From assembly GCF_000332135.1 (NCBI RefSeq), contig NZ_KB235896.1:62001-126000 (forward strand): a stretch of DNA of 64,000 nt, in the 5' to 3' direction. Positions within the stretch are counted from its first letter, which is position 1; every line of letters begins with the position of its first letter. Under the pieces are notes generated by a model. It had not been told where the DNA came from, did no database searches, and saw only the letters and a list, made by a program, of their open reading frames with translations. The translations under genes and the position numbers were made by a program. Below are positions 1-64,000 of the stretch, one piece after another. Source of the stretch: Anabaena sp. PCC 7108. Its GTDB lineage: Bacteria; Cyanobacteriota; Cyanobacteriia; Cyanobacteriales; Nostocaceae.

Positions 1-385
1 TAACTGAGTAGTTAACACCAGCAAAAGGCGAACCCCGTAAAGTCGCAAATAGTGCTAGTAGTACTGGCATCTGTAGCAGCAGAGGCAAACATCCTGCTAA
101 TGGGTTGCCAAATTCTTTTTGGACATTAACCATTTCCTCTTGCTGCTTTTGCGGATCATCTTTATAGCGCTCTTTGACTTCTGCTATCCGCTTTTGCATC
201 AATGGTTGCACAATCCGCATCCGCCGCATATTGCGAATGGAGCCAGCACTCAGGGGATAGAGCGCAAAGCGGATTATCAATGTTAAGGCAACGATCGCTA
301 ATCCATAGCTGGGAAAAAAACCATAGAAAAAGTCTATGATTGGTAGCATCACGTTGTTCGAGAGAAACCCGATACCAAAATCCAT
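1..385 (-). CDS. yidC: Membrane protein insertase YidC/Oxa1/Alb3 (5' part, runs off the window)
   Basis: Seen: an open frame from ATG at 385 to the window edge (128 codons), beginning [18 protein letters not shown] and continuing with the cyanobacterial Alb3-type core, including a cytoplasmic loop rich in Arg, Lys and Gln ([20 protein letters not shown]) and the segment [20 protein letters not shown]. Known: YidC inserts and folds thylakoid and plasma membrane proteins, alone or with SecYEG. It is the last visible member of the rpmH-rnpA-PH-yidC cluster, whose order is conserved in cyanobacteria. The C-terminal half lies outside the window. Confidence 0.93.
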
Positions 386-595
386 TATTCTGAATTCAAC
401 CTGAGGTACTGTAAACTGAACTAAATCTAACTTTATCTAAATCGTGATTTAGGCGCGACTATCACAAGCTACGGATAGCCGCACATGATTTGAAAAAAAA
501 ATGCTAAATGAATGCTGAGTAAGTAGTCAAAGAGTAAAAAAGCCGCAAATGAGAAAGCTTTTAAACCAGAACTCATCACTAGAAACTCAGGACTT

Positions 596-985
596 TTAAG
601 ACTTGACACTGCTAGGTTCGGGGTTTTTAGCAGCGATTCTTTCGTTAATGTAGTCATAGACTTCCATAAACTTGGGAACAGCCCGCATTTCCAACCGAGT
701 TCCATTTCTGAGGGTAAGTACCATATCTCCCCACAGACCAATGCCACGAGGGACTTTCACCACTTTGACAATTTCTGAATAAATTACATCAGTGCGATCG
801 CCTCCCATCCAACCACCAATCACAGAAATTCGCCGATCAGTGATGCGGAACCGCAGCCACAATGCTCTCACTATAGACCCAATTGCCAATGGTATACCAA
901 TGATGGTTAGCCCTATGAGCAGGTTGAGAACCAAATCTCCTATATGGGGACCACCCTCATAATAAATTTCTTCACGAATGCCCAT
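596..985 (-). CDS. PH domain-containing membrane protein (YdbS-like) in the rnpA-yidC interval
   Basis: A 129-residue protein with one or two hydrophobic segments (residues about 17-42, LVLNLLIGLTIIGIPLAIGS) followed by a bacterial PH-like beta domain (about 45-115, with RFRITDRRISVIGGW and LWGDMVLTLRNG). It overlaps the end of rnpA by 14 bases, so the two are probably translationally coupled. A small PH-domain protein between rnpA and yidC is a constant feature of cyanobacterial genomes; its exact role is unknown, and a part in membrane protein biogenesis is only suggested by context. Confidence 0.88.
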   Translation of the reverse strand: MGIREEIYYEGGPHIGDLVLNLLIGLTIIGIPLAIGSIVRALWLRFRITDRRISVIGGWMGGDRTDVIYSEIVKVVKVPRGIGLWGDMVLTLRNGTRLEMRAVPKFMEVYDYINERIAAKNPEPSSVKS

Positions 986-1394
986 GAAAGACCTCAGCTT
1001 TTGCCAACAACTGCTCTAATTCTTGCAGAAATTGTTGGCTTACGCACTCCGATTCTGCTGTTGTTGGCTTAACAATTAACACTAACCGCCATCCTGGAGA
1101 TAATTTAGGCAACAATTTATACAAATCTGCTGTAATTTGCCGTTTAATTCGGTTGCGAATTACGGCTCGTTTACTAACTTTGGTGCTAATGGAAATTCCA
1201 ATTTGCGTGTTGGCTAAACTTTCATAATTAATTTCTGAGGAAGTATTGGGGGCAGTATTCAAAGAAGGTTCTTTTAAACGCGACGGACTTAAAGCTCTCA
1301 AAATAAAATGAGAACTATGTCGCCGAATTCCTTCTCGGAAAACTGCCTGAAAATCCTTGCGGGATTTTAATCTATGTGCTTTTGGTAAAGCCAC
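972..1394 (-). CDS. rnpA: Ribonuclease P protein component
   Basis: A 140-residue basic protein starting MALPKAHRLKSRKDFQAVF, the usual N-terminus of RnpA, with the RNR signature region (KRAVIRNRIKRQI) at about residues 76-88. It binds the RNase P RNA and helps mature tRNA 5' ends. It lies 25 bp downstream of rpmH in the same direction and overlaps the following PH-domain gene. A variable serine/asparagine-rich insertion (about residues 36-60) makes it slightly longer than the common size of about 120 residues, which is normal in cyanobacteria. Confidence 0.95.
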   Translation of the reverse strand: MALPKAHRLKSRKDFQAVFREGIRRHSSHFILRALSPSRLKEPSLNTAPNTSSEINYESLANTQIGISISTKVSKRAVIRNRIKRQITADLYKLLPKLSPGWRLVLIVKPTTAESECVSQQFLQELEQLLAKAEVFHGHS

Positions 1395-1419
1395 AGCCGC
1401 ACTATTTGCTAGATTTACC

Positions 1420-1554
1420 CTAAACGCTCAGACGATGACGACCCTTTCTTCTCCTGGCGCTGATCACGTTTCTGCCGTCTGGTGTCCGCATTCTGGCGCG
1501 AAATCCAGAGGTTCTCTTTCTCTTACGACAAGTGCCGCCCAGTGTTCTTTGCAT
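1420..1554 (-). CDS. rpmH: 50S ribosomal protein L34
   Basis: A 44-codon frame (ATG at 1554, TAG at 1420-1422) giving a very basic peptide that starts [20 protein letters not shown] and ends [11 protein letters not shown], the L34 signature. It is the first gene of the rpmH-rnpA-PH-yidC cluster. The start is fixed by the conserved MQRT(L) N-terminus. Confidence 0.96.
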
Positions 1555-1701
1555 ACCGTTCTCCTCTTAGACGATTTTTATAAAAAGTCACAATCTCCTA
1601 TCTTACCACTTTACAGGCGATAGAAACACATTTCTGGATAGAGTTTTGACATCCTTACCGACCTGAAGGTGCGGTGATTATTGTATTTCCCTGTTCCCTT
1701 G

Positions 1702-2214
1702 TTAAGATATACTGATAATCCATGAACCCAGATAACGCAGTAATGGCACATCACCTGGGGAAAGAATTTGACAGTTGAAATAGTAAACTCCTCCAAACGC
1801 TGGATTTTGAACATCAGATAAGACTAACTCAACAGCACTACCTGCGGGGACTGGTTCTTGGGGAAATATCTCCAGCACACGGCCTTCCTTATCCCATTTC
1901 ACTTCAGACAAGGGAAGGCTTTTACCTCTGACTCTGACTTCAACCTTTTTAGGATCAAAAGTTCCTTTGTAATAATTAGGATAGGTAATTGCAAATTGAG
2001 CTACTGCCAACTTCATCTTTTTGGCAGGAAGTCTTAATATATATCTATCCCAGCTATTAGTTTGTCCGCCAAAGTCTAACCGAAACGGCAGCTGATTTTC
2101 GCTTTTCACACCGCTAAACAATGTCAAACCAGGTAGGCTTTGCGCCCAAGTCGTAGCCGAAAAACTAGTCAACAAACAGCTAGTCACAGCTAAGGCAGAA
2201 AATACACGTCTCAT
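1702..2214 (-). CDS. DUF2808 family exported protein
   Basis: The likely start is ATG at 2214 (MRRVFSALAVTSCLLTSF), preceded by a GAGAGGAAG ribosome binding site; the frame stays open 16 codons further upstream without one. This gives 170 residues with a clear signal peptide ending around TTWAQ (residue about 25). The mature part (LPFRLDFGGQTNSWDRYILR, later VYYFNCQILSPG) matches DUF2808, a cyanobacterial family of secreted or periplasmic proteins of unknown function. It stands alone between the rpmH cluster and a 1-kb non-coding stretch. Confidence 0.85.
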   Translation of the reverse strand: MRRVFSALAVTSCLLTSFSATTWAQSLPGLTLFSGVKSENQLPFRLDFGGQTNSWDRYILRLPAKKMKLAVAQFAITYPNYYKGTFDPKKVEVRVRGKSLPLSEVKWDKEGRVLEIFPQEPVPAGSAVELVLSDVQNPAFGGVYYFNCQILSPGDVPLLRYLGSWIISIS

Positions 2215-3257
2215 AGTTAGGCTTCCTCTCGTAAATAGTAGATTTATCAGCTTAGGTAACAAAGAGTTTAGTATTCGTAAATAAACTTTACTACTGTATG
2301 AGTGAAAATAGACGTTAAGTCGCAGCCAAAAGTGCCGAAATCACCGTCAGTAACTTTATTTTTTTGCTAGACATTGAACTACGGCTACGGCCAGACGCGT
2401 TATGATGAATTATTAAATTTAAATTTTCTAGGACTTACGCATTGACAAGATTCCTCAAATATGTAATATGAATTATATTTCTTGTAGGGTGCGTCAGACA
2501 CGATATTTTCATAAAAAACAGATTCTCTCTATCTGACGCACCTTACTCAATAAGTTATTCCCAAAGGCGAAAACGACGCAATTTCGTTCATTCACATCAT
2601 GGCAGATTCGTACAGTGCGTAAGTCCTATTTTCCATGAATCACTTCAAAATATCCCTTCTGAAAACAAACATTGCATAATTTTAAGTTGTGTTCAACAGT
2701 AAGCTCAGTCTCGTTTACCTTACTTACAAACATCCATATGCTTAAACGCGACTTAGTATAAATATTCTTGTGCATTATGAATAAACTACTTAAAAACTCC
2801 ATCACGTCTTGAATCTAAATATAAATTGTCAGTGTTTGTAGACTTTGTAAAGTTTTCAACAACAGGAAAGCCAGTCTCAATCATTAAGAATTAATTGAAA
2901 AAATATCAATCTGGCAAAATTTGATGAATACTGCAAGATGCCAGAAACCAATACCAGAAATTATCAATCCCGAAAATAATCTGAAGACATAGATATAACA
3001 TCAGGAAATCACCATAAGATGTGCAGTAAGTAAAATAGTTTGTGTGCAAATATCTGGAATTGTGACTTATGTAAGTGGCAGAGTAAAACTTTGCTTGGAA
3101 AAAATAAGAGTGAGAAAGACAAAGTTCAAGGTTAAATCTACCAGAAAAACTCAGGGCTGAGATTACTCACCTATGCTCTATAAATGCGGTGAATCCTTCA
3201 TCAACAGAGAAATTCCATAGTTAGTAGATATTTAGGTATTTATCTTCAGGAGATTGC
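2215..3257. other. Non-coding 1-kb interval upstream of pntAA, containing one MITE
   Basis: No convincing reading frame on either strand. It holds the 200-bp MITE listed separately (2429-2628). The rest is AT-rich leader sequence without recognisable RNA genes. A good ribosome binding site (AGGAGA, about 3249-3254) precedes the pntAA start. Confidence 0.6.
2429..2628. mobile_element. 200-bp MITE with 13-bp matching ends and 5-bp target duplication
   Basis: The ends read TAGGACTTACGCA (left) and, inverted, TGCGTAAGTCCTA (right), with similarity continuing a few bases inward. The element is flanked directly on both sides by TTTTC (2424-2428 and 2629-2633), a perfect 5-bp target site duplication. 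Inside is a second inverted pair (GGTGCGTCAGA near 2488 and TCTGACGCACC near 2532). No protein is encoded. A related but decayed interior unit occurs at 29558-29645. Confidence 0.85.
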
Positions 3258-4412
3258 ATGAAAATAGCAGTTGCTAAAGAAATTGAAGTTTGTGAACGTC
3301 GTGTGGCATTAATTCCCGACACTGTTTCCAGATTAGTCAAACAAGGCTTAGAGGTGTTTGTAGAAACAGGGGCGGGAGAAAAAGCATTTTTCAGTGATTC
3401 TGACTATGAAGCAGCAGGAGCCACAGTTATCAGCGATACTGCCAAATTATGGGGTGAAGCGGATATTTTGCTCAAAGTTAGCCCTCCCCAGGAAAGAGAA
3501 GATGGACGCTCAGAGATTGAATTACTCAAATCCGGTTCTGTATTAATTAGTTTTCTCAATCCTTTAGGAAATCCTGTCGTAGCCCAACAATTGGCAAATC
3601 GTCAAGTTACAGCTTTGAGTATGGAATTAATCCCCCGTACCACCAGGGCGCAAAGTATGGATGCTTTATCTTCCCAGGCTTCACTGGCAGGGTATAAATC
3701 TGTATTGATTGCGGCTGCGGCTTTACCGAAATATTTCCCGATGTTAACCACTGCGGCGGGAACGATCGCACCGGCTAAAGTATTTATTATGGGAGCAGGT
3801 GTAGCAGGATTGCAAGCGATCGCTACAGCCAGAAGATTAGGCGCAGTCGTAGAAGCCTTTGATATTCGTCCAGCCGTTAAAGAAGAAGTGCAAAGCTTAG
3901 GCGCGAAATTCGTCGAAGTAAAACTGGAAGAAGAAACCGTTGCAGCCGGTGGTTACGCCAAAGAAATCTCCGAAGACAGTAAAAAACGCACCCAAGAACT
4001 AGTCGCCGAACACGTCAAAAACTCTGATGTTGTGATTACTACCGCCCAAGTACCAGGTAGAAAAGCACCACAACTAGTTACTGAAGAAATGGTGAAACAA
4101 ATGAAACCAGGTTCAGTAATAGTAGACTTAGCTGCGGAACAGGGTGGAAACTGCGCTTGTACAGAAGCAGGTAAAGACATTGTTTGGAACGGTGTGACAA
4201 TTATCGGTCCAATTAATTTACCCTCATCAATGCCAGTACACGCCAGCCAACTGTATGCAAAGAACGTCACCTCATTAATGCAACTGTTGATTAAAGACAA
4301 AGCTTTGGAAATCAACTTTGGTGACGACATCGTTGATGCAGCTTGTGTTACTCATGGTGGAGAAATTAGAAACCAACGGGTAAAAGACGCTTTGCAAGCG
4401 GTAGCGGTTTAG
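3258..4412 (+). CDS. pntAA: NAD(P) transhydrogenase subunit alpha, part 1
   Basis: 384 residues starting MKIAVAKEIEVCERRVALIP, as in the NAD(H)-binding domain I of proton-translocating transhydrogenase. The dinucleotide-binding loop (FIMGAGVAGLQAIATARRLGA, from about residue 177; glycine-rich GAGVAG) and the mobile-loop region with SMDALSSQASLAGY are present. As in other cyanobacteria the alpha subunit is split: this gene lacks the membrane helices, which are supplied by the next gene. With PntAB and PntB it couples NADH-NADPH hydride transfer to the proton gradient in the membrane. Start supported by AGGAGA 5 bases upstream. Confidence 0.95.
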   Translation: MKIAVAKEIEVCERRVALIPDTVSRLVKQGLEVFVETGAGEKAFFSDSDYEAAGATVISDTAKLWGEADILLKVSPPQEREDGRSEIELLKSGSVLISFLNPLGNPVVAQQLANRQVTALSMELIPRTTRAQSMDALSSQASLAGYKSVLIAAAALPKYFPMLTTAAGTIAPAKVFIMGAGVAGLQAIATARRLGAVVEAFDIRPAVKEEVQSLGAKFVEVKLEEETVAAGGYAKEISEDSKKRTQELVAEHVKNSDVVITTAQVPGRKAPQLVTEEMVKQMKPGSVIVDLAAEQGGNCACTEAGKDIVWNGVTIIGPINLPSSMPVHASQLYAKNVTSLMQLLIKDKALEINFGDDIVDAACVTHGGEIRNQRVKDALQAVAV

Positions 4413-4439
4413 ACTTCAAAAACACAGCGATTGGAAATC

Positions 4440-4605
4440 ACGTCTACATAGGCAAAGTCCGCCTACGCGGACTAATTACGGAATAACTAACCACAGAGGC
4501 ACAGAGTTCACAGAGGAATGATAGTTTGAGAGATATTTGCCATAAGTGTTGTAAATCTTCTCTTTGCATCTTTGCGCCTTTGCGTGAGCCTTATTATTGC
4601 ACCCA
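4440..4605. repeat. Short palindromic and 'cagaggcacagag / tttgcgcctttgcg' repeat tract
   Basis: The spacer between pntAA and pntAB holds a perfect 7-bp stem with 4-nt loop (AGTCCGC-CTAC-GCGGACT, 4456-4473), then the purine-rich ACAGAGGCACAGAG motif (about 4493-4517) and its frequent companion TTTGCGCCTTTGCG (4571-4584). Similar tracts lie at 6350-6420, 35590-35625 and 62970-63170. They are typical dispersed intergenic filler of Nostocales genomes. Confidence 0.6.
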
Positions 4606-4613
4606 AAAATGAC

Positions 4614-4907
4614 ATGACAGAAACTTTACTAGCTGCTTTATTTGTACTCGTCTTAGCCTCCTTTATAGGCTTTGAAGTCATCAACAAAGTTCCCCCAACT
4701 CTCCACACCCCCTTAATGTCCGGTTCCAACGCCATTTCCGGTATTTCGGTAATTGGTGCAATCCTGGCTGCTGGGGAGAAAAACACCAATTTATCAGTAA
4801 TTCTCGGTTTAATTGCCGTAATTTTGGCAATGGTTAACGTTGTCGGTGGTTTTTTGGTTACAGACAGAATGCTACAAATGTTCAAAAAAAAGGAAGTTAA
4901 AGCATGA
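4614..4907 (+). CDS. pntAB: NAD(P) transhydrogenase subunit alpha, part 2 (membrane part)
   Basis: 97 residues from ATG at 4614 (MTETLLAALFVLVLASFIGF). The frame is open 14 codons further 5', but those codons are made of an intergenic repeat, so the internal ATG is preferred. Three hydrophobic segments (about 5-24, 38-58, 62-82) form the domain II helices that PntAA lacks. The last four bases (ATGA) overlap the start of pntB, indicating translational coupling. Confidence 0.93.
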   Translation: MTETLLAALFVLVLASFIGFEVINKVPPTLHTPLMSGSNAISGISVIGAILAAGEKNTNLSVILGLIAVILAMVNVVGGFLVTDRMLQMFKKKEVKA

Positions 4908-6307
4908 GCGACTTTTTACCAACTGGGATTCAGCTGACGTATTTAGTCGCTGCATCATTATTTATCCTCGGTTTGAAAAAACTCGGTTCTCCCGCTACTG
5001 CTAGAAACGGTAATCTTGTGGCTGCGGTGGGGATGCTGTTAGCTGTTGTTGCTACTTTATTAGATCAGCACGTATTAAATTACGAGATGATCTTGATAGG
5101 CTTGGCGATTGGTTCTATTATTGGTGCGATCGCAGCTTACAAAGTACAAATGACTGATATGCCCCAAATGGTGGGCTTACTTAACGGTTTGGGTGGTGCA
5201 TCTTCCGCACTTATAGCTGTTGCCGAATTTTGGCGGTTGTTAGATAGTTCTCAACCGATTCCCCTCGATGTCAACATTTCCATGCTATTGGATGTGTTAA
5301 TCGGTGGTGTCACCTTAACAGGTAGTTTTCTGGCTTTTGCCAAATTGCAAGGTTTAGTTAGTGGTACACCCATTACCTTTCCTTTGCAGCAACCTTTTAA
5401 CCTCTTGCTGTTGGGTTCTTATTTAGCTGGAAGTGCCTATTTAATCATTACACCAGATAGCCTCCCCGTATTTTTAGGAGTGGTGGCTGTTTCTTTGGTG
5501 TTGGGTGTAATGTTCGTCCTCCCCATTGGTGGCGGCGATATGCCCGTTGTCATCTCCCTGTTAAACTCCCTCTCCGGTGTGGCTGCGGCTGCGGCTGGGT
5601 TTGTGGTGATGAACAATATGTTAATCATCGCCGGTGCTTTGGTGGGGGCTTCAGGTTTAATCCTGACGGAAATTATGTGTAAGGCGATGAACCGTTCTTT
5701 GTTCAGTGTCTTATTTAGTGCTTTTGGTTCTGTCTCTACTGCTACTGGTGGTGCTACTGCTGGTGCAAGTAATCAAACAGTCCGCAGTATTGATCCCGAA
5801 GAAGGGGCAATGATGTTGGGTTATGCCCGTTCTGTGGTGATTGTCCCAGGATACGGTATGGCGGTTGCCCAAGCACAGCATAGCGTCCGGGAGTTGGCAG
5901 ATCAACTAGAACGCATGGGTGTGGATGTGAAATATGCGATTCACCCTGTTGCGGGAAGAATGCCAGGACACATGAACGTATTATTGGCAGAAGCTAATGT
6001 AGCTTATACGCAGTTGTATGATATGGAGGATATTAATCCCCAGTTTGAACAGGCTGATGTGGCGTTGGTGATTGGTGCTAATGATGTGGTCAATCCGGCG
6101 GCGCGTAGTGATGTGAATAGTCCTATTTATGGGATGCCGATTTTAGAAGTTGATCGGGCAAAGCAGACTATTGTGATTAAGCGCGGTATGAGTGCTGGTT
6201 TTGCCGGTGTTGATAATGAGTTGTTTTATAAGGATAAGACAACAATGTTGTTTGGTAGTGCTAAGGATATGGTGGCTAAGTTGGTTTCGGAAGTGAAGCA
6301 GCTTTAG
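4904..6307 (+). CDS. pntB: NAD(P) transhydrogenase subunit beta
   Basis: 467 residues: a hydrophobic domain II with about eight to nine membrane segments (residues 1-270) and a C-terminal NADP(H)-binding domain III (about 290-467), with VVIVPGYGMAVAQAQHSVRE and GRMPGHMNVLLAEA as landmarks. It completes the proton channel and binds NADP(H). Last gene of the pntAA-pntAB-pntB operon. Confidence 0.96.
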   Translation: MSDFLPTGIQLTYLVAASLFILGLKKLGSPATARNGNLVAAVGMLLAVVATLLDQHVLNYEMILIGLAIGSIIGAIAAYKVQMTDMPQMVGLLNGLGGASSALIAVAEFWRLLDSSQPIPLDVNISMLLDVLIGGVTLTGSFLAFAKLQGLVSGTPITFPLQQPFNLLLLGSYLAGSAYLIITPDSLPVFLGVVAVSLVLGVMFVLPIGGGDMPVVISLLNSLSGVAAAAAGFVVMNNMLIIAGALVGASGLILTEIMCKAMNRSLFSVLFSAFGSVSTATGGATAGASNQTVRSIDPEEGAMMLGYARSVVIVPGYGMAVAQAQHSVRELADQLERMGVDVKYAIHPVAGRMPGHMNVLLAEANVAYTQLYDMEDINPQFEQADVALVIGANDVVNPAARSDVNSPIYGMPILEVDRAKQTIVIKRGMSAGFAGVDNELFYKDKTTMLFGSAKDMVAKLVSEVKQL

Positions 6308-6334
6308 ATATAGGCTAGGGGTGTAGTTTTTGAC

Positions 6335-6425
6335 TATGCCCTTTTTTTTTCACCCAGAGACGCAGAGAGGTTTGTTTCGCGCAAAGGCGCTAAGGAGCAA
6401 AGGCGCAAAGGCGCAAAGAAAAATA
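6335..6425. repeat. Dispersed 'gcgcaaaggcgc' repeat tract after pntB
   Basis: Direct iterations of GCGCAAAGGCG / AGCAAAGGCGCAAAG units following the ACGCAGAGAGG motif. The same kind of tract appears at 62970-63010. It encodes nothing recognisable. Confidence 0.6.
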
Positions 6426-6433
6426 AAGTTTAT

Positions 6434-7207
6434 TTACTGTAATTTGGATAATTTAGGAAAATTCTCAGGTAGTTTAAATTCAAAATCCTCTCTATCAGCA
6501 TCTGCTGGAAAAGAATTCCACTTATTTATATTGTCAAAACAATCTTCTAATACATTATCTCGATTATCACTATATAATGCTCCTATTTTTTCGGCAACTT
6601 CAAAAGTAATTACTTTATTACCATAATTATCAATCGCCCAATCATCAAATCCACCTGCTTTAGCTTTGCAAACAGCAGCATAAAGATTTGGCATATTCTC
6701 TTTATATCTTTCTAAATCAATTGGAATATGCCATATATCAGCTATATCAAATCTACCAACTAAATCATCTGGTATTAAATCATCTGCTGTTTTTGAAATA
6801 TCTTCATTTTTCCACCATAACATACGGGCATATTTATAACAACCTTCATACCAATTTCCATCAATTTGAGCTATACCTTCAGGTTTAATCCAAGTTGATG
6901 AAAAATAATATTCTTGTCCCTGACATGGGCTAACAAATTCAAAACAAATTAAAGCTCCTGAATATGATTCCAATAGTTTTTGAAATAAAAGAGGAAGATA
7001 ATTAAAAGGAGGATTAGGATTATAATTTTCACCTTTTACACCAAAACAACCATAGCCATCTGAATCGAAAAAAATTGAATAGCCTTTAATTTTTAAATTA
7101 CAAACTGGTGGTATACCTTTTCTACGTGCAATTTTCTTAATTATTTTTTTGACTGTTTCTGGTTCAGTTGTTACCACTTCAGCTTTAGAATACCAAAATA
7201 CACCCAT
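6434..7207 (-). CDS. Hypothetical protein, divergent partner of the 7400 gene
   Basis: 257 residues, not recognised. It begins MGVFWYSKAEVVTTEPETVK, with a basic stretch (VKKIIKKIARRKGIPP, about 19-34), and contains many aromatic residues (WIKPEGIAQIDGNWYEGCYK, about 107-126). No signal peptide or membrane segment. The coding sequence is markedly AT-rich compared with pntB next door, suggesting transfer. It is transcribed away from the gene at 7400 from a strong sigma70-type promoter (7252-7280), and a palindrome that covers the -35 hexamer recurs at the start of the other gene. Function unknown. Confidence 0.7.
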   Translation of the reverse strand: MGVFWYSKAEVVTTEPETVKKIIKKIARRKGIPPVCNLKIKGYSIFFDSDGYGCFGVKGENYNPNPPFNYLPLLFQKLLESYSGALICFEFVSPCQGQEYYFSSTWIKPEGIAQIDGNWYEGCYKYARMLWWKNEDISKTADDLIPDDLVGRFDIADIWHIPIDLERYKENMPNLYAAVCKAKAGGFDDWAIDNYGNKVITFEVAEKIGALYSDNRDNVLEDCFDNINKWNSFPADADREDFEFKLPENFPKLSKLQ

Positions 7208-7251
7208 AATAACTTCTGATGATTTTTCTTAAAATAGAAATATTTGGAACA

Positions 7252-7280
7252 TTTATACTATAGTAGTTTTTACTTGTCAA
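7252..7280 (-). promoter_or_regulatory. Sigma70-type promoter of the gene at 6434-7207, overlapped by a palindrome
   Basis: On the minus strand TTGACA (7280-7275), 17 bases, then TATAAA (7257-7252). The -35 hexamer is embedded in the perfect palindrome ACTTGTCAAGT (7272-7282), a candidate operator. A copy differing at one end (GCTTGTCAAGT) lies at 7362-7372. Confidence 0.65.
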
Positions 7281-7325
7281 GTCTCATGATCTAGGTAATA
7301 TCTGATAGTTATAATAAGTTTTTCC

Positions 7326-7354
7326 TTGACAGTATAAAACGTTTGTACTAAAAT
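7326..7354 (+). promoter_or_regulatory. Sigma70-type promoter of the gene at 7400
   Basis: TTGACA (7326-7331), 17-base spacer, TAAAAT (7349-7354). Transcription would start near 7361, exactly where the second palindrome copy (GCTTGTCAAGT, 7362-7372) sits, so a repressor bound there could block initiation. Confidence 0.65.
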
Positions 7355-7399
7355 TATTGTTGCTTGTCAAGTAGTATTTCTAAGCAGAAAAACATAATT

Positions 7400-8146
7400 A
7401 TGAACAGTCAACAATTTTTAAATGATGAGATTTTAGAAGAAAGAATTGAGACATTTTATGGATATGGTAATTATGAAGGGAAATATTGGTTTATTGGTAT
7501 GGAAGAAGCAGGAGGAGAAGATTTTGATAACATTAATTTTAGAATCAATACATGGGAAAAAAGAGGTAAAAATGAAATAGATGATGTTGCAGAATATCTT
7601 GAAGATATGGGATGGTGGGATGAGAAAATACAGAATACATGGAAGGGATTAATTAGGATTATATTAAGTGCTAAAGGAAAAGAAAATATTGATGTAGAAA
7701 ATGTTCGTCAATATCAGTTTAAAGAATTAGGAAGGAAAGAAAAAGAAACTTGTTTATTAGAATTATTGCCTTTACCTTCTCCATCTATTGATGATTGGAT
7801 ATATGCTAAACATTCTCAACTCCTTTTTTTATCTGATAGAGAAACTTATAAAAATTATTGTGTTGAGAAACGAATTAATCATATTAGTCAAAGAATCAAA
7901 GAACATAAACCTAAAGCCGTTGTTTTTTACGGTATGAAATATGAATATTATTGGCGAAAAATAGCAGACATTGAGTTTACAAAAATTGAGGTTGCAAAAA
8001 CAGAAGATTCAAAAAAACACTATTTCTTTATTGGTAAAAATAATCAAACTGTATTTGTGATGGTTAAACATTCTGTAGCTTTTGGTGTAACCAGTGACTA
8101 CTTTCATTATATTGGTAAATCAATTACTGCTAAACTAGCGGAATAA
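7400..8146 (+). CDS. Hypothetical protein, possibly uracil-DNA-glycosylase-like fold
   Basis: 248 residues if translation starts at ATG 7400 (MNSQQFLNDEILEERIETFY). An in-frame start at 7364 lies at the transcription start of the promoter and is unlikely. Landmarks: GKYWFIGMEEAGGEDF (about 26-41), LLELLPLPSPSIDDW (about 128-142), KPKAVVFYGMKYEYYW (about 174-189) and VFVMVKHSVAFG (about 219-230). The order of a strand ending in G-x-EE, a PLPSP segment, a 'vvFyG' strand and a late strand ending in His is reminiscent of the uracil-DNA glycosylase-like fold, but this is inference without a search. Very AT-rich. Divergent from the gene at 7207. Confidence 0.7.
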   Translation: MNSQQFLNDEILEERIETFYGYGNYEGKYWFIGMEEAGGEDFDNINFRINTWEKRGKNEIDDVAEYLEDMGWWDEKIQNTWKGLIRIILSAKGKENIDVENVRQYQFKELGRKEKETCLLELLPLPSPSIDDWIYAKHSQLLFLSDRETYKNYCVEKRINHISQRIKEHKPKAVVFYGMKYEYYWRKIADIEFTKIEVAKTEDSKKHYFFIGKNNQTVFVMVKHSVAFGVTSDYFHYIGKSITAKLAE

Positions 8147-8228
8147 TACTTTTAGCTCTCCTCTTCTTTCTTACCTTCGCGCTCTTCGCGTCTTCGTGGT
8201 TCGTTAAAAGGGATGTTTGGGGAAAGTG

Positions 8229-8262
8229 TGCGATAGCGCAAGCGCTGACTTGTCAGTTCGCT
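8229..8262. repeat. 34-bp double-palindrome repeat, copy 1
   Basis: Contains AGCGCAAGCGCT followed by TGACTTGTCA, two adjacent palindromes. Identical copies lie at 9320-9353 and 10144-10177. Each is followed by a GTTTGGGG/GTTTGAAG-like tail and a GTTGAAGGG or GTTGAGGG motif. Confidence 0.8.
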
Positions 8263-8298
8263 ATTTGGGGGGTTGAAGGGTGCAATCGCTCTCACCGT

Positions 8299-8748
8299 TT
8301 AAATTTCTTGCCAATTTCTAGCATCAATAAAAATAGAAAGATGCTTTTTATTACTCGTGGCAATAATTACCTCACGTCCATAATTAGCAACTAAAATAGA
8401 TTGAGAAGCCAAAATAACATCACCATCCAAAGCCTTATTATCTGCTGTAGATTTACCTTTATTTCTCGCTTCAGCCCATAATTCTGATGCTTTTAACATT
8501 ACTTCTGTGGTAATAGGAAGATAAATAATTTCTGATTTAAGTTGATTCAGTTTTCTAATCCCTGATAACTTATTTGCTCTTAATAATTCCCGTCTAATTT
8601 CATAATCTATAATTTCTGGTAAAATGACTTCATAACCTCTTTCAAAAAGACTATAAAACCATTCTTGACATTACACAGCTAGAGTATTCGCTTTAGGATT
8701 AGTAATTAATCCCACTGGTGCAGAATCTAAAATAATAACCTTACTCAT
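8299..8748 (-). pseudogene. PIN-domain (VapC-like) toxin with one in-frame stop
   Basis: From ATG at 8748 the frame reads MSKVIILDSAPVGLITNPKA, then meets TAA at 8671-8673 (codon 26) and continues in the same frame without further interruption to the TAA at 8299. The C-terminal part (ALDGDVILASQSIL, then EVIIATSNKKHLSIF) is typical of PIN ribonuclease toxins: early Asp (residue 8) and late Asp residues of the metal site are present. Only the single nonsense codon breaks it. It follows the likely antitoxin gene by 6 bp. A restart at the internal ATG (8499) would give a 66-residue fragment lacking the first active-site Asp, so activity is unlikely. Confidence 0.75.
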
Positions 8749-8754
8749 TTTATT

Positions 8755-9084
8755 TTAAATTGAAATACCATTTATAGATTCAATAACTTCCAAAGTTTCT
8801 TGTTGTTCTTGTTGATCATCTGATTCATTCCATGACTCAAACAATCTTTTAATATTAGTTTTTCTATGTTCTTTTTTAATTGCATCACTTTCATTAATTT
8901 CATTAATAGCATTTTCCCAGTTTTTTAAAGATGTCTGTTTCATCGTCACACTTTGACGAAATAAACGGACAATTTGTAGTAATTCGGGTATGTATTCTTC
9001 TGGAGTATGTTCAATTTCTAGTAATAAATCATTGCGGGGTTGTGCTGATGATTTAGCTGTAATGGATTGGTGATTATTAATCAT
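8755..9084 (-). CDS. Putative antitoxin of the broken PIN toxin
   Basis: 109 residues, charged, starting MINNHQSITAKSSAQPRNDL; the segment LLLEIEHTPEEYIPELLQIV (about 20-39) is helical. It sits directly upstream of the PIN-toxin pseudogene with 6 bp between stop and start, the usual antitoxin-toxin order. The frame is intact although its partner carries a nonsense mutation. Assignment as antitoxin rests on position and size, not on a recognised DNA-binding motif. Confidence 0.6.
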   Translation of the reverse strand: MINNHQSITAKSSAQPRNDLLLEIEHTPEEYIPELLQIVRLFRQSVTMKQTSLKNWENAINEINESDAIKKEHRKTNIKRLFESWNESDDQQEQQETLEVIESINGISI

Positions 9085-9407
9085 AAAATCCTAGATTTGA
9101 TTATTTTTACATATTACCAGTATATCGGATCAGAATAAGCAATGTCTGAAATTTCTAAAATGTGATAACTACGATGATCTAAATGATTCCTGCGGAGTGG
9201 TTTGCGGTTCCTATGGAGTGCTTTGCTATCGCTATTTGGAGAGTTGAGGGGGTGCGTTAGCGGTAGCGTCTCGTAGAGATAGCTTACCGAAGGTATCGCT
9301 TTTGGGGAAGTTGAAGGGATGCGATAGCGCAAGCGCTGACTTGTCAGTTCGCTGTTTGAAGAGGTTGAAGGGATGCGATTCCTACGAAGTGCTTTGCGAT
9401 CGCAAAT
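9085..9407. repeat. Repeat-filled spacer between two toxin-antitoxin modules
   Basis: No gene. It is built from short palindromic units: GGTAGCGTCTCGTAGAGATAG (about 9261-9281), the 34-bp double palindrome (9320-9353), and TGCGATTCCTACGAAGTGC / TGCGATCGC units near 9374-9403. The same classes recur at 10050-10205 and 13070-13250. Confidence 0.7.
9320..9353. repeat. 34-bp double-palindrome repeat, copy 2
   Basis: Identical over all 34 bases to 8229-8262 and 10144-10177. Confidence 0.8.
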
Positions 9408-9767
9408 TTAAACCCCAAATCCCAAAACCACATCCAAAGCAGTCCGAATTTCTTCCCAATATTCAGCTTCTAAAATCCCCACAAACCCCAAAACGCGACG
9501 ATAATCTACAGCACGAATTTGAGCAACATCAATAAAACGATCCTTATCTAATCCATTAGTTGCTGTTGTTTTGATATTAACAATATAGGGAGCTTGCTTA
9601 CTTCCTGGTCGAAATGGCATCACAATAGTTAATAATCCATATTGATTCATAATATCATTTTGAACTATCAAACAAGCACGGATTTTTTGTGCTTCTGCTC
9701 CCACAGTTGGATCAAGATTTACCCAGCGAATCTCACCCCGTTTATAAGTTAAATTACCCTCTGGCAT
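9408..9767 (-). CDS. MazF/PemK-family toxin (mRNA interferase)
   Basis: 119 residues from ATG at 9767 (MPEGNLTYKRGEIRWVNLDP). This start has GGAG 9 bases upstream, whereas the earlier in-frame ATG at 9776 directly abuts it. Landmarks of the family: KRGEIRWVNLDPTVGAEAQK with the conserved Arg-Gly-x-Ile/Val-Trp and Pro, RACLIVQND, and a C-terminal AEYWEEIRTALDVVLG helix. It should cleave mRNA at specific sequences when free of antitoxin. It overlaps the antitoxin gene by 14 bases. Confidence 0.85.
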   Translation of the reverse strand: MPEGNLTYKRGEIRWVNLDPTVGAEAQKIRACLIVQNDIMNQYGLLTIVMPFRPGSKQAPYIVNIKTTATNGLDKDRFIDVAQIRAVDYRRVLGFVGILEAEYWEEIRTALDVVLGFGV

Positions 9768-9984
9768 TAATACCATCTCCAGATACATTATCCCAAGCAG
9801 AAATCTCATTTTGATATTCTAAATCTTTCGCATCTTTTTGGAGTGCTGCAATCATTTCTGTCTCTAAAATTTTGCGTCTTTGTTCTGCTAATATTGCGTT
9901 AATATAGGCACTACGATTACCTTTTGCTTGTTGATCAATAAATTGGAGAATGCTTTCTTCTAAAGTAATTGTGACTTTCATCAT
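9754..9984 (-). CDS. Antitoxin of the MazF-like module (ribbon-helix-helix type)
   Basis: Start chosen at ATG 9984 (MMKVTITLEESILQFIDQQA), which begins the ribbon-helix-helix strand; the frame extends ten codons upstream. 76 residues: an N-terminal DNA-binding segment (KVTITLEESILQFIDQQAKG) followed by NRSAYINAILAEQRRK and an acidic C-terminal tail that would wrap the toxin. It overlaps the downstream toxin, as expected for a coupled mazEF-like operon. Confidence 0.8.
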   Translation of the reverse strand: MMKVTITLEESILQFIDQQAKGNRSAYINAILAEQRRKILETEMIAALQKDAKDLEYQNEISAWDNVSGDGINARG

Positions 9985-10049
9985 TATGTATGACTCATTC
10001 ATCTTACCAATCAATCATACCATTTTTTTGACATTGTGTGAGGTAAAAA

Positions 10050-10205
10050 GAGATTTTGGGGGGTTGAGGGAGTCTGTTAGCGTAGCTTACTGTTCGCGTA
10101 GTGTTCCGCAAGAAAGGTATTGCTGTTTGAGAAGTTGAGGGGATGCGATAGCGCAAGCGCTGACTTGTCAGTTCGCTGTTTGGGGAGTTGAGGGAATGCG
10201 ATCGC
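10050..10205. repeat. Palindromic repeat cluster including 34-bp copy 3 (10144-10177)
   Basis: Three units in tandem, each introduced by GTTGAGG(G): a TGTTAGCGTAGCTTACTGTTC unit, the 34-bp double palindrome at 10144-10177 (identical to 8229-8262 and 9320-9353), and a short AATGCGATCGCTC unit. No coding potential. Confidence 0.7.
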
Positions 10206-10218
10206 TCTTCTAATATGA

Positions 10219-10373
10219 TTAAACAACACTACGTGGATCAACAACTACAATATCCGAAAACCGTTTAAAATCATCAACATTAAATGTCAATAAATGTGTA
10301 ATATTATGAGCTACCATAGCCGCAGCTAAACGTGCATCATGCACCTGTTTTCCCATCACTTGATATTTAATAA
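10219..10373 (-). pseudogene. 3' part of a PIN-domain toxin cut by the IS1634 element
   Basis: The minus frame encodes the C-terminal third of a VapC-like PIN protein (GKQVHDARLAAAMVAHNITH, then LLTFNVDDFKRFSDIVVVDP), with the conserved HDAR Asp and the late FNxxDF Asp. The N-terminal part lies 2 kb away at 12405-12695. The intact IS element sits exactly between the two pieces. Confidence 0.85.
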
Positions 10374-12404
10374 CCCACATTCCGCACTTCAATTTGTAGT
10401 ACAAATACAAGTATCATAAGCAGCATAGAGGCTTAAATACAAATACGCAACTAAGAAAGTAAAAATATAGACTTTAATTGCCATTGGACTACTAAAGAGA
10501 AATTCATAGGGCATTGAGAATAAATTCAGGAAAAAATGAGAGAATGAAACTGAATTACCAAAAAATGCCTTCATAATATGAATTACCAAAAAGAAGAAAT
10601 TGAGAGTAAAAACATAGATCACTTAGGAATAATCGCAGGAATAATAGATGAAATAGGAATAGTAGAAAAAATCAACGAGATATTTTCAATAGATATCAGA
10701 GAAAAAGTAAATACAGGAGAAGTAGTCAAAGCAATTATTCTCAACGGACTAGGCTTTGTATCAAGACCACTATATTTATTTCCAGATTTCTTTAAAGATA
10801 AAGCTGTAGAACATCTAATAGGAGATGGGATAAAAGCAGAAGATTTAAACGACGATAAAATAGGTAGAGTCATGGATAAACTCTATAAATATGGATTAAC
10901 TAAACTATTCTTAATCATTGCCTTAGAAGTAGTAAAGAAATATGGAATAGACACAAAATATTCCCATTTAGACTCAAGCTCATTACATTTACACGGGGAA
11001 TATAAGAATTGCCTAAATAATCTAGAGAAAGAACTAGGAATAAATAGAGAACATCCAATTATAATCACACAAGGATATTCGCGTGACCATCGTCCAGACT
11101 TAAAACAATGTATATTAGATTTAATAGTAAGTAGTGATGGGGATATACCATTATTTTTTAGAGGAGCATCAGGAAACGAATCAGATAAAGCAGTATTCGC
11201 TCACATCTTAGTAGAATATTCTAAACAAATAGATTTTGAAAGTATCATGGTGGCGGACAGTGCATTATATAGCGAAAGTAATTTAACATTAATGTCAAAC
11301 ATGAAATGGATAAGTCGAGTACCATTATCCATTAAAAAAGCAAGAAATTTAGTGAAAGCCTCCATCAATAATGACATGAAAGCCTGTAAAATACAGGGTT
11401 ATAGTTATCTGGAAGAGAAAGTATCTTATGGAGGAATAGAGCAAAGATGGTTATTAGTAGAAAGTGTAGAGAGAAAAAAAGCAGACTTAAATAAACTAGA
11501 CAAAAAAATCCAAGAAGAGTTATTAAAAGCTAACAAACTAGTAGATAAATTAGAACAGGAAGAATTTGCTGATAAATCTTTAGCCGAATTGAAAATCAAA
11601 GAAATAACAACCAAATTAAAATATCATCAAATATGCGAGCGGGAAATTACTGAAACCAATAAAGGGAAAACAACAGTTTATAGAGTGAAATGTAAATTAA
11701 GAGAAAATCAGGAGTTAATTACACAACAACAAAACTCGTGTGGCAGATTTATTTTAGCCACCAATATTCTGGATACTATTGAGTTAGAGTCAGAAGAAAT
11801 CCTCAAAATATATAAAGAACAACAATCTACAGAAAGAGGATTTAGATTTATCAAAGACCCGTTATTTTTCGCGGATAGTCTGTTTGTCAAAAATCCTGAA
11901 AGAGTAGAGACAATGATGATGTTAATGGCATTATGTCTTTTGGTTTATAATTTAGGACAAAAACAATTAAGAATGTCATTGAAGGCACAAAAAGCCACAG
12001 TGAAAAATCAACTGAATAAACCCACAGAATCTCCCACATTAAGATGGATATTTCAATGTTTTCAAGGGATTCATCTTTTGATGATACAAGGATTTCAACG
12101 AATTCTTAACTTAACAGAGTCGCATCATCATATCTTGCAATTCCTACCTACTGCTTGTCAAAAATATTATTTATTATCTTAGTTTTTTCTCTGGTTTTAC
12201 GATTTCATTGGTTATCTTTTTGATAACTGATTGCACACCTTAAATTAAATATTATTGTTGAAATAGCTTTTAAACACCTTCTAAAGCTCAACTTTGTGTG
12301 TTCATAATTTTATTTTACATTGATACGTAATTGTTCAAACCATAAGTTTTAATTGACCGTCAATGTAGTTAAATTATGCTACTTTTTGAAGTGCGGAATG
12401 TGGG
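10374..12404 (+). mobile_element. IS1634-family insertion sequence (2031 bp, complete)
   Basis: Terminal inverted repeats CCCACATTCCGCACTTCAA (10374-10392) and TTGAAGTGCGGAATGTGGG (12386-12404) match perfectly over 19 bp. One transposase gene (10578-12182) fills the interior. The flanking six bases (TAATAA left, ATATAA right) agree at only four positions, so no clean target duplication remains. It is inserted in a PIN-toxin gene. The same 14-bp end (CCCACATTCCGCAC) marks the 189-bp MITE at 18241-18429, and a related end occurs near 48078. Confidence 0.9.
10578..12182 (+). CDS. IS1634-family transposase
   Basis: 534 residues. The N-terminal DUF4277 region (NIDHLGIIAGIIDEIGIVEK, about 13-32) precedes a DDE nuclease domain of the IS4 superfamily: first Asp in YSHLDSSSLHLHGEY (about 132-146), second in IMVADSALYSE, and Glu in QQSTERGFRFIKDPLFF. 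A coiled segment with many Lys and Glu (about 290-345) is the insertion between the second Asp and Glu. The frame is complete, so the element may still be active. Confidence 0.92.
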   Translation: MNYQKEEIESKNIDHLGIIAGIIDEIGIVEKINEIFSIDIREKVNTGEVVKAIILNGLGFVSRPLYLFPDFFKDKAVEHLIGDGIKAEDLNDDKIGRVMDKLYKYGLTKLFLIIALEVVKKYGIDTKYSHLDSSSLHLHGEYKNCLNNLEKELGINREHPIIITQGYSRDHRPDLKQCILDLIVSSDGDIPLFFRGASGNESDKAVFAHILVEYSKQIDFESIMVADSALYSESNLTLMSNMKWISRVPLSIKKARNLVKASINNDMKACKIQGYSYLEEKVSYGGIEQRWLLVESVERKKADLNKLDKKIQEELLKANKLVDKLEQEEFADKSLAELKIKEITTKLKYHQICEREITETNKGKTTVYRVKCKLRENQELITQQQNSCGRFILATNILDTIELESEEILKIYKEQQSTERGFRFIKDPLFFADSLFVKNPERVETMMMLMALCLLVYNLGQKQLRMSLKAQKATVKNQLNKPTESPTLRWIFQCFQGIHLLMIQGFQRILNLTESHHHILQFLPTACQKYYLLS

Positions 12405-12695
12405 ATATAAAGAGCGATCGCACTCAATAAAAATTTGTGGTGTATCCAATTCCAATATAAATATCTTTTTAAGTTTTGCGCTTTCTTCTTCAGCTTGAGT
12501 GATAGATAAACCTAACCCATTTTTATCAAGAGGTCTTGTAGCAACAGCCCAAAATTCAATTATATTTTGGGGAATAATACATAAAAATTCACCTTGCTTT
12601 TTGAGCTTTAAAATTGCCCTTTGAGTATCAAGGTACATGGGACTATTTTTTTGTAATAAACGCAATAAAATATTAGTATCTACCAGATATTTCAT
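12405..12695 (-). pseudogene. 5' part of the PIN-domain toxin cut by the IS1634 element
   Basis: From ATG at 12695 the frame gives MKYLVDTNILLRLLQKNSPM, with the first active-site Asp (DTN), and continues through IPQNIIEFWAVATRPLDKNG. Native sequence stops at ECDRSLY (12405); after that it reads into the IS end and terminates at 12369. The matching C-terminal part is at 10219-10373. Known homologues run on through a V-x-GKQ-HDAR segment, which is what the other fragment supplies. Confidence 0.88.
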
Positions 12696-12982
12696 AACAT
12701 TTCGTCTTCTCTGGTATAAATACTATCTCTACTAATAGCTGCATCTGAAAGTGGTGGTGCTACAGCAAAAGCAGGACTATTGATTAAATTCATTAGTGCT
12801 GTTTCCCAATCTTCCTCTGTTGTTACTTGAGAAAAAGATTTTTCCTCTTGATTTTTTAAACTATCTTCAATCAAAGATTCAAGATAAGATTCAATTGATA
12901 AACCTTGTTTAGTAGCTTGGGTAATAAGACGAGCTTCTATTTCTGGTTTCAATTGTAGCTGTATAGTTTTATGTTGTTTCAT
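12692..12982 (-). CDS. Antitoxin partner of the IS-interrupted PIN toxin
   Basis: 96 residues starting MKQHKTIQLQLKPEIEARLI, a short DNA-binding-like N-terminus, then a long helix (TKQGLSIESYLESLIEDSLK) and an acidic tail. The last four bases overlap the toxin start, so the two formed one operon. The frame is intact although the toxin is split. Confidence 0.72.
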   Translation of the reverse strand: MKQHKTIQLQLKPEIEARLITQATKQGLSIESYLESLIEDSLKNQEEKSFSQVTTEEDWETALMNLINSPAFAVAPPLSDAAISRDSIYTREDEML

Positions 12983-13294
12983 CTTCTTCGATGCTAGTTA
13001 ATTAATATCAAGTGAAACTTATGATTAACTTTATCTATTAAAAGTATATCAGATTTAAACACCGAAAGTATCGTTTTTGAGTAGGTTGAAGGGATGCGTT
13101 AGCGTTCGTGTAGCGTCTCGTAGAGATAGCTTACCGTATCCCTTACGGGAGTCGAAGACATAGGTATCGCTGTTTGGAAGTTGAGGAGGTGCGATTGTTA
13201 TTTGGGAAGTTGGAGGTAATGCGATAGCGAAGCGCTCCGTAGGAATCGCTGTTCTTAACTCTTGGACTCTTGGGGTATCTTGCTCACTGGCATA
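12983..13294. repeat. Spacer filled with palindromic repeats
   Basis: No gene. From about 13075 it contains GTTGAAGGGATGCGTTAGCG, GTAGCGTCTCGTAGAGATAG, the TATCCCTTACGGGAGTCGAAG unit and TGCGATAGCGAAGCGCTCC, separated by GTTTGGAAGTTGAGG-like linkers. The units are of the same families as at 9230-9400 and 10050-10205. Confidence 0.65.
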
Positions 13295-13680
13295 AAGACT
13301 TTTTTTTTACACCGTAAGCCTAATTTTTCTACGGCACGATGCATTGTCGGAATACTCACCCTCATTCCTGTTCTTTCTTGATAGCGATTGAGCAAAGCTC
13401 ACGCTACGCGAACGCATAATTCTCTCAGCAATAAATCATTTTTCTCCTCTACCAGAGATTGGATGATGTTCAGATCCTCATTTTGAATTGTTGGCTGTTG
13501 GTATCCTCCACGTCGTTTCGCCTCAATTTGTCCATTTTGACGATAACGACGCAACAGATTTCGTACAAATGACAAACTGACCTTAAATCTTTCAGCCAAC
13601 TGACGTTGAGAGCCTTCTTTTGCTTCCCAAGCTATAATCACACGACGACGCAAATCACCCGAATACGATACTGGCATCAA
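13295..13680 (-). pseudogene. IS630-family transposase remnant, interrupted by a short repeat
   Basis: From ATG at 13680 (or 13677) the frame gives a helix-turn-helix N-terminus (SYSGDLRRRVIIAWEAKEGS, then RQLAERFKVSLSFVRNLLRR). After LLLREL it reads into a palindromic repeat (about 13388-13416) that brings a stop. Behind the repeat the transposase resumes as RYQERTGMRVSIPTMHRAVE and ends at KLGLRCKKK (about 13295). The catalytic DDE part is missing. Confidence 0.75.
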
Positions 13681-13717
13681 ATATAAAAATTACATCTTTC
13701 CCAGCTTACCGCACTTT

Positions 13718-13942
13718 GTGGTTCAATTACCTGAAAATTGCTGTAATGCCAGTTTATTAGAGCAAGATGAACTTGATGTTCCACCGCTTACATACCGAAG
13801 TGTGCCATTAACTGGAGGAACTCTCGATAAATTAATGGCGCAAGTTTATTCCCGTAAATGGGAGTCAAAAAGTAAGGGTAAACTTGACGATTGGATGACA
13901 AAACAAGTCAGTTTGAAGATTGTACATCCACAACCAGTTTAG
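13718..13942 (+). other. Unrecognised 74-codon frame, probably gene debris
   Basis: A frame starting MVQLPENCCNASLLEQDELD directly after the IS630 remnant and ending HPQPV before a TAG. It resembles nothing I recognise and lies in the same frame as, and just upstream of, the decayed nSTAND1-WD40 gene. It may be foreign debris joined to that gene. Confidence 0.3.
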
Positions 13943-15144
13943 GATATTAACTTCAATCAAAGAGCTTCTTTACTATACAGACACAACGTTAATAATGCAG
14001 ATACGCCTGGAGCTTTGCCTCTACTTTCTTTTACTTTAAGTGAGATTTACCATAAATATTTAAAGAGTGCAAGAGAAGATAGAACTCTCACTAAAGATGA
14101 TTATAGTAGCCTTGGCAGTGTTAGGAATTCAATAACCAAGAGGGCTACGGAAGTTTATAATAACTTACTTGGAAAAGAAATTAATGAAAACATCATTCGT
14201 TATGTAATGCTGCGAATGGTATCCGTAGAAGGAAACGAATTAGCTCGCAGACGGGTCAGACAAGAAGAATTAATCTATCCAAAATCACTTAATGAAGATA
14301 TGGAAACGGCATCATTTGCTTGTGGAACTTAAAGAGCAAGCAGTTAATCAAATTTAGAGGAAATCAAGGTCAGATCAAAAGTGTCAGTTTTAGCCCTGAT
14401 AGCAACTTGCTAGCTACTGTTGACTCTAATATTTCTAATAATGCTATTGTCTACCCGTGGAATGGGATAACTCCACAAAATCCGACCACTCTATCTCGAA
14501 ATTTGCCAGAGTATGATTACAACAAGATTCGTAGCGTCAGTTTTAATCCTGACAGTAGCTTACTAGTCACTGGTGACTCATACGGCGAGATAAGTTTGTG
14601 GGACTGGAAAAATCAGCATAAATTATCAACTAAATTCAAAGAACATCGAGATGGGGTAAACAGCGTTGTTTTTAGTCATGATGGTAAGATGCTGGTTACT
14701 GCTGGAAACGATGGCATAGCTCGCTTATGGTCAGATTTAAATCGCGGTGTGTTTAGAGAATTAAAAGGACATATCTACGGGATTAATCAGGTTATTTTTA
14801 ACCCCAAGGATAATTTAATAGCTACAGCTGGAAGAGATGGTACGATCCGCTTGTGGAACTTGAATGGTCAGCAGTTAGCAGAATACCAGATAGATCAAAG
14901 TAATGACTCATGGGTTACAAGCATTAGTTTTAGTCCTGATGGTAAACAACTAGCTGCTGTAGGACAAAATCAGACAACTGGCTTGTGGCAAGCTAAGAAA
15001 TGGCAGGTTGAAGGATTAGATGGATTAATGGTAAGGGGTTGCAATTGGGCCCGTAACTATCTGGAGAATAATCCCAATGTTAAAGAGGGCGATCGCCATC
15101 TCTGTGACAATATACAACCAACTGCTGCAAATCCTGACCAGTAG
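13943..15144 (+). pseudogene. Truncated nSTAND1-WD40 repeat gene with internal deletion
   Basis: No start remains. The first part (13943-14319) encodes the end of an nSTAND1 NTPase domain: TPGALPLLSFTLSEIYHKYL and YVMLRMVSVEGNELARRRVR are hallmarks. It then jumps, out of frame, into WD40 repeats at LWNLKSKQLIKFRG (14320 onward). About five WD40 units follow (e.g. GINQVIFNPKDNLIATAGRD), then the usual tail GLDGLMVRGCNWARNYLENN and RHLCD near the stop at 15144. The P-loop and most propeller blades are lost. Confidence 0.8.
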
Positions 15145-15288
15145 CTTGAGTTAAGGCGATCGCCTTCCTGACTTTTCCGCAAAAATGAGTCAACATAACT
15201 CTCTATCTTGAGGGGCGATAGCGAATTATCCAATGTATTAAATTTTACTTGATAGCAATGCCCACCTACAGATTTGAGCAATAGTTTT

Positions 15289-18267
15289 TTACACTCGCCC
15301 ATTCTCGCTGATATACATTTCAGACTCAATCGCCCCCAGAGTTTTCAGAGTCGTCAGCGTCGCCTCAGTTAACCCAGTAACACCAGCGATCTTCATCCCC
15401 TCATAAAGTCTTTTACTTCTCAAACTTCTTATACATTCACCTGTCAAGATATTCCAAATCTTCAGTGTCTCATCTTCACCGCTACTAATGAGAGTATGCC
15501 CCTCAGGACTAAAGGTAACTGATAAAACAGCTTGAGTTGGTTGCTGTAAAGTTTTGAGGCATTCACCAGTTTTTACATCCCATAACTTCACAGTTTTATC
15601 CATACTACCACTGCTGAGAATTTTACCATCTGGACTAAAGGCAAGCGATCGCACCCACCCTGTATGTCCTGATAATGTTTTCAAGCATTCACCAGTCTTG
15701 ATTTCCCATATCTTAACTAAGTGATCTCCGCTACCGCTACTCAGGATTTGTCCGTCCGGGCTAAAGGCAATTGACCACACCCACCCTGTGTGTCCTGGCA
15801 ATGTTTTCAAGCATTTACCAGTATTGATTTCCCATATCTTTACTGTATGGTCATGACCACCACTAGCTAAAGTTAGACCATCAGGGCTGAAGGTAACAGA
15901 CAAAACTCCGTGGTTTTGTTCATGTAAAGTTTTCAGGCATTGACCAGTCTCGACATCCCATAATTTCACTGTGTGGTCATGACTACCACTAGCCAAAGTC
16001 CGACCATCGGGACTAAAAGCAATTGCCCAAATCCAATTCGAGTGTCCTGGCAAAGTTTGCTGATATTTACAAGTTTTAATATCCCATATCTTGATGGTTT
16101 TGTCTTCGCTGCCACTAGCGACAATACCACCATCAGGACTCCATGCCACTGACTTGACCTCATTACTATGTCCGATGAGTGTTGCGAAGCATTCGCCAGT
16201 ATTGATGTCCCACAATTTCACCTTTTTATCACTACTACTAGCCAGCATTTTACCGTCAGGACTGAGGGCAATTGACCAGATGCCATTACCATATCCCTGC
16301 ATAGTTTTTAAACACTGACCAGTAGCAACTTCCCACAGTTTCAAAGTTTGGTCATTACTGCCACTTGCCAAGATTTGACCATCAGGACTAAACATAACTG
16401 CTCGGATCATACTATTGTGTCCTAGCAAAGTTTTCCGACACTCACCACTACTAACATTCCACAGCTTCACTGTATGATCCCAACTTCCACTTGCCAAGAT
16501 TTGCCCATCTCGACTGAATGCAAGTGACATCACCCAATCAGAGTGTCCCTGCAAGGTCATTAAACATTCACCAGTTTTAATATCCCATAACTTTACTGCT
16601 CCATCACCACTACCACTAGCAACGCACCTATCTGAACTGATGGCAACTGACCAAATCCCTTCATTATGTTCTGGCAAAGTTTTCAAACATTTACCAGTGC
16701 TGACATCCCACAGCTTGAGTGTTTTGTCCACGCTACCACTAACTAATACTTTGTTGTCAGGACTTAAAACAACTCCTCTCACCATATTCTGATGCCCTGG
16801 AAAAGTTTTTAGGCACTGCCCATTACTGACACTCCATATCTTTACAGTCTTGTCATCACTGCCACTGACCAATACTTTCCCATCTGAACTAAATACCAGT
16901 GACCAAATTCCTTGTTCATGTCCCTGCAAAGTATTGAGACATTGACCAGTTATGACATTCCAAAGCTTGATTGTTTGGTCTTCACTGCCACTAGCAAGCA
17001 TAGTACTGTCATGATTAAAGGCAATTGCTGATACCCAATCAGTATGACCTCTAAAGATTTTTAGCTGTTTCCAATCACCAACTTGGTACAAGCGAATCTC
17101 ACTATTCATATCCCCAATAGCTAAAAATTTTCCATTGGGACTAAATGCTAATGACAAAACACCACCGAAAGTTTCCGCAAATACAGATTGAGCTAGATTA
17201 GCGTGAGTAAAATTTACATTGTGCAAATTTACATTTCTTAGGTCTGCTTGCCGAACTGTGAGATGGGAAAAGTCATAGTTACTAAGATCGGTCTTTAGAT
17301 AACAAAGCAGATTTAGGACATTTCCATCTGCATAACTTTGTTCTTGGCTGAATGTCTGACGCTGCGTTAATAAAATTTCATTTAGTTTGTTTTCTAGGTT
17401 TTTTTGACCTCTAAAAATAGAAAGCAACCCATCTATAATAGGTTTAATAATATTACGAATTTGAATTTCAATAATATAGTCTTTTGCTGTTGCTTTTATT
17501 AAAGCATGACTTAAGTTGGACAAACGCGAAAACTGTTGCTCTAATAATTCACGAATGTTACCGAAAATAGCCGTATCTTGTTTGATAAATTCAGAAATAT
17601 TACCATTAAAAACATCTTGAATTGTTGTCGCCACTATTTTCAAAGCTAAGGCGTTACCTGCATAGCGATCAACTACTGCTGTCAATTCTGACTCAGAGCC
17701 AGACAACCCCTTGATTTCAAAAATTTTTTGTCCATCTACCGCTTCTAAACCACTCAATTGTAATGAGCGAACGGGTAGTGCTTGTCCTTCAAGTGAGGCT
17801 AAATCTTTCGGTTTCTCCCGTGAAGTCAGCAAAAGACAGCCAGTATGGGCAACTTCTCCTACTCGTCTGATCAGTTGAGCGTATTCCTCATAGCCTTCTC
17901 GATAGCTACCAGCAATACCCCCACTTTGAAGAATGGTATCAACATTATCGAGGATAATAAGACAGCGATGTTGGCGTAAATAATCAACCAGTCGGGAGAT
18001 TCTGCCGTCTAAGCTGTTTGGTAAATCAGTTTCTAAAACTTGATCTTCAGAGAAAAATTGAATTAAGTTAGCCAAAAGCTCGAAAAGTGGTGGAGCATTG
18101 TAGAGCGATCGCCAAATAAAGTACTCAAACTGTCCCTGAACTTGTTGAGCTAGTTTAGCAGCTAGAGAAGTTTTCCCCATTCCCCCCATTCCCAACACTG
18201 CTACCAATCGGCAACGCTCTTTGATTATCAACTGTTCCAGCCTATCTTCCGCACCCTCAACTGTCAC
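15289..18267 (-). CDS. NB-ARC STAND ATPase with 14 WD40 repeats (separated from its N-terminal domain)
   Basis: 992 codons from a GTG at 18267 that lies inside a MITE. Seen: P-loop VLGMGGMGKTSLAAKLA (about 24-40), Walker B CLIILDNVD, sensor LLTSRE, a helical linker, pentapeptide-like SHLTVRQADLRNVNLHNVNF, then 14 WD40 units from FGGVLSLAFSPNGKFLAIG to about residue 950, which is enough for two seven-bladed propellers. STAND proteins switch by nucleotide-driven oligomerisation, and the WD40 part is the likely sensor. Originally one gene with 18322-18837: the frame carries on through the MITE but meets two stops. Whether the truncated product is made from the MITE-borne GTG is unknown. Confidence 0.85.
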   Translation of the reverse strand: MTVEGAEDRLEQLIIKERCRLVAVLGMGGMGKTSLAAKLAQQVQGQFEYFIWRSLYNAPPLFELLANLIQFFSEDQVLETDLPNSLDGRISRLVDYLRQHRCLIILDNVDTILQSGGIAGSYREGYEEYAQLIRRVGEVAHTGCLLLTSREKPKDLASLEGQALPVRSLQLSGLEAVDGQKIFEIKGLSGSESELTAVVDRYAGNALALKIVATTIQDVFNGNISEFIKQDTAIFGNIRELLEQQFSRLSNLSHALIKATAKDYIIEIQIRNIIKPIIDGLLSIFRGQKNLENKLNEILLTQRQTFSQEQSYADGNVLNLLCYLKTDLSNYDFSHLTVRQADLRNVNLHNVNFTHANLAQSVFAETFGGVLSLAFSPNGKFLAIGDMNSEIRLYQVGDWKQLKIFRGHTDWVSAIAFNHDSTMLASGSEDQTIKLWNVITGQCLNTLQGHEQGIWSLVFSSDGKVLVSGSDDKTVKIWSVSNGQCLKTFPGHQNMVRGVVLSPDNKVLVSGSVDKTLKLWDVSTGKCLKTLPEHNEGIWSVAISSDRCVASGSGDGAVKLWDIKTGECLMTLQGHSDWVMSLAFSRDGQILASGSWDHTVKLWNVSSGECRKTLLGHNSMIRAVMFSPDGQILASGSNDQTLKLWEVATGQCLKTMQGYGNGIWSIALSPDGKMLASSSDKKVKLWDINTGECFATLIGHSNEVKSVAWSPDGGIVASGSEDKTIKIWDIKTCKYQQTLPGHSNWIWAIAFSPDGRTLASGSHDHTVKLWDVETGQCLKTLHEQNHGVLSVTFSPDGLTLASGGHDHTVKIWEINTGKCLKTLPGHTGWVWSIAFSPDGQILSSGSGDHLVKIWEIKTGECLKTLSGHTGWVRSLAFSPDGKILSSGSMDKTVKLWDVKTGECLKTLQQPTQAVLSVTFSPEGHTLISSGEDETLKIWNILTGECIRSLRSKRLYEGMKIAGVTGLTEATLTTLKTLGAIESEMYISENGRV

Positions 18268-18429
18268 AATCGGTTTTTACTCTTTTTTGTGATGATATGA
18301 GGATGTATTGTATACCACATCTCAATGAATTAACGGATGCATGATGTCGATAAGGCATAATTTATATCCAAAAATCAAGAGAGAATTAAGTGATAATACT
18401 ATGTGACACCCCAGGGTGCGGAATGTGGG
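18241..18429. mobile_element. 189-bp MITE with IS1634-like ends and 6-bp target duplication
   Basis: The ends are GGGTGCGGAATGTGGG (18414-18429) and CCTATCTTCCGCACCC (18241-18256), an imperfect 16-bp inverted pair. The flanks TTCCAG (18235-18240 and 18430-18435) are a perfect 6-bp target duplication. Removing 195 bp restores an uninterrupted reading frame across the site (NTLE joined to QLIIKERC). The right end shares CCCACATTCCGCAC with the intact IS1634 element at 10374, so that transposase may move it. Confidence 0.9.
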
Positions 18430-18837
18430 TTCCAGTGTGTTGAGTTCTGCCGTACGTCCAAAAAAAAGAGAGACATCAATCGCTTCTCCCCAGTCTGCTC
18501 GATTTTGAATTTTGAATTTGGGATTTTGGATAGAATTATCCAAAGTTACCCCTACTTCACCTGACTTCAAATACCTGCGCCATCGGCGCTCTAGAGCAGA
18601 GTGAAAGTTTTTCTTACTAACCTTCTCACCCAATGCTTCAGTAAGCAGTTTCCAAAGTTCTGGACCGACATGTCGCTTGACATATGCTACGGAGTAACCA
18701 GCTGCCGCAGCTATTTGCTCGTAGGTCAGATCCTCCCAAGAGCCTTTGAGGATAGCAAGTTCTACGTTACTCAGCCGTCTTCCAACGTTCACGAACACTG
18801 CTTCATCAGCAATTTCCAACGCTTCCTCAAAGTTCAT
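18322..18837 (-). pseudogene. N-terminal domain of the NB-ARC-WD40 gene, cut off by the MITE
   Basis: From ATG at 18837 the frame gives MNFEEALEIADEAVFVNVGR and a helix-turn-helix-like region (YEQIAAAAGYSVAYVKRHVG, about 39-58), as found at the N-terminus of cyanobacterial NB-ARC proteins, then DWGEAIDVSLFFGRTAELNT, the motif that precedes the P-loop domain. Native sequence ends at 18430; the last 35 codons to the stop at 18322 are MITE sequence. An intergenic-type repeat (AATTCAAAAT family) has been absorbed in frame at about 18505-18535, reading IQNPKFKIQNRA. Confidence 0.8.
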
Positions 18838-19114
18838 TGGCTACTATGTAAATTCTATGAAAACCATACCATAAAAGTAATTTTACCGGAACTTCACCGG
18901 AACTTTACTGTATCGATAATTAATGGCGATCGCTCCTCGCGTGATTGCTCCCGATTGCCGTTGTCTAGAGTCTAATGATAGTAAGCTTTTCGGGCTTAAC
19001 GTACATAAATAATGAAATTTTTAACCTCAATTTACTTGATAAAAATATCTACAACTGCGGAAATTAATCTGTTGGCTTTAATATTCAGACACCAATTGCT
19101 AATTTATCGATCAT

Positions 19115-19336
19115 AAATTTATTGCTTCAGCAGCAGTAGCGAATTCTAACACTCTGGTTAAACAAAGAGATTATCTTTTACGTGCCTATCGGGAAGGGCG
19201 TTTAAATTACCATAAAGTTTTAGCTCGTAAATTACCTATTGGTAGTGGTGCTATAGAGAGTTTAATCCGCCAAGTTGTCAATTTAAGAATGAAAGGAAAC
19301 AGTAAATTTTGGTTAAAAGAAAATGCGGAAATTATG
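19115..19336 (+). pseudogene. ISKra4-like transposase C-terminal remnant, left part
   Basis: A plus-strand frame without start encodes VKQRDYLLRAYREGRLNYHK and LPIGSGAIESLIRQVVNLRM, ending KFWLKENAEIM, the C-terminal region of ISKra4-type transposases. It is cut at 19336 by an ISL3-type element; the last codons reappear at 21279-21320 (MLHLRLSDARKLE, stop). Confidence 0.7.
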
Positions 19337-19432
19337 GGGTCTTGTCAGATTTTGGTGATCCGGGTTGGGGGAAGGCAGAAGGCAGAAGGCAGAAGGCAGA
19401 AGAAAGAAAGGAAGGAAGAAGCAGTAGTAAAT

Positions 19433-19783
19433 TCAAGCTTTCAGTTTGTTTAAACTGGCAACTAATATACTTTGCATTTCCTCAACTTCATTTAATAGGG
19501 ATGTAAAAAGATTTTTGTCGGCTAAATCTACTTCTTTAGCAATGATTAATTGCGTATCAAGTTCTCTTAAAGAACCTAATGCAATATGTAAAAACTGTAT
19601 GTATTCTGGCTTTGAACGCCTACCATAACCTTCAGCTATGTTGGATGCTACAGATACAGAAGAACGTCGTATTTGGCTAGTTAAACCATACAATTCTGAC
19701 TGAGGAAATAGGCGGGTAAATTTATAACAATTGATAGCAAGTTGAACCGCCCTTTGCCAGATAAACTGATTTCTATAACTCAT
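19433..19783 (-). CDS. Four-helix bundle protein (S23 / IVP family)
   Basis: 116 residues, MSYRNQFIWQRAVQLAINCY, with family signatures LYGLTSQIRRSSVSVASNIA and EGYGRRSKPEYIQFLHIALG and a C-terminal helix. These proteins form homopentameric bundles; they are found in 23S rRNA intervening sequences, and similar proteins act as accessory factors of diversity-generating retroelements, but none of those partners is present here. It lies between the left end and the transposase of the ISL3 element, flanked on both sides by AAGGCAGAAGG purine tracts, as a passenger. Frame intact. Confidence 0.85.
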   Translation of the reverse strand: MSYRNQFIWQRAVQLAINCYKFTRLFPQSELYGLTSQIRRSSVSVASNIAEGYGRRSKPEYIQFLHIALGSLRELDTQLIIAKEVDLADKNLFTSLLNEVEEMQSILVASLNKLKA

Positions 19784-19885
19784 AAGTTAAGTTTGAAGTT
19801 TGTGAAGTCAACAGAAAGTTTGAAGTACAAGAATTATACCGAAGAAAGGCAGAGGGTAGAGGGCAGAAGCCTGCCTTCTCAATCT

Positions 19886-21134
19886 TTAGCTTGCCAACAA
19901 AAATCGTCGTTCAAGTAAGTCTATCTTGGCTCGACCATACATCTGCCGCTTTAACATTTTCAGTCGATTAATATGTCCTTCAACCGGACCATTGCTGAGT
20001 GACATAGTTACACCTGCTTTCACCGCATCGTAGTCAGACTCTAAACTCATAGCAAAAGAGCGAAGCAAAGAAACTGAGATTAGCCTCAGCAATTAGGGAA
20101 AGGTTGTGTGCTGTTTCCACCTCTTTTGGCACTTTATTATCTGTAATAAAGACTTGTTTTTCCACTTCTTTAAGTGCTTCGGCGTGACTGCCAAAGACTT
20201 GCTTGAGGGTTTGAGACAAGTTCTGCAATAAGTGAAAACGGTCTGCAACTTGAATGGCTTCTGGCGCACCTTGACGAATACCACTTTCTTGAAGAAGGCA
20301 GAAGTACGAGGGCAGAGGGCAGAAGGTTTTATTTAAAAGGGGATTCAAACCCCTCCTAAATAAGAGCCACCAAATTAAAAATTTGGTGGGGGTCTTAAAC
20401 CCTTACTCCTTCCAGTCGTAGGCAAAGAGCAGGAAGTAGAATTCCCTTCTGCCTTCTGCCTCCTGCCCTCTGCCTTTCTTGATAAGTTTTTGACCGGTCT
20501 CGTGAGACGACTTTGACACCAGGGTGAGCTTTTAACCATTCTGCCAAGGTTTCAGCTTTGGCATCTTTTAGTAGAGCAATTGGTCTGCTGCGTTCCAGGT
20601 CAATGAGTGCTGTGCCGTAAGTTTTACATTTACGAAAACAAAAGTCATCTACCCCAAGAATATGTGGCGTTAGGATTGGTGGTAGTGGGATTGAGCGAAC
20701 TAAATTTAATAGTGTGTTGCGAGCAACTTTTATCCCCAATTGCTCCGAGAGTCTTACCCCTGCTGCACCACCATTACATTAGCTAAAGCAATCGCACTCA
20801 GTCGTTGAGCTAAACGCAGAGTTCTTCTCGCCCAAGGTGCGGTTACATTGGTTAGCCTTTCTGTAAAAATGCGTCGTTTACATTCTGTGTTGATGCAAAA
20901 AAACTTCCTTACCCGTAACTGTAAGGTAATGCTGTAATCAGCCCAAGGTAAGTCAGCTAAGAAGCGTTCATAGCGACTATGAATTTTATGCGTTGGTTGG
21001 TTACAAACTGGACAATTAACTACTCTACTGATGGCGGAAACAATCAACTTTATCTGAGTCTTGATCTCGTCAAGAAAGCAATTTTCAAGTTTCAGATTGG
21101 TTGAATCTGGTAATAGGTGAGTTAGCACCGACAT
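19886..21134 (-). pseudogene. ISL3-family transposase, broken by frameshift, insertion and deletion
   Basis: N-terminal zinc-finger part from ATG 21134 (NCPVCNQPTHKIHSRYERFL, then CINTECKRRIFTERL). A missing base near 20772 ends it early. The DDE part resumes as GVRLSEQLGIKVARNTLLNL and HILGVDDFCFRKCKTYGTAL, is cut at SKTYQ by a 190-bp insertion, resumes at ESGIRQGAPEAIQVADRFHL, then loses a block and shifts frame before the conserved end SNGPVEGHINRLKMLKRQMY (stop at 19886). It cannot make an active enzyme. Confidence 0.85.
20284..20482. mobile_element. About 190-bp MITE nested in the ISL3 transposase
   Basis: A perfect 9-bp direct repeat CTTTCTTGA flanks it (20284-20292 and 20474-20482), and removing one copy with the interior rejoins the transposase frame (TYQ-ESGIRQ). 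Both ends are AGAAGGCAGAAG-type purine tracts in opposite orientation. The interior has two palindromes (GGGGATTCAAACCCC near 20339 and CACCAAATTAAAAATTTGGTG near 20369). Confidence 0.82.
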
Positions 21135-21278
21135 AGAGCTTACTGAGGCTTATTCCTCAAATGTTTGATGGAGTGAAGTTTGAAGTACCTCAATTATATC
21201 TTTTTTCCTTCTGCCTTCTGCCCTCTGCCCTCTGCCTTCCCCCAACCTAGATCACCAAAAGTTGCCAAGACCCTGAGA

Positions 21279-21320
21279 ATGTTACATCTGCGTTTGTCGG
21301 ATGCGAGGAAACTGGAATAA
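21279..21320 (+). pseudogene. ISKra4-like transposase remnant, right part
   Basis: Codes MLHLRLSDARKLE and a TAA stop; it continues the frame of 19115-19336 across the ISL3 insertion. Confidence 0.6.
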
Positions 21321-21803
21321 TTTCTGCAATTCCATTTTTACCTCTTTTATCCATCCTCAATCTGTCTAATATTTTATACCTACAACCGTTGTTTGACAGA
21401 AATTTTTGTATTAATTGTTACTTACTAATTAAAATACTGGCGTAAGCAGTTTATTTTAATCAGCCCCAAATCATTGAATGCAAGTCTTCTTGGGATATTT
21501 TGAGAAGATACTTTGTCGTGCAATTTTATTTATTAAGGTGATTGAATTTACTTGAACACTAAAAAATATTTTAGATATGCCTGTGGAGTGAGTAGCTAAA
21601 AGCACATTTTTTGCCTTTTCAAAATTTAAGTATTACTTGGTGTAGGGTGTGTTACATCAAAAGATGAGTAAAAATAGCGAAAATAGCCGTCTTGTAACTA
21701 GATGTTCTACTGTTGGGAGTTTCGACCATCCGTTAAGGTTAACCTACCTGGGTTAATTCTACTATGATAGAAGTTGGGAATCTTTAACCCACCAAAACTA
21801 ACC
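21321..21803. other. Non-coding spacer before the Uma2 gene
   Basis: AT-rich, no gene recognised. Contains one TGTAGGGTGTGTTAC fragment (about 21642-21656) of a common dispersed repeat. Confidence 0.5.
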
Positions 21804-22379
21804 ATGACTCAACTAAAAACCAAACTCACTCTCGAAGAATTTCTTGCACTTCCCGAAAGTGAACTTGCTTATGAGTTTGTTAACGGTGAATCTGTACCTA
21901 AATATAAAAATGAGCAAATGTCTCCTAAATTTTTTCATGGCTCAACTACAGGAGCATTATTTATACTATTATCCACATGGGCGCAAGAAAAAGGTCGTGT
22001 TGTCGTGGAATGGGGGATAAAATTAACAAGAAATCAAGAAAATTGGCTACCCGTACCTGATTTGACATACATTTCCTATAACCGTCTTCCTGCTGACTGG
22101 CTTAAAGATGAAGCTTGTCCTGTGATACCAGAATTAGTTATCGAAATTATTTCTCCTGGTCAAACTTTTGGAGACATGATCGAAAAGGCTACTTATTATC
22201 TTCAAGCTGGCATTTCTCTGGTTTGGATAGTAGATACAATATCTCAAACTATTACTGTCTTTACAGCATCTTCTCTTCCTGTCACATTTCGAGAAAATCA
22301 AGTCATCAGTCATGAAACATTACCAGAATTAGAAATTACTCCCCATACTATTTTTCAACGTGCTGGTTTAATTCGTTAG
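21804..22379 (+). CDS. Uma2-family (DUF820) restriction-endonuclease-fold protein
   Basis: 191 residues from ATG 21804 (MTQLKTKLTLEEFLALPESE), the usual Uma2 start; an in-frame ATG 30 bases earlier is less likely. The PD-(D/E)xK core is visible: VPDLTYIS (Asp), then PELVIEIISPGQTFGDMIEK with the Glu, and ATYYLQAGISLVWIVD. Very numerous in Nostocales and often found near mobile DNA; the biological role is not settled. Confidence 0.9.
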   Translation: MTQLKTKLTLEEFLALPESELAYEFVNGESVPKYKNEQMSPKFFHGSTTGALFILLSTWAQEKGRVVVEWGIKLTRNQENWLPVPDLTYISYNRLPADWLKDEACPVIPELVIEIISPGQTFGDMIEKATYYLQAGISLVWIVDTISQTITVFTASSLPVTFRENQVISHETLPELEITPHTIFQRAGLIR

Positions 22380-22498
22380 GTCTTGTTTGGTATCAAAAAA
22401 CGGTGTTGCACCATATCATATGCGATTCCTAGGTCGCACTGTACCCCAGGGGAAACGCATCTTATCAATAAGGTGATTTCTGAAAAAGAAATTACCAG

Positions 22499-23460
22499 CT
22501 AAAGAGGTTGAATCAAGATATCCCATTTGGGCAAAAGTGAATTTCGCTGCAATCTAGGCTCAAGTACCTTCATGGCTTTCTTCGTTAGAGAAATTCCTTT
22601 TTGGTAAACAGTCTTGCTTAAAGTTAAAATGGGATGTATACCTTTCCAAGTCATACTTTTAGCCCATGAAAGCATGGTGGTAACATCGACGAGCTTGCTT
22701 CCATTCCAATGCTGTTCAAGAATACCCCAACAACGCTCTATGGGATTGTATTTACTATGGTAAGGAGGATAGTAAAGCAACTGAATTGGTGTCTTGATCT
22801 CGTCAACAAACTCGACCATCCTGTTTAAGAATTGAGTTCGGATACCGCTACTTTCTGGACCATTATCAACTTTAATTTGGATAAGTTCGGTATGAATGCG
22901 TTGTTCTGGTGTAATTGTGTTCCACCACTCAATCAGGCTATCAACAATGAAATCGCTGGTTTTAAGTAGTAAGACAAAATTAATTACACAAAATTTAACC
23001 TACAACCTTTATTGAGCCTGAAATCTAATGTGTAAGTATTTTTGTCCGATTACTTATAGGAACTACCAAAGTTAATATGTAGTTGTCCACTATCTTCGTC
23101 TACAATCCCACAGGGAATATATTTTTCTGTGCATCCCATATCATGGTCGTTAGCTTGATTGTCCCCTCTGGTTTTTCCCCCACGAGAGTACTCTCCAATA
23201 TTCACCGTGGCTTTGCAGTCCATGCTTATTCGTTTGATTTTGGTGCTTGTTACTTGCTTATTAAAGTTTTCAATGTTGTTAAAGATATCTTCTGTTTGTG
23301 CAATTTTTTTTGAGGTTTGGCTTTTACTACTTTACGAAGAAGATACCCCATTCTGTTCAAGACTTGTGCCATTGTACTTTGAGATGGTAATTGCTCAAAG
23401 CTAAATCCCTGTTCTTGGAGTTGTATCAATGCTGATGCTGATGTTAACCGCGTGTAGGTG
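22499..23460 (-). pseudogene. ISAzo13-like transposase, truncated, frameshifted and interrupted
   Basis: Read on the minus strand: LTSASALIQLQEQGFSFEQL and TMAQVLNRMGYLLRKVVKAK at the 5' side, then IKRISMDCKATVNIGEYSRG and GTIKLTTMIWDAQKNIFPVG. A one-base shift near 23105 and a 93-bp inverted-repeat insertion (22964-23056) follow. The frame resumes as KTSDFIVDSLIEWWNTITPE, IKVDNGPESSGIRTQFLNRM, VDEIKTPIQLLYYPPYHSKY and NPIERCWGILEQHWNG to the stop at 22499. No start codon or outer end recognised. Confidence 0.78.
22964..23056. mobile_element. 93-bp inverted-repeat insertion inside the ISAzo13-like gene
   Basis: Its two ends form an imperfect 27-bp inverted pair (AAGTAGTAAGACAAAATTAA at the left; the complement AAGTAATCGGACAAAAATAC at the right). 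It lies between the two halves of a codon run (GSSY / KTSDF). It encodes nothing and looks like a very small MITE. Confidence 0.6.
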
Positions 23461-23522
23461 AGCTACTCACCCACACTAGGACTCATGATATCAGACTTTT
23501 GACGCTGGCGCTAGTGTTGCAG

Positions 23523-25784
23523 TTAAAAAACTGGCTGAAGCGGGAATCTAATCGTGAAGGTGATTTGATTATCGGCACTTTCAACGTAAATTGAACCGCT
23601 TAAACGTTCAACCATTGCTTTCACCAAAGCCAGTTCTAGTCCAGAATCACTGGATTTCCAGGGGGCATTGTTGGTAAAACGATAAAATGGCTGGAAAACC
23701 TGTGCTAGTTCATGACTAGGAATCTCTGCACCAGCATGACTGACTTTTAACTCTACTGTGTCTGCACTCAATTCAGCAGCAACGGTGATTGATTCACCTG
23801 CGGGGGTGCATTTACAAGCCTGGTTAAGTAGTTGGGTGATAATTCGCTCAAAATCGGTAATATCGGTTTCTAAAGGCGGAAGTTTGCCGGCAATATTTAA
23901 GTTTAAGTTTTGTTTTTGACAATTGGCAACATCCCGAAAAGACTCGACAATGGGAGTTAGCCAGGTTTGTAAATCAATGGCGATTAATGTCGGCGGTTCG
24001 GGTTCGATTTTGAGATAGGTGAGGGTGAGCAAATCATTAATTAACTTACTTTCACGTCCACACTCATGATGTAAAATCTGTAAAAGTTGCGGTACTAATT
24101 CTAGATCGAGAATACCAGTTGGGGTCAGCAGACCTTCTAGAGTTTGAGCAGCAAGACTAATAGTAGTTACAGGTGTACGAAGTTCTTGAGAAAGAGTTTT
24201 TAAGAATTCATTTTTGTGACGTTCCCGTTTTTCTAGTTCTTTGACCTGTGCTTTGGTTTTTTCCTGTAGTTGAGATTGCCGAATTGCGATCGCACATTCA
24301 TTAGCTACCTCCTGTACTAAGGATACCTCTAATTGATCAAATATATCTTCTGTTGGTTTAATTAACCAAATATTGCCCAAAATCCCCTGAGAATCGAAAA
24401 TTGGACAAGCTAGTTGAGAGACAACCTGTACTTGTATATAGCTTCCGGGCAAAATTTCCACAGATTGCAAAGATTGTTTTTGCAAAAGTGGCTGATAAAC
24501 TTCAGGAAAGTCGGCAATTTCTCTAATTAATCCCTGACAATAAGGTGAACTATGACTATACTCACAAGTCACAGTAGCTAAAGTTTGGGAAGAGTTATAA
24601 AGTTCAATTTGGCATCGTTCCAGTTGCAATAATTTCGCTAATTCTTGAACTACGGTTTTTAGAACTTCCTGAGCATCCACACTATCACGGATTTGTTCAG
24701 TAATTCTTCGCACTAATGCTTGAAAATTCTGCGCCTGATTTAACTGAAATGTATGCTGTTGTTTTTGGAATTCTAGTTGTTCTTGCAGGTATTTAACCTG
24801 TTTTTCTAATTCTGCTTGCTGGACAGCAATACCAAGTTGAATAGCTATTTGTTTGAATAAATCAATTTCTGCTTGTTGCCATTGTCGCTTTTCTCGGCAA
24901 TGTTGAGCAATTAAAAGTCCCCATAAATTCTGTTGTAATAAGATGGGTACAACTAGATTAGCTTCCACTTGCATAGAGGCGAGAAAATCTCTTTGACAAG
25001 GATGCAAACCTGTGGCATAAATATCTTCAACCACATGAATACAGCCACGTCTGTAACGTTCTCGGTGTTTGGCATCAAAACAGGGATCTTTGATTTTTTT
25101 TCCTAGTAGGGACTCACCAGCAGTAATTGTGGATTCTGCTAATATTATCCCACCATTATCCGGCTCAAAGCGATAAATTAAAATGCGATCGCTCTCTAAT
25201 AAATGCCGAATTTCTTTAACTGTCTGCTGGAGAATCGTTTCTAAGTCTTGACCTTGGCGAATTCTTAACGTTGTTGATGCTAATAAACGTTCCCTTTCTG
25301 CTTCTATTTTTCCAGCTTGTTCTGCCAGCTTTGAGGGAGTAATATTGCTACTAGTGCCAATCAGTCTATAAATTCTAGAGTCAGCATCTCGTAATGGCGT
25401 TAAAGTCGTACTCCACCAAGTGAATATTCCCTGAAATTGTAAACATTGTTCATAAGAAATCGTTTTCCCAAAACGCACACAATCAGCATAACGCTGACGT
25501 ACACTAGCAGCATCAACGGGAGAGAGAATATCCTCTGGTTTTTTACCCCGGAGTTCTTCAGAGCGAATACCAAGCCACCGTTCATGGGTAGGATTAAGTG
25601 CTAGATAGCGAAAATCCCCGTCTTCCAGAACATCAACAATAAATATAGATGTCTGCACAGAATCGTACATACTGAGTAGAAATTGCTCACTACTACTTTT
25701 TTTATCTGCTTCTGTGCCGAAAAAAATCTGTGGTGGTGCTGAATTTGTCAAATTTGGGAGCGATTCAACTCGATTGATTTTCAT
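23523..25784 (-). CDS. PAS-GAF-GAF histidine-kinase-like protein with degenerate catalytic motifs
   Basis: 753 residues. PAS about 35-155; phytochrome-like GAF about 180-330 (RYRRGCIHVVEDIYATGLHP, then VEANLVVPILLQQNLWGLLI, with Cys followed by Gln where bilin GAFs often have Cys-His); coiled coil about 330-365; second GAF about 365-505; kinase core about 520-750. The H-box reads LSQELRTP: codon 533 is CAA, Gln in place of the phospho-accepting His. The G1 box reads HAGAEIP instead of DxGxGIP, and the G2 box DSGLELALV instead of GxGLGLA. Soluble, monocistronic. Probably a pseudokinase sensor. Confidence 0.85.
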   Translation of the reverse strand: MKINRVESLPNLTNSAPPQIFFGTEADKKSSSEQFLLSMYDSVQTSIFIVDVLEDGDFRYLALNPTHERWLGIRSEELRGKKPEDILSPVDAASVRQRYADCVRFGKTISYEQCLQFQGIFTWWSTTLTPLRDADSRIYRLIGTSSNITPSKLAEQAGKIEAERERLLASTTLRIRQGQDLETILQQTVKEIRHLLESDRILIYRFEPDNGGIILAESTITAGESLLGKKIKDPCFDAKHRERYRRGCIHVVEDIYATGLHPCQRDFLASMQVEANLVVPILLQQNLWGLLIAQHCREKRQWQQAEIDLFKQIAIQLGIAVQQAELEKQVKYLQEQLEFQKQQHTFQLNQAQNFQALVRRITEQIRDSVDAQEVLKTVVQELAKLLQLERCQIELYNSSQTLATVTCEYSHSSPYCQGLIREIADFPEVYQPLLQKQSLQSVEILPGSYIQVQVVSQLACPIFDSQGILGNIWLIKPTEDIFDQLEVSLVQEVANECAIAIRQSQLQEKTKAQVKELEKRERHKNEFLKTLSQELRTPVTTISLAAQTLEGLLTPTGILDLELVPQLLQILHHECGRESKLINDLLTLTYLKIEPEPPTLIAIDLQTWLTPIVESFRDVANCQKQNLNLNIAGKLPPLETDITDFERIITQLLNQACKCTPAGESITVAAELSADTVELKVSHAGAEIPSHELAQVFQPFYRFTNNAPWKSSDSGLELALVKAMVERLSGSIYVESADNQITFTIRFPLQPVF

Positions 25785-26245
25785 GGGAGAGCCTCTATTT
25801 TTGACTGCTGACTCGATCTAGGCGCTCTCTCTTTCATATTAATGCTGATAACAAATTCCTCTTAGCGCCTAAAGCTAAGTATTGTTCAGATTTTATTCAT
25901 GGATTTATATCTTGCTCTACTTTATAATCCAAAATTGCAATAATCTAAGTAAAATGGCGTAATTAAACATATATATTGACCTCGCTCCAACCCCTTCCTT
26001 CGTAGAGAAGGGGAGATTAAAATCCTCTCCCTTTGTTGGGGAGAGGTTGGCAGAGAAATATAATATTTTATTAATTCCACCCGCTGAATAGACGTAAACT
26101 CAAGCATTCCTGATGGTTGCAGGCAAAAATACATTTGTATCTTTAGGGAATGATACTGAAATTATTTTTAGTTATGCTTTATAATTATTGCATATACTGA
26201 GTTGCAAACTTAGATACAATTAATAATTGTTAGAATTCTTTACAT
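25785..26245. repeat. Non-coding spacer with a double hairpin repeat (25980-26052)
   Basis: No gene. The stretch from CTCGCTCCAACCCCTTCC to GGGGAGAGGTTGGC holds two short hairpins (CCCCTTC...GAAGGGG and CTCTCCC...GGGGAGAG), and its ends also pair with each other (CCAACCCC / GGGGAGAGGTTGG). This is a widely dispersed cyanobacterial repeat. Confidence 0.6.
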
Positions 26246-26511
26246 TCAGCCAATCTTAAGCAATTTATAAGCGCTAATTCCTGTTAGTAGCCCTACAATT
26301 AACCAGGTAATAGCTAAACCGACAATTTTACCTAAAAACAACTTGATCAAACGGCGTAAAAATAGCCCTACAACAGAACCAGTCGTAACAGCCCAACTGA
26401 ACTCACGGACTTGAGGGGGCGACAAAGAAATGAAAAAGGTTGCTATAAAAGCATCATAGCCGTCAAACCCCGTTGATAAAATGCCTGCTTATTCTCAACT
26501 TTAGCCATCAT
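26246..26511 (-). pseudogene. Fragment of an unknown membrane protein with frameshift
   Basis: From ATG 26511 the frame reads MMAKVENKQAFYQRGLTAMM and stops. A second frame overlaps it with GYDAFIATFFISLSPPQVRE, then a hydrophobic end KIVGLAITWLIVGLLTGISA (stop at 26246). Together they look like a short protein with a one-base shift near 26455. The family was not identified. Confidence 0.45.
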
Positions 26512-26631
26512 TTCATCATAATAAATATTTTTTATAAAATTAGCTAAATATCTTGTATTGATGTAACAATATTTATGCAAGCATTATGTTATGTGCTAAG
26601 TTGTATCCTAACTTGATATATTACGGTAATC

Positions 26632-26973
26632 ATGGGCTTTTTACTGAGAATATTCGGCTTCGGTTTGCTCATATTGGGTATCTACATTGTTGGACAAAAC
26701 ATCATTTTCACAACCAACGTTTATCCTTACTGGTGGAGAGGAATAGCTGCGGACACATCCATACTTGCACTAACAATAGGAGTGATGATATTAATATTCT
26801 TCCCCAGCAGCATGAAAAATCTCGGCTGGATACCCATTATTACTGGGATTATTTTTGTTTTTATGAGTAGTCGAGCTATCCTTAATCCTATGAGCCTCTG
26901 GCAATTTTTTCTATCATTAATGTTAATGTCAGGAGGCTATAAAATGTTCATCACCGGACGCTTACCTATGTAA
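26632..26973 (+). CDS. Small membrane protein of unknown function
   Basis: 113 residues with four likely membrane segments (about 3-22, 43-60, 65-81, 87-104; MGFLLRIFGFGLLILGIYIV at the N-terminus). No domain recognised. Lies alone before psbA on the opposite strand. Confidence 0.65.
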   Translation: MGFLLRIFGFGLLILGIYIVGQNIIFTTNVYPYWWRGIAADTSILALTIGVMILIFFPSSMKNLGWIPIITGIIFVFMSSRAILNPMSLWQFFLSLMLMSGGYKMFITGRLPM

Positions 26974-27054
26974 AAATATCCAAATTATGACAATTAAAAT
27001 CCTGTTCATCCTCAAATCCTGGACATCCTGATTCAGACAATGATTTAAAAACAA

Positions 27055-27084
27055 CAAAAAAACGCCCCCCGTGAGGAGAGCGTT
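27055..27084 (-). terminator. Rho-independent terminator of psbA
   Basis: On the minus strand the hairpin AACGCTCTCC-TCAC-GGGGGGCGTT (27084-27061, 10-bp stem with G-T pairs) followed directly by a run of seven T. Confidence 0.85.
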
Positions 27085-27108
27085 TCTTATTTAACTAGGC
27101 TTTACTTA

Positions 27109-28212
<1,104 letters not shown>

Positions 28213-28251
28213 TTATGTATGTTTTGGTAGGTGTTTCTACCTCATGCATTT

Positions 28252-28280
28252 ATATTAGGACGTTTATTGAGATTTGTAAA
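28252..28280 (-). promoter_or_regulatory. psbA promoter (TTTACA-17-TAATAT)
   Basis: On the minus strand TTTACA (28280-28275), 17-base spacer, TAATAT (28257-28252). Transcription would start near 28245, giving a leader of about 54 nt. Confidence 0.75.
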
Positions 28281-28390
28281 GGGGTTTTCGTATTATTTTT
28301 TAATAAACTAGAAAAATAGAATGATAACGTAAACACAGCAAGGGTTTTAGGCGTTGACTGTTTTGTAACAATTTCGCTAATAATTTTCTT

Positions 28391-28495
28391 GTAGGGTGGG
28401 TATAGCTACGCTAAAGCGCAAAAAGTACGCCATCAGCCACATCAAATACTGGCAATAGAAACCATTGGTGCGTTAGCTTTTGGCATAACACTCTC
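28391..28495. repeat. Dispersed TAGGGTGGGT...GGTGCGTTAG repeat
   Basis: The psbA-cofG spacer contains GTAGGGTGGGTATAGC and, about 75 bp on, GGTGCGTTAGC, framing a palindromic GCTACGCTAAAGC unit. It is of the same broad type as the repeats at 2484 and 29558. No gene. Confidence 0.5.
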
Positions 28496-28529
28496 CACAA
28501 AAAATCCGTCACTTATATTACTTATATAT

Positions 28530-29492
28530 ATGTCCTCATTTAATCAAAATATTGTTACATATAGCCCTGCTTACACCATCGTCCCGACTTATGAATGCTT
28601 TAACCGCTGTTCCTACTGCAATTTCCGCACAGATCCGGGTCAAAGTCCTTGGCTGACTCTTACAGAAGCTAAAGGCATTTTACAACAACTGCAAAGTCAG
28701 GATGTCTGTGAAATCCTCATCCTCAGTGGGGAGGTACATCCCCATTCCTCAAAGCGTGAGGCGTGGTTACAGCGCATTTATGATTTGTGTGCATTAGCAC
28801 TAGAAATGGAATTTTTACCACATACCAACGCCGGTCCCCTCAGCTTTGAGGAAATGCAGAAGCTGAAAAATGTCAATGTGTCGATGGGGTTAATGTTGGA
28901 ACAGCTAACACCACAACTACTGAATACAGTGCATCGCCACGCACCGAGCAAAATACCAGAAGTGAGACTGCAACAGTTACAATGGGCAGGAGAGTTGCAA
29001 ATTCCTTTCACTACCGGACTACTTTTGGGAATAGGAGAGACTGAAGATGATTGGTGGGCAACTTTAGCAGCTATCTCAGAGTTGCATCAACGCTACCAGC
29101 ATATACAAGAAGTGATACTGCAACCCCACAGTCCGGGAAATCAGCAAACCTTTGATGCACCGCCTTTTAACCCCCATCAACTACCGGAAGTCATTGCCAA
29201 AGCTAGGCAGATTTTACCAATAGATATTACAATTCAAATCCCGCCCAATTTAATTCAAGATCAAGAATGGTTACTTGCTTGTATAGGTGCAGGTGCGAGA
29301 GATTTAGGGGGAATTAGCCCCAAAGATGAAGTTAATCCTGATTATCCGCATTTGCAAGAGCAGACATTGAGAAAAATTTTACAGCCTAGAGGATGGGAGT
29401 TAGTCCCCAGGTTGCCAGTTTATAACCAATTTACGAGTTGGTTGAGTGAAGAATTGGCTGAGAAGGTCAAAAAGAAAAGTTGGCGTTGCTGA
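28530..29492 (+). CDS. cofG: 7,8-didemethyl-8-hydroxy-5-deazariboflavin synthase subunit CofG
   Basis: 320 residues, radical SAM enzyme with the CxxxCxxC cluster motif (CFNRCSYC, about 25-32) and GQSPWLTLTEAKGILQQL. ILILSGEVHP and TTGLLLGIGETEDDW are typical of CofG. With CofH it makes the deazaflavin chromophore F0, used in cyanobacteria by photolyases. CofH is not adjacent. Start ATG 28530, next to the sequence TATATAT, without a strong ribosome binding site. Confidence 0.92.
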   Translation: MSSFNQNIVTYSPAYTIVPTYECFNRCSYCNFRTDPGQSPWLTLTEAKGILQQLQSQDVCEILILSGEVHPHSSKREAWLQRIYDLCALALEMEFLPHTNAGPLSFEEMQKLKNVNVSMGLMLEQLTPQLLNTVHRHAPSKIPEVRLQQLQWAGELQIPFTTGLLLGIGETEDDWWATLAAISELHQRYQHIQEVILQPHSPGNQQTFDAPPFNPHQLPEVIAKARQILPIDITIQIPPNLIQDQEWLLACIGAGARDLGGISPKDEVNPDYPHLQEQTLRKILQPRGWELVPRLPVYNQFTSWLSEELAEKVKKKSWRC

Positions 29493-29557
29493 TTTGAGGT
29501 ATGAAAATGATTTTCGATAATCTCCAAACCTTTGTAGAGAAAGGGTTTGAGTCTCTG

Positions 29558-29645
29558 GTAGGGTGTGGTTCGGCAAGCTCACCAACCACGTCAGACTCGA
29601 TAAATTGGGACGATTAACAGATTTTCTACATCTGACGCACCTTAA
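29558..29645. repeat. Decayed repeat related to the interior of the 2429-2628 MITE
   Basis: GTAGGGTGTGG at the left, and CAGATTTTCTACATCTGACGCACCTTA-type sequence at the right (key part TCTGACGCACC) aligning with 2484-2545. The outer GGACTTACGCA ends are absent. The rest of 29493-29830 shows no gene. Confidence 0.55.
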
Positions 29646-29711
29646 TAATATGTTGTCCTCACAGCTGGCAATAACCAATTATCGTTGAGCCATATAGCAG
29701 GTGACTCTTAA

Positions 29712-29763
29712 CAGGTGACAGGTGACAGTGCTAAAACTCTTTTGGTGTCTAAGTTTTAGCATT
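29712..29763 (+). repeat. 52-bp repeat, copy 1 (inverse copy at 34221-34272)
   Basis: CAGGTGACAGGTGACAGTG, followed by a hairpin GCTAAAACT...AGTTTTAGC. The same sequence, diverged in the loop, occurs inverted between tal and fbp. Confidence 0.6.
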
Positions 29764-29832
29764 GGTAGATGTCATAACCGCCTTGTCTGTTGCCATACTT
29801 GGCCTCAGCAACATCGAAAAGTTTTGGTTATC

Positions 29833-29868
29833 AAAAAAAATCCCCCCTTCCCAGTCTAGAAGGAGGGT
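29833..29868 (-). terminator. Rho-independent terminator of the fbp-tal-zwf-opcA operon
   Basis: Minus-strand hairpin CCCTCCTTC-TAGACTGG-GAAGGGGGG (29867-29842) followed by A and eight T, 19 bp after the opcA stop. Confidence 0.85.
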
Positions 29869-29886
29869 AAAACAGTTAGATTTGAA

Positions 29887-31260
29887 TTAATTCTCCAACT
29901 TCAAAGTATTCGCTATCACCCCAAGACTTTCTTCAAAAAGTGCCTCACGACCCCAGCGTTGCACTTGCTGACTCAACAACACTTCTGCTTTCTGTTCCGA
30001 AAGAGAACTTACCTGTTGAAACAAACCAGCAGACTGAGCGCCACCGTGAGTTTCCATTCGCATACAACCACCCGTTTCCGAGCAAATTAAAGTTCCACAA
30101 TTAGCTTGAGGATTAGTAGAACTCAAGCGCAAAGCAATCAAATCACCGATAATTTCACCAATATCAGCAATAGGAACACCGGCTAATTCAGCTTCTATTT
30201 GTTTTTGATCTTGAGCCACAAATCTAACACGAGTGATATCATAATCACCGTTTTCCTTGGAATAAGAAACAGCCTGCCATTCCAACCGATTTGCCAACCA
30301 ACCCAAAAATAGCAACGCTTGAGCCGGGTTGCCCTTTTCGTAATCAATAGTTACACGGTCAATTTCCCGTAAACCAGCACGACGTTGAGGTGCATCATAT
30401 GCTTCAGCAGTTAACTCTTGCCATGCAGCCAAACGCCGCCAGTTTAAATCAGCCAGCGGTACACCCGTTTCTATCAATTCTTGCAAAGTCAATAAATCAT
30501 CTTCTGGAGTATTAAAGTTGCAAGAATCAACAATCACATTATTACAAACTGCTGCTAACCTTTTGAATAAAGGATTATGAGCATCTGGTGTAGCCTTCCA
30601 CCATAAAAACTTAGGCAAACCACCAATTAATAAAGCTGGAATCATTCCTCCAATTCGTTCCAAAGCTGCCACTGTCCCTGTGAGAGTAATGTATTCACAG
30701 CAAACTAGTGTACTGGAAGATTGCTTTTGAATTGGACAATAGGCAGAAACTTGCGCCTTTACCCCCTCATCTTCCCCAGCAATGGGACACAAAGCAATAA
30801 TTCGGCAAGGGTTACGAACCGCGATTTCATCAGCAATAGTAGGACTAGTGGCGCTGAAAGTATAGCCCATAGCCGCGCCATGATTATCTCCCTGTGGTCC
30901 ACTGTGCTGCTTTTTGAAATATTCTTCCCGTAATACCGTCAGAGTTTCCGGTGTAGCAGTACCAGTTTCTGCTAATTCATGCTTTTTTTGTACTTCCCGC
31001 AATGCTGCGTCTGTTTGTGGTCCTAAAATACCATCGATAGGACCATTATAAAAACCAGTTGCAGCTAACAAATACTGGGTTTCTTCCGGTTCATAAACCA
31101 CCAAAGTAAATGTTGTAGCACGGGTAGCAGCAGGTAGTCCACCGTCCTCGCCGGTGATACCATAACTTTGCCAGATTTGAGTTAATTCCGCTTCTATTTC
31201 TGTGAGCGAAACATCCTTAGGTGCTTGTAGTGAAAAAATCGTCGGAGCTTGGGTAGCCAT
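29887..31260 (-). CDS. opcA: Glucose-6-phosphate dehydrogenase assembly protein OpcA
   Basis: 457 residues. OpcA activates and oligomerises glucose-6-phosphate dehydrogenase and mediates its redox control by thioredoxin. The C-terminal cysteine-rich stretch (ANCGTLICSETGGCMRMETH, about 390-409) fits the region of regulatory cysteines described in Synechocystis. Residues about 58-110 (YLLAATGFYNGPIDGILGPQ, then TDAALREVQKKH) form a peptidoglycan-binding-like fold inserted in the N-terminal part. Last gene of the operon after zwf. Confidence 0.95.
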   Translation of the reverse strand: MATQAPTIFSLQAPKDVSLTEIEAELTQIWQSYGITGEDGGLPAATRATTFTLVVYEPEETQYLLAATGFYNGPIDGILGPQTDAALREVQKKHELAETGTATPETLTVLREEYFKKQHSGPQGDNHGAAMGYTFSATSPTIADEIAVRNPCRIIALCPIAGEDEGVKAQVSAYCPIQKQSSSTLVCCEYITLTGTVAALERIGGMIPALLIGGLPKFLWWKATPDAHNPLFKRLAAVCNNVIVDSCNFNTPEDDLLTLQELIETGVPLADLNWRRLAAWQELTAEAYDAPQRRAGLREIDRVTIDYEKGNPAQALLFLGWLANRLEWQAVSYSKENGDYDITRVRFVAQDQKQIEAELAGVPIADIGEIIGDLIALRLSSTNPQANCGTLICSETGGCMRMETHGGAQSAGLFQQVSSLSEQKAEVLLSQQVQRWGREALFEESLGVIANTLKLEN

Positions 31261-31270
31261 AGTCTATTTT

Positions 31271-31352
31271 GGATTGGTGATTGGTGATTGGTGATTGGTA
31301 ATTGGTAATTGGATAAGAATTATTTAGCTATTACCCATTACCCATTACCTAA
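31271..31352. repeat. Heptanucleotide tandem repeat (ATTGGTG/ATTGGTA) in the zwf-opcA spacer
   Basis: About six units of GATTGGT / AATTGGT at 31271-31315, then the complementary CCATTACC series at about 31328-31350, so the transcript can fold into a hairpin. Such STRR elements also lie at 32921-32991 and 37396-37461. Confidence 0.8.
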
Positions 31353-31356
31353 ATAC

Positions 31357-32886
31357 TTAGAGTCTGCGCCAACGGCGACCATCTTGGTTAATTAAAAATT
31401 CTGCTTCCGCTGGTTCCCAAGTACCTGCTTCATACTGAGGAACAGTTGTAGGATCTGCGGGTGCATCCCAAACAGAAAGGGCTGGTGTCACTACCTGCCA
31501 AGCTGCTTCCACTTCATCTGCCCGTGTGAAGAGTGTTTGGTCGCCCATCATACAATCAAGGAACAGGCGGTCATAGGCATCAGAAGTAGCTTGGATACCA
31601 AAGGAACCATAACTAAAATCCATGTCAACGGCGCGAGTACGGAATTCTGCCCCTGGCATTTTCACATCAAAGCGCAGGGAAATTCCTTCATTTGGCTGAA
31701 TTCGCATCGTCAAAATGTTGGCGTTTGTCTGTTGAGCAGCGGAGGTAAACATTTTGGAAGGAACTTCACGAAAGTGAATAGCAATTTCACTGACTTTTTT
31801 CGGCATCCGCTTTCCAGTTCTGAGGTAAAAAGGAACACCTTTCCATCGCCAGTTATCCACCATGAACTTCATTGCTACATAGGTAGGTGTTGTTGAGTTG
31901 GGATTCACTCCTGGTTCTGTTCGATACCCAGCGACTGGTTGTCCTTTCATCCAGCCCTCGCTATACTGCCCACGAATTGCCGAACGTGAGAGATTATGAA
32001 TATCAGCTAGATGAGTAGCTTGTAGTACTTTAACTTTTTCTGTGCGGATACTGTCAGCATCCATCGAATTGGGTGCTTCCATTGCCGTCAAGCAATATAG
32101 TTGCATTAAGTGGTTTTGCAACATATCCCGCAGTGCGCCGGCGCTTTCATAATAACCAGCCCGGTCTTCAACGCCTACGGTTTCCGCGACGGTAATTTGT
32201 ACGTGATCAACAAATTGCCGATTCCACAAGGGTTCAAAAATGGCGTTAGCAAAACGGAACACCAGCAAGTTTTGAACTGTTTCTTTACCCAAGTAGTGGT
32301 CAATGCGATAGACTTGGTTTTCTTTACAATATTTCTGCACTATTTGGTTCAGACTTTGGGCAGAAGCCAAGTCTCGACCAAAGGGTTTTTCAATTACCAG
32401 TCGATGCTTGTAGGCATCATCTAGCATTCCCCCTGCCCCTAGCTGTTTAATAGCTTCAGGGAAGAAGTTGGGGGCAACGGAAAGGTAGAACATTCGGTTG
32501 CCCCTTGTTCCCCGTTTCTCGTCTAATTCGGTTAATAAGGTTTTCAGTTTTTGGTAACTTTCTGGGTCGTCTATATTCCCAGGACAGTAGAACAGACCTT
32601 GGGAGAAGTCTTGCCACAGTTCTCCTAGTTCGACATTACTGTGGGCTTCTTCCATGCCCTTCTGCATTTGCTCACGGAAGTACTCATGGCTCCATTCTCG
32701 ACGTGCTACACCCACAATGGTGGTTTCTGGAGGAATCCGTCTTTCTCTCCGCAATTTGTACAGTGCTGGTACTAGTTTGCGCCAGGTAAGATCCCCGGAA
32801 GCGCCAAAGATAACTATAATCTGGGGTTCGGGCATCCCTTGCTGTTGTAGACCAACGCGTAGGGGATTTTCTAGCAGACTGACCAT
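31357..32886 (-). CDS. zwf: Glucose-6-phosphate 1-dehydrogenase
   Basis: 509 residues. The NADP-binding [18 protein letters not shown] (about 28-45) and the substrate-site motif [20 protein letters not shown] (about 196-215) are complete. First step of the oxidative pentose phosphate pathway; it supplies reductant to nitrogenase in heterocysts and in the dark. Between tal and opcA, with STRR-containing spacers on both sides. Confidence 0.97.
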
Positions 32887-32920
32887 AGAATTTTAGATTT
32901 TGGATTTTGGATTTTAGATG

Positions 32921-32991
32921 GTGATTGGTAATTGGTAATTGGTAATTGGTAATTGGAAAAAAATATTACCTATTACCCATCACCTATTACC
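32921..32991. repeat. Heptanucleotide tandem repeat in the tal-zwf spacer
   Basis: About five units of ATTGGTA (32925-32957) followed by the complementary TATTACC/CCCATCACC series (32965-32991). A hairpin is likely in the intercistronic RNA. Confidence 0.8.
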
Positions 32992-32997
32992 AAATCC

Positions 32998-34143
32998 CTA
33001 TACTGGTGACAATAGCTTGATTTTGCCTTCTAAAGAGTTCATTAGTGACTGGAAGGGCTGGACAAATTTGTCAATACCTTCAAGGAGTAATTCGTCCATG
33101 ACGGCATTGATGTCAATGTTGATGTCCGGTTCTTTCAAGCTTTCGAGGAGATTGTCAGCTTCTTCTACACGTGTTTCCAGGCGATTAGCAACATCACAGT
33201 GATCGGCACAAGCTTTAATTGTGGCTGGTGGTAAGGTGTTAACGGTGTCTTTGCCAATCAATTCATTGACATACATGACATCGCTGTAACTGGGGTCTTT
33301 GGTGCTGGTGCTGGCCCACAGCAACCGCTGTACTTTTGCGCCTTTTGCTGCTAAGACTTGCCAAGTATCAGTGCTGGTGATTTTCTTGTATTCTTGGTAA
33401 GCTATCTTGGCGTTAGCGATCGCAATTTTCCCTTTGATAGCTCGCAGTCTCGCTTCCTGGTTAATGTCATCAACACCCCGTCGCAATTTAGCATCTATTT
33501 TACCGTCGATGTTGCTATCAATCCGGCTCAGGAAAAAGCTGGCTACAGAAGCAATTTTGCTGATATCCCTACCTTCACTAACCCGTTTTTCTAAGCCCCG
33601 AATATACGCCCAAGCTGCATTAATGTAACTTTGGACTGCAAACAACAGCGTCACATTGATATTAATTCCTTCAGCTATTGCTTGTTCTACCGCAGGTAAA
33701 CCAGCCTCAGTCCCAGGAATTTTAATCATCACATTTTCTCGCCCTATTTCTTGGAAATATCGACGAGCTTCAGCTATTGTCGCTTCGGTATCATCAGCAA
33801 TGGTTGGTGGGACTTCTATACTCACATAACCATCTAGACCATTCGTGGCTTCATAAACAGGACGCAAAATATCACAAGCATTGCGGATATTTGCAAAAAC
33901 TAGGGATTCATAAATTTTGTATGTCGCTAAACCCTCACGAATTCCAGCTTCAATATCGGTATCATAAATGGCATTACCAGTAATTGCTTTTTCAAAGATG
34001 GCTGGGTTAGAGGTAATACCAGAGATTCCTTGATTTTTTACCAAGTTTTCGAGTTCCCCTGATTGAATAATGTCACGACTCAAATTATCCATCCAGATAC
34101 TTTGACCGTATTGTTTAATCTCTAATAAATGATTGGTTGCCAT
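32998..34143 (-). CDS. tal: Transaldolase
   Basis: 381 residues starting MATNHLLEIKQYGQSIWMDN, with SRDIIQSGELENLVKNQGIS and GITSNPAIFEKAI, and the Schiff-base lysine strand VMIKIPGTEAGLPAVEQAI (about 140-158). This is the long transaldolase class usual in cyanobacteria. It links the oxidative pentose phosphate pathway to glycolysis. Lies between fbp and zwf in the known Nostoc operon order. Confidence 0.96.
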   Translation of the reverse strand: MATNHLLEIKQYGQSIWMDNLSRDIIQSGELENLVKNQGISGITSNPAIFEKAITGNAIYDTDIEAGIREGLATYKIYESLVFANIRNACDILRPVYEATNGLDGYVSIEVPPTIADDTEATIAEARRYFQEIGRENVMIKIPGTEAGLPAVEQAIAEGININVTLLFAVQSYINAAWAYIRGLEKRVSEGRDISKIASVASFFLSRIDSNIDGKIDAKLRRGVDDINQEARLRAIKGKIAIANAKIAYQEYKKITSTDTWQVLAAKGAKVQRLLWASTSTKDPSYSDVMYVNELIGKDTVNTLPPATIKACADHCDVANRLETRVEEADNLLESLKEPDINIDINAVMDELLLEGIDKFVQPFQSLMNSLEGKIKLLSPV

Positions 34144-34220
34144 AGCTATTTTTTAACTCCAATTCACAGTGTTTTTTGGTGAAGTTGAGAAAATTATCAG
34201 GTGCGGTGAAGACAAGAAAC

Positions 34221-34272
34221 AATGCTAAAATTTAGACCCCGAAAGGCTTTTACCACTGTCACCTGTCACCTG
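34221..34272 (-). repeat. 52-bp repeat, copy 2 (inverse of 29712-29763)
   Basis: Read on the minus strand it gives CAGGTGACAGGTGACAGTG, then a diverged middle, then TTTTAGCAT. Lies between tal and fbp. No gene in the spacer. Confidence 0.6.
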
Positions 34273-34386
34273 TTTCCTGTCACCTTCTATAACCTCACAT
34301 ACAAACATTGCTAATCCTGCATTACCCCAATTGCCAATCTTCAGCTTCATTACTGGCAACAGTTAGACGCTTTTTTTCAACTTCGT

Positions 34387-35436
34387 CTAATGACCGTTTT
34401 GAATAAAAGACTCTACCTTTGCCACATCTTGTTTACTACCAATAATTAGAGGTGTGCGTTGATGTAGTTTTTTGGGAACTACGTCTACAATATCTACTAA
34501 TCCTGTAGTCGCACGACCACCAGCTTGTTCAATCACAAATGCTAAAGGTGCAGATTCATAAAGTAGGCGCAATTTACCTTCTGGTTTTTGCAGTGTGCCT
34601 GGATAGAGAAACACACCACCTTGAACTAAAATTCTATGTATATCACTCACCATTGCGCCACTATAACGAGCGGTATAACCTTCGGTGCGATGAACATAGC
34701 GAATGTATTCTCTAATGGATTCATCCCACTGCCAGAAGTTACCTTCATTAACGCTGTAAACGGAACCGTGGTCAGGAATCTTGATATTTTCTTGTGTGAG
34801 AATAAATTCCCCTAAGCTGGGATCAAGGGTAAAGGAATGAACGCCTTTACCTATAGTATAGACCAGCATCGTGCAGGGACCGTACAGTATGTATCCAGCG
34901 GCAATTTGCTTGTGTCCGTTGGTCAACAGGTCAGTAGCTTTACCATCGCTATCGTCTCCTTCCTGTTGACGGATGGAGAAAATCGAACCTAAGCTGAGAT
35001 TAGTATCTGTGTTAGATGAACCATCTATTGGGTCATAAAGCAAGGTATAACGACCAATTGGGCAATTTTCCGGGATATAGTAGGGGTCTTCCATTTCCTC
35101 GGAAGCTAGGCGACAAACTAAGCCGCTTTGCTTAAATACTGAGATAAATACGTCGTTAGCGTAAACATCCAAATTTTTGACAGATTCTCCCTGGACGTTG
35201 ACTTCTCCAGTAAATCCCAGAACGCCTTCCATTAAGCCGGCGTTGCTCATGCGACGCGCCACTAGTTTACCAGCCAAAGCGATGCGATTCATCAGCGCAC
35301 TTAAATCCTGAGCGTCTGCGGAAAAACTTTGCAATTGCTGGAGTACATGACGCGATAAGGTTGTACAATCACGATCTAGGGCTTTATCTGTAGCGTAGTT
35401 GATCGACAAATTTAAAGATTCTGAGGCTTGAGCCAT
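34387..35436 (-). CDS. fbp: Class 1 fructose-1,6-bisphosphatase
   Basis: 349 residues, with the metal-site motif [20 protein letters not shown] (about 127-146) and [20 protein letters not shown] near the C-terminus. Makes fructose-6-phosphate in gluconeogenesis and the Calvin cycle. First gene of fbp-tal-zwf-opcA. Confidence 0.97.
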
Positions 35437-35777
35437 TTTTATTACTCCCTAGAGTTTTGCTTTTGGGTCAGTTTTACCAATGGCAACTTTTGGTTGCTGC
35501 CTCTATCTTAGAAAGGTATTTTGATAACTAAAGATTGATTTTAGATAAACTACAGAATTCAAATTTGAGCGTGTAAGGGGGACATCTTTTTTATCTCACG
35601 CAGAGGCGCAGAGTCGCCAAGAGAAATCAAGGATGTGATCTAAATGCATGGAAACTGCTGTATTTTAAGATGCTAAGATTTTACTGGGGATTGGTGATTT
35701 TAAGTATTTTTTCTGAGTTGTAAATTCATTTTTAGTAATTATTAACACTATATAAAAACTGTTTTATTATATGGGTA
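35437..35777. other. Promoter-side spacer between fbp and the PFE-CTERM gene
   Basis: No gene seen. Contains an ACGCAGAGGCGCAGAGTCGCC repeat-type tract (about 35599-35619, one more copy of the family at 4490 and 63060). The fbp operon promoter must lie here, but I cannot assign a convincing one. Confidence 0.5.
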
Positions 35778-35802
35778 ATGTATCTTTTAAGATTTTACAC
35801 TC

Positions 35803-36368
35803 ATGGCAAAAATGAAGCTTTCTACCCCCCCATAATCGCTAAAAGCCTTGCTGTAGCTGGATTTGGTGCTTCAGTATTACTAGGCGCTGCCCCTGCTAAT
35901 GCCCTTGATTTCACCTTTTCTTTTCAGGATGTAGATGGCGGGACTAACGGATTTGTTACAGGCACATTAAGTGGTCTAGTAGAGGGTAATAACGCTGGAC
36001 CAGGGATTACAGCAACAGTTACATCCAGTCCTGGAGGTGATGGAGTCGGTTTCGGTTATAATCTTGGGGGTGCTGGTTCTCCAGCTTTTACCGTTACTGG
36101 TGGTAATATCACTTATGCTGATATCTTATTCGGTGATGGAACTAATGAGTTATTATTAAGACCACCAGGTTCTAGTACTTTAACCTATCTGTTTACACCC
36201 ACTAATACATATTTTGATTTTTCTAGCGCCACAACAACATTCACTCCTGTCTCTGCGGCTGTTCCCTTTGAGCTTAACTCTACTGTGGGACTAGCAACAT
36301 TAGGTATTTGCTTTGGTGCTGCTAAATTACGGAGAAAGCATCTTGCTAAAAAACTTGTGGTGAGTTGA
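35803..36368 (+). pseudogene. PFE-CTERM sorted exported protein, frameshifted in a C7 run near its start
   Basis: The main frame (from 35778) encodes a signal-peptide core (IAKSLAVAGFGASVLLGAAP, cleavage after ANA) and a secreted beta-rich domain. It ends with the PFE-CTERM sorting signal VPFELNSTVGLATLGICFGA plus basic tail (KLRRKHLAKK). The natural-looking start is ATG 35803 (MAKMKLSTP), but it is one base out of frame with the rest: the run of seven C at 35825-35831 would need to be eight. Translated from 35778 instead, the N-terminus is an atypical MYLLRFYTHGKNEAFYPP. This is either a sequencing error, a phase-variable tract or a real frameshift. Confidence 0.65.
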
Positions 36369-36384
36369 GATAATTTTGGATTCT

Positions 36385-36405
36385 GGGTTTAGCATTGCTA
36401 AACCC
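36385..36405. terminator. Hairpin after the PFE-CTERM gene
   Basis: Perfect 9-bp stem GGGTTTAGC-ATT-GCTAAACCC, 17 bp after the stop codon. No T-run follows, so termination is not certain. Confidence 0.45.
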
Positions 36406-36492
36406 CTACGCATTGAATCAAATCAAAAAAAGCTGTTTTGAAAAATATATTACCCCTTTCTAATAATCTGTGATGGTTTCAAACCAGCTGAA

Positions 36493-36792
36493 TTAAAAAT
36501 CTTGTCTCGACTCCCAACTACCACGTCGATTATCATCCCTTCGATTATCTTCTCGTGGTTTTGCTTTATTAACTCTCAGTTGACGACCCATCCATTCTGC
36601 ACCGTCTAATTCTGTAATAGCTGCATCTTCTTGTGCGTCTTCGATCATATCAACAAAAGCAAATCCACGTATTTTTCCAGTTTCGCGGTCAGTAGGTAAG
36701 ACAACTCTTTTAACTTCGCCATAATCAGCAAACACGGCTTTTAAGTCTGCTTCGGTCGCACGGTAAGAGAGATTTCCAACGTAAATAGTCAT
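36493..36792 (-). CDS. RRM-type RNA-binding protein (cyanobacterial Rbp family)
   Basis: 99 residues: a single RNA recognition motif with RNP2 (IYVGNL, residues 3-8) and RNP1 (IRGFAFVDM, about 41-49), followed by a basic tail (REDNRRDDNRRGSWESRQDF). Such proteins are often cold-induced in filamentous cyanobacteria and bind mRNA. The 160-nt AT-rich region upstream could be a regulatory leader. Confidence 0.93.
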   Translation of the reverse strand: MTIYVGNLSYRATEADLKAVFADYGEVKRVVLPTDRETGKIRGFAFVDMIEDAQEDAAITELDGAEWMGRQLRVNKAKPREDNRRDDNRRGSWESRQDF

Positions 36793-37110
36793 GTGGGTCA
36801 GGTAATTTTCAACAAAAAGCGATTAGTTCAGCTAGAAAACAGAATTACGCAAATTGCAAGTATTGCATAGTCTTTTCTGATTCATAGACAGCAAAAGTTG
36901 TAGGACATTAACCATAACTTAATCTGCCATCAGACTGAATATACTTATACGTTTATTATCATAGCTGATAGTGACATTTTCCCAAGCATGACGTTTTATA
37001 AAAAAATGTAATATTAGTATGATTAAGATAATTAAAATAATCTACTTTTATGTTTTACATCTATTAACCGTTAACATTTCAATAGTTAACGGTTAAAGGT
37101 TAAGAAAAGA
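36793..37110. other. Spacer with a perfect inverted repeat (37064-37096)
   Basis: TTAACCGTTAAC (37064-37075), nine bases, GTTAACGGTTAA (37085-37096): a 12-bp perfect stem. It lies 14 bp beyond the stop of the small gene at 37111, so it may stabilise or end its transcript. No gene in the rest; it includes the leader of the RRM gene. Confidence 0.6.
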
Positions 37111-37329
37111 TTATTCAATTGTAATTTGTTGCGGTGTATTGGCTTTGCCGTTTTGCGCCTCTGTGCCAGTCTTGCTACAACTATTTGCACAACCTTCTTG
37201 ATTTAGCCAACTTTTCACAGGATCTTCGTTCAGGTTGAGTCGGAGGACACCAGAAACAAACCCACCCATAAATGAAACTGGATTCTGGGCAAGTTTTTGA
37301 AATAGGGGCGATAATTCACTAATAAACAT
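37111..37329 (-). CDS. Small hypothetical protein
   Basis: 72 residues, MFISELSPLFQKLAQNPVSF, with a glycine-containing amphipathic stretch (MGGFVSGVLRLNLNEDPVKS) and two cysteines (CANSC) in a polar C-terminus. Reads like a conserved cyanobacterial small protein of unknown function. Downstream of nrdJ on the same strand, separated by an STRR element. Confidence 0.6.
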   Translation of the reverse strand: MFISELSPLFQKLAQNPVSFMGGFVSGVLRLNLNEDPVKSWLNQEGCANSCSKTGTEAQNGKANTPQQITIE

Positions 37330-37395
37330 TACACTCTCCCAGTATTGTAAAAAATTATTAATTCTTCATCAATCGTAACTTAGAAAGCTATTTTC

Positions 37396-37461
37396 GGTAA
37401 TAGGTAATGGGTAAAAAATTCTTACCAATCACCAATCACCAATCACCAATCACCAATCACC
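37396..37461. repeat. Heptanucleotide tandem repeat after nrdJ
   Basis: GGTAATAGGTAATGGGTAA (37396-37414) followed by five ACCAATC units (37423-37461) that reach the nrdJ stop codon. The two halves are complementary. Confidence 0.75.
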
Positions 37462-38534
37462 TATGACGTTGGCGTTTGATCTGGAAACATACATTTATCA
37501 GAGTCACAACCACTGGGGCCTGCTTCTGATAATTCCCCTAAATCGTAACGACTTAACGCCCCACAGAAATCATCTGTTGTACGTCTTGCTTTTACTTCTG
37601 CTGACAAGCGTTCATAAGTGGCTTTGTCTATTGGTTCAAAGGGTAAGCGAGGGAAAGATTGTAAATCATCAAACCGGGCTAATAAAGCCGCAGAAATATA
37701 TCCTTCATCATTTTGGATAGCTTCATAGATGCGTGTTCCCAAGGGTTCAACTTCCTCTGAACGGAGTTCTAAGGTAGCGGAGGTGTTATGGGTGACGTAA
37801 TGACTCTGCACTTGCATGACAAAATCTAATTGAGCTAAAACAGAAAATTGAGCAACTTCTATTTCATCAGCACCGGGTAAATCAGCCCAAGATACAGCCA
37901 CGGGGATTTCTACTAACCATTCTGTACAACGAGGATCAAAAGGATCGTTGAGTAGGTTGCCGTTTTCGTCTTTGTCAGATTGGGAGGGAATGACGTTATA
38001 ACCATAGTCTATACAAGCTAGGGCTACAGGGTCATTTTTACCGAAGGTAATCCGACGGATGAATCTTTGGGCTTTGGGGGGATGCCAACCGGGAGAAGCA
38101 CCTGTTAAGAGGGATTTTGTGCCAGCTGGTTGGACTGTTGTACAACGGTTGGGACGTTTGATGTTGTGGCGATCGCAATATTCCCACACAACTTTATGAA
38201 CTACATCTTTCCAGAAGTTGAGATATTTTTGCTCACCACGTTTGAAAACCATTCCTTCGGTGGTTTCTGGTCTTCCTGCTTCCCACCAGCGTAACCAATT
38301 TGTGCCAAAAGCATGGACAAAGAAGTCAAATAAACCCGTGAAGGAAACACCGACAATGGGATCAAGTTCCCGACTGTATTGATAGCGGGGTTCTAGGAAT
38401 TGGTGATTTAACAGCGCGACGACGGAAAGCGCCCCAGCGGTAAATGCCTCTTCTTGTTCTTTGTAGTTGTCGGGATCGAGTTGATTTAAGTGTACCTCAG
38501 ACAAATTACAGTGGAAGTCAGCACCAATAATCTC
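37461..38534 (-). CDS. nrdJ: Class II ribonucleotide reductase, exon 2 (C-terminal part)
   Basis: 357 codons plus stop, beginning with GAG ATT ATT (EIIGADFHCNLSEVHLNQ) directly after the intron. Downstream landmarks are RCTTVQPAGTKSLLTGASPG and the C-terminal redox pair CDSDKC (near the end) that re-reduces the active site. Joined to exon 1 it gives a 766-residue monomeric adenosylcobalamin-dependent ribonucleoside triphosphate reductase of the Lactobacillus leichmannii type. No start codon or ribosome binding site of its own is expected; a TTG at 38504 is in frame but internal to conserved sequence. Confidence 0.93.
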   Translation of the reverse strand, partial: EIIGADFHCNLSEVHLNQLDPDNYKEQEEAFTAGALSVVALLNHQFLEPRYQYSRELDPIVGVSFTGLFDFFVHAFGTNWLRWWEAGRPETTEGMVFKRGEQKYLNFWKDVVHKVVWEYCDRHNIKRPNRCTTVQPAGTKSLLTGASPGWHPPKAQRFIRRITFGKNDPVALACIDYGYNVIPSQSDKDENGNLLNDPFDPRCTEWLVEIPVAVSWADLPGADEIEVAQFSVLAQLDFVMQVQSHYVTHNTSATLELRSEEVEPLGTRIYEAIQNDEGYISAALLARFDDLQSFPRLPFEPIDKATYERLSAEVKARRTTDDFCGALSRYDLGELSEAGPSGCDSDKCMFPDQTPTS

Positions 38535-38818
38535 CAGTTTTGTTATCCTAGAGGCTTTTTATCCTCTAGTTCTACAGGTTCTATATTCCCTGTAGCTCCG
38601 CGTACCTTTTGTACGTATGACTGTAAATGATAGAGAAATACGTACCCCCACACTCTTGGAGATTTATATTCTAGAAAACAATTTTCATTGCAATCTAGTT
38701 TCACTCTCTACGCTGTACGGTGTCAATAGCTTTTTATTTCCATTGATTACCACGGGATTAGCTTCTCAGCTTTCCCCGTATTTGCGGGGTTTTTTACGTG
38801 AGGCAAGTATTATAAAGT
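38535..38818 (-). ncRNA. Group I intron in nrdJ (284 nt)
   Basis: Between the codons for Gly409 and Glu410 of the reductase. The 5' exon ends CGTGTGGT; the intron sequence GCCTCACG about 14 nt inside pairs with it, leaving the conserved U-G wobble at the 5' splice site (P1). The intron ends in G (AAAACTG, then exon GAG), as group I introns do. A strong hairpin AACCCCGCAAATACGGGG-like stem and a GAGAGTGAAACTAG core segment are present. 284 nt is not a multiple of three and brings a stop (TAA) after two codons, so splicing is needed. No homing endonuclease inside. Confidence 0.88.
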
Positions 38819-40045
38819 ACCACACGGATTTAAGCCAAATCTACCTATTCTATGTTCTAGCTCATCAGCATCAATTTTAGGATGGTATTCTTTTATCCAT
38901 TGCTCGACTTTTCCTTGCTCGTAAGCTTGCAAAAAGTCTTTTTTAAGTTCTGGTGTATTTAATAAATCAGCATTAGCTCTAGCGACTGCTTCACCAGCCC
39001 ATTGAATTGCCCCTTCACCACTGTAATATTGTTTACGTACAGCAGCAATGGATTCTTCTAAAGTTGGTTTGCGGTGAAAGACTCGTGTATGGTTGGCCAT
39101 CCTCAGAGAATCGCGTTCTGGATCTATACGCCAGTTACCTTCTGCGTCTTGTTGCCAGAGGTTATCTTTAGCAGTTGCGCCTTGTTCATCTTCAGAAACG
39201 AATTGTCTCATCCCTGCGGACCTTCTTATATTGCCGGCAACAATTGTGACAGCAGCTTCATCAATTAATAAACAGCATTCAACTGAGTTTAATTGTCTGC
39301 CTATTGCCTTATTGAGAATAGAGGCGCAACGCTGATATAATCCTGGCAACTTCACAGGGTTAGCCATACCACCAAAACCTTTAAGAGTTTCCCCAGATTG
39401 GCGGATATCGCTAATATCAACAATTACCTGAACGTCACCTGTGAAGCGTTCATCCGTAGAAAGTTCTAAAAGAGTTTGATAGGATTTTACCCAACCTTCC
39501 CGACTGTCTCCAACGTGGATAGTAGCGGTGTTAGCTTCTATATGGATTTGTGTAAATTCACGACGCTGTTCTTGGGGTGTGTTGCCAATTTCGCCGCGAA
39601 TGGTGACATGGAGAAGATTACGGATAGGAGGAAGTTGATTAATATATTCTGGTTCGATGATCGCACCTGTACCACAGCCCATCATGGCTAGATCCATCAT
39701 CAACCCGAAAGCACTCCAGTCTACAAGGTTGGTGGAAGTGCAATTATAAGCGCCGGAGAAGTTTTTGGGTTTGGTTAACCAATCTGTACCACCAACCCAC
39801 ATCCAGCGACCACTGGGGAGGGATTTCATGTTTCGCTGCATCTTGTCTAAAATGGCAGCTTCTTCACGGGTGAGTTTTCCCAGTTCTACTAAACCGCGTA
39901 AAGTGCGATCGCATACCTGCTCCCATGTTTCTCTCAATCCTGCCTGTGTACGACGGCTGTAGGTTCTAAAAAACACCGGATTGGCGGCTGGAGCAGATTC
40001 TGGAAAGGTTGCACCCTGACGTTGACGTTCAAGTTCTCGAACCAT
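38819..40045 (-). CDS. nrdJ: Class II ribonucleotide reductase, exon 1 (N-terminal part)
   Basis: 409 codons from ATG 40045 (MVRELERQRQGATFPESAPA). The barrel and allosteric region are complete: LPSGRWMWVGGTDWL, SAFGLMMDLAMMGCGTGAII with the cysteine corresponding to Cys119, and AGNIRRSAGMRQF. It ends LNPCG with Cys408, the thiyl-radical cysteine, numbered as in the L. leichmannii enzyme. Makes dNTPs without oxygen dependence using adenosylcobalamin. The gene is interrupted directly after this motif by a group I intron. Confidence 0.95.
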
Positions 40046-40280
40046 AATAAAGTATGATTGCTTGTAAATAAACTATGACTATACGCCAAGTAGATTTAAG
40101 ATTAAAGATTGAAAAATTTACCACTTTGCGCTATGGCTTAGTCTGTGTCAATTATAACTATACTTTTGTTTTTTGTTTAAGTATAAAACCCTGAACGTGA
40201 ATTATCAGGGTAGTAGAATCTCAAAGTTTTACCTGTCAGGTTTTCCAAAATAAGATATCTGTGTAATTCTGCTATTTGTT
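39968..40280 (-). repeat. nrdJ 5' end and leader, copy A of a direct duplication
   Basis: The first 25 codons of nrdJ plus about 230 bp of leader are repeated at about 41170-41495 with point differences. The leader contains ACCCTG...CAGGGT hairpin (40188-40211), which on the minus strand is followed by TTTTAT and may terminate transcripts arriving from the upstream gene at 40303. Confidence 0.85.
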
Positions 40281-40302
40281 TAATTTTTCCGTTGACTATC
40301 CA

Positions 40303-40659
40303 TCAAGCAGAGATAGCAAGTAAAGATGCCAGTTCACTTGTATTAGTTACGACTTGATTTAATTGCTCACTGAAATAGATAATTTCGTAATTAGGTGCAA
40401 GTTCTTTTTGCAGTTGTTTCCACAAACTAATTCCTTCTTGTTCAAAAGCTGCTGCTGCTTCTGGACTCAAATCTGGTGAATTACCAGGATCTTGCCAATC
40501 TAACGTGCCATTATAAGCAGTTGCCCATTTTCTCAAATGGTTAATGGTTTCTTGGCTGAGGGGCAGTTTTGCTGGGTCAATGTTACCAACTTTATCAGTA
40601 TCTGCCCACCATAAAGGGTCGCACCCATAATCAGCCATTAGTTTAATTTTTATTGCCAT
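40303..40659 (-). CDS. Putative immunity protein of the adjacent toxin-like gene
   Basis: 118 residues from ATG 40659 (MAIKIKLMADYGCDPLWWAD), preferred over the in-frame 40704 start because known relatives begin with this strand. Landmarks: GNIDPAKLPLSQETINHLRK, WATAYNGTLDWQDPGNSPDL and a C-terminal LWKQLQKELAPNYEIIYFSE. Proteins of this shape are found as partners of small secreted or intracellular nuclease toxins. Starts 16 bp after the stop of the toxin-like gene. Role inferred from context. Confidence 0.6.
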   Translation of the reverse strand: MAIKIKLMADYGCDPLWWADTDKVGNIDPAKLPLSQETINHLRKWATAYNGTLDWQDPGNSPDLSPEAAAAFEQEGISLWKQLQKELAPNYEIIYFSEQLNQVVTNTSELASLLAISA

Positions 40660-40675
40660 AGCTACTACGGTGGAA

Positions 40676-41065
40676 TTATGGTAATGAGGCTGGATTAGCT
40701 CCAACTATATAACCATTATCGCCTACTGTCACTGCTATATACTGCTTTTTTCCATTAAAATTTACTTCATAGATTTCTCTTCGGGGTTCTACTGTTCCTT
40801 GATAACCAAGAAACATTCCATTGATTACAGCAGCCATAACAACATCGGCGATTTCATCTTCAGAAATTCCAAGTTTGGCAAAGTCTTCTTGATGTTTCTC
40901 TAAAATGTGTAATAGTCCACTTCCTCTTTTACCAGATTTTCCTTGTTCTAAAAAGACGATTTTGCCATCAGCTTGTTTAACAATCTTGACTATTTTTTCA
41001 GGGGTATGTTTAATGCCAAGTTGGAGAAGTTCGGAAATCAAGGCCAATTTTTCATCACTATCCAT
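40676..41065 (-). CDS. Small toxin-like protein, possibly BECR-fold RNase
   Basis: 129 residues, MDSDEKLALISELLQLGIKH. The core GLLHILEKHQEDFAKLGISE (about 51-70) followed by EIYEVNFNGKKQYIAVTVGD and NGYIVGANPAS resembles the barnase/EndoU/colicin/RelE (BECR) type nuclease domains with a conserved HILxKH motif. This is pattern recognition, not a search result. AGGAGAAAAAA lies before the start. It and the next gene lie between two copies of the nrdJ leader, and copy B could act as their promoter. Confidence 0.6.
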   Translation of the reverse strand: MDSDEKLALISELLQLGIKHTPEKIVKIVKQADGKIVFLEQGKSGKRGSGLLHILEKHQEDFAKLGISEDEIADVVMAAVINGMFLGYQGTVEPRREIYEVNFNGKKQYIAVTVGDNGYIVGANPASLP

Positions 41066-41097
41066 TTTTTTCTCCTTAAATTGGGGGTAAGTTCTGT

Positions 41098-41275
41098 CTA
41101 ACTAAATGGCGTAAAGTGCGATAGCAAAGCGCGACATAGGAATCGCTTTTTGTCCCATAACGGCAAGTTCAAAAACACCAGATTGGTTGCTGGAGCAGAT
41201 TCTGGAAAGGTTGCACCCTGACGTTGACGTATAACTCCTACGTCGTCACGCAAGCTATCAAGTTCTCGAACCATG
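41098..41275 (-). pseudogene. Truncated duplicate of the nrdJ 5' end
   Basis: From ATG 41275 the frame reads MVRELDSLRDDVGVIRQRQG, then ATFPESAPATNLVF, matching nrdJ codons 1-26 with a nine-codon in-frame insertion after MVREL, then departs and stops at 41098. The start of the toxin-like gene lies 33 bp after that stop, so this relic could serve as leader peptide for it. Confidence 0.8.
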
Positions 41276-41495
41276 ATAAAGTTGCTTACTTGTAAACAAA
41301 CTATGACTATACGCCAAGTAGATTTAGGATGGAAGATTGAAAATTTTACCACTTTGCGCTGTGGCTTAATTCGTGTAAATTGTAACTATAAAATGGTGTA
41401 AGTATAAAACCCTGACTGTATGCCAGGGTAGTAGAATCTCAAAGTTTTACCTGTCAGGTTTTCTGAAATAGGCTATCTGTGTCATACTGTTCTTT
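41170..41495 (-). repeat. nrdJ 5' end and leader, copy B of a direct duplication
   Basis: Aligns with 39968-40280 through the coding start, the ATGACTATACGCCAAGTAGA stretch, TTTACCACTTTGCGCT, the CCCTG...CAGGG hairpin (arms changed together) and AATCTCAAAGTTTTACCTGT. The spacer to the CHAT gene (41496-41671) shows nothing else. Confidence 0.85.
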
Positions 41496-41671
41496 TGTTT
41501 AATTCCTTCCCTAGCAAGAAGCTGAGTATTTTTTTAGGTTTGATTGCGCTGATGTAAATCTGATTATTTCAGTTTTGCGCTATATGTACACTAATATTGA
41601 TTAATATATATTATTAAAATGTATAATTTCCCTTCATCATTACTGCTAAACAATTACTGATTAATAAAATA

Positions 41672-44269
41672 ATGAGGGTATTGCTTCTAAAATCTATTTT
41701 ATTGTTTTTCCTCTCCTTACTGTTGACAATTGGCTTTACTCCTGTGATAGCTCAAATGCAACAACCACAGACCATTATTCAACAAGCTCGGATACTTTAT
41801 AATGGGGGCAAGTTTCTAGAAGTTTTACCTTTATTACAACAAGCTGCAACGGAATTTAAGATACAGAAAGACTTCTTAAATCAAAGCATTGTATTAAGTA
41901 ATCTCGCTGCAACCTTCGGACAATTAGGACAATGGGAACAAGCAGAAAAAAATATCAATTTTAGTCTTTCCCTGCTTCAATACCAAACTCCAACTGCTGA
42001 ACAACAGCATATACTTGCCCAAACTTTCGATATTCAAGGACAATTGCAACTAGAACGAGGTAAAATCCAAGATGCTTTAGATACTTGGATTCAGTCAGCT
42101 AAAATCTACAAACAACTAGGAGCAAAAGAGCGACTAATCCAAAGTCAAATTAACCAAAGTTTAGCTTTACAATCATTAGGATTGTATCCTAGAGCTTGCC
42201 AAACGCTATTATTATCTTTAAATTCAGAAACATCAAACTGTGAAGTTTCTGTTGCAAGATTAGCAAGTTGGAAAAGTCAAGTATTTTCTTTCCAGAATAT
42301 TCAATCTATAAACGCTTTAGGTCATGTTCTCCGAGTTTTAGGACAGTTGCATGAATCCCAACAAGTTTTAAATTTGGGTTTACAGGCGGCAGCAAAATTA
42401 AATCTTCTTCAAATCCAAGCAGAAGTTTATTTAAATATCGGTAATACAACCCGTGCTTTTGCTAATCAACCTGGTTTAAATAAACAACAAAAAAGCCAAT
42501 ATCAAGAAACTGCACTTTCGGCTTATGTTAATTCTGCTCAATTAGCAACTCTTCAAAATACTCAAATTCAAGCTTTATTAAATCGTCTTAGTTTATTGGT
42601 AGATTTGCAAAAATGGCAAGAAGCAAAAGCTTTATGGTTAACATTAAAACCGCAAATTAGCCAAATCTCTAATAATCAAATGGGAATTTATGCTCAAATT
42701 AATTTAGTTGAAAGTTTAATTAAATTAGCAATACATTTTTCTGAATCATTTATAGAAATTGAGCAAATATTAAACAGTGCTTATGGAAAAGCCCAAAATT
42801 TAGGAACTCCCCGCACACAAGCTTATATATTACTCACACAAGGTAGATTATCGGAACTGCAAAAACAATGGACAAAAGCCGAAAATTATACAACACAAGC
42901 TTTGAAGTTAGCGCCATCTTTTGAGTATCCTGATATTGCTTATCAATTATTATGGCAATTAGGACGGATTCAACAATTACAAAAAAATACTGAAGGGGCA
43001 ATTTCTCAATATACCCAATCTATTAAAATCCTGGGTTCTTTGCGCGGTGATTTGGTGACAGTTAACCCTGATGTCCAATTTTCTTTTCGGGAAAGTGTCG
43101 AACCAATTTATCGAGAGTTGGTGGGATTATTATTAAAAGAAGAATCTCCCAGTCAGGCTAAATTACAACAAGCCCGTCAAATAATTGAATCTTTGCAATT
43201 AGCAGAATTAGATAACTTTTTCCGTGATGCTTGTGCAGATGCTAAACCGAAACTAATTGATGAAATTGATCCCACTGCAGCTGTTATTTATCCAATCATT
43301 TTAAATGACAGACTAGAAGTTATTCTCTCTATTCCTAACAAACCCTTACGTAAATACACAACTAATCAACCCCAGGCGGAATTAAAAACTACGATTAAAC
43401 AAGCCCGAATTTCCCTGAGACGGACGGCTTTTCCACAAGAGCGATTACCTGTACTTCAAAAACTTTACAATTGGTTAATTCGTCCTGCTGAGGCTGATTT
43501 AACCGCCAATGGTATCAAAACTTTGGTATTTGTCCTTGATGGTGCTTTACAGAGTTTACCAATGACCACGCTTCATGATGGTCAACAATATCTCTTGGAA
43601 AAATATAACATTGCCCTGACTTCTGGACTCCAACTTCTCGAACCTAAACCTCTAACCCAAGTTAAACTCAAAGCCTTAATTGCAGCACTGACAGAAGCAC
43701 GTCAGGGTTTTCCCGCTTTACCAGAAGTGGCGACTGAAGTTCAGCAGATTTCATCGGAGATACCCACAAATACACTTTTAAATCAGCAGTTTATTGTTGA
43801 ATCTCTACAAAAGCAAATCAAAGCAGCATCTTTTCCTATCGTTCATTTAGCTACTCATGGTCAATTTAGCTCCAAAGCCGCAGACACCTTTATTTTAACT
43901 TGGGATAAGCGGCTAAATGTCAAAGAATTAGACCAATTATTGCGAGAATCCCGCAATGATGCCAAAAAACCATCCATTGAATTGTTAGTTCTCAGTGCCT
44001 GTGAAACTGCTGCTGGTGATGAACGGGCAGCTTTAGGCTTGGCAGGTATAGCAATTCGTTCGGGTGCTGGTAGTACTGTCGGTACTCTCTGGCAAGTTAA
44101 CGACGAATCTACATCTATTCTCATTAGCGAATTTTACAGGCAATTAGCTAAATCTAAAGTTAGTAAAGCTGAAGCCCTCCGCAATGCTCAACTATTGCTC
44201 TTAAAAAATCAAAAATTCCAGAATCCGTATTTTTGGTCTGCCTTTGTGTTGGTAGGAAATTGGCAATAA
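41672..44269 (+). CDS. CHAT-domain protein with tetratricopeptide repeats and signal peptide
   Basis: 865 residues. Signal peptide about 1-27 (LLLKSILLFFLSLLLTIGFT...VIAQ), then TPR helices from about 30 to 470, then a CHAT (caspase-like) peptidase domain about 580-865. The catalytic pair is visible: His in IVHLATHGQFSSKAADTFIL and Cys in LLVLSACETAAGDERAALGL; GSTVGTLWQVNDESTSILIS follows as usual. Exported to the periplasm or lumen. Heads a cluster with DUF928 and CHASE2-cyclase genes in the same direction. Substrate unknown. Confidence 0.92.
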   Translation: MRVLLLKSILLFFLSLLLTIGFTPVIAQMQQPQTIIQQARILYNGGKFLEVLPLLQQAATEFKIQKDFLNQSIVLSNLAATFGQLGQWEQAEKNINFSLSLLQYQTPTAEQQHILAQTFDIQGQLQLERGKIQDALDTWIQSAKIYKQLGAKERLIQSQINQSLALQSLGLYPRACQTLLLSLNSETSNCEVSVARLASWKSQVFSFQNIQSINALGHVLRVLGQLHESQQVLNLGLQAAAKLNLLQIQAEVYLNIGNTTRAFANQPGLNKQQKSQYQETALSAYVNSAQLATLQNTQIQALLNRLSLLVDLQKWQEAKALWLTLKPQISQISNNQMGIYAQINLVESLIKLAIHFSESFIEIEQILNSAYGKAQNLGTPRTQAYILLTQGRLSELQKQWTKAENYTTQALKLAPSFEYPDIAYQLLWQLGRIQQLQKNTEGAISQYTQSIKILGSLRGDLVTVNPDVQFSFRESVEPIYRELVGLLLKEESPSQAKLQQARQIIESLQLAELDNFFRDACADAKPKLIDEIDPTAAVIYPIILNDRLEVILSIPNKPLRKYTTNQPQAELKTTIKQARISLRRTAFPQERLPVLQKLYNWLIRPAEADLTANGIKTLVFVLDGALQSLPMTTLHDGQQYLLEKYNIALTSGLQLLEPKPLTQVKLKALIAALTEARQGFPALPEVATEVQQISSEIPTNTLLNQQFIVESLQKQIKAASFPIVHLATHGQFSSKAADTFILTWDKRLNVKELDQLLRESRNDAKKPSIELLVLSACETAAGDERAALGLAGIAIRSGAGSTVGTLWQVNDESTSILISEFYRQLAKSKVSKAEALRNAQLLLLKNQKFQNPYFWSAFVLVGNWQ

Positions 44270-44644
44270 GTATTATTAAAGGTATTGTAAATTTTAGATA
44301 TAGGGTATTTTATTTTCTACAGCTTTTCAGTATAATCACACTAGTACCACAAGACGGAATTAAAAGCTAAAAATAAAAAAAAAGCAGATTAGACAAGCTT
44401 TTCATGAATTTTTAATGGTTGGTTGACTTACACCGTAGTGTACTACTGATCTGGAAAACCAATATTAATCTCCGTAAACTCGAGCAAGATCATTCTGCGC
44501 TCATGCAAATCCTAGCGAATTGAGGCTTGATCAGTAAATACCGATAATATCCAGTTCTGGAGAAATACTTAGAAATTAGGAATCGCAACAGAAATACAGT
44601 CAATATTCGTTGTTTATATGATTAGTCAGTTTCACCCTTGAATT
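44270..44644. other. Spacer with a dispersed repeat (44353-44445)
   Basis: No gene. The stretch 44353-44445 (GACGGAATTAAAAGC ... AAAGCAGATTAGACAAGC ... TACACCGTAGTGTACTA) resembles 49467-49565 in the same orientation, including the ending TACAC-N-GT(A/T)GTGTA palindrome. Confidence 0.6.
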
Positions 44645-45364
44645 ATGAATATGCAAAAATTATCTCGTTCCCTATTATCTCTGCTCTTTACTGGACTGGT
44701 ATTACTGCCCTTAGCACCAGCCCAAGCTGTCACCTTTAAAGCTAAAGGTAGTCCCCAAAAAACTGGAGGGGGCGCAACCAGAGGAATTTGTCAGCAAGTT
44801 GAAAATTCATCTCCACAACCAATTTTGACGGCTTTAATTCCAGCCACCGAAAAAGAGTTAACAGTTGCGGCTTATCCCACTGTTTTGGTGAAAATATCTG
44901 AATCGGTGACTCGGAAGGCTGAATTGACTTTATGGGATGGTGAAGGCAACGGAATTTACCAAACTATCGTTGATTTGACAGCTACTCCGGGAATTACTAG
45001 CTTTAAAATTCCGAAAGCGGCTGGGGCTTTGGCTGTTGGTAAGCAGTATAAATGGAATCTGGCTTTGATTTGTGATCCAGAAGAACGACAACGGGATATT
45101 GTTTTGGAAGGAAGATTGGAACGTGTCGAACTCAGTTCTGCGCTCAATAGTAGTCTAGCAACTGCCAGCCCCTTGGAAAAAGCTCAACTCTATGCTCAAA
45201 ATGGACTGTGGTATGACACTGTAGCCACATTAGCTGATTTAAAGCGATCGCTTCCGCAAAATACCCAAATTGGCGCTGAATGGCACGAACTTCTTCAGTC
45301 TGTTGGCTTAACTGAACTTAGCCAAGTCCCTGTAGTTGATTGTTGTCAGCAGCCCCAAAATTAA
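44645..45364 (+). CDS. DUF928 family exported protein
   Basis: 239 residues. Signal peptide MNMQKLSRSLLSLLFTGLVL to APAQA (about residue 28). The mature part has the DUF928 pattern (GGATRGICQQ, LTALIPATEKELTVAAYPTV, KQYKWNLALICDPEERQRDI). Function unknown; in cyanobacteria DUF928 genes recur between CHAT-TPR and CHASE2-cyclase genes, exactly as here, 12 bp before the next start. Confidence 0.9.
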   Translation: MNMQKLSRSLLSLLFTGLVLLPLAPAQAVTFKAKGSPQKTGGGATRGICQQVENSSPQPILTALIPATEKELTVAAYPTVLVKISESVTRKAELTLWDGEGNGIYQTIVDLTATPGITSFKIPKAAGALAVGKQYKWNLALICDPEERQRDIVLEGRLERVELSSALNSSLATASPLEKAQLYAQNGLWYDTVATLADLKRSLPQNTQIGAEWHELLQSVGLTELSQVPVVDCCQQPQN

Positions 45365-45376
45365 AACTCCGCTGAT

Positions 45377-47311
45377 GTGATTAAACTCAAACCGTTCCTC
45401 AATAGCTGGCGAGCAGTATTGGTAGTAACTCCATCAGTAGCGGGTTGCATCATTATCATGCGTGTTCTGGGGTTGTTTCAGATGATAGATTGGACAGCAC
45501 TTGACCAATTTTTTCAACTGCGTTCCCCAGAACCTCCAGACTCCCGGATTGTGGTAGTTACTATTGATGAAGCGACGATTAGAGAAGTTGGGCAATGGCC
45601 AATTCCTGATGCTGTACTGGCAAAAATGTTAGATAAAATCCGCCAACAAAAACCCCTAGCTATTGGTTTGGATTTATATCGAGATTTACCTGTACAACCT
45701 GGTCATGAACAACTAATTCAAATCCTCAAATCTACACCCAATCTAATTGGGGTAAAAAAAGTTGTGGGAGATGGATATGGACCGGAAGTAAATCCCCATC
45801 CAATCTTAAGTGAACGAGATCAAATAGCTGCTTCCGATTTGTTATTAGATGCTGATGGTAAAGTCCGTCGGGGTCTAATTTCTTTGGAAACTAAATCGGG
45901 TGAAGAAGTTTTAGGTTTGGCAGCAAAACTATCTTTAATGTATTTAAAAAATAAAGGAATTGATTTAAAAGAAATAGATGCAGAAAAACGTCATTATCAA
46001 CTAGGAAAAGCTATTTTTATTCCTTTTGAAAAAAATGATGGTGGTTATATTCGCAGCGATGATCGAGGCTATCAGATTTTACTAAATTTTCGAGGCACAC
46101 AAGACCACTTTCAAAAATATTCAATTATGCAGGTGGTGAATGATGATGTCCCTGCAAATTGGGGACGAGATCGGATTATTTTAATTGGTGCAACTGCGGA
46201 AAGTTTGCATGATGATTTTTTCACTCCTTACAGTACTTCTTTTAGTGCTTTTCCAGAAAGAATGCCTGGGGTGATTATTCATGCTAATTTAGCTAGTCAA
46301 ATTTTGAGTGCTGCATTAGAAGGCAGACCAATGATGCGCGGTAGTCCTGAAGCAATACAATGGCTATGGATTATTTTATGGTCTTTTGTTGGTGCTATTC
46401 TCGGCTGGACATTGCGGTCTAAAAAATTTATTTATAAAAATATCTCTTACAGAGAAACGGTATTAAGTTTAATAATGGCTGCAAGTAGTTTGATTTTAGG
46501 TTCTTACCTGGTTTTTCTCCAAGGTTGGTGGATTCCTTTTGTCCCATCACTGCTTGGTTTAGGGGGATCTGCGATCGCAATTGCTATTTATACTACCCGT
46601 TTAGAACGTCAAGACCGATACACTCTTATGGCCTTGTTCAAACAGCAGGTAACATCTCAAGTTGCCGATCAAATCTGGACATCTCGCCACAATTTGCTGC
46701 AAAAAGGGTCAGTTATTGGGCGAGAAATGACAGCAAGCGTACTGTTTTCAGATTTAGAGGGTTTTACCTCTATTGCCACCACCATGACTCCTACGGCGCT
46801 TATGTCTTGGCTGAATGAATATATGCAAGCAATGGCTGATATTGTCCTGGAATATAACGGGATGGTGAATAAATTTATTGGTGATGCAGTAATGGCGCTG
46901 TTTGGTGTGCCAATTGAACGCACAAACTTGGTAGAAATCGCCATTGATGCTGAAAATGCAGTTGGTTGTGCTTTAGCAATGGCCGATAAATTGCGATCGC
47001 TAAATCAACAATGGCAGTTATCAGGTAATCCCACCGTTGCTATTCGCATTGGGATTGCCACAGGAACAGTAGTTACAGGTATGCTAGGTAACACCCACCG
47101 AGCCGAATATACAGCCCTAGGAGACACGGTAAATGTCGCATCTAGATTAGAAAGTTATGATAAATCTTTGAATTGTGGACTTTGCCGAATTTTGATTAAT
47201 GAAGAAACTTATCAACATATTAAAGATAAGTTTCCTACCAAATTTATCGGCAGCATTCGGTTAAAAGGACGAGATGAATTAACTCAAATCTACCAAGTTT
47301 TAGTATCTTAA
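45377..47311 (+). CDS. CHASE2-domain adenylate cyclase
   Basis: 644 residues from GTG 45377. N-terminal membrane segment (about 15-34), extracytoplasmic CHASE2 domain (about 40-320, DQFFQLRSPEPPDSRIVVVT), membrane segments (about 335-410), then a class III cyclase domain about 450-644. Both metal aspartates (FSDLEGFTS and KFIGDAVMALFG), the lysine that selects ATP (NKFIGD) and the NVASRLE arginine region are present, so cAMP is the expected product. An outside signal, perhaps linked to the exported CHAT and DUF928 proteins, would set cAMP. The end overlaps the convergent Rieske gene by 4 bases. Confidence 0.93.
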   Translation: MIKLKPFLNSWRAVLVVTPSVAGCIIIMRVLGLFQMIDWTALDQFFQLRSPEPPDSRIVVVTIDEATIREVGQWPIPDAVLAKMLDKIRQQKPLAIGLDLYRDLPVQPGHEQLIQILKSTPNLIGVKKVVGDGYGPEVNPHPILSERDQIAASDLLLDADGKVRRGLISLETKSGEEVLGLAAKLSLMYLKNKGIDLKEIDAEKRHYQLGKAIFIPFEKNDGGYIRSDDRGYQILLNFRGTQDHFQKYSIMQVVNDDVPANWGRDRIILIGATAESLHDDFFTPYSTSFSAFPERMPGVIIHANLASQILSAALEGRPMMRGSPEAIQWLWIILWSFVGAILGWTLRSKKFIYKNISYRETVLSLIMAASSLILGSYLVFLQGWWIPFVPSLLGLGGSAIAIAIYTTRLERQDRYTLMALFKQQVTSQVADQIWTSRHNLLQKGSVIGREMTASVLFSDLEGFTSIATTMTPTALMSWLNEYMQAMADIVLEYNGMVNKFIGDAVMALFGVPIERTNLVEIAIDAENAVGCALAMADKLRSLNQQWQLSGNPTVAIRIGIATGTVVTGMLGNTHRAEYTALGDTVNVASRLESYDKSLNCGLCRILINEETYQHIKDKFPTKFIGSIRLKGRDELTQIYQVLVS

Positions 47312-47748
47312 GCCGTCTTGACAAACACAGAACCAGCTTCAATCTTCGCTAGGTAAGTTTTCAGCGGTTTTTTAGCTGGCCTCTTTTGTGCTTTACCATC
47401 ACGAGCAAATTCTGCACTATGACAGGGACAAACAAATGTATTTTGTTTTGCTTCCCATGCAACTGTACAACCTTCATGAGTACAGGTAGGATTAACTGCA
47501 ATCAAGTCTTTGGACGCTTTCGATGTTCCCACTACTAACACTGCCCCAATGGGTGAATTTTCCGCCAATAATTGCCCATTTTTATCTAATTGTGCCACAG
47601 TACCCACTTTTTGCCAGCCCTTAGTAGCTTCATTAGATCCAGAAGTAGCAGATGTGCTGGTTTCGGGAGAACAAGCAGCAAGGGCGACAGGTAGAGAACT
47701 AGCTAAACAACCTAAACCCACCCAGTTTATAAACTCACGACGTTTCAT
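47308..47748 (-). CDS. Rieske 2Fe-2S protein with Tat-type signal
   Basis: 146 residues. Twin-arginine-like start MKRREFINWVGLGCLASSLP and a lipobox-like LAAC at about 23-26. The Rieske domain has both cluster motifs: CTHEGC (about 89-94) and CPCHSAEF (about 107-114). Too short for a PetC protein (no separate transmembrane anchor), so probably a soluble or lipid-anchored electron carrier exported after folding. Partner unknown. Confidence 0.9.
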   Translation of the reverse strand: MKRREFINWVGLGCLASSLPVALAACSPETSTSATSGSNEATKGWQKVGTVAQLDKNGQLLAENSPIGAVLVVGTSKASKDLIAVNPTCTHEGCTVAWEAKQNTFVCPCHSAEFARDGKAQKRPAKKPLKTYLAKIEAGSVFVKTA

Positions 47749-47792
47749 TAGTTGCTTTTAGTTAATGTGTTATTTTTCACCAACCTATATAT

Positions 47793-48078
47793 TATTACTT
47801 GTCCCGGTGTGAGAATTTCTCTTGTTTTTATTCCCACTATTTTATTCACTTCTTCTACCAATTCCATCTCGTCTATTATTCCCGCTACTATTCCTAAATG
47901 GTCTATATTTAGGATTGGCATGGCAACTTGAGACTCTTTCATGTTTTTTCTCTTTCTCTATTTCGCACTTATTATTTTACAATGAATAGCCTGAAATGAT
48001 TACCAGCTAACCATTTCAGGCTTTATATTTTTACAATTCCTAATTATTTAATCTGCTTCAATATCTGCGGAATGTGGG
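47793..48078 (-). mobile_element. Remnant of an IS1634-family element (5' end only)
   Basis: An outer end TGCGGAATGTGGG (48066-48078) and the first 50 codons of a DUF4277-type transposase (from ATG 47942: MKESQVAMPILNIDHLGIVA, then GIIDEMELVEEVNKIVGIKT) are left. After GQVI the sequence leaves the family and stops at 47748. Diverged from the intact element at 10374, so a different member. Confidence 0.78.
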
Positions 48079-48085
48079 TTATATA

Positions 48086-48162
48086 ATGTCCGGCATATCC
48101 ATAATAAAAAAATTTTCCGCATCCTGATATGAACGCTAATTATGGGTATTTCACCGGACATG
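48086..48162. repeat. Long imperfect inverted repeat downstream of mtnP
   Basis: TGTCCGGCATATCCATAAT on one side and ATTATGGGTATTTCACCGGA on the other pair with few mismatches. It lies directly after the mtnP stop and may act as its terminator or be a small palindromic element. Confidence 0.55.
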
Positions 48163-48168
48163 ATATGA

Positions 48169-49041
48169 CTACAAATACTTCTCCAATAACAAACCTAACT
48201 TCTCCTTAGTCGCTGCTGGTGCTTTATCTAAATTCGTCAAAATCGCATACTTTAACGCCAAATGTGCATCACTAGCAGGTGGATTCTCAGTTAAACGCTT
48301 CACAGTCTCTTGAATTACCTTTTGAGCATTTACAGCATTTTTATGTAAATTAGCAATTACCATTTCCACCGTCACACTATCATGATCTGGATGCCAACAA
48401 TCATAATCAGTCACCAGTGCTAAAGTTGCATAAGCGATTTCTGCTTCTCTGGCTAACTTGGCTTCTGGTAAATTTGTCATCCCAATTACCGTTGCTCCCC
48501 AACTACGATAAAGATTCGATTCCGCCTTGGTCGAAAATGCCGGTCCTTCCATGCACACGTAAGTACCACCACGGTGTAGACTCACATCTGGTAAATTTAA
48601 AGAAGCTATCGCATCAGCCACCACACTAGCCAAATTTTGGCAAATCGGCTCACCAAATGTGATATGTGCCACAATTCCTTCACCAAAAAACGTAGAAATT
48701 CGATTTTTTGTCCTGTCAATAAACTGATCTGGTACTACCATATCTAGTGGTTTAGCTTCTTCCTTCAAAGAACCAACTGCACTGGCTGAAATTAAGTACT
48801 TCACACCCAATTGCTTCATGGCATAAATATTGGCACGAAATGGTAACTCGGAAGGTGAAAGCGTATGATTACGACCATGACGAGCTAAAAAAGCAACTCT
48901 AGTTTTTCCTAACGTACCTAAAATAAAAGCGTCTGATGGTGAACCAAAGGGAGTCTGTATCTCTAATTCTTCCACATCTTCAAGTGACTCCATCTTGTAT
49001 AAACCACTACCACCTATAATGCCTATTTGTGCTATTGTCAT
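48169..49041 (-). CDS. mtnP: S-methyl-5'-thioadenosine phosphorylase
   Basis: 290 residues, [20 protein letters not shown], with the phosphate-binding IGGSGLY and [20 protein letters not shown], and the substrate-site segment [20 protein letters not shown]. Cleaves methylthioadenosine to adenine and methylthioribose-1-phosphate in methionine salvage. Monocistronic. Confidence 0.95.
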
Positions 49042-49214
49042 ATTCTTAGGTTTATTATTTCTTAAAGTGCTAAGTTATTCTACCGAAAACTTGAATAGTA
49101 CAAAGCTACGAATTAGTAATTAGCTAATTTTTTTTGTTTAAGTAAAGCTACCAATGGCAAGTTAGTCAAATTTTGTTATTGTGCAATTAATAAGTATGAA
49201 AATTATATAAAACA

Positions 49215-49430
49215 ATGGTGAAAAATATGCAACTTACAGATAATTCACGCCAAACCAACTTAGAAGCAATTTTGGAACGCATATTTAGTAATCGCAGAAT
49301 TACACGCCAAGACCAATATACAATGATGTCTAACCTTTTACATCAGGAAGGTTTAAGCGAACATAATTTAAACCAAATTAATAAGGTATTTGATGCCTTA
49401 AAAAGAGGACTGATTAAAGTAGTAGATTAA
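49215..49430 (+). CDS. Small conserved hypothetical protein
   Basis: 71 residues, MVKNMQLTDNSRQTNLEAIL, helical throughout (ITRQDQYTMMSNLLHQEGLS and a final LKRGLIKVVD). Looks like a cyanobacterial conserved small protein; function unknown. A second start at MQLT (49227) is possible. Confidence 0.65.
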   Translation: MVKNMQLTDNSRQTNLEAILERIFSNRRITRQDQYTMMSNLLHQEGLSEHNLNQINKVFDALKRGLIKVVD

Positions 49431-49466
49431 GAGAATGAATGCACAAGTCTCAATTCATACTACCTG

Positions 49467-49565
49467 AGGCGGAATTTAAGATTTAAAATTTAAAATTTAA
49501 AAAGCAGATTACACCAACTTTTCAGGAATTTTTCATGGTTGCTTGATTTACACTGTTGTGTATTA
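49467..49565 (+). repeat. Second copy of the 44353-44445 repeat
   Basis: Same order of motifs as at 44353, with a run of AATTTAAAATTTAAA units in the middle and the ending TACACTGTTGTGTA palindrome. Confidence 0.6.
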
Positions 49566-49688
49566 GAAGTCCTGCACCTCTCCTTGTTGTTGCGTCTGTC
49601 CATTTGTGTCAACTTTCCCCAATTCCCTGTACCCAAAATCTCTTAACTTTCGCTAAATTAGAAAAAGGTACACTTAAAGGAATTTTCA

Positions 49689-50384
49689 ATGACAGCACAA
49701 CTGTTACTGGTAGATGATGAACCAGGATTGCGGGAAGCCGTGAAAGAGTATTTACAAGAAAGCGGTTTCAGTGTTCAAACTGCCAGTAACGCCCGTGAAG
49801 GTTGGGACTTGATGCAGCAAAATACACCTGATTTAGTAATTTCTGATATCATGATGCCCCAAGTGGATGGTTATCAGTTTCTCAAACAACTGCGAGATGA
49901 CCCCCGCTTTCAAGCAATGCCTGTAGTATTTTTAACTGCTAAAGGCATGACAGGCGATCGCATTCAAGGCTACCAAGCTGGTGTTGACGCTTATCTACCC
50001 AAACCCTTCGATCCTGATGAATTAGTGGCAATTATCGAAAACTTGCTGGCTCGTCGCTCTGCTCAAGCACCAGCTATAAGTGAAGATGGAGAAAACATGG
50101 ATATTGCCAAATTAGCCCTGGAAATTTCCAAAATTAAAGATTTGTTAAGTCCCAGAACAGCAATTTCTTACTCCCCACCTCCTTTCAAAATTGATTTAAC
50201 TCCCAGAGAGCAAAGCGTCTTAAACCTAGTTGCAGAAGGATTGATGAATAAAGAAATTGCTCGACGCTTAGAAACTAGCGTTCGTAATGTTGAAAAATAT
50301 GTCAGCCGTTTGTTTAGTAAAACTGGCACTAATAGCCGTACAGAGTTAGTTCGTTTTGCTTTAGAACATGGATTGGCTAATTAA
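49689..50384 (+). CDS. LuxR-type response regulator (Ycf29-like)
   Basis: 231 residues. Receiver domain (LLLVDDEPGLREAVKEYLQE; phospho-accepting Asp in LVISDIMMPQVDGY, about residue 54; Thr in FLTAKG; Lys in LPKPFDP), a linker, then a LuxR helix-turn-helix (LTPREQSVLNLVAEGLMNKE, IARRLETSVRNVEKYVSRLF). The layout matches the Ycf29 regulators of cyanobacteria and red-algal plastids. No kinase next to it. Confidence 0.88.
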   Translation: MTAQLLLVDDEPGLREAVKEYLQESGFSVQTASNAREGWDLMQQNTPDLVISDIMMPQVDGYQFLKQLRDDPRFQAMPVVFLTAKGMTGDRIQGYQAGVDAYLPKPFDPDELVAIIENLLARRSAQAPAISEDGENMDIAKLALEISKIKDLLSPRTAISYSPPPFKIDLTPREQSVLNLVAEGLMNKEIARRLETSVRNVEKYVSRLFSKTGTNSRTELVRFALEHGLAN

Positions 50385-51014
50385 ACTTTTTTGAAGACAT
50401 AGCAGATGATAGAGGATAGTCTGAAAAGTCTTTTCGTATCTGGGTTTTATAACCCTCTTTCATCTCTATGGCATGAATCAACGAATTTTCAAGGTTACAG
50501 CCTGGGAAAAATTGAGGTTTAATTCCATTTTGACAAAAAAGGGTTGGTAGCTAGTTACTCTTTTCTTAACTAAGACTAACAAATACTTACATTATGGATA
50601 TTTGCCATAACCCGAAAAATTTTGTGTTTGGCATTCAGCTTTGGTCAAAAAGTTTGTAGGATACACCCTGGTAAGTTTGCTAACAAAAAATAATATGTGG
50701 GTTCTTATCCTTGAAGCGGAACCCTGCTCATGTTGAAATTTATCTGAAAATAAATTTTCAACTACCCTAGTCTAAATTGGTAGTAAGGGATGACTGCTTT
50801 GATTAGACAGCCAAGTATGTTGGTAGTGCACAGGATCAAGGTTGATTCAGATACTTGCTTGAACTTCCCTTAGTTGATCTTCTCACTTGTATCTGTAGAG
50901 TCTGATTATACAAGCCGACAAATAATGATAGCAAATAAGTAAGGGAAAAAGTAAATAAATTTACTATTTGATACCCGAAGCCGAATTTGCTACTTCTTAA
51001 AAGTACACCTTTCG
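50385..51014. other. Non-coding spacer
   Basis: About 630 bp with no gene, RNA or repeat that I can support on either strand. Confidence 0.5.
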
Positions 51015-51296
51015 TTATTGGCTATTATCAGCAAAGTTCCGTAAGCGCATCAGTTGCCGTCTCATTTGCGGTGAGGCTTTGAACTCAGAAACCTCCTGAG
51101 CTTTTACAGACGCTTGTAGTGTCTCCAAAAAGTCATCAGATCCCTCAGTTAGTGCATCTAATAACACCTGCAAAAGTTGTTCACGATCTCCCAATAGACT
51201 CTTTTCTTCAATCAACCTGAATTTGAGATGAATTTCGCATTCATAAACACCTACTTCGAGATTATTTATTTGGCGTGGTAATGCTTTGGAGTTCAT
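51015..51296 (-). CDS. Npun_R1517-family heterocyst differentiation regulator
   Basis: 93 residues, MNSKALPRQINNLEVGVYEC, then EIHLKFRLIEEKSLLGDREQ and a helical C-terminal part with SPQMRRQLMRLRNFADNSQ. Nearly identical in filamentous cyanobacteria; the Anabaena member is known to affect heterocyst formation. Its presence supports a heterocyst-forming host. Long non-coding stretches on both sides suggest complex regulation. Confidence 0.85.
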   Translation of the reverse strand: MNSKALPRQINNLEVGVYECEIHLKFRLIEEKSLLGDREQLLQVLLDALTEGSDDFLETLQASVKAQEVSEFKASPQMRRQLMRLRNFADNSQ

Positions 51297-52228
51297 AGTC
51301 TGAGGATTCCTTTACTTGGTGTTCATGCGAGTGAGAAACTTGATATCCGGAGAAAAATTCTTTATATTTTTTTAAATACAAAGAAGCATTGGAATTAAGA
51401 ACTTTTTCTTATACATCACTTTTTCATTCGATTTAACTCCCCCCGTTTTTGTTCCAGCTATATTTTCGTCTCTGTTTTGATGATCCTGTGCTAGTTATCG
51501 CATATGTTACTCATAAACTATTATTCAGTTTTTAAGATTCCATACAATAAAGTTTCTGTAAGAACTTGTCAGACCTTTTTAAAAGTTTTTACATCAACTT
51601 TATCTAAACGTCAATAACAGTTTTACTTATCGGACTTATCTCTGTATTTACACTTAGGTATAAACGCTGGGTGTTATCATTTGATTAGAGCTATAAATCG
51701 CTGTAGACTAAATAAGTAAAATTACTCAATGTATGGGATTTTCTCAGTAAATTTCAAGTGAGTTAATCAGTAAAGTTATGAGTTATAAAATTTTTTTCTG
51801 GAGAATCACATACATACTGAATTAAGTTATTTTATGCCACTATTTTACAAAATAGCATAGCAAGTTTTAAAGACTACTCGCTACACTGAGAAAGCACAGA
51901 TAAAAGAGAAAAGTTCTGGTTTCTCCCCTGCTGCCAATACTGCCTACCTGTTGAGATTTCCTTGCTGTATACTAAAAGAGCAGAGTTTGAACCTTGTCAA
52001 GTTTTCCTTCTGGTAGTTGAACTGAAGCACTAGCCGCACAACCTGCTTCAATCGTTTGGTTTTCTGTCCTTAGCAGCAATCTCCCCAAACAGTATGCTGA
52101 CAAACCCAAACTAAATATTTTCCAAATTTCGTCAAAACTGCAATCACAGCTTGTAACTTGGAGGAATTAAGCCCAAGCACAGCAGTTAAAATGATTGCAG
52201 TGTAATTAACCGAAATCTTACACCTTTT
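51297..52228. other. Long non-coding interval between the heterocyst regulator and ndhM
   Basis: About 930 bp, AT-rich, with no supported gene or repeat. It must contain the two divergent promoters. I found no clear GTA-N8-TAC NtcA site. Confidence 0.5.
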
Positions 52229-52585
52229 ATGGATAACCCGATGCTGCTCAAGTCTACAACCCGCCACATTCGCATTTTTGCGGCGGAAATGGACAAAGAT
52301 GAACTAGTTCCTAGTAATCAGGTGTTGACGCTAGATGTTGACCCAGACAACGAATTCAACTGGAATGAAGATGCTCTGCAAAAAGTTTATCGCAAGTTTG
52401 ATGAACTAGTGGAAGCCTCTAGTGGCGCAGACCTAACAGATTATAACTTGCGTCGCATTGGGTCAGACTTAGAGCATTATCTGCGATCGCTGCTGCAAAA
52501 AGGCGAAATTAGCTACAATCTCTCTAGCCGCGTTACTAATTACAGCATGGGATTACCCCAAGTTGCAGCCAACTCAAATCAATAA
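52229..52585 (+). CDS. ndhM: NAD(P)H-quinone oxidoreductase subunit M
   Basis: 118 residues with the family core [20 protein letters not shown] and [20 protein letters not shown], ending [10 protein letters not shown] small peripheral subunit of the cyanobacterial NDH-1 complex, used in respiration and cyclic electron flow. The start may be ATG 52229 or 52241 ([12 protein letters not shown]); the second matches shorter homologues. Confidence 0.95.
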
Positions 52586-53006
52586 GCTGAAAAGTCGTTG
52601 TTGGTGAGTTATAAATTTTGTAACTCACTAACAATTTAGGCACTGGTGGGGACTGGCAGAATTGAGCATCCCAGTCCCTACTAGACAGCAAATTGAAGGG
52701 CTAAGAAAAAAGTGCAGCAAGGAACATACAACTCCCCAGCTGCCATCTCCCCAAGTCAAGCTTTGCTGACAGCATTAAATTTAGTTACTTTGATGGTAGC
52801 GAGTCCCAGAGCAATAGAAGTTATGATGAGGCTGTAAGGTTGAGTTAGGAATATGCTCTTGGGATAATTAAGTAGTAACTGCTGCTAGTCACCAGCTAAA
52901 ATCAATATCCAAAGCTGGATATGTTCAAGACGAAAACATAAGCGGTCTAAATTACCGTTGTAAATACCGTTAAAGAAATTGCCAATCGCTGCTCGGTGCG
53001 ACAAAT
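52586..53006. other. Non-coding spacer before the phosphatase gene
   Basis: About 420 bp without a supported gene, terminator or repeat. Confidence 0.5.
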
Positions 53007-54956
53007 ATGGAAAATGACGCGGCAACGCTGTACTGCCCAAATGAATATTGTCAAGCTGCTAACCCCCTAACACACAAGTTTTGCCAGCGATGTTCGACAC
53101 CATTACCCAAGCGTTACCTTTGGGCTGTGGGAGATAGTTTAAGTCTGGGTAGTCTTGGAGAAATTTTAGCTGATCGCTATCTAGTCATTGGTCAATCAAT
53201 TGTTTTTGATCTCAAGCCTGGATTACTACCCCAAACACCTGAATTAGATAATTTACAGAAATTTCAAGCCTATCTCAAACTCATTCCCTACCGCTTACAC
53301 ATACCGCAAATATATGGGGTGTTAACTGTAAACCCCGAACAATCCCAGTCAGAAATATTACTTCTGGAAAACCCTCCCCTGTTAGTTGATAGTCTAAGCT
53401 CTCAAGTACATCTGTGCAGCGAATTAACTACTGTTTGGGGTGAAGCCTCATCAATACGGCAAATGAACTGGCTTTGGCAGTTAGCTCATTTGTGGCAACC
53501 CCTGTCAACGGAAGGAGTAGCTTCCAGCTTATTAGATCCCAGTGTATTGCGAGTTGAAGGGGCATTAGTGCGGTTACTGGAGTTGCATTTAGATTCAAAA
53601 CCAGAGCCAACATTGTCACAATTAGGGGAATTTTGGCAAGCACTGCGGAAAGAGGCCAAGCCAGCCATAGCTGAATTTCTCAACCAAATTAGCGATTCTC
53701 TAATTCAGGGCAAAATCAACTCATCTGAACAATTAATTACAGTTTTAGATCAAGGACTAGCACAGTTAGGGACATCTGCTACCGGACGAACTTCTCCAGT
53801 ACAGACAGCTATTAAAATTGTCACCCAAACTAATACAGGCCCCAGTCGTCAACGCAACGAAGATGCCTGTTACCCACCCAGTGGTGTCGTGGTGAGTAAA
53901 CCACCACAGCAAACAGCCTTAGCTATTGTCTGCGACGGTATTGGTGGGCATGAAGGAGGTAACATCGCATCCACTTTGGCCATTGAAACTATTCAGCAAC
54001 AAGTAATCGAACTAACTTCAGTTCCTTATGAGAACATAGATCCCTTGCTGCTGCTAACTGATTTAGAACAGGCAGTAGCACTTGTCAATGATAAAATTAG
54101 CCAGCGCAATGATATTGAAAATCGTCAAGGGCGACAACGGATGGGAACCACTCTGGTAATGGCTTTGCCCATCGCCCATGAAATGTATATCACCCATATT
54201 GGTGATAGTCGTGCCTATTGGATTACCCGCCACGGTTGTTATCAAGTTACCTTAGATGATGATGTGGCTTCCCGCGAAGTGCGTTTAGGCTATGCTATAT
54301 ACCGCGAAGCATTACAACATAGTGGTTCTGGCTCTTTGGTGCAAGCTTTAGGGATGAGTAAAAGCGCTTCATTACATCCCACATCCCAAAGGTTTATCAT
54401 TGATGAAGATGCCATTTTTCTACTCACATCCGATGGTTTGAGTGATTTTGACCGTGTAGAGGAATATTGGGAAACAGAAATTTTACCAATTCTTTCTGGC
54501 GACACAAATATAGAAAATGTAGCCCAGCGACTTATAGAAATCGCTAATACAAAAAATGGACACGATAATGTCACCATTGCTTTATTACATTATCAAGTCC
54601 AATATTCCGAACCTGAATTAAGGCTCAAAGCTGACATTCCCACTGTTTCCTCTAGCAAAACGGTAGATTTGACACAAAAAATCACAAACGGGACAGTTTT
54701 AGACAAATCTCACCAGCAAACTCAAGTTATTCCAGAAACCAAGCCTATTCGCACCTCTCAATTACCGCTACAGTTGCTAGTTCTTTTGGGGGTACTTTTA
54801 GCATCTGGTTTACTAGGATATTGGATCAAAGTCCAACGGCAGCTACCACTTCCGATTGCCGAGCCGATAAATCCATCCGTCAACCCACAACCAACAAACC
54901 TAGAAAACAACCAGAAAGATTTCTCACCACCAGTCAGTCAAACACCTGCGCCTTAG
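53007..54956 (+). CDS. PP2C-type protein phosphatase with zinc ribbon and C-terminal membrane anchor
   Basis: 649 residues. Zinc ribbon at the N-terminus (CPNEYC and CQRC, about 9-31), then a divergent protein-kinase-like region (about 45-250), a PP2C domain about 265-530 with all metal motifs (RQRNEDACYP, VCDGIGGHEGG, RMGTTLVMA, HIGDSRAYW, LLTSDGLSDF, GHDNVTIAL), and one membrane helix (LPLQLLVLLGVLLASGLLGY, about 588-607) before a Pro/Asn-rich tail. It should remove phosphate from Ser/Thr at the membrane. Followed by genes with FHA phosphothreonine readers. Confidence 0.92.
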   Translation: MENDAATLYCPNEYCQAANPLTHKFCQRCSTPLPKRYLWAVGDSLSLGSLGEILADRYLVIGQSIVFDLKPGLLPQTPELDNLQKFQAYLKLIPYRLHIPQIYGVLTVNPEQSQSEILLLENPPLLVDSLSSQVHLCSELTTVWGEASSIRQMNWLWQLAHLWQPLSTEGVASSLLDPSVLRVEGALVRLLELHLDSKPEPTLSQLGEFWQALRKEAKPAIAEFLNQISDSLIQGKINSSEQLITVLDQGLAQLGTSATGRTSPVQTAIKIVTQTNTGPSRQRNEDACYPPSGVVVSKPPQQTALAIVCDGIGGHEGGNIASTLAIETIQQQVIELTSVPYENIDPLLLLTDLEQAVALVNDKISQRNDIENRQGRQRMGTTLVMALPIAHEMYITHIGDSRAYWITRHGCYQVTLDDDVASREVRLGYAIYREALQHSGSGSLVQALGMSKSASLHPTSQRFIIDEDAIFLLTSDGLSDFDRVEEYWETEILPILSGDTNIENVAQRLIEIANTKNGHDNVTIALLHYQVQYSEPELRLKADIPTVSSSKTVDLTQKITNGTVLDKSHQQTQVIPETKPIRTSQLPLQLLVLLGVLLASGLLGYWIKVQRQLPLPIAEPINPSVNPQPTNLENNQKDFSPPVSQTPAP

Positions 54957-55094
54957 TGAACAATGCCTTTACGGCATACCACACTATCCTATAATGCAGG
55001 TGATAAACAAAATCAAAAATTACCAGGTAAAAATTTCTGCCTGGACTAAGTTTATTGCTAATTATTTGTTCTTAAAGTTTAGTTTCTTGAATCC

Positions 55095-56666
55095 ATGTCC
55101 TGCCTGAATCTGGCGATCGCCCGTCTAGTAAATACTGGCACTGATAACTTCGCTATTTGGGTGGTCAAAGCTCCCTATCCCAGTGGTTATGTTTTGCGTG
55201 ACTGTGTTTTTTCTACTGAACTTACTCAAATTTGGCAAGAATGGCAGCAGATGTTTGCTGGTCATATGGATATTGTTTCATTGCCGACATTACCAGGAGT
55301 AAATACATTACCAGTTGATTTAAATTTGCCCGTCGTCAGTCAAACCACAAGTCCTTACAGTAGTCGGTTGATGCAATACCTCGGCATCAGTTTATGGCGT
55401 TGGGTATTCGATGGGTCAATTCTTGGTAGTCTAGAACGTAGTCGTGGTATTGCTATGGGTCAAAATAAACGGTTGCGCTTCCGTTTAGAAATTCGTGACC
55501 CGGAACTTATTGCTCTGCCTTGGGAAATTATGCAGCGTGAACCTGGTCAATCAGCAATATCTCTTTCCCAAGATATCTTATTCAGTCGCACTACTAGTGA
55601 AGTTGAACCTCTGCCAAATTTGCGAACTGACCCAGCATTAAATGTCTTATTAGTTTTAGGACATGATGACAATCTGCAATTAGAAACAGAAGCTGCCATT
55701 CTCGAAAAAATCTTGTCAGACTGTAGTCCATTAGAAAAAAGTGTCTATGCGCCCTGTATGGTGAAGACTCTGTTGCAACCCACTCCACAACAGTTAATTC
55801 AAGAGTTAGAAACCAAAGCCTACAATGTCTTTTTTTTCGCTGGCCACGGTCTACCTGCTCCAGATGGTGGGTTATTATTTTTGGGGTCAGATATGACTCT
55901 CAATGGGATAGAATTAGCGCAGGTATTAACACGTACAGGTGTAAAACTGGGAGTTTTTAATGCCTGCTGGGGGGCGCAACCAGCAACAATTAATCAGCAA
56001 GTTATACCTACTAGTAGTTTAGCAGAAGTACTCATCCGTCATGGTGTACCTGCGATATTAGCAATGCGGGATGAAATTGCTGATCAAGAAAGTCACAGTT
56101 TTATTCAAGCTTTTACAGAAGCATTGCGATCGCGCAAACCAATTGATGAAGCTGTGGCATCAGCCAGACAAGAACTGTTAACACTATATAAGTTCAATCA
56201 ACCAGCTTGGACATTACCAGTTCTCTATCTACATCCAGATTTTAATGGTGACTTGATTAAGACTGTTGATGAAGGAATTACAGAACTACCAGATACGGCT
56301 ATCTCTGGTCTGGGTTCCTCAACACCGACAGCATCATTGCGATCGCTTTCACCAGAAGGTAAAACTTGGTTATTGCGTTCCGGTGTCACCCGTATTGGTC
56401 GCACTAAAGATAATGATATTGTTATTCCTGAACTCTATATTTCTAAACGTCACGCCGAAATCTTATGTCGGAATACTCTGACTGGTACTACATCAGTGCG
56501 AACGTACTATCTACAAGATTTATCAACTTATGGTACAACTTGGTGTCTAGGTCCAAATGGTTGGCAACAAATCCTCCGGGAGGAAGTTCCGCTTAGATCG
56601 GGGATGCAATTAAAGTTTGGCAGCGCTAAAGGTGAAACATGGGAATTTTTAATTAAAAGCCCCTAA
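55095..56666 (+). CDS. CHAT-FHA protein
   Basis: 523 residues. CHAT peptidase-like domain in the middle (His in VFFFAGHGLPAPDGG, Cys in GVFNACWGAQPATI, then LAEVLIRHGVPAILAMRDEI) and a C-terminal FHA domain (about 420-515: RIGRTKDNDIVIPELYISKR with conserved Arg and Ser, HAEILC, LQDLSTYGTTW). No signal peptide: cytoplasmic. The FHA would bind a phosphothreonine protein, and the CHAT part may cleave a partner. Follows the phosphatase gene by 138 bp, same strand. Confidence 0.9.
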   Translation: MSCLNLAIARLVNTGTDNFAIWVVKAPYPSGYVLRDCVFSTELTQIWQEWQQMFAGHMDIVSLPTLPGVNTLPVDLNLPVVSQTTSPYSSRLMQYLGISLWRWVFDGSILGSLERSRGIAMGQNKRLRFRLEIRDPELIALPWEIMQREPGQSAISLSQDILFSRTTSEVEPLPNLRTDPALNVLLVLGHDDNLQLETEAAILEKILSDCSPLEKSVYAPCMVKTLLQPTPQQLIQELETKAYNVFFFAGHGLPAPDGGLLFLGSDMTLNGIELAQVLTRTGVKLGVFNACWGAQPATINQQVIPTSSLAEVLIRHGVPAILAMRDEIADQESHSFIQAFTEALRSRKPIDEAVASARQELLTLYKFNQPAWTLPVLYLHPDFNGDLIKTVDEGITELPDTAISGLGSSTPTASLRSLSPEGKTWLLRSGVTRIGRTKDNDIVIPELYISKRHAEILCRNTLTGTTSVRTYYLQDLSTYGTTWCLGPNGWQQILREEVPLRSGMQLKFGSAKGETWEFLIKSP

Positions 56667-56817
56667 TAGATTAATTTCAAGGGTAAAGTTTCTGATTCCA
56701 GGATTAGTTTCAATCTTCTACTTTAAATATAGAGAAACGATCATTGTTTTTTGCGGAAATTTGATTCTTCAAGCTGTAGCTGTCAACAATGCTAATTAAT
56801 TAATTGTGAGGTGAAAC

Positions 56818-57456
56818 ATGATTAATAAAATCAATGGTTTAGATACCTGCTCGGTTTTTACATCTTCAGTAGATTTAGATTTATTAGAAGCACTGCTACA
56901 ACCTGAAGATGCTGCTTATCCCTGGAATCCCGCTGATGAAGAATCAGAAGCTTATTTTTCCCAGCTAGAGCAGCAGTTTGACTGTCAGGATTTACTAACA
57001 GAAGACCTGACGACAAGAGCGCAGAATTTTTATCATCATCTAGACGATCTTTGGTCTCAAGTTTCCCATTCCCAAACTGACCATGATCAGAAGCCATCTC
57101 ATCGTCTTCAATCCGCTTTACATACTGCTTTTTCTAGCGCTGTCCCCTTAAATTGGCTAAATGCCATCGCCCAAAAAGCCTTGGAAGTCATCACTTTAGA
57201 AAAATCAGCTAGTGATAAGCTAGTCGAATGTGTTCAAGCTTTACTACCAAATTGGGGAACAGATGATCTACTAGTCTTAGCTCGTCCTTTTTCTTATGCC
57301 ATGCGAAGTCACGAACAACAAAACTTGGTATTTGTCATCAGCAATATTGAAAATCGAGAGTGGACTAGTTTATCAGAAATAGAACAAGCAAAAGTTAGTT
57401 TAGCAATCGCTGACTATGCATTCAAACAAATCTCTAGCTTAGAGAAGGAATCTTAA
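56818..57456 (+). CDS. Conserved hypothetical protein in the phosphatase/CHAT-FHA cluster
   Basis: 212 residues, acidic, all-helical in appearance (VDLDLLEALLQPEDAAYPWN near the N-terminus, KALEVITLEKSASDKLVECV, MRSHEQQNLVFVISNIENRE). No domain recognised, no signal or membrane helix. GAGGTGAAAC precedes the start. Same strand as the CHAT-FHA gene, 151 bp behind it. Confidence 0.72.
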   Translation: MINKINGLDTCSVFTSSVDLDLLEALLQPEDAAYPWNPADEESEAYFSQLEQQFDCQDLLTEDLTTRAQNFYHHLDDLWSQVSHSQTDHDQKPSHRLQSALHTAFSSAVPLNWLNAIAQKALEVITLEKSASDKLVECVQALLPNWGTDDLLVLARPFSYAMRSHEQQNLVFVISNIENREWTSLSEIEQAKVSLAIADYAFKQISSLEKES

Positions 57457-57808
57457 ATTAGTAATTAGTGGAATCATTAAGGGCTGAAGATTAAATTAAG
57501 ATGGTAATTATTTTCGATTATTTATGGTGGTGTTTTTCGTGTACTAACAATCAGACGCTAAATTTTCATTTTTTGCTCATAATCACATCAGCGCAGACCA
57601 TATATTGACTGATGGCAATAATTGCACCATCTACAGCAAGCCTTAATTATTCGCCTCTTTTCCTGTCTCGTAATCAGGTTAGGATAAACGGTAATGGGAC
57701 AAGGTTAGATTTAAGCTTTTCCCCCTTTTCCCCTTACCCTTGACCCCGAAAAAAAAGACAGGTGAAGAGCGCTTATCTAAATTCTATTGCCATCTCCCTA
57801 AAAATATT
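57457..57808. other. Non-coding spacer between convergent genes
   Basis: About 350 bp with no gene. A C-rich/T-rich run (about 57716-57745) is the only notable composition. Confidence 0.5.
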
Positions 57809-59179
57809 TTATTTTGGTTCGAGAAAGCGAGTAGCGAAATTTTGCGATCGCGTAGGCGATAATGCCCTGGCTTTCAGAATTGCCGCCATCAAAAAAGCAT
57901 AAGATAGAACACCAACTACCACCAACAACAAAGCATTAATTGAACCCGTAGCATTCCACAAAGCATGGAGTGCAGAAGCGCTTAAATAACCAACAGAGAG
58001 AATCTGCCAACTCATCAGCGGCTTGAGGACAGCTAACCCTATAAAATAGCCCAGATATCCACTGTAAGCCATATGTCCAGCTACAGAGCCTAAAATTCGC
58101 GGAATTAGTAACTGTAACCCCACCAACTGACCTGCACCTACTCCCGATTGTTGGGTAACATTTTGGGTGATCACAGGCACATATTGACCAAGAGTTTCCA
58201 GCAAAGTAAAACCTACAGCTGAAGCAGTTCCCAGCAAAATACCATCTAGAGGTTCCCAAACGCCGATTCGTTCACGCCAGGGTGATGGCAATGAGTTACC
58301 TATGAAGTATGCACCTAATACTGGCAATGCCTTTAGTAATTCCTCCATTAACCCAGCACCAAAAAACATCCGCACCAGCAACTCTGTAAAGGTGATTGAA
58401 TCTTGAGATGAGGGCAAACTTCCAGGAAGAATAACGCGAAATACAAAAATTAGAAAATCCAATATAGGACTAAGCAAAATCAGCGTTGTACTCAATGCCA
58501 TAGCGATGAGTACCCACCAAGGTTTCGGTTTACCACAAAGTTGATAAACAAAGTAGTAAGCAGCAAAGGCGATGTAAGACCCAACAATCAATTGATTTGC
58601 TTGGGGATTCCCTACGGTAGCAAACATCAGTACTACAAATACGACTGTCAGAATTCCCGGTACTAGGTAAGCTTTCCGAGTTAAATCTTTCCCAGTGGAA
58701 ATGATGGGAAACAGTTGTGTAAAGCTAACAGAATCTTGCTGTGATGCCAGTTGCCTATTTTTAGCAGATGGTAGTGTCTTTCCCTGATTAAGTGTCATCA
58801 CTGTTGGTTGAGAGGGAAATTCATACTCAAAAATGAATTGTGGACCATCTGCACCTAGAGAAATGCGATCGCCATGATGCAATTCCTGAGAACCTTGTAA
58901 AAGTTGTCCATTTAAAAAAGTTCCATTGGCGCTATTCAAATCACAAATCACCCAGCTGAATCTGCTATCTGGTGATACAGAAAGGGGACGAACCACCGCA
59001 TGACGACGAGATACCATCCGGTACATCATGGCATCCAAGACAACTTGGCAGATGGGGTCGCGTCCAATGACCATCTCTTTAGTGGGAAGTAGTGAGTAGC
59101 GGGATTCCGATCCAGAAGTTACTCCATTACTAGACACTAGCCGCAGAAATGCATTATGTCTTGCGTTGTTGCCTGTCAT
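57809..59179 (-). CDS. FHA-domain PrsW-type intramembrane protease
   Basis: 456 residues. FHA domain about 25-115 (VIGRDPICQVVLDAMMYRMV, SRRHAVV, DLNSANGTFLNG), then eight or so membrane segments (about 170-445) with PrsW motifs: MEELLKALPV (EExxK), GFTLLETLGQ, the histidine of SVAGHMAYSG and ALHALWN. PrsW proteases cut anti-sigma factors or other membrane proteins; here an FHA domain would bring cleavage under phosphothreonine control. Convergent to the phosphatase/CHAT-FHA genes. Confidence 0.9.
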   Translation of the reverse strand: MTGNNARHNAFLRLVSSNGVTSGSESRYSLLPTKEMVIGRDPICQVVLDAMMYRMVSRRHAVVRPLSVSPDSRFSWVICDLNSANGTFLNGQLLQGSQELHHGDRISLGADGPQFIFEYEFPSQPTVMTLNQGKTLPSAKNRQLASQQDSVSFTQLFPIISTGKDLTRKAYLVPGILTVVFVVLMFATVGNPQANQLIVGSYIAFAAYYFVYQLCGKPKPWWVLIAMALSTTLILLSPILDFLIFVFRVILPGSLPSSQDSITFTELLVRMFFGAGLMEELLKALPVLGAYFIGNSLPSPWRERIGVWEPLDGILLGTASAVGFTLLETLGQYVPVITQNVTQQSGVGAGQLVGLQLLIPRILGSVAGHMAYSGYLGYFIGLAVLKPLMSWQILSVGYLSASALHALWNATGSINALLLVVVGVLSYAFLMAAILKARALSPTRSQNFATRFLEPK

Positions 59180-59574
59180 CGAGTTAGTGAGTGAGTCTAA
59201 ACAAATTCTATGGCTTACGCCAAGCTACGCTATCAAATTTTTTGGTATGGTAGTAGATTTAACCTTAGTCATATCAATAGCCACAGCTATTGCTAAATAC
59301 ACTATAGCTTCACTAACCCTCGCTTCGCTCCAATTCAAAATACAAAATTAAAAATTCAAAATCAAGAAAGCCAAAAATTTAGAATATTAGTTGTTTTACT
59401 CTTAACTTAGAAGCAGGGAAGCTTTTTAGCCAAGGGGGGCGAGGAAATATTATTGTCTAGGTTGGTATATATTCATTTATGTTTTAAGTAAGTGGAAGTG
59501 AATACACTTAAAAGTAAAGTACTCTTATGACAATCTCCTGAATTTATTTATGGGATTCATGTATAATTGATGGA
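59180..59574. other. Spacer with AATTCAAAAT-type repeat
   Basis: No gene. Contains a CAATTCAAAATACAAAATTA-like tract (about 59330-59362), an intergenic unit that also occurs inside the STAND gene at 18505. Confidence 0.5.
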
Positions 59575-60027
59575 CTAAAGTAAATTAAATTCTGTTACTG
59601 CTGCGGAGAAGTTTTTGTTTTCATGTCCTGAAAGACTAAGTTTTATCAATGCAAATCGTTGTAAAGAAGTTAAAATTCTCCACTTTGACAAGGTGATATT
59701 AACACCTGTTGTTTGTGCTTCTTCCTGAACGCTAATTGGTATATTTGTAGAATCCAACCAAGGTGGATGAGGTTCAATAGCTAATTGGGTAACTTGTTTA
59801 CCTGTGCGTTCCAAAATTAGTTGTTGCAGATACTGTTGATAAGATTCAATTTCTGTTGTTGTGGAACAGGGTAATTCAACTAAAGCCTGACGTTCTGCTA
59901 AAGTCAATTGATTCCATTCAGACAACCTGAGCTTAATTCCACAAGTATCTAATTTGTAACGTAGTTGCATAGGTATGCACCGTAGAGACTCCACAAAATC
60001 GGCTTCAAATCCAAATAATTCTGCCAT
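59575..60027 (-). CDS. narM: Nitrate reductase-associated protein NarM
   Basis: 150 residues starting MAELFGFEADFVESLRCIPM and continuing QLRYKLDTCGIKLRLSEWNQ, the signature of the cyanobacterial nitrate reductase-associated family; NarM is needed for active NarB in Synechococcus. Conserved Cys residues (CIPM, CGIK, ELPCST) could serve cofactor delivery. Lies downstream of narB on the same strand with psiE between. Confidence 0.88.
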   Translation of the reverse strand: MAELFGFEADFVESLRCIPMQLRYKLDTCGIKLRLSEWNQLTLAERQALVELPCSTTTEIESYQQYLQQLILERTGKQVTQLAIEPHPPWLDSTNIPISVQEEAQTTGVNITLSKWRILTSLQRFALIKLSLSGHENKNFSAAVTEFNLL

Positions 60028-60051
60028 ATTTAAATTAATAACTACAGTAGT

Positions 60052-60510
60052 TTAATGTTCTTTTCGGGAATTATTTGTCCGAATTATAAAATAACTAATT
60101 GATAGGGAAAGAATAGCAATACCTAAACCTATAATTTCTATACCTTCAGTTACTTTTAAATCAAGAATAATAATTTTACGAGCAATTGCAATTAGAGAAG
60201 TAACAATAACTAATTCAACTTGTAAAACGTGCTTTTTTAGGTAGCCTGTAATATTTTCTAAGATTTCCAATGCAATCAGCACATTTAGAAATAAACCAAA
60301 AGTTTTAAATAATGCCTGACTAAAAGTACCTTCTGCTGGAGAAAGTATCTCCTTAACTATAAATATTGTTAAATCTGCCAGCGTCGCAAAAATTACTAGC
60401 ACCATTAGAAGAGATAGTAACTTTGAAACTATGACCTCCACAATTTCTATGAAGTTCATAAAGTTTTTATCACTTGTAACTTCTATCAATCGTTTGATTA
60501 GTCTATTCAT
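60052..60510 (-). CDS. PsiE-family membrane protein
   Basis: 152 residues with about four hydrophobic segments (about 21-45, 68-90, 97-115, 122-145). The pattern IVEVIVSKLLSLLMVLVIFA and FGLFLNVLIALEILENITGY is that of phosphate-starvation-inducible PsiE proteins. Function unknown. Sits 24 bp before narM, so possibly co-transcribed. Confidence 0.8.
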   Translation of the reverse strand: MNRLIKRLIEVTSDKNFMNFIEIVEVIVSKLLSLLMVLVIFATLADLTIFIVKEILSPAEGTFSQALFKTFGLFLNVLIALEILENITGYLKKHVLQVELVIVTSLIAIARKIIILDLKVTEGIEIIGLGIAILSLSISYFIIRTNNSRKEH

Positions 60511-60764
60511 TTGACGTATCCTGAGTTAAAATCAATTGAAAAACTACAAAAATAAAAACCCCATATAAATATCTACAGGATAAAACAGACTATTCCAGAC
60601 TATTCGTAATCGACCAATCCTAATGTTTAACTGCTTGTTATCGAAAATATTAAACAATGATTAAGTTCGCGGAAATTTTTGATCATAAAAATCAATCATA
60701 ACTATTGAATATTAATAATAGGTCTGAGTGAATAATTCCCAGTTTAGGAAACATATTAAGCAGC

Positions 60765-62945
60765 TTACCATTGTGAGGACAAAATTTGATAATTTTTGGC
60801 AGTAATTTCTACAGAAACGGGTACTAGCTGCACAGCGCAAGCTTTTAATTCTGGTTGCAGAGAATCAGGACAAGATTCTGAGTGAGTAAGCGTGTTAGCT
60901 TCTGCCTCATTTGCCCATAACTTACCCCAATGCATAGGCACAAAAACAGTACCGGGGGAAATAGCCTTTGTGACTTTAGCCGGAAACTTAGTTTTACCAC
61001 GACGCGATCGCACTTCTAGCCACTGATTATCAATAATACCCAAATCAGCAGCATCACGGGGATGAATCTCAATAAACGGTTGCGGGTGTAGTTTGCGAAT
61101 TTTCTCTATTCTACCTGTGCGTGTTTGTGTATGCCAATGTCCATACAATCTACCAGTAGTTAATATAAAAGGATAATTCTCATCAGGTGGTTCAGCTAAA
61201 CCTTGAGAATAATATGCACCAAATTTAGCGCGTCCGTTATTTGTATGAAAACGTAGATTAGTATATAGACGTTTAACTGCTGAATTACTACCCTGTGAAT
61301 AAGGCCAATGAGTTGGACCTTGTGTAGCTAAAAACTCATGACTTAAACCCGACATATCACAAGGACGCTGACGAGTTAACTGGACAAATTCCTGATAAAC
61401 TTCGGCGGAATTTTGGAAATTAAACTTATTATCAAAACCTAATCTTTTTCCCACTTCCGCGAAAATTTCCCAATCAGGTTTTGCTTCCCTGGGTGGTTCA
61501 CGAAAAGCTGAACATAGAGTTACCATTCTCTCAGAATTAGTCATAATCCCAGTTTTTTCACCCCACTGTGCCGCAGGTAATAAAACATGAGCATAAGCTG
61601 ATGTTTCTGTTGGGTAATAAGCATCTTGATAGATAGTAAAAGGAGATTTCAATAACGCCTTTTTCGTTCTTTCTAAATCTGGCATACTCACAGCGGGATT
61701 AGTAGCAGCAATCCACAATAAACCCACATTTCCTATTTCCAAATTAGTAATTATTTCCCACGCTGTCAAACCAGGAACAGAGGAAATTTGTCCTTTTTCT
61801 AAACCCCAGAAATCCTCAACTTCTCCTCGATGTTCGGCATTTTTTACTGACCGATAACCCGGTAATAAATGGGATAAACCCCCCGCTTCTCTGCCACCCA
61901 TAGCATTAGGTTGACCAGTCAAAGAAAATGGACCCGCACCAGGTTTACCGATTTGTCCCGTCATTAAATGTAAATTAATAATAGTTCTAACTTTAGCCGT
62001 ACCTTCAGAAGATTGATTAACACCCATTGACCATAAAGAAAGTACAGATTTTGATTTTCCCCAATATTTAGCAGCCGTTTCTAAATCTGCAATACTAATA
62101 CCACATCGACTAGCTACAACTTCTGGAGAATAATGCCGAATTACCTCTGCATAAGCTGGAAAATTGCTGGTACATTCATCCATAAATAATGTATCAATAT
62201 AATTCCAACGCATTAATAAATGAGCAATACCATTTAATAAATCAATATCTGTACCTGGACGAATAGCTAAATGTAAATCGGCTGCTTCTGCGGTAGGAGT
62301 GCGACGAGGATCAACCACAACCATTTTAACATTATGATTTTTTTTATGATATTTTGCTAACCGATTAAAAATAATGGGATGACATTCCGCCGTATTTGTA
62401 CCAATTAAAAAAGCACAATCAGTTAATTCTAAATCATCGTAACAGCAAGGAGGACCATCAGCACCAAAACTTTGAATATACCCAGATACCGCACTAGACA
62501 TACACAACCGGGAATTAGCATCGAAATTATTAGTTCCTAAACAACCTTTGAGTAACTTTTGAGCAATATAATAATCTTCAGTTTGAAATTGTCCAGAACC
62601 ATACATACAGATAGAATCTGTAGCTTGATTTAATCGTAATGTTTGAATACGTTGGATAATAATATCAAAAGCTTCATCCCAACTTACACGCCGAAATTCT
62701 GCATCTAAAGAATCACGTAACATTGGATAATGCAATCTATTTTTATCTAATGATTCGGCAATTGTTGCACCTTTAACACATACCATTCCTTGACTGGAAG
62801 GATGGGATTTATCACCCCTAACTCGCCAAGTTGGAGTTCCTTCACTATCTCGATTTGTGGCTTTTCCATGTTGGGCTGGTGGGGAAACTTCTAAACCGCA
62901 ACCAACCCCGCAATAAGGACAAAGTGTTTTGGTAAATTCATTCAT
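60765..62945 (-). CDS. narB: Ferredoxin-nitrate reductase
   Basis: 726 residues. N-terminal 4Fe-4S motif CPYCGVGC (about 9-16) with the fourth cysteine in [12 protein letters not shown], then the molybdopterin-guanine dinucleotide enzyme core ([40 protein letters not shown] with Cys as molybdenum-region residue, [20 protein letters not shown]) and the C-terminal domain ([16 protein letters not shown]). Reduces nitrate to nitrite with ferredoxin. The permease gene lies directly upstream, as in the nirA-nrtP-narB operon. Confidence 0.96.
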
Positions 62946-62959
62946 AATATTTGCAGGTT

Positions 62960-63171
62960 TAAAAGGTTATTTCGCGCAAAGATGCAAAGGAGCAAAGGCG
63001 CAAAGTTACGGCTAATGCTGCGTTATCAGATTCTGCATTTTTTATGATAAACGAACCGCAGAGGCACAGAGGACGCAGAGATAATTTAAGAAGAGGAGAA
63101 AGGAGAAATATTTTTAATTTCTGGTTTTTATGTTCTTACCTTTGCGTCTGGAGCGCCTCTGCGTGAGACAA
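62960..63171. repeat. Tract of GCAAAGGCGCAAAG and CAGAGGCACAGAG repeats between nrtP and narB
   Basis: TTTCGCGCAAAGATGCAAAG and GAGCAAAGGCGCAAAG (about 62972-63005), ACCGCAGAGGCACAGAGGAC (63056-63075), CTTTGCGTCTGGAGCGCCTC (about 63138-63157). Same families as at 4490 and 6350. Confidence 0.65.
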
Positions 63172-64000
63172 TTATTCTTCTGTCATTAAAATTGGTTGAT
63201 GGTTAATTATTTCTGCTTCAGTTTCATTATCAGATGCAAATGAATCTTTTGGTTCTTTGAGGAAGAATCCACACATGAAGGCGCAAATCATTGCGGCTAT
63301 TCCCATTGTTGCAAATAGGGTTGATGCGTCTGTTAAACTGAAGATTGTCAGATAAACTACGCCGCCAAAGTTACCGTAAGCACCGACGTTTCCTGCTATT
63401 TGTCCTGTTGCTTCTTTTTTGATTAATGGGACTATTCCGTAAGTCGCACCACAACCAGCTTGAGCAAAGTAAGCCGCGAACATTGTCACAGCAATTGCTA
63501 AGGGGATAGGCCAATCTTTGTTAATGAAGTGCGCCATTAAATAACCAATTGCAATCCCAGCAGAAACTATTGTCATTGTCCATTTACGCGAACCAAATTT
63601 ATCGGAAATTAATCCACCACTAGGACGAGAAACTAGGTTAAGAAATGGATATACAGATGCAATCATTCCAGCGACAATATGTTCTAAACTAAAGGTTTTT
63701 TCAAAAAACGCGGGTAGCATGGAAACGGCTGCAAGTTCTGAACCAAAGCTGGTAATGTAGGTAAATTCTAAAAGTGCTACTTGACTGAATTGATAACGTT
63801 GATTTGCAGGGTAGGTTTTTTGTCTAGTTAGTAATTCTTGATTGACTTGATATGCTTGGTAACTTTGGTAAGCAAATAATCCTGCTAACGCCAACCAAGC
63901 TATATACATTTGGCTGGTGGTAAAGAAGTGAATATTTTTTTGTTCTAATCTCCAAGCTAATAAGCCTAATGCGAAAATTAACCCGAAGTTAGACACAATC
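63172..64000 (-). CDS. nrtP: Nitrate permease, NrtP/NarK-type MFS (3' part, runs off the window)
   Basis: 276 codons visible to the edge, ending ILMTEE. Hydrophobic MFS helices with LNLVSRPSGGLISDKFGSRK, the nitrate-porter signature loop, and GCGATYGIVPLIKKEATGQIAGNVGAYGN-type second signature (key part GQIAGNVGAYGNFGGVVYL). The hydrophilic central loop and C-terminal tail are as in NrtP. The N-terminal half lies outside. Confidence 0.9.
   Translation of the reverse strand, partial: IVSNFGLIFALGLLAWRLEQKNIHFFTTSQMYIAWLALAGLFAYQSYQAYQVNQELLTRQKTYPANQRYQFSQVALLEFTYITSFGSELAAVSMLPAFFEKTFSLEHIVAGMIASVYPFLNLVSRPSGGLISDKFGSRKWTMTIVSAGIAIGYLMAHFINKDWPIPLAIAVTMFAAYFAQAGCGATYGIVPLIKKEATGQIAGNVGAYGNFGGVVYLTIFSLTDASTLFATMGIAAMICAFMCGFFLKEPKDSFASDNETEAEIINHQPILMTEE

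Follow-up and report, generated by a model that had tools for sequence, protein, structure and literature searches.

The nrdJ gene of Anabaena sp. PCC 7108 is interrupted by a 284-nt interval that, judged by its sequence, is a group I intron of subgroup IA. We consider it very probable that this intron splices itself out of the message, that it has spread by homing at one nrdJ site, and that it lost most of its homing endonuclease gene (HEG) in the lineage of the DNA analyzed here, a stretch of 64,000 nucleotides referred to as the window. Among related cyanobacteria, the stages of a homing intron can be read at the nrdJ site as in a natural time series, from a full endonuclease gene through a partly deleted one, a scar and a clean ribozyme to an empty target, and this series sits at one codon of an enzyme that is indispensable to the cell.

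The reductase gene and its intron boundaries

The two exons of nrdJ together gave a full match to TIGR02505, the profile of adenosylcobalamin-dependent ribonucleoside-triphosphate reductase (RTPR), with exon 1 covering profile positions 17-378 and exon 2 covering 379-723. Since these matches meet at position 378/379, the joint leaves no gap in the enzyme, and the boundaries and class II reductase gene proposed in the initial annotation proved exact. In a PDB search with the whole protein, Cys408, which we take to be the cysteine that carries the radical, aligned within the motif GxNPCGEI with residue 408 of 1L1L, a class II enzyme of known structure; the same search with partial NrdJ gave no match. 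Among named NrdJ proteins, those of Aphanizomenon (92%) and Anabaena (89%) come closest. Feature positions are collected in Table 1.

Table 1. Features of the nrdJ locus and its intron (window coordinates)
Feature	Position	Strand	Description
nrdJ exon 1	40045-38819	minus	codons 1-409, ends NPCG, includes Cys408
P1 5' strand, in exon 1	38819-38826	minus	CGUGUGGU
Group I intron in nrdJ	38818-38535	minus	284 nt, between NPCG and EIIG, without endonuclease gene
Internal guide sequence (P1 3' strand)	38797-38804	minus	GCCUCACG; U-G at splice site
P3 5' strand	38783-38789	minus	3' strand 38646-38652; both-side changes in 6/7 pairs
P4	38775-38779 with 38752-38756	minus	covariation model
P5	38769-38771 with 38760-38762	minus	covariation model
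P6 and P6a	38719-38751	minus	covariation model
P7 5' strand, bulged A	38709-38715	minus	3' strand 38599-38604
P7.1 / P7.1a, extra IA domain	38659-38708	minus	covariation model
P8 hairpin	38612-38644	minus	holds the endonuclease gene in two relatives
Endonuclease-tail reading	38546-38638	minus	corresponds to last 31 residues of relatives' endonuclease
P9 and P9.1 hairpins	38548-38595	minus	also encode last HEG codons (ELEDKKPLG, stop) in HEG-bearing relatives
nrdJ exon 2	38534-37461	minus	starts EIIGADFHCN; stop codon 37461-37463
nrdJ empty-site sequences			CCGTGTGGT-GAAATT; natural allele CCGTGCGGA-GAAATT

A whole-genome search with TIGR02505 found one gene, and searches of the same genome for other reductases with PF02867 and PF13597 returned 0 matches each, the same profiles being positive in 11/14 and 9/14 control genomes. 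nrdJ is the sole ribonucleotide reductase detected in the genome, from which we infer that its message must be spliced. Reading past exon 1 without splicing adds T-L right after NPCG and then reaches a stop, two codons into the intron, so that failed splicing would truncate the enzyme as the initial annotation had stated, and splicing at the predicted boundaries joins GGT to GAG and restores the NPCGE frame.

The start and leader of nrdJ are duplicated in pieces around two small genes (39969-40286 and 41171-41504, 85-90% identical). One of these small genes has a weak likeness to the PBECR1 RNase-toxin fold (E 3e-4, below the cut-off). In Tolypothrix sp. FACHB-123 (locus L033), nrdJ codons 1-22 likewise occur a second time (77%), upstream of nrdJ.

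The interval is preceded by U and its last base is G, and exon CGUGUGGU pairs with intron GCCUCACG at seven of eight positions including the splice-site U-G. The U-G pair, the final G and the guide pairing described earlier are therefore all present in the window, but P1 also carries a U-U mismatch at its fifth position that had gone unremarked. This mismatch was found in 17/17 introns examined and counts against the group I reading; the U-G wobble at the splice site was present in 25/25 sequences. P1 is nearly invariant, with five of seven counted pairs never varying, and so contributes little covariation. All 60 introns that we collected lie behind the same NPCG site and end in G, figures to be read knowing that 42 were found by a pattern containing the exon end and that an intron was extracted only if it ended in G. 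The base triplet just ahead of the guide appears to covary with the codon that opens exon 2, as P10 would require (UUU/GAA 40, CUU/GAG 7, CUU/GAA 3 and UUU/GAG 1 among 51 distinct cases, as raw counts across related introns).

In the proposed mechanism, the guide GCCUCACG would hold exon CGUGUGGU, and a guanosine from outside, docked at the G-C pair of P7, would attack behind the U of the U-G pair. Exon 1 would then attack behind the last G of the intron, joining GGT to GAG.

Core structure and covariation

The initial annotation had expected the Rfam group I model to report a P3-P7 core in this interval and had named a miss as grounds against an intron. RF00028 gave no match in the window, including at E up to 10 on 551 bases, and a gathering-threshold scan of the window returned nothing, riboswitches included. 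The same model matched five of 18 same-site loci (17 relatives and the window's own, which is not among the five) at 23.6-33.7 bits with a best E of 7e-5, and none reached the gathering score of 50, which is a detection threshold rather than a defining feature of group I introns. In the best match, the P7 strands AGACUA and AUAUAGUC are placed where our hand-built model has them, and P7 of the window (C-A-GCGUA with UACGC-G) has the same shape in different letters. Because the core was found by RF00028 in these five loci and the covariation described below, counted pair by pair, is decisive, we read the failure on the window copy as a limit of the model. Introns of this sort can thus escape the public group I model, and nrdJ may as a result be split or wrongly labeled by automatic annotation.

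Covariation was counted in 25 same-site introns, namely the window copy and 24 chosen from 46, which have no endonuclease gene and are at most 308 nt long, near-duplicates and longer introns being left out. A model of 60 pairs in 12 helices, including the P3-P8 and P4-P6 domains and the P3/P7 pseudoknot, had 98.7% of 1500 cells paired, compared with 33-44% when partners were slid; the helix model was derived from the same 25 introns, so that this percentage leans in its favor, whereas the both-side changes seen at 36/60 pairs do not. None of 500 shuffles scored as high as the real alignment on any of five measures, and a 311-nt fold gave z = -6.2 against 100 shuffles. The group I claim that had been made from the window alone is in this way borne out by covariation.

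The guanosine site of group I introns is an invariant G-C pair in P7 beside a bulged base. The corresponding pair here (153-344) is GC in 25/25 introns, and the pair across the bulge (151-345) is GC in 16, CG in 8 and AU in 1. Subgroup IA has an extra P7.1 domain between the 5' strand of P7 and the 3' strand of P3; each of the four P7.1 pairs has both-side changes, with 100% of cells paired, and this covarying domain led us to assign the intron to subgroup IA. IA1 and IA2 are distinguished by P7.1/P7.1a being nested versus P7.1 and P7.2 lying side by side. The counted model has P7.1/P7.1a nested, and two relatives (G014 and G019) carry added sequence with a possible second hairpin. As far as such features can be tested from sequence, the interval has those that define a group I intron, and its splicing is predicted from them.

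The lack of an RF00028 match in the window would also be expected if the interval were a decayed insertion that does not splice, making nrdJ a pseudogene. This seems scarcely credible, as the core helices pair in the window copy itself, both exons are intact and no other reductase was detected.

Occurrence and descent within the order

A homologous intron was found at the same site in 17/59 relatives by inspection. Searching with the intron for similarity matched 20/60 genomes, the window's own included; all 18 inspected matches lie at the nrdJ site, and the two further ones are matches of 23-24 nt only. The initial annotation had proposed a comparison with nrdJ genes from other members of the order, which yielded the intron in 49/291 genomes by a guide-sequence pattern and an uninterrupted site in 57/291 by a degenerate NPCGEI pattern, some places of which may not be nrdJ. 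One genome (G032) is in both lists, and for genomes in neither the cause can lie in different codons, a reductase of another kind or gaps in the assembly. The best-scoring 80 of 321 named nrdJ loci are all uninterrupted, a selection that favors uninterrupted genes and was not used as a frequency. Presence of the intron is patchy even within genera: genus g28 has five genomes with the intron and four with an empty site, and g33, g73 and g91 are also mixed.

The empty sites bear on whether splicing might be regulated, with intron retention acting as a switch on dNTP supply. A single detected reductase gene and the stop that retention places two codons into the intron would suit such a switch. 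The window has no Rfam riboswitch above the gathering score, and the uninterrupted site in 57/291 genomes means that any regulation is dispensable, so we regard regulated splicing as very unlikely.

The sequence CCGTGTGGT precedes the intron in 18/18 introns that were found without using exon letters, and occurs at 5/59 empty places and 3/80 named empty loci. Either the guide freezes synonymous positions of nrdJ, or only such alleles can be invaded.

Several loci have further insertions or unusual arrangements. One genome (G187) has two intron places on contigs C98 and C104 (L126 and L166), with different introns of 244 and 254 nt, and locus L164 (G137) has a 428-nt intron with an 84-residue open stretch. 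At L118 (G107), stop-rich sequence, perhaps a second intron, interrupts exon 1 a few codons upstream of the intron site, and the same may hold for L119 (G157). Exon 2 reads FHCV instead of FHCN in 15 intron-bearing loci (L007, L008, L111, L112, L116, L118, L119, L127, L130, L131, L133-L136 and L161); six of these were translated further and are intein-like from that cysteine on, nine codons behind the intron. In L018, one more stretch that looks like an intein precedes SAGMRQ.

Intron and exon trees conflict. An exon tree built from the last 330 nt of exon 1 in 44/46 rows (G107 and G157 were dropped because exon 1 of G107 is interrupted and both are gappy in the alignment of a first exon tree) joins the window's genome (G000) with G001, G004, G031 and G035 (100/99). 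Intron data reject this group (AU p 0.002) and also reject the seven g33 genomes that exons join (AU p 3e-6). In the reverse direction, neither G000+G001+G031 (p 0.44) nor G126+G055 (p 0.135) is rejected by the exons; these reverse tests are weak, so that part of the conflict is weak as well. On the exon tree the path between G000 and G031 measures 0.25, on the intron tree 0.044, and over the last 330 nt of exon 1, G031 is 86% and G004 87% identical to the window. That first exon tree, together with exon identities of 79-81% for G031, was set aside as apparently distorted by an intein further upstream in some relatives. It is well supported by these trees that introns and exons differ in history, as homing would cause.

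Endonuclease genes, their remnants and known relatives

In another genome of the window's genus (G001), the same intron has an additional 872 bp and with it a 326-codon frame, which reaches from its opening in P3/P8 to P9.1. A genome from another family (G126) has a 326-aa homolog that is 78% identical, with the same borders. Over codons 1-300, the two genes differ by dN 0.13 and dS 1.75, which is near saturation, and the neighboring exon has dN 0.18 and dS 2.33, giving the same dN/dS ratio; by this pattern, the endonuclease protein looks selected. It carries a NUMOD3 motif, and its N-terminal stretch resembles T7 endonuclease I (Pfam Phage_endo_I E 0.004 and 6e-5, both below the cut-off; E 0.007 for a T7-endonuclease-I-like domain in a PDB profile search). 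The last ~21 codons double as the 3' strand of P7, P9 and P9.1 of the ribozyme. Four inserts were translated, of which two are this T7-endonuclease-I-like gene, one is a decayed copy and one is an HNH gene; the last, in G242, represents a separate endonuclease invasion nearer P5/P6.

No close relatives of the endonuclease were found in viral contigs, and tblastn against phage records at E 1e-3 found no relative either. We tentatively raise the possibility of a new homing endonuclease lineage, which would combine a domain like T7 endonuclease I, a Holliday resolvase, with NUMOD3 in a frame that doubles as ribozyme P7/P9/P9.1, and whose life-cycle steps could be read at one essential codon across one order. 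Abstracts and passages of the literature, including those of PMC3984707, PMC1995217, PMC12702839, PMC4227781, PMC6083498, PMC2814812, PMC3610870 and PMC6293099, contain no mention of the scar or of this type of endonuclease; Meng 2007 and the Arthrospira genome paper fall outside this set. F-CphI was considered as a T7-endonuclease-I-like comparison and dropped, as PMC6083498 gives it as Endo VII.

The longest stop-to-stop runs in the window's intron are 54 residues on the transcribed strand and 74 on the other, so it has no endonuclease gene, as had been noted. The description of a bare ribozyme holds to that extent, but the P8 loop contains what appears to be part of the tail of a lost endonuclease gene. 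The whole scar reads as 31 residues at 94% identity and begins at endonuclease residue 296 (E 5e-11 for the match in its own genome). About 10 of these 31 residues (38609-38638) fall outside the part common to most introns of the family, and the nucleotide match to the gene continues through the P8 loop.

Remnants of the gene are graded among relatives. Fourteen introns match from before residue 301, namely the two full genes, G280, G183, the window (94%) and nine others (47-64%). G280, whose core is 98% identical to the window's, keeps endonuclease residues 1-15, 147-175 and 257-326, and in G183 diverged versions of residues 12-36 and 220-326 remain. Matches in G055, G103 and G121 reach back to residue 280, and G031 and G185 match only from residues 306 and 302. 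In a tree of the core sequence alone (60 introns from 59 genomes), one clade (100/100) unites the window with G001, G280, G031 and G185, and it is placed beside G126, G121, G055 and G103 (93/77). Full, partial, scar and clean copies are found in one clade, which argues for an ancestor that most simply carried the gene, and the window's bare ribozyme most likely reflects its loss.

An improbable alternative is that the intron never held the gene in the window's lineage, with the P8 loop being original and the gene inserted beside it later in G001, fusing to existing codons. Because the last ~21 endonuclease codons overlap the ribozyme core, a partial match is expected in most introns anyway: 57/60 have a sense-strand match to the end of the gene, which in 43 cases starts no earlier than residue 301. 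The match of the window starts earlier and at high identity, the gene is present in another family at the same borders, and three separated pieces of it persist in G280 on a nearly identical core, all of which speak for loss. Loss is a parsimony argument, and in introns beyond the clade of the window it is hard to tell fully apart from ancient homology of the loop or from chance, as in the nine introns without an endonuclease gene that match at 47-64%. According to the preferred reading, the intron would have spread through the nrdJ genes of the order by homing at a single site, driven at least partly by the endonuclease gene in P8, until most of that gene was deleted in the window's lineage, and the remaining ribozyme would still splice and be unable to home alone.

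Meng, Zhang and Liu reportedly described a group I intron in a ribonucleotide reductase gene of Nostoc punctiforme PCC 73102 (2007, J Bacteriol 189:2150). Passages of PMC3984707, PMC1995217 and PMC12702839 cite this Nostoc punctiforme intron, in agreement with the remark in the initial annotation that such introns had been reported before, here in 2007. By its title and these citations, it is alike in type of intron and in interrupting a reductase gene of a cyanobacterium, a comparison that does not extend to insertion site; the title also names an insertion sequence element, which would not fit into the window copy. The kind is thus already known from cyanobacterial reductase genes, and the nrdJ intron is a further member with an unusually readable history.

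Phage introns of subgroup IA, such as that of T4 td, add a P7.1 domain to the core and have P9/P9.1 hairpins. The nrdJ intron has the same plan of P7.1 and P9/P9.1, but it sits in a bacterial chromosome, in a class II reductase gene, and its P7.1/P7.1a look nested rather than side by side. T7 endonuclease I presumably shares a nuclease superfamily with I-Ssp6803I, and the endonuclease of the nrdJ introns would then belong to it too. Passages of PMC1995217 give I-Ssp6803I as a homing endonuclease of the PD-(D/E)XK type, from the tRNA-fMet intron of a cyanobacterium; set beside it by description only, the relatives' endonuclease differs in being T7-endonuclease-I-like with NUMOD3. IStron group I introns, which according to passages of PMC4227781 have IA2 features and an IS element inside the intron, share an IA-type core with P7 and P9 additions. 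They differ in that the four nrdJ-intron inserts translated here are endonuclease genes or a decayed copy.

The intron DNA also resembles phage stretches, for example in crAss-like phage cr118_1 between two ORFs annotated as DNA helicase. P9.1 and the 3' end of the intron resemble stretches of Staphylococcus, Clostridioides and gut phages at 66-90% (H1-H20, the best 20 of 64), and stretches in seven plasmids at 87-94% (H21-H27).
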